37,167 nucleotides of DNA from Clostridia bacterium (lineage in GTDB: Bacteria; Bacillota; Clostridia; Christensenellales; Borkfalkiaceae), in contig JAFURH010000012.1 in assembly GCA_017471945.1 (NCBI GenBank), positions 1-37,167 on the forward strand, read 5' to 3'. Below, in pieces: positions 1 to 37,167 of the stretch. Both the position numbers and the translations under genes were made by a program. Below the pieces are notes generated by a model. It was given only the letters and a program-made list of their open reading frames with translations, ran no database searches and was not told the origin of the DNA. Position 1 is the stretch's first letter. The number at the start of each line of letters is the position of its first letter.

Positions 1-215
1 CAGAAGATGACACAACTTAATATTTTATACGTAAACCTATTTGCTATTATATATTATATATAATGTTTATAGGTTTATTTTTTACGATTATAAAAAGTTT
101 ACACAAGTAAGGGGAAAAACATCTTACTAAAAATTTGAGCATATGGAAACAGGCTAAACTCCTTTATTTATAAGGGATTTTCAATGTTTTTATTGCCAAG
201 TTTACACAAGTAAAA
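1..215. mobile_element. AT-rich sequence resembling the end of an inserted element
   Basis: These bases are far more AT-rich than everything to the right and interrupt a penicillin-binding protein reading frame inside its KTGTA motif region. The block holds a hairpin terminator (32-84) and an imperfect 27-base direct repeat (95-121 and 198-224). The second copy sits exactly where the PBP frame resumes. Both repeats contain the dyad TTTAC-ACAA-GTAA, the sort of site a recombinase could bind. This layout fits the end of an integrative or conjugative element, for example of the tyrosine-integrase Tn916/Tn1549 type, but no recombinase gene is visible because the window starts here. An assembly artefact at a repeat boundary is the main alternative. 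Confidence 0.4.
32..84 (+). terminator. AT-rich hairpin terminator at the left end
   Basis: TAAACCTAT (32-40) pairs perfectly with ATAGGTTTA (69-77). An inner TTATATA/TATATAA dyad (47-53 and 57-63) extends the structure, and a T-rich run follows. It would end a transcript coming from the left, outside the window. Confidence 0.55.
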
Positions 216-224
216 GGAAATACA
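95..224. repeat. Imperfect 27-bp direct repeat pair
   Basis: Copies lie at 95-121 and 198-224, offset by 103 bases and identical at 24 of 27 positions. They share AAGTTTACACAAGTAA and then a GGAAA-x-ACA segment. In the second copy the GGAAATACA segment runs directly into the PBP codons for TGTAQ. Repeats like these at an element end could be integrase binding sites. Confidence 0.6.
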
Positions 225-446
225 GGCACGGCGCAAAAATACGAAAACGGCCGTATCGCCGCGGGAAAATACGTTTCGTCGTTCGTCGGCTTTTTTCCCG
301 CCGACGACCCCGAATACCTTGCGCTCGTGATCGTGGACGAACCGCAGGGCGCGTATTACGGTTCTGTCGTCGCTGCTCCCGTCGCGGGAGAAATTTTCCA
401 AGGAATTATCGATTTAAAAAACATACGACCGCGCTTGTCTGAATAA
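174..446 (+). pseudogene. 3' fragment of a class B penicillin-binding protein (FtsI/SpoVD type)
   Basis: The frame has no start codon and is closed upstream by a stop at 171-173. From about 216 it reads as the extreme C-terminus of a transpeptidase domain: the KTG-box remnant NTGTAQK, then SSFVGFFPADDPEY, a VDEP turn, and YYGSVVAAPVAGEIF before a stop at 444-446. Intact class B PBPs have a long N-terminal region and the SxxK and SxN motifs, none of which is present. The KTG lysine reads as Asn. In Bacillus, spoVD lies directly before murE, so this is very probably the native dcw PBP cut by the AT-rich sequence on its left. No PASTA domain follows. Whether another full copy exists cannot be seen here. 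Confidence 0.8.
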
Positions 447-489
447 GATATAGCAAAGGGAAATTATCGAAACTAAGGGGGAAGTAAGA

Positions 490-1968
490 ATGCTTTTATC
501 GGAGCTTATCGACGGACTGGACGGCAAGGAGATCTACGCGGCGAACCGCACGGGGCTTTCGGGGATACAAATCAAAGGTCTCTCGGCGGACAGCCGTTTA
601 ACCAAAGACGGAGATCTTTTTTTCTGTATCCGAGGCGGGGCGGTGGATTCTCATCGTTTCGCGCGGGAAGCGGTGGCGAACGGAGCGGTCGCGCTCGTCG
701 TGGAATATAAGCTGGAATTGCCCGTGCCGCAGATCGTGGTTGGCGATTCTCGCAAGGCGATGAGTCTGACCGCGGCGGCGTTTTACGCCTATCCGTCGAA
801 GGATATGAAGATCGTTGCGATCACCGGTACGAACGGCAAAACGACCACTTCGTATATGCTCGCTTCCATCTTGGAAGAAGCGGGTAAAAAGACGGGGATT
901 ATCGGCACGCTGGGTATTTCCTACGGCAAAAAAAAGATCGCGCCCGAACTCACTACGCCCGATCCCATTTTCTTGCAGGAAACGCTTGCGGATATGCGTG
1001 CGGACGGCGTCGAATACGTGGTGATGGAGGTCTCCGCGCACGCGTTACATTATAAAAAGACGCTCGGAGTAAACTTCGCCGCCTGTATCTTTACCAATCT
1101 GAGTCAAGACCACCTCGATTTTTTCGAGAATATGACCGCTTATTCCCGCGAAAAAGAAAAGCTCTTTGCGGACGACGTTTGTCCGCTTGCCGTCGTAAAC
1201 GGAGACGATAAAACGGGCAGAGGACTTTTAAAACTTCGCCGCAATCCCACTTTCGTCTACGCGATCGATTCTCCTGCCGACGCTTTTGCCGTGATCACGT
1301 CCGAAGGATTGTACGGCTCGGAGTTTATGCTCAATCTTTCCGACGAGCTTTGTCGAGTTTCCCTTTCGATGACGGGGCAACACAATATCTATAACGCGCT
1401 CGCCGCCGCGACCTGCGCTTCGGCGATGGGGATCTATATCGGTCATATCAAAGACGGTCTTAAAAAAATTCGTACGGTCGGGGGCAGGCTCGAACGGGTG
1501 GAGCGTTTCCACGGCGGGGATATTTTCGTCGATTTCGCGCATACGCCCGACGGACTCGAAAAGTCTCTCGCCGCGCTCAAAGCGCATTGTAAGGGCAAGC
1601 TGATCTGTCTGTTCGGTTGCGGGGGTAACAGGGATAAGACCAAACGCCCGCTGATGGGGGAAGCGGTCGCGAAAAAAGCCGATTTCGGCGTGCTCAGCTC
1701 GGATAATCCGAGGTACGAAGACCCGCTGGACATCATTTCGGATATCGAAAAAGGCTATCGCAGGTTTTCCAAAAAATACGTCGTCGTGCCCGATCGGGAA
1801 AAGGCGATCGACTACGCCCTCGACCTTTTAGGCAAAGGGGACGTTCTTCTCGTGGCAGGTAAGGGCGGGGAAGAATATCAGGAAATAATGGGTATAAAAT
1901 ACTTTTTTAACGACAATGATATAATCAAAAAACGAATGGAGCAAAAACGCGAAAATCCTTTTCTTTGA
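490..1968 (+). CDS. murE: UDP-N-acetylmuramoyl-L-alanyl-D-glutamate--2,6-diaminopimelate ligase (MurE)
   Basis: This cytoplasmic ligase adds the third amino acid to the peptidoglycan stem peptide, using ATP. The 492 residues match the family length. The ATP loop GTNGKTT is at residues 113-119, the central-domain signature SQDHLDFF is near 205, and the C-terminal domain carries DNPRYEDP (405-412). DNPR is the pattern tied to meso-diaminopimelate specificity, whereas lysine-adding enzymes differ there. A strong AGGGGG ribosome site lies just ahead of the ATG. It follows the PBP fragment and leads the mur genes, in the Bacillus order. No clear promoter was found between the PBP remnant and this gene, so expression could depend on upstream transcription that the insertion may have altered. 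Confidence 0.96.
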   Translation: MLLSELIDGLDGKEIYAANRTGLSGIQIKGLSADSRLTKDGDLFFCIRGGAVDSHRFAREAVANGAVALVVEYKLELPVPQIVVGDSRKAMSLTAAAFYAYPSKDMKIVAITGTNGKTTTSYMLASILEEAGKKTGIIGTLGISYGKKKIAPELTTPDPIFLQETLADMRADGVEYVVMEVSAHALHYKKTLGVNFAACIFTNLSQDHLDFFENMTAYSREKEKLFADDVCPLAVVNGDDKTGRGLLKLRRNPTFVYAIDSPADAFAVITSEGLYGSEFMLNLSDELCRVSLSMTGQHNIYNALAAATCASAMGIYIGHIKDGLKKIRTVGGRLERVERFHGGDIFVDFAHTPDGLEKSLAALKAHCKGKLICLFGCGGNRDKTKRPLMGEAVAKKADFGVLSSDNPRYEDPLDIISDIEKGYRRFSKKYVVVPDREKAIDYALDLLGKGDVLLVAGKGGEEYQEIMGIKYFFNDNDIIKKRMEQKRENPFL

Positions 1969-1988
1969 TTTTGCGTACTTGACGATTT

Positions 1989-2942
1989 ATGAAAACGTAT
2001 TTATGGGCGGCTCTCGCCGCGTTCGGACTTTCTTTTCTTCTCTGCGCTCTTTTGATCCCTTTGCTTCGCAAAGTCAAAGCGGGGCAGAATATTTTATCCT
2101 ACGTCAAAGAGCATAAAGAAAAAAGCGGCACGCCGACGATGGGCGGGCTTGCTTTTATTCTCGCCGCCTCGATCGTATCGCTCGCGTTTGCGCCCGAGAT
2201 CGACCGTTTTACCGTCGCGACGCTCGCGATCGGTCTTTCGTATATGCTGGTCGGGTTGATAGACGATTTATTGAAAAAAAAGCACAAGGAAAATTTAGGA
2301 CTGAAAGCCTATCAGAAGCTTGTATTTCAGCTTTTCGTCGCGGTGTTTGCGGGCGTTTTCGCCGTCCGTTCGGAGCGAACGGTTTTATATATCCCGTTTA
2401 CCGATCTTTCTTTCGATATCGGACTTTGGTCGTTCCCGCTCACCGTGTTTTGTTTTCTTGCCACCGTCAACGCAGTCAATTTAACGGACGGGCTCGACGG
2501 GCTCGCGGCGGGGGTAAGCGCGCCGTTTTTCGCGTGTCTTGGCGTTTTGTCCGTCCTTCGCGCGGGCGAAACGGGCGCGGGGATATTGTCTTTTTGCTTA
2601 ACGGGCGCGCTCGTTGCTTACCTCGTTTTCAACAGTCCCAAAGCCTCCGTGTTTATGGGGGATACGGGCTCGCTTTCGCTCGGCGGGTTCGCCGCCGCAA
2701 TCGCCTCGTTTACGGGCAACGCCTTATATATCCTCGTGATCGGTTTGGCTTTCGTCTTTACGGTCATAAGCGTGGTGTTGCAGGTAATATACTATAAAGC
2801 GACGGGCGGGAAACGCATTTTTTTAATGTCGCCCGCGCATCACCATTTTCAGCAAAAAGGGCATTCCGAAAGCAAGATCGCTTACGCGTATTTCACCGTC
2901 ACGCTGATTTTGGGCGTGCTTTCGATCGTGGCCGCGCTGTAA
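1989..2942 (+). CDS. mraY: Phospho-N-acetylmuramoyl-pentapeptide transferase (MraY)
   Basis: This integral membrane enzyme transfers phospho-MurNAc-pentapeptide to undecaprenyl phosphate to make lipid I. The protein has 317 residues and about ten hydrophobic segments. Family motifs are present in order: SGTPTMGG (about 46-53), the DDLLKKKHK Mg-binding stretch, NAVNLTDGLDGLAAG, MGDTGSL, and the C-terminal MSPAHHHFQQKG. The ATG lies 20 bases after murE, and no recognisable Shine-Dalgarno precedes it, so translation may be coupled to murE. No alternative start fits the conserved N-terminus better. Confidence 0.96.
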   Translation: MKTYLWAALAAFGLSFLLCALLIPLLRKVKAGQNILSYVKEHKEKSGTPTMGGLAFILAASIVSLAFAPEIDRFTVATLAIGLSYMLVGLIDDLLKKKHKENLGLKAYQKLVFQLFVAVFAGVFAVRSERTVLYIPFTDLSFDIGLWSFPLTVFCFLATVNAVNLTDGLDGLAAGVSAPFFACLGVLSVLRAGETGAGILSFCLTGALVAYLVFNSPKASVFMGDTGSLSLGGFAAAIASFTGNALYILVIGLAFVFTVISVVLQVIYYKATGGKRIFLMSPAHHHFQQKGHSESKIAYAYFTVTLILGVLSIVAAL

Positions 2943-2991
2943 GCAACGCGCGGAAATAAAAACGTAAATAAAAATTCGAGGAGGAGAATTT

Positions 2992-4404
2992 ATGTATCCC
3001 GCAAGACAGGTATTTTTCGTGTTGGGGCTTTCCCGTTCGGGGAAAGCGGCGGCGGAATTCTTGCTCAAACGAAAAGCGAAAACCTATATCTTCGACGACG
3101 TCGTGGGCGGTATCGTCGAAAAGAATATCAGGGAATTGACGGCTATGGGCGCGGAGTTTTTAACCCGCGAACAGGTGGAAAAATCGGCGGATTTTTGCGA
3201 CGTGCTCGTGCTTTCTCCGGGAATCCCTATCGACCACCCGACGGCGGTCGCGTTTAAGCGGCAGGGCAGGGCGGTGATCGGCGAAACGGAGCTTGCCGCG
3301 CGCTATCTTTCCGCGTATACCGTTGCGGTGACGGGCACGAACGGAAAAACGACCACCGTTTCTATGATCGAGAAGGTACTTAAAGAGGGCGGGCTGAACG
3401 CCTATGCTTGCGGGAATATCGGCTCGCCGCTGATCGAAGCGACGGAGCTTTCGGAAACTTCCGTGGCGGTTGCGGAAATTTCCAGCTTCCAGCTCGAAAC
3501 CCTGCAATCGTTGCGCCCGCATATCGCCGTCGTTCTCAATTTGAGCGAGGATCACCTAAACCGCCATTATAATATGGAAAACTACGTGTTCTTAAAGAGC
3601 CGACTTTTGAAAAATTCCACGGAAGCGGAATACGCCGTTTTGAACTACGACGATCCGCTCGTACGGGAAATGACGGAAAAGACGAAAGCGCGCGTTTTGT
3701 ATTTTTCCACGCAAGGGAAGGTCAACGGCGCGTATCTTTTGAGCGGCGATCTGTATTTCGGCGCGGAAAAAATAATGCCCGCGGGCGAATTGATCGTCGA
3801 GGGCGTACATAATATCGAAAACGCTTTGGCAACGCTTGCCGTGGCGAAAATAATGGGCGTGCCCACGCCCGCGATCGCAAAAGCCCTTCGCGATTTCAAG
3901 GGGATCAAGCACCGTATCGAACGGGTCGCCGAGATCAACGGCGTTACCTATATCGACGATTCCAAAGGCACGAACGCCGACGCGACGAAAAAAGCGATTT
4001 CCTGTATGAAAGAGGAAACGGTGCTGCTTCTCGGGGGGAAAGATAAGGGCTACGAATACGATTCTCTGTTCGCCGCGTTGCCGCAAAGCAAGGTCGTACA
4101 CGCGATTTTATACGGCGAAAACCGTTTCAGGCTTTTGGAAAGCGCGATGAGCAGAGGGTATAAAAATTTTACCGTTTGTAGCGGATTCGATCTTGCCGTG
4201 CGCCTTTCGGGAATGATCGCAAGAAGCGGGCAAACGGTGCTCCTAAGCCCCGCGAGCGCAAGCTTTGACGAATTCGGAAGTTTTGAAGAGAGGGGGGATA
4301 GGTTTGTCGAAATCATACGCTCGTTCGAGTCGGAACGGCTTACGGACGGAAATGAAGAATACGGGCTCGCCGTTGACCAAGACGAAAACAAAGACGAAGA
4401 ATAG
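2992..4404 (+). CDS. murD: UDP-N-acetylmuramoylalanine--D-glutamate ligase (MurD)
   Basis: MurD adds D-glutamate to UDP-MurNAc-L-Ala in the cytoplasm. The N-terminal Rossmann-like UDP-binding region (VLGLSRSGKAA) is followed by the ATP loop GTNGKTTT (115-122), the central NLSEDHLNRH motif and a C-terminal domain with YIDDSKGTNADAT and SPASASFDEFGSFEERGDRF. An excellent AGGAGG site precedes the ATG. The last ~17 codons encode an acidic tail beyond the usual end of the family and overlap the start of ftsW, so both frames are coding there. Confidence 0.96.
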   Translation: MYPARQVFFVLGLSRSGKAAAEFLLKRKAKTYIFDDVVGGIVEKNIRELTAMGAEFLTREQVEKSADFCDVLVLSPGIPIDHPTAVAFKRQGRAVIGETELAARYLSAYTVAVTGTNGKTTTVSMIEKVLKEGGLNAYACGNIGSPLIEATELSETSVAVAEISSFQLETLQSLRPHIAVVLNLSEDHLNRHYNMENYVFLKSRLLKNSTEAEYAVLNYDDPLVREMTEKTKARVLYFSTQGKVNGAYLLSGDLYFGAEKIMPAGELIVEGVHNIENALATLAVAKIMGVPTPAIAKALRDFKGIKHRIERVAEINGVTYIDDSKGTNADATKKAISCMKEETVLLLGGKDKGYEYDSLFAALPQSKVVHAILYGENRFRLLESAMSRGYKNFTVCSGFDLAVRLSGMIARSGQTVLLSPASASFDEFGSFEERGDRFVEIIRSFESERLTDGNEEYGLAVDQDENKDEE

Positions 4405-5509
4405 AGTATTCGGCGATCTTTCCATTCCCATTCTTACCGCCTTTCTTGCGGGGTTCGGGGTACTTTCCGTCTATTCCGCAAGCTCGTACGCGGCGAAGGT
4501 TCAATACGGCGACTCCTTCTATTTTATGAAGAAACAACTGATCGGCTTCGTGATAGGGCTTGCGGGTATGATCGCGCTCGCCTTTTTCGACCACCGTAAG
4601 CTGAAAGGCAAAAAAGTGCGATGGTTCGCGCTCGTCGTTCCCATCGTGCTCCTGTTGCTCGTGTTCGTTCCGGGCGTCGGTAAAAGCAACTACGGCGCGA
4701 CCCGTTGGATCGGCGTGGGCGGGGTCACCGTCCAGCCCTCCGAGCTTGCGAAATACGGTTTTATCGTCTTTGCTGCCGCGTATATGTCCGAGCGGATGGG
4801 CGAGCTTCGCACCTTCAAAGGCGTGTTGCCCGTCCTTTTTTCGGGCGGGGTCATTTGCGTTCTCATTATCTTAGAGCCCAATATGTCGGTCACGATGTGT
4901 GTGGGCGCGCTGATGCTCGTGATGCTGTTCTTGGGCGGTATGAAAATGAAGCATTTCTTTTTTATCGCTTTGCCCGTTCTTATCGCTGTGCCCGTACTCA
5001 TCATCGCAGAGCCCTACCGCTTACTTCGCCTCAGCGCCTTTCTCGACCCTTGGGCTTCTCCGAAAGAAGAGGGGTATCAGCTCATTCAATCTCTCTACGC
5101 GCTCGGCAACGGCGGCTGGTTCGGTACGGGGCTGTTCAATTCCCGTCAAAAATACCGTTTTTTACCTTTTGCGGAAAGCGATTTTATCCTCGCCATTATC
5201 GGCGAGGAATGGGGATTTATCGGCATTTTCGCGCTGTTTTGCATTAGCGCGCTTTTGGTTTATCGCGGAATCAAAACGGCGGCGCGGGCAAACGACTTTT
5301 TCTCCTTTTTGCTCGCGGCGGGGATCACGGCGGTATACGCGATCCAAACGGTGATCAACGCGCTCGTCGTGAGCGGGGCGATCCCGCCGACGGGGATACC
5401 GTTGCCGCTGATCAGCTCGGGAAACACCTCGCTCATTATCACGATGTGCTCGATGGGCGTGCTCTATTCGATCTCGCGAAGGAACGAAAAGGAGCGGCGC
5501 GCCCTTTAA
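4352..5509 (+). CDS. ftsW: FtsW/SpoVE SEDS-family peptidoglycan glycosyltransferase
   Basis: This polytopic SEDS protein polymerises lipid II at the septum with a class B PBP partner. It has roughly ten membrane segments and typical motifs: YGATRWIGVGGVTVQPSELAK, the loop RLSAFLDPWASPKEEGYQLIQSL, ESDFILAIIGEEWGF, and SGAIPPTGIPLPLISSGNTS near the end. The open frame extends further upstream, but I place the start at the ATG at 4352, just before the first membrane helix. This gives 385 residues and a 53-base overlap with murD. The ribosome site is weak, which fits translational coupling. A murG gene would usually follow; murA does instead. Confidence 0.93.
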   Translation: MKNTGSPLTKTKTKTKNRVFGDLSIPILTAFLAGFGVLSVYSASSYAAKVQYGDSFYFMKKQLIGFVIGLAGMIALAFFDHRKLKGKKVRWFALVVPIVLLLLVFVPGVGKSNYGATRWIGVGGVTVQPSELAKYGFIVFAAAYMSERMGELRTFKGVLPVLFSGGVICVLIILEPNMSVTMCVGALMLVMLFLGGMKMKHFFFIALPVLIAVPVLIIAEPYRLLRLSAFLDPWASPKEEGYQLIQSLYALGNGGWFGTGLFNSRQKYRFLPFAESDFILAIIGEEWGFIGIFALFCISALLVYRGIKTAARANDFFSFLLAAGITAVYAIQTVINALVVSGAIPPTGIPLPLISSGNTSLIITMCSMGVLYSISRRNEKERRAL

Positions 5510-5560
5510 TCACAAAAGAAATACCCAAGGCATACAATGAAACATAAGGAGCTTTATTGT

Positions 5561-6817
5561 ATGGATAAATTTATGATAGAGGGCGGTCGGAAATTATTCG
5601 GCAAAGTCGAAGTACAAAGTGCGAAAAACGCCGTTTTGCCTCTCCTTGCCGCTTCTGTTTTAACCGATGAACAAGTGAAGATACGAGGCGTTCCCGCGAT
5701 CAGCGACGTAGAAAATATGCTGAAAATTTTAAGCGAACTCGGCTGTAAGATCAAAAGGACGAAAGATTGCGCGATCATCGACGGCAAAAACGCAGTTTCT
5801 CACGAAATCCCCGCAAGGCTGACGAAGGAACTGCGTTCTTCCGTTTTTATGCTCGGTTCGGTATTATCGCGCTTTCAAAAAGCAAAAATATCCTATCCCG
5901 GCGGTTGCGATATCGGGCTTCGACCTATCGATCTGCACCTTTCGGGCTTAAAGCGTTTGGGCGTTCAGATCGTTGAAGAAAACGGTTACATAATCTGCGT
6001 TGCGGAAAACCTAACGGGCGCGGATATCCTTTTGGATTTTCCCAGCGTCGGCGCGACCGAAAATATCATTCTCGCCGCAGTCAAAGCAAAAGGCGTCACC
6101 GTGATCAGAAACGCCGCCAAAGAACCCGAGATCGTCGATTTACAAAATTTTTTAAACGCGATGGGTGCAAAAGTGGCGGGCGCGGGAAGTTCTACGATCG
6201 TGATCGAGGGAGTGAAAAAACTCCACGGCGTGGAATATACGCCGATCGGGGATCGTATCGAGGCGGGAACTTTCCTGATCGCGGCGGCGGTTTGCGGCGG
6301 AGAAATCGAGGTGGAAGGAATTTCTTCGGAAAATATTGCGGCACTTTTACATAAATTGCGTGAAAACGGTTGCAAAATACATATAAAAAATGATAAAATA
6401 TACTTAGGAAGCGACGGCAACCTCAAATCCGTAGACCTCGTCGAAACGACTCCTTTCCCCGGCTTTCCCACCGATCTGCAAGCGCAATACTCCACGCTTT
6501 GCTGTACGGCAAGTGGCACGACGCTCGTGGTGGAAAATTTATTCGAAACCCGTTTTAAATTTGCCGCGGAGCTCAAAAGAATGGGCGCGGACATTTCCGT
6601 GCGCGACCGCACGGCTGTCATTCGCGGCGTGAAAAAATTACACGGCGCGTGCGTGACGGCAGGGGATCTTCGGGGCGGCGCGGCGCTCGTGATCGCGGCG
6701 CTCGGCGCGGAAGGCGAATCGTCGGTATACGATCTTTCCTACGTGGATAGGGGCTACGCCGATTTCGAATATAAGCTGCGCAAGATCGGCGCGAATATCA
6801 AAAGAATTCATATATAA
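5561..6817 (+). CDS. murA: UDP-N-acetylglucosamine 1-carboxyvinyltransferase (MurA)
   Basis: MurA transfers enolpyruvate from PEP to UDP-GlcNAc, the first committed step of peptidoglycan synthesis. I chose the ATG at 5561 because AAGGAG lies 9 bases before it. An earlier in-frame ATG at 5537 has no ribosome site. With this start Lys22 and Asn23 (SAKNAVLP) fall at the canonical positions and the PEP-loop cysteine is Cys116 in GGCDIGLRP, the fosfomycin-target residue. FPGFPTDLQAQ and DLRGGAALVIAAL complete the active site. Many Bacillota carry two MurA paralogues; which this is cannot be told. Its place between ftsW and divIB is where B. subtilis has murG and murB. Confidence 0.95.
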   Translation: MDKFMIEGGRKLFGKVEVQSAKNAVLPLLAASVLTDEQVKIRGVPAISDVENMLKILSELGCKIKRTKDCAIIDGKNAVSHEIPARLTKELRSSVFMLGSVLSRFQKAKISYPGGCDIGLRPIDLHLSGLKRLGVQIVEENGYIICVAENLTGADILLDFPSVGATENIILAAVKAKGVTVIRNAAKEPEIVDLQNFLNAMGAKVAGAGSSTIVIEGVKKLHGVEYTPIGDRIEAGTFLIAAAVCGGEIEVEGISSENIAALLHKLRENGCKIHIKNDKIYLGSDGNLKSVDLVETTPFPGFPTDLQAQYSTLCCTASGTTLVVENLFETRFKFAAELKRMGADISVRDRTAVIRGVKKLHGACVTAGDLRGGAALVIAALGAEGESSVYDLSYVDRGYADFEYKLRKIGANIKRIHI

Positions 6818-6827
6818 GGAAAAAACT

Positions 6828-7610
6828 ATGCAAAAGAAAAAATTTTGGGTGATTTTGCTCACGGTCATCGTGTTTTTGGCGGGGGCGTTGCTCGGCGTTA
6901 CGAACGTCTACCGCGTGGACGACGTAGTGGTGAAGATCGACTACGTTTCCGAAGCCTCCGCTCCCGAATCGGAAGCGCTTTTAAAACGCCTTTCCAAAGC
7001 GTATAAAGGGCAATCCACGCTGTTCGTGGAAAAGGACGAGGCGAAGAAGATCTTCGAAGATTTTCCCTATTTTCGAATGACTTCTTTTTCGACGAAACAC
7101 CCCAACAAGGTAGTGATCAAAGCGACGGAAGACGAGGAGTTCTACGCCTTTGAAAAAGTGGACGGCGGGTATTATATTCTCGGACTTGACGGCGTGGTCT
7201 TAGGCGAGCGCGAAACGAGCGTCAACCGCTCCGACGGCGGGGAAAACGTGTTGTTGTCGGGCTTTGAGGCAACGGGTGAAAAGGGCAAAAAACTCGTCGG
7301 CGACGGGGTGGATACGGCGATCGGATTTTTGAGCGTGCTCTCCGAAAAACTCGGCGGTATCCGCAACAATATCACGAAGGCAGACTGGCAAACGCCCGCG
7401 TCTACCGCTACCTATTTAAACCTCGAAACGGTGGAGGGAGTTCGTCTCTTGATCGAGAATCCCCAAACGCTCACGAAAGAAAAAGCCGAACGGCTCGCCG
7501 CGTATTATACCGCGCTCGAAGACGGGGCAAGGCTTGCGGGCGAAGTGTGGGTGACGAGTACCGAAGAAGGCGAAATCCGTATCGCGTATATGCAAAACGG
7601 GCAAAATTAA
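6828..7610 (+). CDS. divIB: Cell division protein DivIB/FtsQ
   Basis: A bitopic membrane protein: a short basic N-terminus, one membrane helix (residues ~6-26) and an extracytoplasmic region of about 230 residues. After the helix, a POTRA-like segment begins with VYRVDDVVVKID and contains LFVEKDEAKKIFEDFPYF. The beta-domain pattern YYILGLDGVVLGE is typical of FtsQ/DivIB, a scaffold of the divisome that contacts FtsL and FtsB/DivIC. Conservation is low, as usual in this family, and the location after murA and before ftsA-ftsZ supports the call. A ribosome site (AAGG) lies 8-10 bases before the ATG. It is the last gene before the terminator at 7625. Confidence 0.85.
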   Translation: MQKKKFWVILLTVIVFLAGALLGVTNVYRVDDVVVKIDYVSEASAPESEALLKRLSKAYKGQSTLFVEKDEAKKIFEDFPYFRMTSFSTKHPNKVVIKATEDEEFYAFEKVDGGYYILGLDGVVLGERETSVNRSDGGENVLLSGFEATGEKGKKLVGDGVDTAIGFLSVLSEKLGGIRNNITKADWQTPASTATYLNLETVEGVRLLIENPQTLTKEKAERLAAYYTALEDGARLAGEVWVTSTEEGEIRIAYMQNGQN

Positions 7611-7624
7611 AAGAAAATTCTTTG

Positions 7625-7652
7625 AAAACGCGCAGGAATGCGCGTTTTTTTT
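7625..7652 (+). terminator. Rho-independent terminator after divIB
   Basis: AAAACGCGC pairs perfectly with GCGCGTTTT around a six-base loop, and the T tract runs to 7652. It separates the mur operon from ftsA-ftsZ. Confidence 0.9.
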
Positions 7653-7662
7653 ACTCAATCCA

Positions 7663-7691
7663 TTGACAAATTATGCAAAATGTTATATAAT
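7663..7691 (+). promoter_or_regulatory. Consensus sigma-A promoter for ftsA-ftsZ
   Basis: TTGACA (7663-7668) and TATAAT (7686-7691) are both perfect and separated by 17 bases. The start point would be near 7698, giving a leader of about 40 bases before ftsA. Confidence 0.9.
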
Positions 7692-7738
7692 AACAATAAG
7701 ATTTTAACGGAAGCAGTTTTTACGGAGCGGAAGAAATT

Positions 7739-8920
7739 ATGGCAAACGAAAGCGTAGCCGTACTCGATATACGGTCTTATGAAGTCACCTTTCTGATCGG
7801 TTCGAAAGGGGTAAACGATACCTTCGTGTTTTACGGTTCGAGGAGCGAGCCCTACGAAGGGTATTCGTCGGACGGCTTTTTCGACGGGGAATCTTTCCGC
7901 CGCGCGGTGATCGCCGCGGTGACGTCCGTTCGGCAGAACTACGAAGGGGAGATCGGCGAAGTGTTCGTCGGCGTACCCGCCGCGTTCGTTTCCGTAAAGA
8001 GCAAGGGGCATACGATTTCCTTTCCCTCTAAGCGAAAAATTTCCTCGCAGGAAGTGGACGCGCTCTACGAAAGCGGCTTCAACGAGCTTTTAAAAGAAGG
8101 GAAATGTATTCGCCGTTCGGATATGTATTTCTCCCTCGGCGATAATCGTAAATATTTCGGAGAAAAGGAGATCCGCGGCTCTTCCTCGGCTTCCTTACAG
8201 GGCGCGCTTTGCTATTATTTCGCGGACGAGCAGTTCGTAAACTGCACGACGGCGATCTTAAAAGAACTTTCTTTTGAAAAGATCGATTTTATCCCGTCCT
8301 CGCTCGCGCAAGCGATGTATCTTCTGCCGCAGAAGGTGCGGGAGGGGTACGCGTTCCTTCTCGATATCGGGTTTTTGTCCTCGACTTTTTCCGTCGTCTA
8401 CGGCAACGGAATCGTACGTGAGGAATCCTTTGATCTGGGGCTTGGTTATATCCTCGCTTCCTTGATGCAGGGCTTGAATATCGATTATGAAAAAGCCGAA
8501 GAGATCCTCTATTCCGCGAACGTTTCGGGCGGTACGGTTTCCAAAGACCTTCAATGGATGGACGTAAGCGGCGCGGCGTATTCGGTGCGGCAGATCAACG
8601 AGATCGTAAAATGCGGGTTCGACGATCTTTGCGAGGCGATCGAGGAGTTTTTTGCGAAATACTATCGCGGGAAAAACGCGGCGATGTTCCAGTCTAAACC
8701 CATTTGTATCACGGGCGAGGGCTTGAACGTTTCGGGTGGCGCAGAGCATATCGCGGGTCGGCTCAACAGAATGACGCAGGTGCTCTATCCCGATCTTCCT
8801 TATTATGATAAACCCGTGTTTTCTTCGAGAATGGCGCTTTTAAACGCCGCGCTTGGAGAGAATAAAAAACACGGACTTCTTTATAGAATTTTCAATGCAT
8901 TCGGAGGAAAAAAGAAATGA
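7739..8920 (+). CDS. ftsA: Cell division protein FtsA
   Basis: An actin-fold ATPase that tethers FtsZ to the membrane. The 393-residue protein shows the family layout: an N-terminal phosphate-1 strand (VLDIRSYEVTFLIG, diverged from the usual DIGTSKV form), a 1C-like insertion around residues 75-170, the phosphate-2 region AFLLDIGFLSSTFSVV, the ICITGEG loop, and a C-terminal amphipathic helix LLYRIFNAFGGKKK that would bind membrane. A GGAG-type ribosome site precedes the ATG. The stop overlaps the ftsZ start, so the two are translationally coupled. Sequence divergence is high for FtsA, but the position immediately before ftsZ and the membrane-targeting tail make other actin-like proteins unlikely. 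Confidence 0.88.
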   Translation: MANESVAVLDIRSYEVTFLIGSKGVNDTFVFYGSRSEPYEGYSSDGFFDGESFRRAVIAAVTSVRQNYEGEIGEVFVGVPAAFVSVKSKGHTISFPSKRKISSQEVDALYESGFNELLKEGKCIRRSDMYFSLGDNRKYFGEKEIRGSSSASLQGALCYYFADEQFVNCTTAILKELSFEKIDFIPSSLAQAMYLLPQKVREGYAFLLDIGFLSSTFSVVYGNGIVREESFDLGLGYILASLMQGLNIDYEKAEEILYSANVSGGTVSKDLQWMDVSGAAYSVRQINEIVKCGFDDLCEAIEEFFAKYYRGKNAAMFQSKPICITGEGLNVSGGAEHIAGRLNRMTQVLYPDLPYYDKPVFSSRMALLNAALGENKKHGLLYRIFNAFGGKKK

Positions 8921-10329
8921 TGAACAACTATGGCGAAAACGAAAACTTCGGCGGGTATTCGTATAACCCCGCCCCTCAGGAAGAGATTCCCGCGGTGGAA
9001 GCGGAATCGAATAACCTTTCGGGCGTGGCTAAGATCAAAGTGATCGGCGTCGGCGGCGCGGGGAATAACGCCGTCAACCGTTTGATCGAATCGGGGCTTC
9101 AAGGCGCGGAGTATATCGTGGTCAACACCGATAACCAAGCGTTGCTTCGCTCGCAGGCGAACCGCCGTATCCAAATCGGCGTAAAGCTTACGAAAGGGCT
9201 CGGCGCGGGCGCTGATCCTTCGGTGGGCAGAGCGGCGGCGGAAGAAAATAAAGAGGAGATCCAAAACGCCCTCAAAGATACCGACCTTCTGTTCATTACC
9301 GCGGGTATGGGCGGCGGTACGGGTACGGGCGCTGCACCCGTGATCGCAAAGATCGCAAAGGATATGAAGATATTGACGGTTGCGGTCGTTACCCTGCCTT
9401 TCACCTTTGAAGCAAAACGCAGAATGGACAACGCGACGGCGGGCGTGGAAGAGCTGTCTAAATACGTAGACTCTATTATCACCATTCCCAACGACAAGAT
9501 CCGTCAAGTCGTGCCGAAGGGCACTTCCTTTCCCGAAGCGCTTAAAGTCGCGGACGGCGTACTCCGTCAAGGAATTCGCGGGATCGCGGAGCTTATCGTC
9601 AAGCCCTCTTTGATTAATCTCGACTTTGCGGACGTGAAAACCACGCTCAAAGGTCGCGGGATCGCGCATATGGGTATCGGCGTAGCGAAAGGGGAAAAGA
9701 GGATTTCCGACGCGGTGCGTTGCGCCGTATGCAGTCCTTTGCTCAACACCACGATCGAAGGCGCGAGCTCGGTGATTTTGAACGTCGTGGGCGGGAAAGA
9801 TTTATCGCTCGACGAAGTGTGGATGGCGGCGGACCTCGTGAAAGGGGTGATCGACTATTCCGCAAACGTTATTTTCGGCGCTTGTATCGACGAGAGTATG
9901 TCGGATGAGGTAGAAGTCGTGATTATCGCGACGGGCTTTTCGGGTAACGAACAGGTAGGCGATTCGCGCGTGTCCTCGATGCAAAGGGCCTCCGCTCTTT
10001 CCGAAAAGATCGATCGCAGTTTCAACGCGACTACTCCGCAAACGCAACCCGAACAGCCGATCCCCCCGTACAATTATCAGCCGAACGCATATCAGGGCGG
10101 CTATGCGCCCGCGCCTGCGCAAGGTTTCGCGCCGAACGTACAACCGAACGGCTATTATCCTCCCGCGCAGCCTGCGGCAGCTCCCGCTCCTGCGCCCGTG
10201 AACGAGCAAAACGGCACGTTTGAACCCGACGATCCCATTCCCACCGCGCAAGCGAAGGAAGAACCCGTGGACAGAAAACACCGTCCCAGATTCGTCGATT
10301 TCTTTATCAAGAAAAATAAAGATCAATAA
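8917..10329 (+). CDS. ftsZ: Cell division GTPase FtsZ
   Basis: A tubulin homologue that polymerises into the Z ring. The GTP-binding motifs are GVGGAGNNAVNR (44-55) and GGGTGTGAAP (132-141). The T7 synergy loop is NLDFADV, and the core is well conserved throughout. An N-terminal extension of about 35 residues precedes the core. The C-terminal linker is unusually rich in Pro, Gln, Ala and Tyr (residues ~375-450). The final peptide is basic-aromatic (HRPRFVDFFIKK) rather than the common acidic DIPxFLR-type tail. The ATG overlaps the ftsA stop (ATGA); a second ATG follows at 8920. GGAGG lies about 9 bases upstream. Confidence 0.97.
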   Translation: MMNNYGENENFGGYSYNPAPQEEIPAVEAESNNLSGVAKIKVIGVGGAGNNAVNRLIESGLQGAEYIVVNTDNQALLRSQANRRIQIGVKLTKGLGAGADPSVGRAAAEENKEEIQNALKDTDLLFITAGMGGGTGTGAAPVIAKIAKDMKILTVAVVTLPFTFEAKRRMDNATAGVEELSKYVDSIITIPNDKIRQVVPKGTSFPEALKVADGVLRQGIRGIAELIVKPSLINLDFADVKTTLKGRGIAHMGIGVAKGEKRISDAVRCAVCSPLLNTTIEGASSVILNVVGGKDLSLDEVWMAADLVKGVIDYSANVIFGACIDESMSDEVEVVIIATGFSGNEQVGDSRVSSMQRASALSEKIDRSFNATTPQTQPEQPIPPYNYQPNAYQGGYAPAPAQGFAPNVQPNGYYPPAQPAAAPAPAPVNEQNGTFEPDDPIPTAQAKEEPVDRKHRPRFVDFFIKKNKDQ

Positions 10330-10342
10330 GTGACGAAAAAAA

Positions 10343-10380
10343 TCAACCCGATCGGCTAAGTCCGTTCGGGTTATTGTTTA
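10343..10380 (+). terminator. Probable terminator after ftsZ
   Basis: AACCCGA (10345-10351) pairs with TCGGGTT (10366-10372), with an inner CGG/CCG pair. The following tract is only moderately T-rich. Confidence 0.6.
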
Positions 10381-10602
10381 TAAAAAAAGGAAAAGACGCC
10401 CGATTTTCGCGGACGCCCTTTCGAGGAAGAATAAATCAGATAGTGTGAGCGATTGTAAGTAGTCCAAACGGACGATCGTTAAAATTCTTCGATCTTAACG
10501 ATTTTAATAATTATACCATAAAACGACCGAATAGGCAAGTAAATGGAAATATTTTTTTGTTAAAAAATTATGATAGCGGTCATAAATTTTGCTTATGCCA
10601 AA
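10381..10602. other. Non-coding gap between ftsZ and murC
   Basis: No credible gene is seen. GACGCCC occurs twice near 10395-10417. A perfect 8-bp hairpin, ATCGTTAA/TTAACGAT (10475-10482 and 10495-10502), is followed by a weakly T-rich run and could act as a terminator. The rest is AT-rich and leads into the murC promoter. Confidence 0.5.
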
Positions 10603-10614
10603 TATAATATCGTA
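10603..10614 (+). promoter_or_regulatory. murC promoter -10 box directly upstream of the start codon
   Basis: A perfect TATAAT (10603-10608) ends five bases before the murC ATG (10614). Transcription would begin at or within a base or two of that ATG, giving a leaderless mRNA. No convincing -35 box is present at 17 bases. An in-frame stop at 10605-10607 rules out a longer protein. Confidence 0.6.
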
Positions 10615-11969
10615 TGTGGCTTGACGGATTAGGCGAAACGCGGAAAATTTATTTTATCGGGATCGGCGGGGTGAGTATGAGCGCTTTGGCAAAGCTCACG
10701 CGCTGTATCGGATATCAGGTATCGGGAAGCGACCTCGTTTTAGGCGAAGAGGTAGAAAAGCTGCAAAAGGCGGGCGTGCGCGTCAGAACGGGCGCGTTTT
10801 CGGGCGAGCCTTCGGAAGAACTCAAAAACGCCGACGCCGTAGCGTACACCGACGCCGTGCCCGAAACGGACGGGGAACTGATCTTTGCAAGAGCGGCGGG
10901 AAAACTGATTATAAAACGCTCGGAGCTGTTAGCCCTCGTTTGCCGAAAATTTTCCTTTACGACCGCCGTCGCGGGCAGTCACGGGAAAACGACGTGCACG
11001 GCAATGTGCGCGCATATCTTAAAATCTGCCCGCGTGCCTTTCGCGGCGCATATCGGCGGAGAAGATATACGGCTTGGCAATTTCTACATAAACGGCTTCG
11101 AACACTTCGTCACAGAGGCTTGCGAGTATAAGAAGAATTTATTGACTTTGCGCCCCGACCGCGCGATTTTATTGAATATCGACCTCGATCATATGGAGTG
11201 CTACGACGGCGAAGAGGATCTTGTGAACACGTTCAAAAGCTATTGCCGAAACGCCAAAACGGCGTTCGTGTGCGCGGACGATAAACGAAGCGAAAGGCTG
11301 GGGGATTTTCCGACCTTCGGTATAAAAAATCCCTTTGCGGACTATCGCGCCGTCGATTGGAAGCACGCGGGCGAAAAATACTCCTTTACGGTTTTGGAAT
11401 ACGGTCGGGAGCTTTGTCGCGTAAAGCTTTCCTGCGTGGGGTGGTGCAATATCTACAACGCGTTAGCCGCGTTCGCGGCGATGAGAAGCTACGGCTTCGA
11501 CGAACGGGAGATCGTTTCGGGGCTTGAAGAGTTCACGGCGGTCAAACGCCGTTACGAAGAGATCGGGAAATACCGCGGCGGGAGCTTTATTTGCGACTAC
11601 GCGCATCATCCCAAAGAGATTGCTTCCACGCTCGCCACCGCCGCAAGCGCGGCGAAAAGAAATCTGTTCGTGGTCTTTCAGCCGCACACCTATTCCCGTA
11701 CGAAGCTTTTGATGGAGGAATTTGCGAAAGTTTTAACGCCCGTCAAAAACCTCGTGATCTATAAAACGTATCCCGCCCGCGAACGCTACGACGAGGAAGG
11801 GAGTGCGCATACGCTCGCAAAACGGGTGGGGAGTTTATACGCAGAGAATATCGTCGCGCTCAAAACCTTTTTGGAAAAGTCGGTAAAGGAAGGGGACGAG
11901 GTGCTTTTTTTAGGCGCGGGAGATATCTACTACGCGGCGAAATTTTTACTCAAAGAACTGACGGAATAA
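10614..11969 (+). CDS. murC: UDP-N-acetylmuramate--L-alanine ligase (MurC)
   Basis: MurC adds L-alanine to UDP-MurNAc in the cytoplasm. The N-terminal GIGGVSMSALA motif (residues 16-26), the ATP loop GSHGKTT (121-127), EACEYKKNLL, NIDLDHMECY and the C-terminal DYAHHPKEI and FQPHTYSRT motifs are all in family order. The length is 451 residues. The start is fixed: an in-frame stop lies three codons upstream and no later Met keeps the nucleotide-binding motif. No Shine-Dalgarno precedes it, which matches the predicted leaderless transcript. It stands alone between two terminators. Confidence 0.96.
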   Translation: MWLDGLGETRKIYFIGIGGVSMSALAKLTRCIGYQVSGSDLVLGEEVEKLQKAGVRVRTGAFSGEPSEELKNADAVAYTDAVPETDGELIFARAAGKLIIKRSELLALVCRKFSFTTAVAGSHGKTTCTAMCAHILKSARVPFAAHIGGEDIRLGNFYINGFEHFVTEACEYKKNLLTLRPDRAILLNIDLDHMECYDGEEDLVNTFKSYCRNAKTAFVCADDKRSERLGDFPTFGIKNPFADYRAVDWKHAGEKYSFTVLEYGRELCRVKLSCVGWCNIYNALAAFAAMRSYGFDEREIVSGLEEFTAVKRRYEEIGKYRGGSFICDYAHHPKEIASTLATAASAAKRNLFVVFQPHTYSRTKLLMEEFAKVLTPVKNLVIYKTYPARERYDEEGSAHTLAKRVGSLYAENIVALKTFLEKSVKEGDEVLFLGAGDIYYAAKFLLKELTE

Positions 11970-11999
11970 ACGGAAAAACCATAAAAAAAGAATAAAAAT

Positions 12000-12050
12000 T
12001 CGGGCGCGCGCGAGAAAAAGAAAAAAACTTGCGTTTTCGCCCGATTTTTT
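12000..12050 (+). terminator. Rho-independent terminator after murC
   Basis: TCGGGCG (12000-12006) pairs with CGCCCGA (12038-12044), followed by a T run. The loop is long (31 bases) and purine-rich. Confidence 0.75.
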
Positions 12051-12062
12051 GCGTTAATCCGT

Positions 12063-12091
12063 TTGATAAATTCTTAAAAAAATGTTATAAT
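12063..12091 (+). promoter_or_regulatory. Extended -10 sigma-A promoter for ftsK
   Basis: TTGATA (12063-12068), a 17-base spacer, then TGTTATAAT (12083-12091): a perfect -10 with an extended TGn. Confidence 0.9.
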
Positions 12092-12133
12092 GTATAAGAA
12101 TGAGTCAATGTCGTTTACTTTGGAGGTATTAAG

Positions 12134-15100
12134 TTGAGCAAGCGCAAAAGAAAAGACGGGGCAAAGAACAATAATTCGGAATTTATCACGCGGGAAAGCT
12201 TCAGCGCGGTCTGCGCGTTGTTTTCGGCGTGCGCGCTGTTCGTGCTCTTCACGGGCTCGCTCGTGTTCGGCGAAATCGGCAGTTCCATTCAAACGCTTCT
12301 CCTCGGAATATTCGGCTACGCGGCGTATCCGCTTTTCGCGGCAGGGGTCTACCTTGGCGTGACTTCTTTGTTCGGCGCTCGACTCGTAAAACGGCGCAAA
12401 ACGGCGTTCGTGATCTGTCTTTCACTCGTCTTTTTGGGCTTGATCTTACATACCGCGTTTACCTATCCTTGGAAAATGGACGGGTATTTGACGAGATGCT
12501 TTAAATCGGGCGAAAATTTCCCCTCAACTACGGCGACGGGTTGGTTCGGCGGCTTGTTCGTCGCGGGGCTGGTTGCGCTCACCACCAAGGTCGGCGCGAT
12601 CGTGATCTTTTCCGCGCTGTTCTTGCTTTGCGTATATCTTTCCGTCGTGGCGATCAGAAAGAAGCCCGCAAAAACGGCAAACGTTCCGCAAACGCCCCAG
12701 TCGGTTCGCCCCGAAGAAAACGATTCTCCGATCACCATTGAAGGACAAGCCGCTACGGAATCGGCGGCGACTTACGCACCGCCCGTAAACGGGAATTATC
12801 CGAGCGGTGGCAATTATCCGCCTCCGCAACCGCAAAATCCTTATCCGAACGGTTACGGTTACGGCACGGCAAGCGTGCGACAGAGCCCGGGCGTCGTGTT
12901 GCCCGACGAGAGCGGTTTTTCGCCGTTCGCGCCTCCGAAGCCCGCGCCCCCGCAAAACGCCCCGCAATACGAAGGGCAGAACGGACGGGATTTTCTGTTC
13001 GGGCTTTCTCCGTCGGAAAGCTATCAAAAAAATCTTCTTTTCGACGCGAACGCGAACGTAAACAAACGCCCGCCGATGGAAGACATTCCCGCGCCGCAAA
13101 CGAATTCTTCGTTTACGCCGTCTTATCTTAATTCTTACGAAACTTCCGTAAATACCGCGCGGACTACGCCCGCGCCCAGACCGATAAACGAAGGCTACGC
13201 GGGATTTACCCCGCCCGCGCCTTCGCAAGCCTCCGAGCCTACGCCGAGCGTGTATAACGCGCCGTTTGCTCCCGAGCCTACGCCCGCTCCCGCGCCCGCC
13301 GAGCCGACCTTTGAACGGCAAAGCTTTCTTCGCGATGAGAGCGAGCAAGACCGCCCGATCCTTTCTTCGGAAGGGTTTGAAAGGACGGACAGGACGGAAA
13401 GAAACGACAGAGACGAATACAGCGATTATTTCTCACTTTCCAATCCGAATATCTACGGCAGGGACGAGGAGGACGAAACGATCACGGGCGGTTCGGCGGA
13501 AATTGTTTCACCGCGCGAAAACGATCGCGTTTCCGAACGAGAGGAATCCCGTTTTGAAATAGAAGAACCCCGCTTTGAACGGGAAGAACCGAGCTTTGAA
13601 CGCGAAGACCGTAACGCTTCCGCTTTCGATATTTTCGACGAACGGGAAGATTCCCGCGAAGAGGAGAGAAGGGTCGAGCCCGTGCGTGAAGAACCCAAAC
13701 CCGTTCCCGCGCCGCCCCCGCCTCCCAAACCTCGCGTGATCAAACCCTACGTTCGCGTGCCTCTCGATTATTTCGACTGTCGCGACGTGATGCCCGATAC
13801 GAACGAGATCGAAGTGGCGAGAACGAAAGAGGAGATCGTCAACACCCTCGCGAGCTTTAAGATCAACGACGCGACGGTTTCTTCGGTCACCTTCGGACCT
13901 ACCGTCACGCGGTATAACGTGGTCGTACCCCGTCATATTTCCTCGAAAAAAGTCGTTGCTCTCGATCAGGATATCGCGCTCAATCTGCAAGCGGCGGCAG
14001 GGGTGAATATGTACCCCAACTTCGAGGACGGCGCGGTGAGTATCGAAGTTCCCAACCGCAAACGCCAGTTCGTGCAACTCGGCTGTATGCTCACGGGCGA
14101 CGCGTACGTAAACGCAAAGCCTTCGTCGCTCACCTTCGTAATGGGTAAGGACGTCGGAAATCGTAAAGTTTACGGCGACATCTGTAAGATGATCCATTTA
14201 CTCGTCGCGGGCTCGTCGGGTTCGGGTAAGAGCGTGTTCTTAGGCTCATTGATCATCAGTTTGATCAATAAATATTCTCCCGCGGAACTTCGGTTGATTT
14301 TGATCGACCCGAAGAAGACGGAATTCGTACTCTATAACAACCTTCCGCACCTTATGATCAACGAGATCATCACCGACGTGCATAAAGCCATTCAAAGCTT
14401 GAATTGGGCGATCGGCGAAATGAACCGTCGTTACGGACTGTTCGAACAAATGAGCCGCGCGGGAACGTATGTCGTGAATATCGACGAATACAATTCGCAT
14501 CTTGCCGAAGGCGAGGAAAAGCTTCCCAAGATCGTCATTATTATCGACGAGCTTGCCGACTTGATGCTCGCGGCGAAAAAGGACGTCGAGGACAGAATTC
14601 AGAACTTAACGCAAAAGGCGCGTGCGGCGGGTATTCACCTGATCGTCGCGACCCAACGCCCGTCCGCGGACGTCATTACGGGCGTAATCAAGGGCAACCT
14701 TCCTACCCGTATCGCGTTTGCCGTGGCGGCGGAAGTGGACTCCCGCGTTATCCTCGACCAAACGGGCGCGCAAAAGCTTCTCGGCAAAGGGGATTTTCTT
14801 TACACGATGTCAGGCGTCAACACGCCCGTCCGCGTGCAGAGCGCGTTTATCTCCTCCGAGGAATCGCAGAACGTTATCAACTTTATCAAAATGAACAACG
14901 AAGCCTACTTCGACGAGTCGGCAACGGCGTTTATCAATAATTCCCGTCCCGCGGGCGATTCGTCGCTCGACGCAGGCGAGGAAGGAGTAGAGGGCGTATA
15001 CGTAGAAGCGCTCCGCTTCGTGATTTTAAGCGGCAGCGCGTCCATTTCAATGATCCAGCGCAAATGCTCCGTCGGTTATAACAAAGCGGGTAAGATTATC

Positions 15101-15205
15101 GAATGGATGGAAGAAATGGGCTACATTTCTACCTTCGACGGCGCGAAAGCGAGAAAAGTTCTGATCACCAAAGAAGAATTTGAAAGCAAATACGGCGCGC
15201 TTTAA
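12134..15205 (+). CDS. ftsK: DNA translocase FtsK/SpoIIIE
   Basis: A membrane-anchored hexameric ATPase that pumps chromosomal DNA across the closing septum, or into the forespore in sporulating relatives. The start is TTG at 12134 with GGAGG seven bases upstream. Layout of the 1023 residues: an N-terminal domain with about four membrane helices (to ~180); a long low-complexity linker rich in Pro, Glu and Arg (about 190-540) containing near-repeats of the form EE-x-RFE-x-EEP; an alpha/beta motor domain with Walker A GSSGSGKS (693-700) and Walker B IIIDELADLM; and a winged-helix gamma domain (about 940-1020) that would read the orienting DNA motif. It is longer than B. subtilis SpoIIIE because of the linker. 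Confidence 0.96.
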   Translation: MSKRKRKDGAKNNNSEFITRESFSAVCALFSACALFVLFTGSLVFGEIGSSIQTLLLGIFGYAAYPLFAAGVYLGVTSLFGARLVKRRKTAFVICLSLVFLGLILHTAFTYPWKMDGYLTRCFKSGENFPSTTATGWFGGLFVAGLVALTTKVGAIVIFSALFLLCVYLSVVAIRKKPAKTANVPQTPQSVRPEENDSPITIEGQAATESAATYAPPVNGNYPSGGNYPPPQPQNPYPNGYGYGTASVRQSPGVVLPDESGFSPFAPPKPAPPQNAPQYEGQNGRDFLFGLSPSESYQKNLLFDANANVNKRPPMEDIPAPQTNSSFTPSYLNSYETSVNTARTTPAPRPINEGYAGFTPPAPSQASEPTPSVYNAPFAPEPTPAPAPAEPTFERQSFLRDESEQDRPILSSEGFERTDRTERNDRDEYSDYFSLSNPNIYGRDEEDETITGGSAEIVSPRENDRVSEREESRFEIEEPRFEREEPSFEREDRNASAFDIFDEREDSREEERRVEPVREEPKPVPAPPPPPKPRVIKPYVRVPLDYFDCRDVMPDTNEIEVARTKEEIVNTLASFKINDATVSSVTFGPTVTRYNVVVPRHISSKKVVALDQDIALNLQAAAGVNMYPNFEDGAVSIEVPNRKRQFVQLGCMLTGDAYVNAKPSSLTFVMGKDVGNRKVYGDICKMIHLLVAGSSGSGKSVFLGSLIISLINKYSPAELRLILIDPKKTEFVLYNNLPHLMINEIITDVHKAIQSLNWAIGEMNRRYGLFEQMSRAGTYVVNIDEYNSHLAEGEEKLPKIVIIIDELADLMLAAKKDVEDRIQNLTQKARAAGIHLIVATQRPSADVITGVIKGNLPTRIAFAVAAEVDSRVILDQTGAQKLLGKGDFLYTMSGVNTPVRVQSAFISSEESQNVINFIKMNNEAYFDESATAFINNSRPAGDSSLDAGEEGVEGVYVEALRFVILSGSASISMIQRKCSVGYNKAGKIIEWMEEMGYISTFDGAKARKVLITKEEFESKYGAL

Positions 15206-15250
15206 AAAATTTCAAAAATTTTCCAAAATTTTTTCAAAACAGGCATACGG

Positions 15251-15279
15251 TTGTCATATTTTGTATGATATACTATAAA
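15251..15279 (+). promoter_or_regulatory. Promoter for rimO-pgsA-cinA
   Basis: TTGTCA (15251-15256) and TATAAA (15274-15279) are separated by 17 bases, 25 bases before the rimO ATG. The gap after ftsK is A/T-tract-rich and has no clear terminator hairpin. Confidence 0.7.
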
Positions 15280-15304
15280 TGCCGAATAAGGAAACAAGAA
15301 AAAG

Positions 15305-16639
15305 ATGTTGCGAGAAAAACTGTTCGGGCTCGTGTCGCTCGGTTGCGATAAAAACCGAGTAGACAGCGAAAAAATGCTCGGGATTCTCAAAGAAAAGGGA
15401 TATTCCACGACGGACGACCCCTCGAAGGCAAATATTATTATCGTCAACACCTGCGCGTTTTTGGCGTCCGCGAGAGAAGAAGCGATCGAAACGGTTCTCG
15501 ATCTCGCGCAATACAAAAAAAGCGGACGGCTTGAAAAACTCGTAGTGACGGGATGTCTGCCGCAAAAGTTTATCGGCGAGCTTTTTGCGCCTTTACAAGA
15601 AGGGGATATCTTTCTGGGAATCAACGAATACGAAAAACTTATTCCCGCACTCGAAGAATGTTATCGGAGCGGGAAAAGGCAAAACCTCGTCGGCGAAGGA
15701 GGGGATACCATCCGAAAAGCGCGGGTGCTTACGACCGATCCGCACTACGCCTATTTAAAGATCGCGGACGGGTGCTATAATCATTGTACTTACTGTTTGA
15801 TTCCTAAGATCCGTGGCAAATACCGTTCTTATCCTATGGAGGAGCTTTTAAAAGAAGCGGACGAGTTAGGCGAGGTGTCCGAATTGATCGTGGTCGCGCA
15901 GGATTCCACTCGCTACGGGGAAGATCTGTACGGCAAAAATCGGTTCGTAGAGCTTTTGCGGGAACTTTCCAAGCTGGAAAATATCCGCTCGATACGGCTT
16001 TTGTATTGCTATCCCGACGTGATCGGCGACGAGCTGATCGAGGAAATTCGAACGAACGAAAAAATCGTAAAATACCTCGATATTCCTTTGCAACATTCGG
16101 AAAATCGGGTGCTAAAACTAATGAACCGTAAGGGCACGCGGGAAAGCTATTTGGCGCTTTTTAAAAAGCTTCGGGAAAGCATTCCCGAAATCGCCGTCCG
16201 CTCGACCTTTATTTCGGGCTTTCCCACGGAAACGGAAGAAGAATTCGAGAGAATGAAAGAGTTTTTGCGGGAAGCCAAGCTCACCAATTGCGGGTTTTTC
16301 GCCTATTCCAAAGAACCGGATACGGGAGCTTCGAGAATGAAACCGCAAATCCACCACGCCACGAAAAAACGGCGGGTAAAAGAGTTGTATCTCGTGCAAG
16401 GGGAAATTTCGAAAGCCTTTCTTTCTTCCTTTATCGGGAAAGAGATCGAGGTGCTTTGCGACGGGATCGACTACGATAAAAAATGCTTCGTCGGTCGGGC
16501 GTACTTCAACGCTCCCGATATCGACGGAAAAGTATATTTCCACGCTGCGGAAGCGGCGCAAGGAGAAACCTATCAAGTAAAAATCAATGCCTGCGACGAA
16601 TACGATCTGTACGGCAACACGGAGGACTATATCTTATGA
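15305..16639 (+). CDS. rimO: Ribosomal protein S12 methylthiotransferase (RimO)
   Basis: A radical-SAM enzyme that adds a methylthio group to an aspartate of ribosomal protein S12. The N-terminal UPF0004 domain holds the three cluster cysteines Cys14 (SLGCDKNRVDSE, the RimO signature), Cys50 and Cys84. The radical-SAM CxxxCxxC motif is CYNHCTYC (157-164), and a C-terminal TRAM-like domain ends the protein. At 444 residues it has the standard length. The signature and the position before pgsA distinguish it from MiaB and MtaB. Its stop overlaps the pgsA start. Confidence 0.94.
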   Translation: MLREKLFGLVSLGCDKNRVDSEKMLGILKEKGYSTTDDPSKANIIIVNTCAFLASAREEAIETVLDLAQYKKSGRLEKLVVTGCLPQKFIGELFAPLQEGDIFLGINEYEKLIPALEECYRSGKRQNLVGEGGDTIRKARVLTTDPHYAYLKIADGCYNHCTYCLIPKIRGKYRSYPMEELLKEADELGEVSELIVVAQDSTRYGEDLYGKNRFVELLRELSKLENIRSIRLLYCYPDVIGDELIEEIRTNEKIVKYLDIPLQHSENRVLKLMNRKGTRESYLALFKKLRESIPEIAVRSTFISGFPTETEEEFERMKEFLREAKLTNCGFFAYSKEPDTGASRMKPQIHHATKKRRVKELYLVQGEISKAFLSSFIGKEIEVLCDGIDYDKKCFVGRAYFNAPDIDGKVYFHAAEAAQGETYQVKINACDEYDLYGNTEDYIL

Positions 16640-17232
16640 ACTTACCCAATAAAATTTCTTTGGCGCGAATTATGCTGATTCCCGTTTTCGTGTTATTTTT
16701 CTTTTGGAATTTTTCGGGACATTATTTCGTGGCGGCGGGAGTATTCGCGCTTGCGGCGATCACCGATTTTATCGACGGGCATATCGCGCGTTCGCGCCAC
16801 CTTGTCACCAACCTCGGTAAATTCCTCGACCCGATCGCGGATAAGGTATTGATCGCAACGGCGTTTATCCTCGTGCTCACGGCAAAAGAAGAGGTTTTTC
16901 TTGCGTTCGGCAGAGCGAATACGGCGGTGTATATCCTTGCTTCCGTATCCGTTTGCATTATCCTTGCGCGCGAGCTTATTATCAGCGCGTTCCGCCAGAT
17001 CGCGGCGGCTGCGGGGATCGTGCTTGCAGCGGAAAAGCTCGGCAAGTTTAAAACGGTCTTTCAAGATCTGTCCGTATTTGCGCTGTTGGTCGCGGCAGGC
17101 TGTACGGGTACGGTCGGCAAGGTCGTTTCGTGGATCGCGGTCGGCTTGTTTACGATCGCAACGGTGCTCACGATCGTTTCGGGTATTTCGTACGTATGGA
17201 AGAATAAACAGGTTTTAAAAGACACTCAATAA
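16636..17232 (+). CDS. pgsA: CDP-diacylglycerol--glycerol-3-phosphate 3-phosphatidyltransferase (PgsA)
   Basis: A membrane enzyme making phosphatidylglycerol phosphate from CDP-diacylglycerol. The 198-residue protein has the CDP-alcohol phosphotransferase motif with its invariant acidic residues: D44, D47-G48, A51-R52, G61, D65 and D69. About five membrane helices surround it. The open frame extends upstream inside rimO, but the ATG at 16636 overlaps the rimO stop (ATGA), has GGAGG about 10 bases upstream, and gives the family N-terminus MNLPNKISLARI. rimO-pgsA-cinA-recA is a common Bacillota arrangement. Confidence 0.94.
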   Translation: MNLPNKISLARIMLIPVFVLFFFWNFSGHYFVAAGVFALAAITDFIDGHIARSRHLVTNLGKFLDPIADKVLIATAFILVLTAKEEVFLAFGRANTAVYILASVSVCIILARELIISAFRQIAAAAGIVLAAEKLGKFKTVFQDLSVFALLVAAGCTGTVGKVVSWIAVGLFTIATVLTIVSGISYVWKNKQVLKDTQ

Positions 17233-17259
17233 ATTTTTATAAGGAAAGAACGGTAGGAT

Positions 17260-18363
17260 ATGAAAAACGCGTGTATCGTACTTCGGAATTGCAAAGAAAG
17301 CTTTTCCTCGCTCGATTTGTCCGCGACGGACGAATTTCTTGCCGGCGGCTTCGCTTTTGAAGAAACGCGCTTTTTAACGCAGTTCGACGACGCGCCTTTG
17401 AAAAAATGTCTCGCGGAATTTTCCGAACTTTACGAAAATATCCTTCTTCTCGTCGATAAATCGCTTTTGCAAGCGGCGGGGAAGATTTGCGAAGAACTGC
17501 TAAAAGGGGAGTTTTTCCAAGGCACGCCTTCGGGCTCGGGAATTTATTCCGCGGACGGAAAATCCTTGTTTTTGCTCTCGGCGGACGGCTCGGCAAACGG
17601 CGCGGGCTACGCGAAAGGCGTCTGCGTTCCTTATCTGCAAAAAAAATACGGTATCCGCACGGACAGAATGGTGATTCGGACGATCGGAGTAAACGACGGG
17701 CATATGCGCGAACTCATCGAAGAAGCGCGCCGCGTGAGCGAAGATAAGATACGCTTTCGAAGAACGCGCAAAAACGACGAGGATATCCTCGAAATCGTCT
17801 ACGACGACGGCGTTTCCAAAATGCTTACGGACGACGTTATGCGGCTTCTCGTGAACGGATTAGGGGAAAATCTCTACGCGCTCGACGACACTCCCATCGA
17901 AGAACGACTCGTGCAGCTTTTGAACCTTCGCGGCTATAAAATCAGCGTAGCCGAGTCTTTTACGGGCGGCGGCGTAGGCAAAAAAATCGTTTCCGTATCG
18001 GGCGCAAGTAAGGTCTATTTCGAAGGGATCAACGCCTATAACGAGCTTTCCAAGCAAAAGCGGCTCGGCGTTTCGGAATATACCTTAAAAACCGCGGGCG
18101 CGGCTTCGGAGCGAACGGCTTATGAAATGGCGGCAGGACTGATCTCCACGGGAGATTGTGATATTTCCGTTGCGACCACGGGGATTGCCGGTCCTTTATC
18201 GGACCGAACGGATTCGCCCGTCGGTCTTGCGTTTATTGCCGTAGGCGATAAAGAAAAAGTTTTCGTATATCGTTATAAATTCGACGGTACGAGAGAGGAG
18301 ATCACCGCAAAAGCCGTCAATTATGCGCTGTACCTCGCGTATAATCATTTGAAAAGGATATAA
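17260..18363 (+). CDS. cinA: CinA-family protein with intact amidohydrolase domain and degenerate N-terminal domain
   Basis: The C-terminal ~150 residues match nicotinamide-nucleotide amidohydrolase (PncC): AESFTGG (231-237), GASKVYFEGINAYNELSKQKRLGV, AASERTAYEMAAG and TTGIAGP. This enzyme salvages NMN to nicotinate mononucleotide. The N-terminal half should be a MoCF/COG1058 domain with GTELLLG and GGLGPTxDD motifs, but I find neither; only the KH-like linker region (about 130-200) is recognisable. The protein has 367 residues, below the usual ~415. cinA-recA adjacency is conserved in Bacillota. The likely activity is pyridine-nucleotide salvage; the N-terminal domain is probably structural only. 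Confidence 0.85.
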   Translation: MKNACIVLRNCKESFSSLDLSATDEFLAGGFAFEETRFLTQFDDAPLKKCLAEFSELYENILLLVDKSLLQAAGKICEELLKGEFFQGTPSGSGIYSADGKSLFLLSADGSANGAGYAKGVCVPYLQKKYGIRTDRMVIRTIGVNDGHMRELIEEARRVSEDKIRFRRTRKNDEDILEIVYDDGVSKMLTDDVMRLLVNGLGENLYALDDTPIEERLVQLLNLRGYKISVAESFTGGGVGKKIVSVSGASKVYFEGINAYNELSKQKRLGVSEYTLKTAGAASERTAYEMAAGLISTGDCDISVATTGIAGPLSDRTDSPVGLAFIAVGDKEKVFVYRYKFDGTREEITAKAVNYALYLAYNHLKRI

Positions 18364-18402
18364 AATAAGAATAGGAAAAAAATTAAACAGGAGTATACAG
18401 AT

Positions 18403-19437
18403 ATGGCGAAAGAAAAGAATACGGAAAAATTAAAGGCGCTCGACGCCGTGCTTTTGCAGATTGAAAAGCAATACGGCAAAGGCTCGATTATGCGCCTTGG
18501 CGACGAAGCGGGGCAGACGGAGATCGAAGTGATCCCTTCGGGGTGCTTAACGCTCGATTTGGCGCTTGGGATCGGCGGATTCCCCCGCGGCAGAATCATT
18601 GAAATTTACGGACCCGAATCTTCGGGTAAAACGACGGTTGCGCTCCACGCGATCGCGGAAGCGCAAAAAATGGGAGGCGTTGCGGCGTTTATCGACGCAG
18701 AGCACGCGCTCGATCCCATCTATGCGAAAAAACTCGGCGTAAACCTCGACGATCTTTACGTTTCTCAGCCCGACACGGGCGAGCAAGCGCTGGATATCAC
18801 GGACGCGCTCGTGAGAAGCTCGGCGGTGGATATTATCGTCGTGGACTCGGTTGCCGCGCTCACGCCGAAGGCGGAAATCGAAGGGGATATGGGCGACGCG
18901 CACGTCGGTTTGCAGGCGCGTTTGATGTCGAAAGCGCTTCGCGTTCTCACGCCCGTGATCAATAAATCCAAAACCTGCGTTATCTTTATCAACCAGCTCC
19001 GCGAAAAGGTCGGCGTAATGTTCGGCAACCCCGAAACGACGACGGGCGGTAAGGCGCTGAAATTCTACGCCAGCGTTCGTTTGGACGTAAGAAAAATGGA
19101 TACGCTGAAAGACAGCGAAGGCGCAATGGGAAACAGAACGAAAGCGAAGGTCGTGAAAAACAAGCTCGCGCCTCCTTTCAAGCAAGCGGAATTCGATATC
19201 GTGTTCGGCGAAGGGATCTCGCAGGAAGGCTGTATTATCGATATGGGCGTACAATACGATATTATCGAAAAGAGCGGCGCGTGGTTCAGCTATAAAGGCG
19301 ATAAGATCGCGCAGGGTAAAGAACGCCTTCGTCAATACCTCAAAGATAATCCCGAAGTACTCGCAGAGCTTGAAGAAAAGATCCGCGCGGCGGCAAAGGG
19401 CGAAGAGACGGAAGACGAAACAGTTCAAACGGAATGA
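18403..19437 (+). CDS. recA: Recombinase RecA
   Basis: A strand-exchange ATPase and LexA co-protease for homologous recombination and the SOS response. Walker A is GPESSGKT (70-77), Walker B is [13 protein letters not shown], the L2 region has [24 protein letters not shown], and the tail is acidic. The length of 344 residues is typical. An AGGAG site lies 10 bases upstream. I see no LexA (Cheo) box of the GAAC-N4-GTTC kind immediately upstream, so SOS control is not evident. It is separated from cinA by 39 bases and probably shares its transcript. Confidence 0.98.
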
Positions 19438-19494
19438 TCTTTCTTTGTTGGATAATTTCAATGTTCCGTAGGGCAGATATGCGCGTAAGCTTAT

Positions 19495-19527
19495 AAAATA
19501 CGGAGCAGATTTTTGTTTCGTATTTTT
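19495..19527 (+). terminator. Terminator after recA
   Basis: AAAATACG (19495-19502) pairs with CGTATTTT (19519-19526) followed by T. A second small hairpin (AAAAGGCG/CGCTTTTT, 19528-19548) lies just before the next gene's ribosome site. Confidence 0.65.
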
Positions 19528-19560
19528 AAAAGGCGTCAGGCGCTTTTTAAGGAGTTGTTT

Positions 19561-20247
19561 ATGAAAAGTAAATTTTTAAAGTTTTTTGCGAGTGCGGCGC
19601 TTCTTTTTTGCTCGGTGTTTTGGATCGGAGGCTGTATGCAAATGAAATCGGAGGATTTTGAATTTACCCTGTTAGAAGACGGTACTTATTGTCTTACGGA
19701 AGTAAAAAAAACCTCTTTAACGAAAGTGGTCGTTCCTGAAAAATATGATGAAGTAAGCGTAACGGCTATTTCAGAAAAGGCCTTTTTGTTTTGTTATGGC
19801 TTAAAGACTTTGACGATTCCCGATACCGTGACAAAGATTGAGGAAGATGCGTTTTTTGATTGCAGCGAATTGGAAAACGTTACCGTTCCCGCTTTTGCGT
19901 GCGAATATCTTCCCAAAGGTTCGTTGAAAACTCTTGTAATTACAAGCGGAGAAATTCCAAGTAGCGCGTTTCATTATTGCGAAAATTTGACGACCGTGAC
20001 TATCGGTAATTCAGTTACGAGTATTGGAAATTATGCGTTTCAATACTGCGAAAAATTGACGACCGTGACGATCGGTAATTCGGTTACGAGTATTGGAAGT
20101 CAGGCGTTCAACTCCTGCGAAAACTTGAGTAATATACAATACGCCGGTACAATGGCGGAATGGCGAAAAGTTAAAACGGAGTATAGTTGGGCTGGTTATA
20201 TTAAAGCGACGTACGTGAAATGCACCGATGGACAGGTGCAAATATAA
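19561..20247 (+). CDS. BspA-type leucine-rich-repeat lipoprotein
   Basis: A predicted surface lipoprotein of 228 residues. A basic, hydrophobic signal ends in a lipobox-like IGGC (Cys at ~25). Successive LRR_5 (BspA/TpLRR) repeats of about 23 residues follow, of the form LTTVTIGNSVTSIGxxAFxxC. Two repeats are almost identical at the DNA level. I chose the ATG at 19561 because AAGGAG precedes it; the frame is open further upstream without a better site. BspA repeats generally mediate adhesion or protein binding; the partner is unknown. The gene is visibly AT-richer than its neighbours and is flanked by terminators, which suggests separate acquisition. Confidence 0.85.
   Translation: MKSKFLKFFASAALLFCSVFWIGGCMQMKSEDFEFTLLEDGTYCLTEVKKTSLTKVVVPEKYDEVSVTAISEKAFLFCYGLKTLTIPDTVTKIEEDAFFDCSELENVTVPAFACEYLPKGSLKTLVITSGEIPSSAFHYCENLTTVTIGNSVTSIGNYAFQYCEKLTTVTIGNSVTSIGSQAFNSCENLSNIQYAGTMAEWRKVKTEYSWAGYIKATYVKCTDGQVQI
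19978..20115 (+). repeat. Tandem 69-bp repeat encoding LRR units
   Basis: Units 19978-20046 and 20047-20115 encode CENLTTVTIG.. and CEKLTTVTIG.. and differ at few bases; a third, diverged unit starts at 20116. Repeats this similar can expand or contract by slippage or recombination. Confidence 0.85.
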
Positions 20248-20258
20248 AACGTTTAAGG

Positions 20259-20287
20259 AAAGCATCGACGAATAGACGGTGCTTTTT
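20259..20287 (+). terminator. Terminator after the LRR lipoprotein
   Basis: AAAGCATCG (20259-20267) pairs with CGGTGCTTT (20277-20285) with one wobble pair, then T residues. Confidence 0.8.
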
Positions 20288-20410
20288 AATTTTTTGTTTG
20301 GGGAAAAACGTGGGGATCGGAAAGGGACAGATGTCTTTAAGAAATCGGGAGTCGGTCGTATATTTTCATAAATATTTTGCGTAGATTGACAAGTTCTTTC
20401 TTTCAAACAA

Positions 20411-20439
20411 TTGACATTTTATTCGTTTTATTGTACAAT
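20411..20439 (+). promoter_or_regulatory. Sigma-A promoter for rny
   Basis: TTGACA (20411-20416), a 17-base spacer, then TACAAT (20434-20439). Another TTGACA occurs about 25 bases upstream without a matching -10. The leader to the rny ATG is about 100 bases. Confidence 0.85.
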
Positions 20440-20458
20440 AGTCGTAGATAGAATAAAT

Positions 20459-20496
20459 AACCAAGGTTGGTTGTATAAAAAACCGTTTATGCAACC
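20459..20496 (+). promoter_or_regulatory. Structured 5' leader of rny with two competing hairpins
   Basis: AACCAA/TTGGTT (20459-20464 and 20467-20472, two-base gap) overlaps a 10-bp stem GGTTGTATAA/TTATGCAACC (20469-20478 and 20487-20496, one wobble pair). The two stems share bases and cannot form together. There is no T tract, so this is not a simple terminator. Confidence 0.5.
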
Positions 20497-20547
20497 GCTA
20501 AAAGTATAGTTTTTATCAATTTCTAATTTTAATACAGGAGGCATCTT

Positions 20548-22167
20548 ATGAACAATGTTAATTTGAGCGTCCTGTTTCTCGCGGTAAGCGTTCCCGTAAT
20601 GCTCAGCATTATTTTCGGGTTGATTGCGGCGGTCGCACTTGCGGTGCTTTTCATTTTCCTTAACGGAAAAAGAAAGGCGGAAAAACAAGTGGGAAGCGCA
20701 AAACAGCTCGCTGAAAAAGTGCGTGAGAGCGCGGAAAAGGAAGCCGCTAAAATCATAGCGCAAGGCAAGGAGGACAGCAAGCGCGCTCTTAAAGAGGCGC
20801 TCCTCGAAGCAAAGGAACAGGACTTAAAATTAAGAAACGAATTCGAGCGTGAAACGAGGGACAAAAAGGCGGAGCTTCAACGTATGGAGCAACGTTTGAC
20901 TCAAAAAGAGGATTCGCTCGATAAGAAGATCGAGGCTGTGGAAGAGCAAAAGACCCATCTTTTGAAGCAGGAAGAAGAGGTCAAGCTCTTGCAGGCAAAG
21001 CTCAGTTCTCAGCACGAACTGATGATCCAAGAACTTGAAAAAGTCGCTCAGCTCACCCGCGACGAGGCGAAACGCCTTTTAACGGAAGAGATTCTCGACG
21101 AAACCCGCCACGAAGTGGCGGTGCAGGTTCGGAATATGGAACAGCTTGCAAAAGACGAAGCGGATATGAACGCGAAGAAGATCATTGCGCTCGCTATTCA
21201 AAAGAGCGCGGCGGATCAAGCTTCCGAGTTGACCGTTTCCGTCGTTCCGCTCCCGAGCGACGATATGAAAGCGCGTATTATCGGTCGTGAAGGCAGAAAT
21301 ATCCGCGCGCTGGAAAACGCGACGGGTATCGAGCTGATTATCGACGATACGCCTGAAGTGGTAATCTTGTCGGGCTTTGATCCCGTCCGTCGCGAAATCG
21401 CAAGAATTTCGCTTGAAAAACTTATCAACGACGGTAGAATCCACCCGACCCGTATCGAAGAAACGGTGGAAAAAGTGACCCGTGAGATCGATATGCAGAT
21501 CAAAGAAGCGGGCGAAGCGGCTGTTTTTGAAGCGGGTATCTTCGGGCTTCATCCCGAACTTATCAAGCTGATCGGCAGACTCAAATTCAGAACGAGCTAC
21601 GGTCAAAACGTTTATAAACATTCCGTGGAAGTATCGATGCTTGCAGGGCAGATGGCGGCAGAGCTCGGCTTAGACGTCAACTTTGCAAAGCGCGCAGGGC
21701 TTTTGCACGATATCGGTAAGGCGGTCGATCAGGAACAGGAAGGCACGCATATCCAGATCGGTGCGGATCTCGCGAAGAAATATAAGGAAAATCCGAATAT
21801 CGTCAACGCGATTATGGCGCACCACGGCGACGTAGAGCCCAAGACGGTAGAAGCCGTACTCATTCAGGCGGCGGACGCAATTTCGGGCGCTCGCCCCGGG
21901 GCAAGACGGGAAACGGGTACGAACTACGTCAAGCGTCTTGAAAAGCTCGAAGCGATCGCGGCGGGATTCCGCGGTGTGGAAAAGAGCTATGCGGTACAAG
22001 CGGGCAGAGAGGTTCGCGTAATCGTAAAACCCGAACAGGTAGACGACGCACAAGCGCTCTTCCTTGCGAAGGATATCGCGAAAAAGATCGAAACGGAGCT
22101 TGAATATCCCGGTCAGATCAAAGTCAACGTCATTCGTGAATTCCGTAGCGTAGAATACGCCAAATAA
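20548..22167 (+). CDS. rny: Ribonuclease Y
   Basis: A membrane-anchored endoribonuclease that starts mRNA decay in many Bacillota. Layout of the 539 residues: an N-terminal membrane helix (about 12-40), a charged coiled coil (about 45-200), a KH RNA-binding domain ([19 protein letters not shown]), an HD domain with [12 protein letters not shown] and AHHGDVEP metal-binding residues, and a C-terminal domain ending in [22 protein letters not shown] precedes the ATG. It is a single-gene unit with its own promoter and terminator. Confidence 0.97.
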
Positions 22168-22178
22168 GAAAAAACGAA

Positions 22179-22217
22179 AAAACTCTCCCGAATCCGTCAA
22201 GGAATCGGGAGAGTTTT
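22179..22217 (+). terminator. Strong terminator after rny
   Basis: A 13-bp perfect stem AAAACTCTCCCGA/TCGGGAGAGTTTT closes a 13-base loop. An A-tract before and T-tract after could make it work on both strands. Confidence 0.9.
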
Positions 22218-22279
22218 CCGCTCACCGTAAGATAAAGGAAAAAGTTTAAAAAATTTTTTAAAAATACCCTATTTAAAGC

Positions 22280-22308
22280 TTGACATTTATTGCAAATTTA
22301 ACTATAAT
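22280..22308 (+). promoter_or_regulatory. Consensus promoter for tRNA-Thr
   Basis: TTGACA (22280-22285), 17 bases, TATAAT (22303-22308). The tRNA begins 33 bases downstream of the -10. Confidence 0.9.
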
Positions 22309-22341
22309 GTCATAGTAACGCTTTGCGTGAAAATTGAATAT

Positions 22342-22416
<75 letters not shown>

Positions 22417-22417
<1 letters not shown>

Positions 22418-22444
22418 AGGCACTCGCAAGGGTGTCTTTTTTTT
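22417..22444 (+). terminator. Terminator directly after tRNA-Thr
   Basis: A nine-pair stem (A417-A418-GGCACTC with GGGTGTC-TT) closes a GCAA loop and is followed by eight T residues. It starts at the last base of the CCA. Confidence 0.85.
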
Positions 22445-22575
22445 GTTTGCCTTGAAAGAACGGCGACGACCGAGGTCGCCATAAGGACGCTCGCAAGCTC
22501 GCTATTCCGTCGGGCAAAGCCCTCCTTACAAATCCGGCTAGTAGCTTTAAGATATTCTAAAGAGTGTCTTTTTTC
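22445..22575 (+). repeat. Echo of the tRNA-Thr 3' end plus a second terminator
   Basis: An 84-base spacer rich in short dyads (GGCGAC/GTCGCC near 22462; TAAGGA/TCCTTA enclosing a GGGC-AAA-GCCC hairpin) leads to an exact 18-base copy of the tRNA 3' region (CAAATCCGGCTAGTAGCT, 22529-22546; original 22397-22414). Colinear with the original, a second hairpin terminator (22549-22575) follows with the same 9-bp stem and 4-base loop geometry but a changed stem sequence. The copied segment lacks the 5' two-thirds of a tRNA and cannot fold as one. A long reading frame across this region is an artefact of the repeat. Confidence 0.8.
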
Positions 22576-22580
22576 TCTAT

Positions 22581-22610
22581 AAAAAAAATCCGCCGTGAGG
22601 CGGATCTTTT
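22581..22610 (-). terminator. Terminator of pyk (bidirectional)
   Basis: ATCCGCC/GGCGGAT around GTGA, with an A tract on the left that becomes a T tract on the minus strand, and TTTT on the right. It ends pyk and may also stop transcription from the tRNA side. Confidence 0.88.
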
Positions 22611-22624
22611 AGGTATCGCTTATT

Positions 22625-24031
22625 TCAAATTTTTTCTACGTTGATGAGGTTCGAGTTACCGCTCTTTCCGTTCGGCGTACCGCCTGTAATAACGATCGTG
22701 TCGCCCTTTTGCACGAGTCCGCTCTTTATCGCCGTTTTTTTAGCGAAATAAAAGAGAATATCGACGGAAGTATATTCTTCCGCGAGCGCGGGCAAAACGC
22801 CCCAACTGAGCGCTAATTTGCGGTAGGCGTGCAAGTCCGTCGTGATACCGATAATGTTGATGTTCGGACGGAATCTCGAAACCATTCGCGCCGTTGCGCC
22901 CGTACGCGTACAAACGACGATCGCGCTCGCGTTCAGATCCTTTGCGAGGGTCGCCGCCGAGTGCGATAACGCTTCGGAACTATTGTTGATGGAGAAATTG
23001 TCTATATATTGGATATATTGCACGTTGTTTTCGGCGCGCTGAACGATTTTCGACATCGCCGCGACGGATTCAACGGGGTATGTGCCCGCGGCGGTTTCGC
23101 CCGAAAGCATAACGGCGGAAGTACCGTCGTAAACGGCGTTTGCAACGTCGGAAATTTCCGCTCGCGTGGGACGGGGATTATAAATCATAGATTCCAACAT
23201 TTCCGTTGCCGTAATCACTCGTTTCCCGTGAATACGACATTCGTCGATGATATGCTTTTGCACGTCGGGAAGCTCTTCGAACGGAATTTCCACGCCAAGG
23301 TCTCCGCGCGCGACCATAATGCCGTCGCATACCTCCATAATTTCAAGGAGGTTTTTAACGCCCGCGCGGTTTTCGATCTTCGCGATCAGGTCGATATGTT
23401 TGCCGCCGTGTTCCGCGAGGAAGTTTCTCGCGTCGAGCACGTCTTGCGCTTTGGAAACGAAAGAAAGGGCTACGAAATCCACGTCCTGCTCAATGCCGAA
23501 TAATAAATCCGCTTTGTCTTGTTCCGATAAAAATTCGAGGTGAAGTTCTTTATCGGGGAAAAACATCGATTTACGGTTGGAAATAACGCCCCCGATCTCC
23601 ACGACGCAGTTCACGCAAGGTTTTTCCACGCTGACGACGCGAAAAACGACGAGTCCGTTGTTCAAAAGGATTTTATCGCCTGCGGTCAAATCGTCGCAAA
23701 TACCCGCATAAGAAACGCTTACCTTAGAGATATCGCCTTCCACGTCCTCCGTCGTAAAACAGAACGGATCGCCTTCGTTCAACTCTATTTTTCCGTCTTT
23801 AAAGGTCTTGATGCGGAATTCCGGACCTTTCGTGTCGAGGAGAATAGGCAGGGGGATTTGCTTTTCTTCCCGTACTTCCTTGATCAGTCGGATCTTTTTT
23901 GCGTGATCCTCGTGCGCGCCGTGAGAAAAATTCAGTCGCGCAACGTTCATACCCGCATCCGCCATCGCGGAAATAACCTTTTTGGATTCGCTCGCAGGGC
24001 CGAGCGTACAAATAATTTTCGTCTTTTTCAT
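22625..24031 (-). CDS. pyk: Pyruvate kinase
   Basis: Converts PEP and ADP to pyruvate and ATP in the last step of glycolysis. The 468 residues include the N-terminal KTKIICTLGPAS, LDTKGPEFR, the active-site signature LIAKIENRAGV, MVARGDLGVEIP and TATEMLESM. It has the short architecture (like E. coli PykF) without the extra C-terminal PEP-utiliser-like domain found in the Bacillus enzyme. A GGGAG site lies seven bases before the ATG. It is transcribed divergently from rnpB. Confidence 0.97.
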   Translation of the reverse strand: MKKTKIICTLGPASESKKVISAMADAGMNVARLNFSHGAHEDHAKKIRLIKEVREEKQIPLPILLDTKGPEFRIKTFKDGKIELNEGDPFCFTTEDVEGDISKVSVSYAGICDDLTAGDKILLNNGLVVFRVVSVEKPCVNCVVEIGGVISNRKSMFFPDKELHLEFLSEQDKADLLFGIEQDVDFVALSFVSKAQDVLDARNFLAEHGGKHIDLIAKIENRAGVKNLLEIMEVCDGIMVARGDLGVEIPFEELPDVQKHIIDECRIHGKRVITATEMLESMIYNPRPTRAEISDVANAVYDGTSAVMLSGETAAGTYPVESVAAMSKIVQRAENNVQYIQYIDNFSINNSSEALSHSAATLAKDLNASAIVVCTRTGATARMVSRFRPNINIIGITTDLHAYRKLALSWGVLPALAEEYTSVDILFYFAKKTAIKSGLVQKGDTIVITGGTPNGKSGNSNLINVEKI

Positions 24032-24095
24032 AAACAGCTCCCGAAAAAATACTAAAATAGAATTTTTTATATAAAAAATTTAAAAAACTGCACCT

Positions 24096-24124
24096 ATTTT
24101 AACATTTTTTCGAAAAAAAAGCAA
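24096..24124 (-). promoter_or_regulatory. Promoter for pyk
   Basis: On the minus strand TTGCTT (24119-24124), a 17-base spacer and TAAAAT (24096-24101) with an upstream TGn. Confidence 0.7.
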
Positions 24125-24153
24125 CGGAATCAGGTGCATTTTTTCAAAGAAAG

Positions 24154-24162
24154 TGCTATAAT
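24154..24162 (+). promoter_or_regulatory. Extended -10 promoter for RNase P RNA
   Basis: TGCTATAAT is a perfect extended -10; the -35 is weak. The predicted start (about 24169-24170) coincides with the first base of the RNA's P1 helix. Confidence 0.75.
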
Positions 24163-24169
24163 ATAAAAA

Positions 24170-24519
24170 GATTTGAGTTTGTTATACGGTCGCGGTGCTT
24201 TTTTAGCAATGAGGAAAGTCCGAGCTGCATAGGACAGGGTGCCTGATAACGTCAGGTGAAGGCGACTTCAAGGAAAGTGCAACAGAAATAAACCGCAAAA
24301 GCTTTGCTTTTGTAAGGATGGAAAGGCGAGGTAAGAGCTCACCGATACCGTGGTAACACGGTATGCAATGTAAACCCCACCCGCTGCAAGATTGGGCGTC
24401 CGTCAATAGGGCTGTCCGTCCGACGGAACGCCGTGAATATCGCTTGAGCTTATCGGTGACGGTAAGCCTAGATAGATGGCCGTACACGACAGAACTCGGC
24501 TTACAGACAGACTCAAATC
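24170..24519 (+). ncRNA. rnpB: RNase P RNA (catalytic RNA subunit)
   Basis: This ribozyme matures tRNA 5' ends. Conserved core elements are present in order: GAGGAAAGTCCGAGCT (CR-I side), ACAGGGTGCCTGATAACG, GAAAGTGCAACAGAAA and, near the 3' end, GACAGAACTCGGCTTAC. The 5' segment GATTTGAGTTTGT (24170-24182) pairs with ACAGACTCAAATC (24507-24519) to make a 13-bp P1 helix, which sets the ends. Protein-like frames across it are incidental. Confidence 0.96.
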
Positions 24520-24525
24520 CCTTGA

Positions 24526-24563
24526 AAATAAAAGGCTTCCCGTTATTTTGCGGGGGCTTTTTT
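24526..24563 (+). terminator. Terminator after rnpB
   Basis: AAAAG..CCCG pairs with CGGG..CTTTT with an internal bulge, then a T run. Confidence 0.7.
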
Positions 24564-24571
24564 ATTGTTAT

Positions 24572-24634
24572 TATGCCACGCATAATACCTATGTGGCGCA
24601 TAATATGTCACGCGTAATACCTATGTCTGACATA
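24572..24634 (+). repeat. Two tandem dyads with a shared loop upstream of sigK
   Basis: CACGCATAATACCTATGT (24577-24594) and CACGCGTAATACCTATGT (24609-24626) are direct repeats with one mismatch. Each lies in a dyad with a different stem: GCCAC/GTGGC (24575-24579 and 24593-24597) and a perfect TATGTCA/TGACATA (24604-24610 and 24628-24634). A third CGCATAATA lies between (24597-24605). No coding role or promoter boxes are evident, and the position about 95-155 bases before sigK suggests operator sites or an RNA element. Confidence 0.55.
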
Positions 24635-24728
24635 GAGAAGTGCAAAAGAAAAAGAATTTTGCAAAAAATGACGAATAGTACAAACTTTGCAAGGCATACG
24701 ATAGAGCAAAAGAAAAGAGGTGAAGCGT

Positions 24729-25430
24729 ATGTTTTTGGATTTTTTGTGGGCGATAATCGGCAAGATCGTCTTTTTTACGGGAGCAATAACGGGAAAGAAC
24801 TCTTTTCCCAAGCCCCTTTCGAAGGAAGAAGAGGAAAAGTATCTCGCGCTCGTAGCCGAGGGGGATAAACAGGCGAAGGAAATACTGATCAAGCACAATA
24901 TGCGACTCGTGGCGCATATCGTTAAAAAATACACGGGCGCGGCGGAAACGGACGATCTTTTATCCGTCGGAAGTATCGGACTTATCAAGGCGATCGGCAC
25001 GTATCGCCAAGGACGCGGCACGACGCTCGCCACCTACACGGCGCGGTGTATCGAAAATGAAATTTTAATGCTGATCCGCTCCAATAAAAAGCATAAAAAC
25101 ACGATGTCTTTGTCCGATCCCGTCGGCACGGATAAAGACGGAAACGAGCTCACGCTGATGGACCTTTTGTTTGAAAAGGAGGACGACGTATTCGACAAAG
25201 TCGAAAAGTCTGTCCAAAGGGAAAAATTGCTCGCCCAGATCGAAAAGATTTTAAGCGATCGGGAGTATAAAGTGCTGTGTTTGCGCTACGCGTTAAAAGG
25301 GGGGATTCCCTTGCCGCAACGCGAGGTCGCCACGGTAATGAAGATTTCGCGATCCTACATTTCACGCATTGAAAAGCGCGCGGTGGAGCGACTCCGAAAA
25401 CATCTTCGCGCAGAGGATTTTTTTGAATAA
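24729..25430 (+). CDS. sigK: Sporulation sigma factor, pro-sigma-K type
   Basis: A sigma-70-family factor of 233 residues. Its N-terminal ~20 residues are hydrophobic (MFLDFLWAIIGKIVFFTGAITG) and precede NSFPKPLS, just like the membrane-binding pro-sequence of pro-sigma-K, which is removed by SpoIVFB-type proteolysis. Region 2 reads LIKHNMRLVAHIVKKYTGAAETDDLLSVGSIGLIKAI with ARCIENEILM; region 4 has the helix-turn-helix PQREVATVMKISRSYISRIEKRA. I chose ATG 24729 because AGAGGTGA lies five bases upstream; a GTG at 24720 is part of that site. The gene is uninterrupted, unlike the B. subtilis form split by skin. Sigma-E is the closest alternative, but the GTDKDGNELTLMDLL segment favours sigma-K. 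Confidence 0.9.
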   Translation: MFLDFLWAIIGKIVFFTGAITGKNSFPKPLSKEEEEKYLALVAEGDKQAKEILIKHNMRLVAHIVKKYTGAAETDDLLSVGSIGLIKAIGTYRQGRGTTLATYTARCIENEILMLIRSNKKHKNTMSLSDPVGTDKDGNELTLMDLLFEKEDDVFDKVEKSVQREKLLAQIEKILSDREYKVLCLRYALKGGIPLPQREVATVMKISRSYISRIEKRAVERLRKHLRAEDFFE

Positions 25431-25453
25431 TTTCTCGTACAACAACGATAATC

Positions 25454-25476
25454 AAGCGCGCCGAAGGGCGCGTTTT
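25454..25476 (+). terminator. Terminator after sigK
   Basis: AAGCGCGCC pairs with GGCGCGTTT around GAAG, followed by a short T run. Confidence 0.75.
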
Positions 25477-25551
25477 CCTTACGTTTTTCTTGTCTGATAG
25501 AAAAAAAGGGGAAAATTTCCTAAAAAACCCTCGAAAAAGGGGTTCGCGCAC

Positions 25552-25580
25552 TTGAAAATTTTTTTCGAATGTGTTATACT
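25552..25580 (+). promoter_or_regulatory. Extended -10 promoter for the scaffold-like/GGGTGRT operon
   Basis: TTGAAA (25552-25557), a 17-base spacer, then TATACT (25575-25580) with TGT before it. The leader of ~70 bases holds no riboswitch I recognise; an A5-TAA-T5 dyad lies just before the GGAGG. Confidence 0.8.
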
Positions 25581-25659
25581 ATATTCGGCTCGTTGCGGTT
25601 TGGACAAGCGACCGTACGGCTCAAAACTTGAGAAAAAATAATTTTTGGAGGAATTCGTA

Positions 25660-26370
25660 ATGACAATATCGTCAGAAGTTCAACAGATGTTCTGCGTTGC
25701 AAAAGGCGCAGGCGTCGCGCGTCACCAAAACGCCGCTATTCCCGAAGAAGGCAAATGGATTCACGCGAAAGAAATCAAAGACATCAGCGGTTTTACGCAC
25801 GGTGTCGGCTGGTGTGCGCCTCAGCAGGGCGCGTGTAAACTCTCTTTGAATATCAAAGAGGGCATCATTCAGGAAGCGCTCGTGGAAACGATCGGCTGTT
25901 CGGGTATGACCCATTCGGCGGCTATGGCTGCGGAAATTCTTCCCGGCAAAACGCCTTTGGAAGCGCTTAATACCGACCTCGTTTGCGACGCGATCAATAC
26001 CGCAATGAGAGAACTCTTCCTGCAAATCGTATACGGTCGTTCGCAGTCCGCGTTCTCCGACGACGGGCTTTCTGTCGGCGCAGGTCTTGAAGACCTCGGT
26101 AAAGGCCACCGTTCGCAGGTCGGCACGATGTATTCCACCCTTCAAAAAGGCGTTAGATACCTTGAAATGGCGGAAGGCTACGTCACCCGTCTGGCGCTCG
26201 ACGCGAACAACGAAGTGATCGGCTACGAATTCGTTTCGCTCGGCAAAATGACCGACTTCATTAAGAAGGGCTTAGAACCCAACGAAGCGTACGCGAAAGC
26301 GATGGGTCACTACGGCAGATTCTCTGCCGAACAGGGCGCGGTGAAATTCATCGATCCCCGTAAGGAATAA
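25660..26370 (+). CDS. IscU/NifU-like iron-sulfur scaffold-related protein of unknown role
   Basis: A 236-residue protein. Residues ~45-105 follow the IscU/NifU N-terminal pattern: WCAPQQGACKLSL (Cys52, Cys59) sits where IscU has its first cluster cysteine, and IGCSGMTHSAAMAAEILPGKTPLEAL (Cys80) matches the second (IscU GCGSAIASSS...GKT). The third IscU cysteine has no obvious counterpart. The C-terminal ~130 residues are unlike IscU. ATG 25660 is chosen because GGAGG lies nine bases upstream. It shares an operon with the GGGTGRT protein, 17 bases apart. Codon choice looks optimised in both genes, suggesting high expression. An iron-sulfur or sulfur-transfer role is inference. Confidence 0.7.
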   Translation: MTISSEVQQMFCVAKGAGVARHQNAAIPEEGKWIHAKEIKDISGFTHGVGWCAPQQGACKLSLNIKEGIIQEALVETIGCSGMTHSAAMAAEILPGKTPLEALNTDLVCDAINTAMRELFLQIVYGRSQSAFSDDGLSVGAGLEDLGKGHRSQVGTMYSTLQKGVRYLEMAEGYVTRLALDANNEVIGYEFVSLGKMTDFIKKGLEPNEAYAKAMGHYGRFSAEQGAVKFIDPRKE

Positions 26371-26387
26371 TAGAGGAGGACAAGCAA

Positions 26388-27389
26388 ATGGCATTATTTG
26401 AAGGTTACGAAAGAAGAATCGAAAAAATCAACGGCGTACTTGCCGAATACGGTATCTCTTCTATTGAAGAATGTAAAGAAATCTGCCTTGCAAAAGGCGT
26501 TGACTGCGATAAGATCGTAAGAGGCACGCAGCCGATCTGCTTCGAAAACGCAGTTTGGGCGTACACCGTAGGCGCGGCGATCGCGATCAAAAAAGGTTGC
26601 GTAAAGGCGGCTGACGCGGCGGCTGCGATCGGTATCGGTTTACAGGCGTTCTGTATTCCCGGTTCGGTTGCGCAAAACCGTTTGGTAGGTCTCGGACACG
26701 GCAACTTGGGCGAAATGCTCCTTTCCGAAAGCACCGAATGTTTCTGCTTCCTTGCAGGTCACGAATCCTTCGCGGCTGCAGAAGGCGCTATCTCCATCGC
26801 GCAGAACGCGAACAAGGTCAGAAAGAACCCGCTTCGCGTTATTTTGAACGGTCTTGGTAAAGACGCGGCGTATATCATTTCCAGAATCAACGGCTTCACC
26901 TTCGTGGAAACGGAATTCGACCACGCGAGCGAAACGGTGAAGGTCGTCTACGAAAAGGCGTTCTCCGACGGTCCTCGAGCGAAGGTTAAGTGTTACGGCG
27001 CAGACTCCGTATCCGAAGGCGTTGCGATTATGAAGCTCGAAAACGTAGGCGTTTCCATCACGGGTAACTCCACGAACCCTACCCGCTTCCAGCATCCCGT
27101 TGCAGGCACGTACAAGAAATGGTGCACCGAAAACGGCGTGAAATACTTCTCCGTTGCTTCGGGAGGCGGTACAGGCAGAACGCTCCACCCCGACAATATG
27201 GCGGCAGGTCCTGCTTCCTACGGTATGACCGACACGATGGGTCGTATGCATTCCGACGCGCAGTTCGCAGGTTCATCCTCCGTGCCCGCGCACGTAGAAA
27301 TGATGGGCTTGATCGGTATGGGTAACAACCCTATGGTCGGTGCGACGGTAGCGGTTGCGGTTGCAGTCGAAGAAGCGATGAAAGCGTAA
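26388..27389 (+). CDS. Conserved protein with GGGTGRT motif, function unknown
   Basis: A 333-residue soluble protein with no signal peptide or membrane helix. The diagnostic stretch is SGGGTGRTLHPDN (258-270). I recall a family simply named GGGtGRT protein after this motif; no activity is assigned. Visible features are ten cysteines, several clustered (29, 33, 40, 51; 118 and 120), glycine-rich segments (GIGIGLQAF; GLGHGNLGEM) and an Ala/Val-rich C-terminus. An AGAGGAGG site precedes the ATG. It is the second gene of the operon and ends at a strong terminator. The partner's scaffold-like cysteines and its own cysteine content suggest a metal or sulfur connection, but this is inference only. 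Confidence 0.75.
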   Translation: MALFEGYERRIEKINGVLAEYGISSIEECKEICLAKGVDCDKIVRGTQPICFENAVWAYTVGAAIAIKKGCVKAADAAAAIGIGLQAFCIPGSVAQNRLVGLGHGNLGEMLLSESTECFCFLAGHESFAAAEGAISIAQNANKVRKNPLRVILNGLGKDAAYIISRINGFTFVETEFDHASETVKVVYEKAFSDGPRAKVKCYGADSVSEGVAIMKLENVGVSITGNSTNPTRFQHPVAGTYKKWCTENGVKYFSVASGGGTGRTLHPDNMAAGPASYGMTDTMGRMHSDAQFAGSSSVPAHVEMMGLIGMGNNPMVGATVAVAVAVEEAMKA

Positions 27390-27401
27390 AATTTATCAAT
27401 T

Positions 27402-27438
27402 AAAAAAAGGGCTTACGGTAAACGTAGGTCCTTTTTTG
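27402..27438 (+). terminator. Strong terminator after the GGGTGRT gene
   Basis: A long stem of about 15 pairs: AAAAAAGG with CCTTTTTT outside, CTTACG with CGTAGG inside, including wobble pairs. Confidence 0.88.
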
Positions 27439-27473
27439 GTTGAATATTCAATATTTTTGGTTAAAAAGAGAAA

Positions 27474-27502
27474 TTGAAGATTGTAGAAAATTATGTTAAA
27501 AT
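27474..27502 (+). promoter_or_regulatory. Promoter for the phosphatase lipoprotein
   Basis: TTGAAG (27474-27479), a 17-base spacer, then TAAAAT (27497-27502) with TGT upstream. Confidence 0.7.
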
Positions 27503-27532
27503 AAAATTATCAAAGCAAAGGAGTAATTTTAT

Positions 27533-28729
27533 ATGACTAAGCAAAAAGCGTTTAAAAGGTTGGCGTGCATGTTGGCTTCGTTGTTCGTCGCGGGAGCGAC
27601 GGCTTGCGATAAAGAGAAAGAGTACGAGCTGGAAATTTACTTACCGGAAACAAAAATGGCGATTGTACACGAAAAGGTTTCGGAGTATTTACAAGCAGAC
27701 TTTGAAGAAAGCTACGAGCTTGTGAGTACGAATAAAAATCAGCACGCGGCGGCGCAATATTCCTATTTGAGCTTTGGCGGTAAATATTGCTCTGAATATA
27801 AAATTCGGGTTTCGCAGGATAAGAAATTTAAAAATTATTTCGATTTGTTTTTCGCTCCTCAAACGGAGCTTACAAAATATACCGTTAATCTCCGTATTTT
27901 GATTCCGAATACGAAATATTATGTAAAAGTAATGGCTTTGGAAGATCCTTCCATTTGTTCTAAAGTGGAAAGTTTTGTGACGGAGGATTGCGTTGTTCGC
28001 CCGCTTGACATTACGGATACAGATAATTTTAACGGACCGAAAAACGTCCGCGACGTCGGCGGGTGGAGTACGAACGACGGTAAGAAAATTAAGTACGGAA
28101 TGATTTATCGCGGAACGTATCTTAATCAACGTTCGGGGGATAACGACCCGATTAAGCTTCGCGAATACGGTCGATACATAATGAAAAATTGTTTGGGAAT
28201 CAAAACGGAAGTCGATTTGCGTACGTCGGGAAAAGACGACGTGGACTCAAACGCCGTTGAAAAAACGCCTCAAACGGTAAACATGATTTCGCCTAAATAT
28301 CCTTATTATAAACTCACTTTACTGCAATACGACGACCTTTGGATCCCCGTTTATCAAGAAACTTGCGAAACGAGTTTAAAAGCTTTCTTTGCATTACTCG
28401 CTGATGAAACGCAATATCCAATGTACGTGCATTGTAATCAAGGTGCAGATAGAACGGGAACGCTCTTTTATCTTTTGGAAGGATTGCTTGGAGTGTCGTA
28501 TGAAGACGCGGTACGAGATTTTGAGTTGACAAGCTTCTCGATTAGCGGCTTGCGGCTTCGCGACGAGGAGCAACCCGTCTTTGGAAACCATGTTCGTTGG
28601 GGGATTATGCATAAAAAAATTATGACTTACGGAGAGACCTATCAAAGTGCGGTGGAAGCATATTTATTAAGTATAGGCGTAAGCTCCGAACAAATTAAAA
28701 AAATAAAAGATATTCTTTTAACGGATTAA
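27533..28729 (+). CDS. Tyrosine-phosphatase-family lipoprotein
   Basis: A predicted exported lipoprotein of 398 residues. The N-terminal signal ends at an AGATAC lipobox (Cys25). Residues ~40-155 look like a beta-rich, fibronectin-III-like domain. Residues ~165-398 match the bacterial tyrosine phosphatase family (Y_phosphatase3): NVRDVGGWSTNDGKKIKYGMIYRG (171-194) and the active-site P loop HCNQGADRTG (300-309) with nucleophile Cys301 and Arg307. The catalytic motif is intact. Being outside the membrane, it would act on surface or extracellular phosphoesters, possibly phosphoinositides or phosphotyrosine. The gene is AT-richer than its neighbours. AAAGGAG precedes the ATG. Confidence 0.85.
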   Translation: MTKQKAFKRLACMLASLFVAGATACDKEKEYELEIYLPETKMAIVHEKVSEYLQADFEESYELVSTNKNQHAAAQYSYLSFGGKYCSEYKIRVSQDKKFKNYFDLFFAPQTELTKYTVNLRILIPNTKYYVKVMALEDPSICSKVESFVTEDCVVRPLDITDTDNFNGPKNVRDVGGWSTNDGKKIKYGMIYRGTYLNQRSGDNDPIKLREYGRYIMKNCLGIKTEVDLRTSGKDDVDSNAVEKTPQTVNMISPKYPYYKLTLLQYDDLWIPVYQETCETSLKAFFALLADETQYPMYVHCNQGADRTGTLFYLLEGLLGVSYEDAVRDFELTSFSISGLRLRDEEQPVFGNHVRWGIMHKKIMTYGETYQSAVEAYLLSIGVSSEQIKKIKDILLTD

Positions 28730-28736
28730 CTATCGC

Positions 28737-28790
28737 GTAAAAAAGAGCGAGAAACTTTCTCGGAGTGGAAAATTTGGTGGACGCGAGAGG
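28737..28790 (-). repeat. Echo of the tRNA-Val 3' end plus a second terminator
   Basis: A 17-base exact copy of the tRNA-Val 3' end, including the CCA complement (TTGGTGGACGCGAGAGG at 28774-28790; original 28937-28953), lies 163 bases downstream of the gene on the minus strand. It is followed on that strand by a hairpin (CGAGAA/TTCTCG, 28748-28762) and T6, a second terminator. The interval 28791-28907 contains a CTCCG/CGGAG dyad and no credible gene. Confidence 0.75.
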
Positions 28791-28907
28791 AATTTTGTAA
28801 AAAAAAGTGTCGTCGCTCGCCAACAAAGCGTAAGGATTGAGTTTGACTGTTATTCGCTCCTCGCACGAACCTCCGATAACGCGGAGTTTCTCATTAATCT
28901 CGCGCAC

Positions 28908-28935
28908 AAAAAACACACCCATCAAGGGTGTGTTT
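28908..28935 (-). terminator. Terminator directly after tRNA-Val
   Basis: Perfect AAACACACCC/GGGTGTGTTT stem with a five-base loop; the minus strand continues with T residues. Confidence 0.88.
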
Positions 28936-28937
28936 GT

Positions 28938-29014
<77 letters not shown>

Positions 29015-29030
29015 GAATTCTTACTGTGTC

Positions 29031-29059
29031 ATTATATCAAATAAAACGAAAATCGTCAA
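29031..29059 (-). promoter_or_regulatory. Promoter for tRNA-Val
   Basis: On the minus strand TTGACG (29054-29059), a 17-base spacer, TATAAT (29031-29036). Confidence 0.88.
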
Positions 29060-29123
29060 TAGTTTTTTATCGGTATTTTGCAAAATTTTGAAAATATCCG
29101 CAAAAAAATTTTCTTATCCCACG

Positions 29124-29164
29124 CGCTTCGAAGCGTTGACTTTTTTTCGAAAAAACAATATAAT
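29124..29164 (+). promoter_or_regulatory. Promoter for the ZIP transporter with adjoining palindrome
   Basis: TTGACT (29136-29141), 17 bases, TATAAT (29159-29164). A perfect 12-base palindrome CGCTTCGAAGCG (29124-29135) abuts the -35 and could be an operator. Confidence 0.75.
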
Positions 29165-29199
29165 GAATATAAGGACGAAAGACGTTTACGGAGGAAAAA

Positions 29200-29982
29200 A
29201 TGGTCTTAACCGTTTTATTAGGGATATTCTTGCCGTTTATCGGTACTACGTTGGGTGCGGGAACGGTGTTTTTGCTCAAAAACAAACTCGATCGTAGGAT
29301 CCAGAAATTTCTGCTCGGCTTTGCTTCGGGCGTTATGGTCGCGGCATCCGTTTGGTCGCTGATCATTCCGGCGGCAGAACTTGCGTTGGAGGCGGGACAA
29401 CCCGAATGGTTGCCGCCCGCGGTCGGCGTTGCGCTCGGTATGATCGCGCTGTTTCTGCTCGACACCTTCGTGCCGCACCAGCACGTGAATTCCGATTGTC
29501 CCGAAGGAAAAAAATGTTCTCTCGGTAAAAATAAATTACTGTTTTTATCGGTGACCTTGCATAACGCCCCCGAAGGTATGGCGGTTGGCGCGGTCTTTGC
29601 GGGGATTTTGGCTTCGGGTGCGCCGATCTCGCTTGCGGCGGCGTTTTCGCTTTCCATCGGGATCGCGCTTCAGAACTTCCCCGAAGGGGCGATCATTTCG
29701 TTGCCGCTGAAAGCCGAGGGGATGAGCAAACCCCGTTCGTTTCTCTACGGTGCAGGTTCGGGAATCGTAGAGCCGATCGCAGCGGGCTTGACGATCTTGT
29801 TTTCGTCGCTGATATTGCCCGTTTTGCCGTATCTTTTAGCGTTTGCGGCGGGCGCGATGCTTTACGTGGTCGTGGAAGAACTCATACCCGAATCGCAGGA
29901 CGGCGAACATTCCAATATTGCGACGATAGGTTTTTTGCTTGGCTTCGTTTTAATGATGGTCTTGGATATGGCTTTGGGGTAA
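29200..29982 (+). CDS. ZIP-family divalent metal (zinc) transporter
   Basis: A polytopic membrane protein of 260 residues with about eight helices, of the GufA/ZupT branch. The metal-binding motifs HNAPEG (121-126) and QNFPEG (158-163) are intact on helices 4 and 5. A His/Cys-containing loop HQHVNSDCPEGKKC (93-106) precedes helix 4 and may sense or deliver metal. These carriers usually import Zn or Fe into the cytoplasm. GGAGG precedes the ATG. It is co-transcribed with the Lrp/AsnC regulator 12 bases downstream. Confidence 0.9.
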   Translation: MVLTVLLGIFLPFIGTTLGAGTVFLLKNKLDRRIQKFLLGFASGVMVAASVWSLIIPAAELALEAGQPEWLPPAVGVALGMIALFLLDTFVPHQHVNSDCPEGKKCSLGKNKLLFLSVTLHNAPEGMAVGAVFAGILASGAPISLAAAFSLSIGIALQNFPEGAIISLPLKAEGMSKPRSFLYGAGSGIVEPIAAGLTILFSSLILPVLPYLLAFAAGAMLYVVVEELIPESQDGEHSNIATIGFLLGFVLMMVLDMALG

Positions 29983-29994
29983 GGAGAAGAAAAT

Positions 29995-30465
29995 ATGAAA
30001 AAAACGGAAATACAAATGATCAACGCCGTTGACGAAACGGATCTGCAAATTTTGTCCCTGCTTCGGGATAACGCGCGCATTTCTTTAAAAGCGATCGCGG
30101 AGCAAACCTACCTTTCTTCTACGGCGATTGCCGCCCGTATTGAAAAGCTCGAAAGAAACGGCTACATTGAAGGCTACTACACTCGCGTCAATTCGGGTTC
30201 GTTCGGACTTACGATCAAAGCCTACATCTCCTTGGAGGTCGAGCCGATTCAAAAACAAGAGTTCTATCCGTATATCCGTTCCTGCCCGAACGTAGTGGAG
30301 TGTGATTGCGTGACGGGCGACTATTCGATGCTGATCAAAGTCGTGTTTGCTTCTACGACCGAGCTCGACCGTTTTATCGGTGAATTGCAACATTTCGGAA
30401 AGACCAAAACGCAGATCGTGTTTTCGACTCCCGTCGAACACCGCGACGTTTTTCCGATTCGCTGA
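29995..30465 (+). CDS. Lrp/AsnC-family transcriptional regulator
   Basis: A 156-residue DNA-binding protein. It has an N-terminal winged helix (DETDLQILSLLRDNARISLKAIAEQTYLSSTAIAARIEKLERNGYIEGY, about 13-62) and a C-terminal RAM ligand domain (about 75-150). Family members form octamers and usually sense amino acids. AAGGAG precedes the ATG. Pairing with a ZIP transporter is unusual; the palindrome at that operon's promoter is a candidate target. The ligand cannot be predicted. Confidence 0.92.
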   Translation: MKKTEIQMINAVDETDLQILSLLRDNARISLKAIAEQTYLSSTAIAARIEKLERNGYIEGYYTRVNSGSFGLTIKAYISLEVEPIQKQEFYPYIRSCPNVVECDCVTGDYSMLIKVVFASTTELDRFIGELQHFGKTKTQIVFSTPVEHRDVFPIR

Positions 30466-30468
30466 AAT

Positions 30469-30484
30469 CCTTTATTTATAAAGG
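30469..30484 (+). other. Small hairpin after the Lrp gene
   Basis: CCTTTA-TTTA-TAAAGG forms a perfect 6-bp hairpin but has no adjacent T tract. Near-identical sequence with a weaker stem occurs at about 161-176. Confidence 0.4.
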
Positions 30485-30522
30485 GTTGACCGTTTTTTAT
30501 AGCCCGTCAAAAAATAAACGAC

Positions 30523-30538
30523 GGTTTCACGTGAAACT
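30523..30538. promoter_or_regulatory. parS-like ParB binding site
   Basis: GGTTTCACGTGAAACT matches the bacterial parS consensus TGTTTCACGTGAAACA at 14 of 16 positions; only the two outermost bases differ and the inner 14-base palindrome is perfect. It is intergenic, between convergent genes. ParB/Spo0J loads at such sites for chromosome segregation. Confidence 0.8.
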
Positions 30539-30550
30539 TAAATGCTCGCT

Positions 30551-30587
30551 AAAAACGCCTCGAAACTGATAGTTCGAGGCGTTTTTT
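30551..30587. terminator. Bidirectional terminator between Lrp and PadR genes
   Basis: A 14-bp perfect stem AAAAACGCCTCGAA/TTCGAGGCGTTTTT with an eight-base loop. It serves the plus-strand regulator gene and the convergent minus-strand gene. Confidence 0.92.
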
Positions 30588-30592
30588 ATAAA

Positions 30593-33070
30593 TTATTTTT
30601 GGATCGCTTGTGAAGCAAAGAGGTGATAGAATACTGCAAAGAACAGAATATTCAAGAGATAGATAACGGGTACTACGATCATCGAAAGCAGGTTTTGCGT
30701 GACCGCGAGGTCTACTTTCAAAATCACGGCGATCATCGAAACGACGATCAAGCAGATCACGAACAGGATCGCTGCGGTAAGGAAATAGGAGGCGTGTTTG
30801 CTCCGTTTTGCCTGTGCGTGGAAGCCGTTCGCCCAAAGGCACGCGCAAACGATAAAGAGAATTGCCGCCGCAACGCAGGCGCAGATAGGATACCAAACGG
30901 TGATGCCCAGCTGTTCTTTCAGAAAGAACGCCGCGATACTTTCAAGCGCTACGATACAAAGAACGATCAACGCCGATTTGAACAGGGAAAGTCCTTTATT
31001 GAAAGTGGCGACCGTGCCGTTTTGTTTTACGGGCGCGGGTTGCTTAGCGTTTGTTGAAGTTAGGTTTCCTGCCGTATTGATACGGATACCTTCCGCGGAC
31101 GCCCGTTCGTGGAGATCGCCGAAGTTAATAACGGAAGGATTTCCCGTTTCTTCCTGTAACGTGGGAGCGGGGGATTGATAGGGAGAAGCGTTAGCATACC
31201 CGTTCACGCCGAAGGCAGGATTTGCCGTGTACGCCGCGTATTGTTTTGCGTTAAACTCGCGGATCGCGTTGTTTAAGTGATTTTCGCGGTTTGCAAGGTC
31301 AATTTCACGGGCGCGAAGATCGGCGATTTTTAAGTCGATTTCCTGCGCCTGACGGCTTAATTCAAGCGATAAATCCGCATTTCGTTTTTCCGTTTCGGCG
31401 TTCGTTCGCTGTGTTTCCGCTTTTTGGTTTTCAAAGGCGGAAATTTTTTCGTCCAGTTCGGCTTTTCTCGCTTCGTATTCCGCGGCAAGGGTAGTTTGCG
31501 TAATTTTAACGGAATCCAATTCGTCTTTTTGCGTGCAAAGCTTTTCCGTATCCGCTTTTAAGCTCGCGCTTTGCGAAAGATATTCGTTCCATTTTTCTTG
31601 CAGATCGAATTCTTTTGCGGATAGCGCGTTTTTGCGCGCGATAAATTCCAACTGTTGTTGATTATATTGATTTTGCCGAAGCGTAAATTCCCGTTGTCTT
31701 TCCGCAAGAATTTCGTTTTCTTCGCGCAACCTTTCCGTTTGCGTTAAAATCGCCTGTTCGCGAAGGGCAAGTTCTTCTTTTTGTCTTTCGATTTCCTCCG
31801 AAGAAGCGTCGGCTCTCGTTTTTTGGCTTTCAACGCTACGCGTTTTTTCTTCCAACTGATATTCTTTTTGCGAAAGAAGATAGCTTTTTTCCTCTAATTT
31901 CGCACGTTCGGTTTTCAGAGTTTCGCGTTCCTCAGCCAAAACTTCCTTTTCTCGTTCGAGAAGCGCTTGCTTTTCTTCGATGGCTGCGTACTCCGATTTT
32001 AAAGAATCGTGTTCTACTTCCAGCGTTTCCGTTTTGTCGAGCAAAGCGGAACGTTCGCTTTCAAAACTTGCTTTGGCTTCATTCAGTTGTGCTTCTCTCT
32101 CGGTAAGACGTTGCTTTTCTTGTTCTAAAATCGTCTGTTCGGACTGGATCTTGGAAAGTAGGGCGTAGTTTTCGGAAAGCTTGTCCGTGAGTTGTTGTTT
32201 CATCGCGGAAATTTCCTGATTTTTCGCCTCTAATTCGTTCTCTTTTGCACGGGTCTGCGTTTTTGCCGATGCAAGCTCTTCCGATTGCCTTTGCAACAGT
32301 TCTTTTAAAGTGAGGATTTCGTTTTGACGATCGGTCAATACCTCTTTCGTCTCCGTAATTTCCCGCTCTTTCGTTAACAGCTCGGCTTCTTTTGCTTCGA
32401 TTTCGATCTGACGGGTTTCCGCGAGTCGTTGCTGTTCTTCCAGCTTCGCCTTTTGTTCGCTCAACTGTTCCTTTAATTCGTTGAAATCGGATTTTTGCGT
32501 GCTCAGCGAGGAGCTTTGCACGGAGAGGAGCGAGCGCTCCCTTTGCAGCTCGTTTTTAAGCGCGTTCAACGCCGTCTTTTCTTCCTCTAAGGCGGCTTCT
32601 CTTGCCGCGAGCGCACGTTTGAGCTCGGTAAGCTCCGTCTGCTTTTCCGTGATAAACGAGAAATCGTAGTGGGCGTTCCCGTCGGAAATCAAGCTGTCGA
32701 TGATCGTGCGCGAATACTCCCATTCGGAAAGATTGCGCTCCGTCACTTCCTTGCCCGCATCCGTCAAACGGAAATATTTTCTGCGCCCGCCGTTGGAAAA
32801 ATCACCGTAATACGAATCGACGTATTTAAGAGATTCCAACCGCTTTAACGCGCTGTATAGGGTGGGCTGTTTTAACGAATAAAGCCCGCCGCTTTTCTTT
32901 TCGATCTCGTCGATGATTTCGTAACCGTATTTGTCGCCGTCGTATAAACTGCGCAAAATGATCGTGTTGATATGTCCGCGTATCAGATCGGAGCTGATCC
33001 CGAGGTTTTGCTCTTCGCCACCGGTCAAAGTATTATCTTCGTCAGACATAATAGCGTTTTTGCCGTCCAT
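30593..33070 (-). CDS. PadR-type regulator fused to a giant coiled coil and four membrane helices
   Basis: An 825-residue protein in three parts. Residues ~20-115 form a PadR winged-helix domain (LIRGHINTIILRSLYDGDKYGYEIIDEIEKK; GLYSLKQPTLYSALKRLESLKYV; GGRRKYFRLTDAG). About 550 residues of almost unbroken Glu/Lys/Gln/Leu/Ala-rich coiled coil follow. After a Pro/Asn-rich spacer (about 635-690), four hydrophobic helices end the protein. I chose the ATG at 33070 since AAGGAG lies upstream; the frame extends 21 codons further without a ribosome site. PadR proteins are normally ~110-200 residues and soluble. This one would hold its DNA-binding head on a long stalk from the membrane, so its role may be structural or nucleoid-tethering as well as regulatory. 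Confidence 0.85.
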   Translation of the reverse strand: MDGKNAIMSDEDNTLTGGEEQNLGISSDLIRGHINTIILRSLYDGDKYGYEIIDEIEKKSGGLYSLKQPTLYSALKRLESLKYVDSYYGDFSNGGRRKYFRLTDAGKEVTERNLSEWEYSRTIIDSLISDGNAHYDFSFITEKQTELTELKRALAAREAALEEEKTALNALKNELQRERSLLSVQSSSLSTQKSDFNELKEQLSEQKAKLEEQQRLAETRQIEIEAKEAELLTKEREITETKEVLTDRQNEILTLKELLQRQSEELASAKTQTRAKENELEAKNQEISAMKQQLTDKLSENYALLSKIQSEQTILEQEKQRLTEREAQLNEAKASFESERSALLDKTETLEVEHDSLKSEYAAIEEKQALLEREKEVLAEERETLKTERAKLEEKSYLLSQKEYQLEEKTRSVESQKTRADASSEEIERQKEELALREQAILTQTERLREENEILAERQREFTLRQNQYNQQQLEFIARKNALSAKEFDLQEKWNEYLSQSASLKADTEKLCTQKDELDSVKITQTTLAAEYEARKAELDEKISAFENQKAETQRTNAETEKRNADLSLELSRQAQEIDLKIADLRAREIDLANRENHLNNAIREFNAKQYAAYTANPAFGVNGYANASPYQSPAPTLQEETGNPSVINFGDLHERASAEGIRINTAGNLTSTNAKQPAPVKQNGTVATFNKGLSLFKSALIVLCIVALESIAAFFLKEQLGITVWYPICACVAAAILFIVCACLWANGFHAQAKRSKHASYFLTAAILFVICLIVVSMIAVILKVDLAVTQNLLSMIVVPVIYLLNILFFAVFYHLFASQAIQK

Positions 33071-33144
33071 AGTATTCTCCTTGGTAAAATTATAAGATTT
33101 TAAAGGATTTTTTCCTATATATTTCTCCTTCATAGTATCTTACA

Positions 33145-33179
33145 TAAAGTATTATACTACAAATACTTTAATAAGTCAA
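33145..33179 (-). promoter_or_regulatory. Promoter of the PadR fusion gene with overlapping operator
   Basis: On the minus strand TTGACT (33174-33179), 17 bases, TATAAT (33151-33156). A perfect inverted repeat TAAAGTAT/ATACTTTA (33145-33152 and 33163-33170, 10-base gap) straddles the -10 box. This arrangement fits autorepression, common for PadR genes. Confidence 0.75.
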
Positions 33180-33252
33180 TTCTTTTGCGGAAAAATTATT
33201 GCGGCGCGTGGAAATTTTTGTTAAAAAAGAAGCGGAATGTGCTTTTGGAAAA

Positions 33253-33281
33253 TTGACATTTTTTGTAAAAAAGAGTATAAT
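33253..33281 (+). promoter_or_regulatory. Promoter of the thioesterase gene, producing a leaderless mRNA
   Basis: Perfect TTGACA (33253-33258), 17 bases, perfect TATAAT (33276-33281). The ATG at 33288 begins seven bases after the -10, exactly where transcription should start. Confidence 0.85.
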
Positions 33282-33287
33282 ACGACT

Positions 33288-34028
33288 ATGGAACTTTATC
33301 AGCATAACAAAATCTTCACGGTGAAATATTGTGAAGTGGATTTTAAAGACGAACTCAAACCCTCGACGACGCTTTCGTATTTGGAAGAAGTCGCTTGTTC
33401 CAGCGCGGACGAACTGGGTTTTGGCTACGATTACGTAAAGCCTCGCGGCGTAGCGTTTATGGTCACGAACGTAGCGTGCGAGTTTATCCGTCCCGTTCGG
33501 CTTGGAGAAAATATCACCGTCCGCACTTGGCCGACTCCGCCGACTTACGTCGTGTTCGGCAGAGAATACCAGATCTATTCCGAGCAAAACGAGCTGTTGT
33601 TGAACGCGTCCTCGCGTTGGTGCGCGGTGGAGATCGCAACGGGAAAACTCGTACAGTCGAAATTTTTCGATAATCAGGACTATTCGACCTATAATCCTAC
33701 CCGCGCGCTTGAAGTGGCGAAATGGAAAATTCCCGTTTTTGCAATGGAAGAAGGGGAATTGCGTTTTACGCTCACGATTGCAAATTCCGAATACGATCAT
33801 AATATGCACGTGAATAACACGCGTTACGCAGATTATTGTTTCAACGCGTTCACGATCGAAGAACTCGCCGCAAAACGGTTGAAGCGTTTTGCCTTTTCCT
33901 ATATCAAACAATGTCGCGAAGGAGATATCTTGCGTTTCTATCGCAAGCAAACGGACGGCGTATGGTTCGTGCAAGGCTATAACGGGGCAAACGAACTCGT
34001 CGTGCAGTCGGAAATTTTGTTCGGGTAA
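33288..34028 (+). CDS. Acyl-ACP thioesterase (FatA/FatB family)
   Basis: Hydrolyses acyl-acyl carrier protein to release fatty acids. The 246-residue protein has two hotdog domains. The second carries the catalytic signature D170-x-N172-x-H174-V-N-N in YDHNMHVNNTRYADY. The first holds the substrate-side ATTLSYLEEVACSSADELGFGY-like helix region and GVAFMVTNVACEFIRPVRLGE. No Shine-Dalgarno is present and the ATG sits at the predicted transcription start; frames extended upstream would run into the promoter. The ArgJ-like gene follows after two bases. Confidence 0.9.
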   Translation: MELYQHNKIFTVKYCEVDFKDELKPSTTLSYLEEVACSSADELGFGYDYVKPRGVAFMVTNVACEFIRPVRLGENITVRTWPTPPTYVVFGREYQIYSEQNELLLNASSRWCAVEIATGKLVQSKFFDNQDYSTYNPTRALEVAKWKIPVFAMEEGELRFTLTIANSEYDHNMHVNNTRYADYCFNAFTIEELAAKRLKRFAFSYIKQCREGDILRFYRKQTDGVWFVQGYNGANELVVQSEILFG

Positions 34029-34030
34029 TA

Positions 34031-35212
34031 ATGTCAATGAGGAAAAACGGTGTCAATAGAGAAATCCGCCCGATCGAGGGCGGAATATGCGCGCCGAAAG
34101 GCTTTCGAGCCAACGGCGTTTTGTGCGGGGTATCGATCGGGAACGATTTGGCGCTGATCGTCGCGGACGAGCGCTATCCGATTGCCTGTATCCGTTCGGA
34201 TAACGCGTTTGTTACGCCTTGCGGCAACCTTTTATCACAACGCTCCAAGGACGGAAAGGCTCGCGCCGTTTTTTTCAATACGGGTATCGCGAACGTCTGC
34301 GTGACGGGCGGAGAACGATTCGCGTCGGAAACGCGTTTAAGCCTTGCCCGCGAAATCGGGTGCGAAGCTTCGGACGTTTTACTTTTTTCCGCGGGCGAGG
34401 TTTGCGGTTCGTTTCCTTTGGATAAAATTAAAGAAAAGATAACCCCCCTCGTCTGCGGGTTGACGGATGGGGAATCGGGAAACGTCGCGGCGAAAGAAGG
34501 CGTTTGTCTCGGTCGCGCGGTCTCTTTTGCGTATGCATTTGAATTAGGCGATTTTTCGTGTAAGATCGGGGGGATTGCTTCCGTCGCACCTCGCTTGTCG
34601 GGCGGGGTGAACGCTTCTCTCGTCGCCTTGACGACGGACGTGAATATCACTCCCGAGTTATTGGAAAAAGCCTTTGATTCGGCGTATAAAGATACGTTCG
34701 GTTTGCTTGGACGCAGGGATTCGCCTTTCGACGGCGCGGTGATCTTTTCTTCCCAAAAGGCGGGTAACTGCAAAATTTCCGTAGCGGACGGAGAGTATAA
34801 AAAATTTTCGGACGCGCTTTTCAAAGTCTGCGAAAAAATCGCGAAAAGGCTTGCGGTCGGGGAAGGGGAACGGTTGATAGAATTTTGCGTTTGCGGCGCG
34901 CGATCCAAACAACTTTCCCGCGCGCTTGCGAAAAGCTTAGCCGATTGCTTCGCCGTGAAACGGGATTTTAAAGAAAACCCGCACCTTTCCGAACTCCTTT
35001 CCGCGCTTGGCGCGGCGAGACTTCCGATCGAGATAAAACGCGCTCAAATACGCTTATCCTCCGATTCGGGCGAACTGCTTATAATGGAAGAGGGCGCGGC
35101 GTTGCCGTATAATCTTTCTCAGTGCAAAAAGATTCTCGCCTCGTCGGAAATTTTCGTGCGGATCGATTTCGGACAAGGCAATTTTTCCTCTTGCTCTTGG
35201 GCTCGCGTTTAA
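34031..35212 (+). CDS. ArgJ-like protein lacking the catalytic motifs (probable pseudoenzyme)
   Basis: A 393-residue relative of the arginine-pathway glutamate N-acetyltransferase ArgJ. The fold is recognisable: APKGFRANGVLCGV near the start, ARAVFFNTGIANVC (78-90), GGIASVAPRLSGGVNASLVALTTD (180-203) and VGEGERLIEF. ArgJ self-cleaves at Ala-Thr in NMATML, and this Thr is the nucleophile; here the aligned residue is Ser196 in VNASLV. The oxyanion STG is SAG (120-122), the DGDTSTND-type motif is gone, and the protein stops where AWGCDLTxDY would begin. Base composition is normal and no frame is broken. There is no ribosome site, so translation is probably coupled to the thioesterase. Confidence 0.7.
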   Translation: MSMRKNGVNREIRPIEGGICAPKGFRANGVLCGVSIGNDLALIVADERYPIACIRSDNAFVTPCGNLLSQRSKDGKARAVFFNTGIANVCVTGGERFASETRLSLAREIGCEASDVLLFSAGEVCGSFPLDKIKEKITPLVCGLTDGESGNVAAKEGVCLGRAVSFAYAFELGDFSCKIGGIASVAPRLSGGVNASLVALTTDVNITPELLEKAFDSAYKDTFGLLGRRDSPFDGAVIFSSQKAGNCKISVADGEYKKFSDALFKVCEKIAKRLAVGEGERLIEFCVCGARSKQLSRALAKSLADCFAVKRDFKENPHLSELLSALGAARLPIEIKRAQIRLSSDSGELLIMEEGAALPYNLSQCKKILASSEIFVRIDFGQGNFSSCSWARV

Positions 35213-35262
35213 ACGCATTTAAGAATATTTAAAAAAATATATAAAAAGTCTTTTCGAAAAAG

Positions 35263-35291
35263 TTGACAAAGAAAAATCGTCGTGCTATAAT
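35263..35291 (+). promoter_or_regulatory. Perfect extended -10 promoter for a small ORF
   Basis: TTGACA (35263-35268), 17 bases, TATAAT (35286-35291) with TGC before it. It is the strongest-looking promoter in the window. Confidence 0.92.
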
Positions 35292-35315
35292 ATATAGAAA
35301 TGGACAGGTGAGAAT

Positions 35316-35459
35316 ATGTTGTTTCAGGAAAAGACGAAGAATTTAAAAGCGGAAGCAATGCAAAGCGGTGACCAAATGAAATCCATCGCCGACGTTTCCT
35401 CTTTTCTCTCCCTTTTTCCCTCGTCCGTTCAAGAATCATTTTCTAAAAAAGCCGACTGA
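35316..35459 (+). CDS. Free-standing 47-residue protein of unknown function
   Basis: The ORF reads MLFQEKTKNLKAEAMQSG at its start and ends PSSVQESFSKKAD. AGGTGA lies five bases before the ATG. A perfect promoter lies 25 bases before it and a perfect UUCG-loop terminator overlaps the stop codon, so the transcript carries this ORF alone. The N-terminal half is charged and helix-forming, the middle (ADVSSFLSLFPSSV) is hydrophobic-Ser and the end basic. There is no signal peptide or clear membrane helix. I do not recognise the family. A regulatory RNA that happens to contain an ORF is the alternative. Confidence 0.65.
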   Translation: MLFQEKTKNLKAEAMQSGDQMKSIADVSSFLSLFPSSVQESFSKKAD

Positions 35460-35484
35460 TTTTTCGAAATCAGTCTTATTTTTT
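35454..35484 (+). terminator. UUCG-loop terminator after the small ORF
   Basis: GACTGATTT (35454-35462) pairs perfectly with AAATCAGTC (35467-35475) around TTCG, then TTATTTTTT. The stem begins inside the last codons. Confidence 0.92.
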
Positions 35485-35535
35485 GATTTAGGCTAAATTC
35501 GGATAAAAAAATTTTAAATATAGAAAGGAACGCTT

Positions 35536-36600
35536 ATGAAAAAGACAAAAGTTTATCTGACGTTACAAAACGGAAAAGTATTTGAAGGCTACCGCTTCGG
35601 CGCAGACGGCGAAGCAGTGGGCGAACTCGTTTTTTCAACGGGTATGGTCGGCTATTTGAAAACGCTTACCGATCCCGCGTACTACGGGCAGATCGTGGTG
35701 CAGACGTTTCCGATGATCGGGAACTACGGCGTGATCGAATCGGAGTTCGACAGCGAAAAAACGCACCTCTCCGCGTATATCGTTCGCGAGTATTGCCAAG
35801 AGCCTTCTAATTTCCGCACCGAGCAAACGCTCGACGCGTTTATGAAAAAGGCAGGCGTGATCGGCGTATACGGCGTGGATACGCGCGAGCTGACGAGAAT
35901 TTTAAGGGAAGAGGGCGTAATGACCGCTTCGATCTCTTCAAAACCTTTAACCGACGATTATTCTATACTGCAAACTTACGAAGTGAAGAACGCCGTGGCG
36001 GCTCTTGGCGAAAAAGAGGTAAAAACGTACGGCGAAGGCGGCAAATACACCGTTGCGCTGTGGGATTTCGGCGTAAAGAACAGCTCGCTTAACGATTTGA
36101 CGGAAAAAGGATTTAAACTCGTGCGCGTTCCCGCAAGCTACACGGCGGAGCAGATCCTCGCCTTGCATACGGATGGCGTGATTTTGAGCGAAGGGCCGGG
36201 AGATCCTACGGAAAATACGGCGATTATTGAAGAAGTGAAAAAGCTTGTCGGCAAAATTCCCGTATTCGGGTTCGGGCTCGGGCATCAACTCGTCGCGCTC
36301 GCGCTCGGCGCAAAGACCGAGAAAATGAAATACGGTCACCGCGGCGGCAATCAACCCGTGAAATCCCTCGAAAACGGCAGAGTGTATATTTCGTCGCAAA
36401 ACCACGGCTACGTGGTAGACGGCGAAACGCTTAAAGAAGGCGCAATCGATTATATCAACGTAAACGACGGCTCTTGCGAGGGGATTTCCTATCCCGAGAA
36501 AAAGGCGTTTACCGTACAATTCGCGCCCGCGTCTATGAGCGCGGCGAACGAAAGCAACGTTTTATACAATAAGTTCATAACGATGATGGAAAAGGAGTAA
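35536..36600 (+). CDS. carA: Carbamoyl-phosphate synthase small subunit without glutaminase catalytic residues
   Basis: CarA normally hydrolyses glutamine and passes ammonia to CarB for arginine and pyrimidine synthesis. This 354-residue protein is full-length and clearly orthologous: TLQNGKVFEGYRFG, STGMVGYLKTLTDPAYYGQIVVQTFPMIGNYGV, GVYGVDTRELTRILRE and LSEGPGDP. However, the catalytic cysteine of GICLGHQ is Gly247 (GFGLGHQ), the histidine and glutamate of the QxHPE motif are Ala330 and Ala332 (QFAPAS), and GHHGxNHPV reads GHRGGNQPV. The whole Cys-His-Glu triad is absent. The frame is intact, AAAGGA precedes the ATG, and carB follows after six bases. Confidence 0.9.
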   Translation: MKKTKVYLTLQNGKVFEGYRFGADGEAVGELVFSTGMVGYLKTLTDPAYYGQIVVQTFPMIGNYGVIESEFDSEKTHLSAYIVREYCQEPSNFRTEQTLDAFMKKAGVIGVYGVDTRELTRILREEGVMTASISSKPLTDDYSILQTYEVKNAVAALGEKEVKTYGEGGKYTVALWDFGVKNSSLNDLTEKGFKLVRVPASYTAEQILALHTDGVILSEGPGDPTENTAIIEEVKKLVGKIPVFGFGLGHQLVALALGAKTEKMKYGHRGGNQPVKSLENGRVYISSQNHGYVVDGETLKEGAIDYINVNDGSCEGISYPEKKAFTVQFAPASMSAANESNVLYNKFITMMEKE

Positions 36601-36606
36601 AAGAAT

Positions 36607-37167
36607 ATGCCTAAGAAAAGTGATATTAAAAAGGTACTCGTGATCGGCTCCGGTCCGATCGTGATCGGACAAGCCGCGGAATTCGACTATGCGGGCGCGC
36701 AAGCTTGCCGCGTAATGAAAAGCGAAGGCGTAAACGTCGTACTTTGTAACTCCAATCCCGCTACGATTATGACGGACAGCGCCCTTGCGGACGAAATCTA
36801 TCTCGAACCGTTGACGGAAGAAAGCTTGAAGCGTATTATTATTAAAGAAAGACCGGACAGCTTGCTCGCTTCCTTGGGCGGACAAACGGGGCTTACGATG
36901 GGTTGTAAGCTTGCAAAATCGGGTTTCCTCGATAAATACGGCGTGAAACTCATCGGCACGAAGCTCGATGCGATCGACCGTTCGGAGGATCGCGAGCTGT
37001 TCAAAGAAACGATGGAGAAGATCAATCAGCCTTGCGTGCCTTCCGATATCGCGTATACGGTAGAGGAATGCGTTGCGATCGCAAACAGGCTCGGCTATCC
37101 CGTCATTATCCGTCCTGCCTACACGCTCGGCGGCGCAGGCGGCGGCGTGGCGTATAACGAGGAAGAC
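36607..37167 (+). CDS. carB: Carbamoyl-phosphate synthase large subunit, N-terminal part
   Basis: The first 187 codons of CarB, which makes carbamoyl phosphate from bicarbonate, ammonia and two ATP. Visible motifs: [28 protein letters not shown] (9-36), [23 protein letters not shown] and the ATP-grasp glycine loop [16 protein letters not shown], where Ala replaces the more usual Thr. The frame is open at the window end; a complete protein would be about 1,060-1,080 residues. AAGGAG in the end of carA provides the ribosome site. Confidence 0.95.

Follow-up and report, generated by a model that had tools for sequence, protein, structure and literature searches.

Recurrent loss of the glutaminase active site in the carbamoyl-phosphate synthase of a family of uncultured Clostridia, and its probable turn to ammonia

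The small subunit of carbamoyl-phosphate synthase (CPS), CarA, encoded in the window, which is the whole 37,167-nucleotide stretch of Clostridia DNA analysed here, lacks the Cys-His-Glu triad of the class I glutamine amidotransferases (GATases). In agreement with what a sequence-only reading of this DNA had claimed, Gly247, Ala330 and Ala332 occupy the columns of Cys269, His353 and Glu355 of E. coli K-12 CarA, the reference for residue numbering (Table 1). The loss recurs in relatives, most of which seem to have also dropped the use of glutamine in two other nucleotide-making steps. This enzyme is probably an ammonia-dependent CPS in which CarA serves as a structural subunit, and it would be part of a wider move away from glutamine in the synthesis of nucleotides.

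Table 1. Features located in the window, with their positions and strand.
Feature	Positions	Strand	Remark
Second, divergent ArgJ-like protein, neighbour of dead carA	34031..35212	+	NMAT motif gone in window copy
Sigma-70-type promoter match (TTGACA, 17, TATAAT)	35263..35291	+	12/12, TG before second hexamer
Intrinsic-terminator-like hairpin and T run, between promoter match and carA	35454..35475	+	consensus match only
carA, small subunit of carbamoyl-phosphate synthase	35536..36600	+	354 aa, glutaminase triad absent
Ala48, column of E. coli Ser47	35677..35679	+	E. coli CarA alignment and window sequence
Glu219, column of E. coli Asn240, LSNGPGD loop	36190..36192	+	E. coli CarA alignment
Gly247 (GGG), column of nucleophile Cys269	36274..36276	+	E. 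coli CarA alignment
Ala330 (GCG), column of catalytic His353	36523..36525	+	E. coli CarA alignment
Ala332 (GCG), column of Glu355	36529..36531	+	E. coli CarA alignment
carB, first 187 aa, ended by contig end	36607..37167	+	CarB::DapF fusion of about 1350 aa in relatives

The protein scores 393.5 bits against the NCBIfam profile TIGR01368 (cut-off 307.35) and 402.4 bits against the profile PRK12838 (cut-off 221). Pfam recognizes the CPSase_sm_chain and GATase domains, the fold being assigned by profile match, and the sequence matches in the PDB are E. coli CarA first and then human CPS1 (5dot). Beyond the replacements listed by the sequence-only reading, two more are present, of Asn240 by Glu219 and of Ser47 by Ala48. 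That reading also counted two histidines of the segment GHRGGNQPV as lost, which does not hold, as Arg and Gln are usual there in relatives with an intact triad: the first column is Arg in nearly all intact relatives, and 59 of 68 intact family sequences have Gln where E. coli has His295. The window makes up contig 34 of its genome (2.04 Mb in 94 contigs), presumably a metagenome-assembled genome (MAG), and the search for a second carA that had been proposed found none in this 79%-complete assembly (CarA count of one). A sequencing or assembly error, or the decay of a single gene, was ruled out, since many relatives carry a CarA without the Cys; with 50 such sequences in the family, the loss of the triad is not a matter of chance or of sequencing error.

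Alignment of CarA in the relatives reveals that the loss is clade-wide. Dead sequences are defined here by the loss of the Cys. Among the 48 genomes with a CarA match in the genus group (57 genomes), the CarA is exclusively Cys-less in 40 and exclusively intact in 6, and 2 hold both kinds. The family sample comprises 151 genomes; 92 of them gave a match, in some cases one of the GuaA type. The 50 dead sequences of the family consist of 45 of at least 330 aa and five fragments; the fragment of G071 has a stop codon within its CarA match. The Cys column of the 50 holds Gly in 44, Asp in 3, Ser in 2 and Glu in 1, and among the 48 dead sequences that are readable there, the His is kept in 4 and the Glu in 31. 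In all 69 intact sequences, the columns of Asn240 and of the triad hold Asn, Cys, His and Glu. The counts omit two CarA fragments of G117 (both with the Cys; this genome has PyrG), L125, where the active site is not covered, L131, L133, and second copies of stretches that had been counted before.

The type-1 dead CarAs of the genus of at least 330 aa form one clade of 36 sequences (support of 100/98). In the two mixed genomes, the second CarA may be foreign: that of G114 groups with a Lachnospiraceae CarA (98/75) and lies on an 8.7-kb contig where the sole PyrG of this genome is also encoded, and that of G080 belongs to a second, distant CarA type. The Cys is also lost in other genera (G129 and G027 in g9, G073 in g7, G022 in g4, G032 in g16 and G005, G051 and G023 in g5), and the CarA of G175, a genome from the genus group, is a dead one of type 2. 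On the CarB tree, G129, G027 and G073 are placed among intact species of their own genera. For G022, CarA appears as sister to the dead clade when the active-site columns are included (99/96) and joins its own genus when they are removed, and its cut CarB has no firm place among the dead and intact sequences of the genus group. The dead state requires 8 changes on the CarA tree built without active-site columns (113 sequences, SH-aLRT only) and 6 on the CarB tree (90 sequences, G175 being absent). Taking both trees and the unsure position of G022 together, about six to eight independent losses of the glutaminase would have taken place in the family.

The type-2 dead CarAs are carried by genus g5 (G005, G023 and G051; L241, L247, L249 and L245). 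In G005, the contig that encodes PyrG also encodes an intact CarA; its two CPSs may divide the work between them. Beyond the family, where 33 loci were covered, the CarA of an Erysipelotrichaceae MAG (L073) retains HPE and carries Asp in place of the Cys, and that of a Ruminococcus MAG (L057) keeps the Cys and has Tyr for the His; both are possible losses outside the family.

Most of the genomes with a dead CarA show only a GuaA without its GATase, and in nearly all CTP synthase (PyrG) is missing, so ammonia or salvage would have to serve them. PyrG (PF06418) is found in 9 of the 57 genus genomes and in 90 of the 151 family genomes. A readable CarA state is available for 115 genomes (47 dead-only, 65 intact-only and 3 with both), and in these draft genomes, on which all absences of PyrG and GuaA rest, PyrG is absent from 45 of the 47 dead-only ones, G175 and G051 being the two that have it, and present in 61 of the 65 intact-only ones (the four without it, G146, G148, G125 and G078, are 56-89% complete). 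The three genomes with both kinds of CarA (G080, G114 and G005) all have PyrG. At a completeness of at least 90%, PyrG is absent in 14 of 14 dead-only genomes and present in 49 of 49 intact-only ones. Nor was PyrG found in many well-assembled genomes of the family, some of them without a CarA found (for instance G008 and G013).

A similar comparison was made for GMP synthetase, with GuaA classed by open-frame length and 500 aa or more taken as full. Among the matches listed, GuaA is short only in 35 of the 47 dead-only genomes, our own included, full-length in 4 (G027, G051, G023 and G188, the last on a 4.4-kb contig), cut in 3 and missing in 4, and the GuaA match of one more, G022, lies outside those listed. 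For the 65 intact-only genomes, the matches listed give 57 full, 3 short only (G043, G146 and G078), 1 cut and 4 with none; G146 has one further match beyond those listed. Seven short GuaAs (from G000, the genome of the window, and G129, G073, G032, G002, G049 and G036) start just before the SGGVDSS loop and have no GATase. Our own, of 327 aa, runs from the ATPase onward and scores 434 bits against TIGR00884 (cut-off 339). No GATase partner for the short GuaA was detected by PF00117 in G000, G002, G036 and G049, where this profile matches only CarA, plus HisH in three of the four including G000. On one contig (G106:C17, locus L320), a full GMP synthetase with GATase (518 aa) and a GATase-less one (334 aa) are encoded in tandem. 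Given this tandem, the short GuaA looks like an older paralogue that was kept alone in lineages with a dead CarA.

After control for kinship, the link of dead CarA to the losses of PyrG and full-length GuaA is borderline, with few independent events available for either, and kinship weakens the one to PyrG. For PyrG, pairs on the CarA tree give 5.1 in the same direction, 0.2 opposite and 1.6 ties of 7 (median p of 0.0625), and those on the CarB tree 4.9, 0.0 and 1.1 of 6 (median p of 0.0625). For full-length GuaA, judged on the matches listed, the figures are 3.6, 0.0 and 2.4 of 6 (median p of 0.125).

The users of carbamoyl phosphate are still present. The genome of the window encodes ArgF and PyrB on separate contigs (ornithine and aspartate carbamoyltransferase by NCBIfam), and PF02729 has matches in 55 of the 57 genus genomes, 43 of them with two. 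ArgG passes its cut-off in 45 of the 57 genus genomes and in 34 of the 40 dead-only ones, and ArgJ in 33 of these 40, the canonical ArgJ of our own genome being a contig-end fragment only. A loss of arginine synthesis, considered as a general cause, was ruled out for most genomes by these ArgG and ArgJ counts and our own ArgF; the remaining few dead-only genomes may be without the arginine route, or incomplete. Also ruled out as a cause was the loss of glutamine synthetase, as matches to this family occur in 52 of the 57 genus genomes. HisH keeps GICLGMQ and QFHPE in the three genomes where it was found, two of the three proteins being named by NCBIfam (TIGR01855), so the use of glutamine has not been abolished everywhere. 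From these gene contents, glutamine is probably still made and used in these bacteria.

Other positions of CarA changed along with the Cys. The Asn240 column of the LSNGPGD loop, a residue presumably placed by the oxyanion hole, holds Asp in 37 of the 50 dead sequences, Glu in 8, Gly in 3, Ala in 1 and Asn in 1. An acidic residue is thus found there in 45 of 50 dead and in none of 69 intact sequences, which have Asn in 69 of 69. Over independent pairs, any loss of Asn240 goes with the loss of the Cys in 6, against it in 0 and ties in 1 (p of 0.031). Ser47 is Ser in 67 of 68 intact sequences versus 15 of 45 dead ones, and Tyr48 is Tyr in 66 of 68 versus 12 of 45. In the loop from Gly359 to Asp362, where the alignment is less sure, the Gly359 column is Gly in 67 of 68 intact sequences and mostly Ile, Ala or Asp in the dead ones, Pro360 is kept in 68 of 68 versus 3 of 45 and Asp362 in 67 of 68 versus 3 of 45. 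We take Gly359 to lie by the ammonia tunnel and, together with Pro360, to line what was formerly its wall. Among the 45 dead sequences, Gly241 is retained in 45, Gly243 in 43, Gln351 and Pro354 in 45, Asn311 in 44 and His312 in 45.

Ten dead pairs, picked for closeness, have dN of 0.11-0.19 and dS of 0.98-2.53 over the GATase domain, that is, a dN/dS of about 0.06-0.16, a rough value given a dS of 1.0-2.5. The ratio of dN in the GATase domain to that in the N-domain is 0.71-2.02 in these pairs, the range for ten intact pairs being 0.62-1.49. Measured against CarB, dead CarA has about double the rate of intact CarA in the N-domain (4.53 versus 2.27) and 2.5 times its rate in the GATase domain taken without active-site columns (6.05 versus 2.37), in 404 dead and 132 intact pairs with a CarB distance of 0.03-0.14 (the medians differ, being 0.062 for dead and 0.098 for intact pairs). 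Relaxation is therefore part of the story. As judged from the low dN/dS and the faster rate, dead CarA is under purifying selection, relaxed but real.

The dead glutaminase is seen in the window itself, and the synthetase half is judged only on the CarB of relatives because the window CarB is cut by the contig end. For the same reason, of the operon described as intact in the sequence-only reading only the adjacency of carA and the start of carB stands on the window, where six bases separate the carA stop codon from the carB start; intactness beyond the 187 aa is drawn from relatives. Over this length, the window CarB shares 97% identity with that of L091. The comparison covered 39 CarBs accompanying dead CarA and 49 accompanying intact CarA, each of at least 900 aa, over columns listed for the catalytic halves, the tunnels and the gate. 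Neither set varies at 12 of 14 listed columns in the bicarbonate (N) half, 12 of 14 in the carbamate (C) half, 12 of 21 in the ammonia tunnel with its gate, and 8 of 9 in the carbamate tunnel. These invariant columns include all the listed catalytic Arg, Glu and Asn, E217, C232, S305-S312 and K358. Only four listed columns, V284, V250, V355 and I359, have a different most frequent residue in the two sets, and each of these changes is conservative. Over the whole CarB, 8 columns separate the two sets by the threshold used, V355 included, and all of these changes are mild, so CarB changes were rejected as a marker of ammonia use. No change known to raise the affinity for ammonia is found among the columns that separate the 39 from the 49. 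Thus, the look at the CarB tunnel proposed beforehand finds the catalytic residues of the relatives kept, with conservative shifts at V250, V355 and I359.

In the relatives, CarB is C-terminally fused to a diaminopimelate epimerase (DapF) domain, reaching about 1350 aa, as supported by profile matches run on L098:2935-6993 (-) and L103:5076-9134 (+). Of the 62 family copies of the fused DapF that were scored (29 with dead and 33 with intact CarA), none retains the first catalytic Cys and 59 retain the second. In other MAGs (L050-L053), a CarB of the same length keeps the first Cys of its fused DapF. Upstream, carA may have its own promoter: three consensus matches occur in the stretch where 0.8 would be expected, consensus being their sole basis. 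The hairpin before carA, one of two terminator-like matches (same place, one per strand) where 0.6 would be expected, is a possible attenuator. As for known RNA leaders upstream of carA, Rfam gave one sub-threshold match, on the opposite strand.

At 32 loci, that of the window among them, dead carA is preceded by a divergent second ArgJ, which scores under the TIGR00120 cut-off and lies about 300-460 bp upstream in the relatives; most genomes that have it carry a canonical ArgJ elsewhere. In the NMAT motif, 26 of the 32 copies retain the pair A-T (or S-T), which those of the window, L084, L095, L098, L115 and L118 do not. ArgJ is able to make N-acetylglutamate (NAG), the activator of CPS I, and this neighbour is only suggestive of a link between NAG and CarAB.

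In the explanation that we favour, CarA would be a retired glutaminase retained as the structural partner or scaffold of CarB. CarAB would take ammonia straight from the cytoplasm, and CarB would convert it, with bicarbonate and two ATP, to carbamoyl phosphate for ornithine transcarbamoylase (arginine) and aspartate transcarbamoylase (pyrimidines). This would be one part of a wider retreat from glutamine, with ammonia used for carbamoyl phosphate and GMP and salvage for cytosine compounds, and an ammonia-rich niche such as gut contents would be the cause. The sequence-only reading had proposed ammonia use with a structural or regulatory CarA, and the clade-wide loss, the single carA and the CarB residues kept make this the best-supported interpretation, although its comparison with CPS I is too simple. 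According to the accessible text of a review, glutamine hydrolysis in E. coli requires both Cys269 and His353, and ammonia replaces glutamine there only at very high levels (PMC6245113); this, and the lack of an affinity-raising change among the separating columns of CarB, weakens the ammonia explanation. Blocking or perforating the tunnel of the E. coli enzyme leaves variants that are still active with external ammonia (PMC4655335, accessible text). Moreover, a Plasmodium GMP synthetase double mutant without the catalytic Cys has a 6.7-fold lower Km for NH4Cl (PMC9312489, accessible text), which suggests that losing the nucleophile need not hurt the use of ammonia.

The dead glutamine pocket could even have become an ammonium port, where an acidic pocket would capture NH4+ and feed NH3 to CarB in an evolved ammonia-specific CPS, as part of the same retreat from glutamine. 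The association of the Cys loss with Asp or Glu at Asn240, and the replacement of the Cys mostly by Gly, speak for this, but Gly359 and Pro360 are mostly lost, so ammonia may enter elsewhere, and we consider the port unlikely. An improbable alternative is that CarAB is decaying, with carbamoyl phosphate coming from elsewhere (e.g. carbamate kinase or citrulline breakdown) and CarB surviving for the fused DapF. The faster evolution of dead CarA, the loss of those same two residues and the neighbouring ArgJ-like protein without the NMAT motif in its window copy would fit such a decay, and the fused DapF would be a reason to retain the open frame. However, the listed catalytic columns of CarB are kept in the 39 relatives with dead CarA, dN/dS in dead CarA is well under 1, and DapF, having lost its first Cys in every copy scored, is a weak reason for keeping CarB.

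It is quite improbable that glutamine is still the nitrogen source, hydrolysed by another glutaminase that hands the ammonia to CarAB or to the cytoplasm. Glutamine would exist in these cells, as indicated by the glutamine synthetase matches and a HisH that looks intact; yet PF00117 offers no candidate besides CarA and HisH in the four genomes searched, and a free cytoplasmic glutaminase would leave CarAB dependent on ammonia anyway. DON, azaserine and acivicin are glutamine antimetabolites that alkylate the GATase Cys, and exposure to such compounds might have selected for shedding class I GATases in some lineages. Several GATases were indeed lost together, and Glu355 is kept in 31 of the 48 readable dead sequences, though these are defined by Cys loss; against this, HisH keeps its Cys in three genomes, and to our knowledge no producer or exposure is known. 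We regard this selection as very improbable; moreover, it would explain why the Cys went and not how the enzyme works, and is compatible with the use of ammonia.

The proposed ammonia use with a retained, dead CarA has its closest known counterpart in vertebrate CPS1, which keeps a dead glutaminase-like domain and uses ammonia. In the accessible text of PMC4655335, Ser replaces the Cys in CPS1, alterations may also affect the glutamine site and the former ammonia tunnel, and ammonia is suggested to enter by another path; the loss of G359 and P360 in most dead CarAs may be compared with this alteration. CPS1 is a single chain with NAG as essential activator (PMC4655335). In contrast, here carA and carB are separate genes, the losses are bacterial and repeated, the nucleophile is mostly replaced by Gly and the His is mostly gone. 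With E. coli CarAB the enzyme shares the two subunits, the carA-carB order and, in relatives, the listed catalytic residues of CarB; it differs in the replacement of Cys269, His353, Glu355, Asn240 and Ser47 in the window CarA and in the DapF-like domain at the C-terminus of the relatives' CarB.

Another bacterial amidating enzyme, single-domain NadE, works in vivo on free ammonia with no glutaminase and is judged ancestral (PMC3376133, accessible text); it has no glutaminase domain at all, whereas here the subunit is kept but dead. Table 1 of that paper gives carAB for 600 genomes, guaA for 730 and pyrG for 800, with no glutaminase-less form of any of them in the text accessible; the survey is taken to have counted genes and not catalytic residues. 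In bacteria a single chain carries both domains of GMP synthetase, which in archaea are separate subunits (PMC9312489); the short GuaA of this clade matches TIGR00884 as the two-domain enzyme does, but without the GATase domain. A review names glutamine as the nitrogen source of E. coli CPS under physiological conditions and extends this to all bacterial CPSs (PMC6245113). While a dead glutaminase on vertebrate CPS I is known, no report of a bacterial CPS with a dead glutaminase, of a GATase-less bacterial GuaA, of a joint loss of GATases or of a CarB-DapF fusion appeared among the papers listed by the literature searches, which covered mostly journals outside subscription.

Finally, these uncultured bacteria, kin of animal-gut ones, have kept CarAB with its glutamine-using half broken. 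The glutaminase was naturally lost about six to eight times in one family in which intact relatives can serve as controls, so that carbamoyl-phosphate synthesis sustained by ammonia becomes directly testable in living bacteria. Given the link to the loss of PyrG and to the GATase-less GuaA, these bacteria may have changed their nitrogen currency in a coordinated way, which predicts that the growth of these bacteria would depend on ammonia and cytosine compounds.
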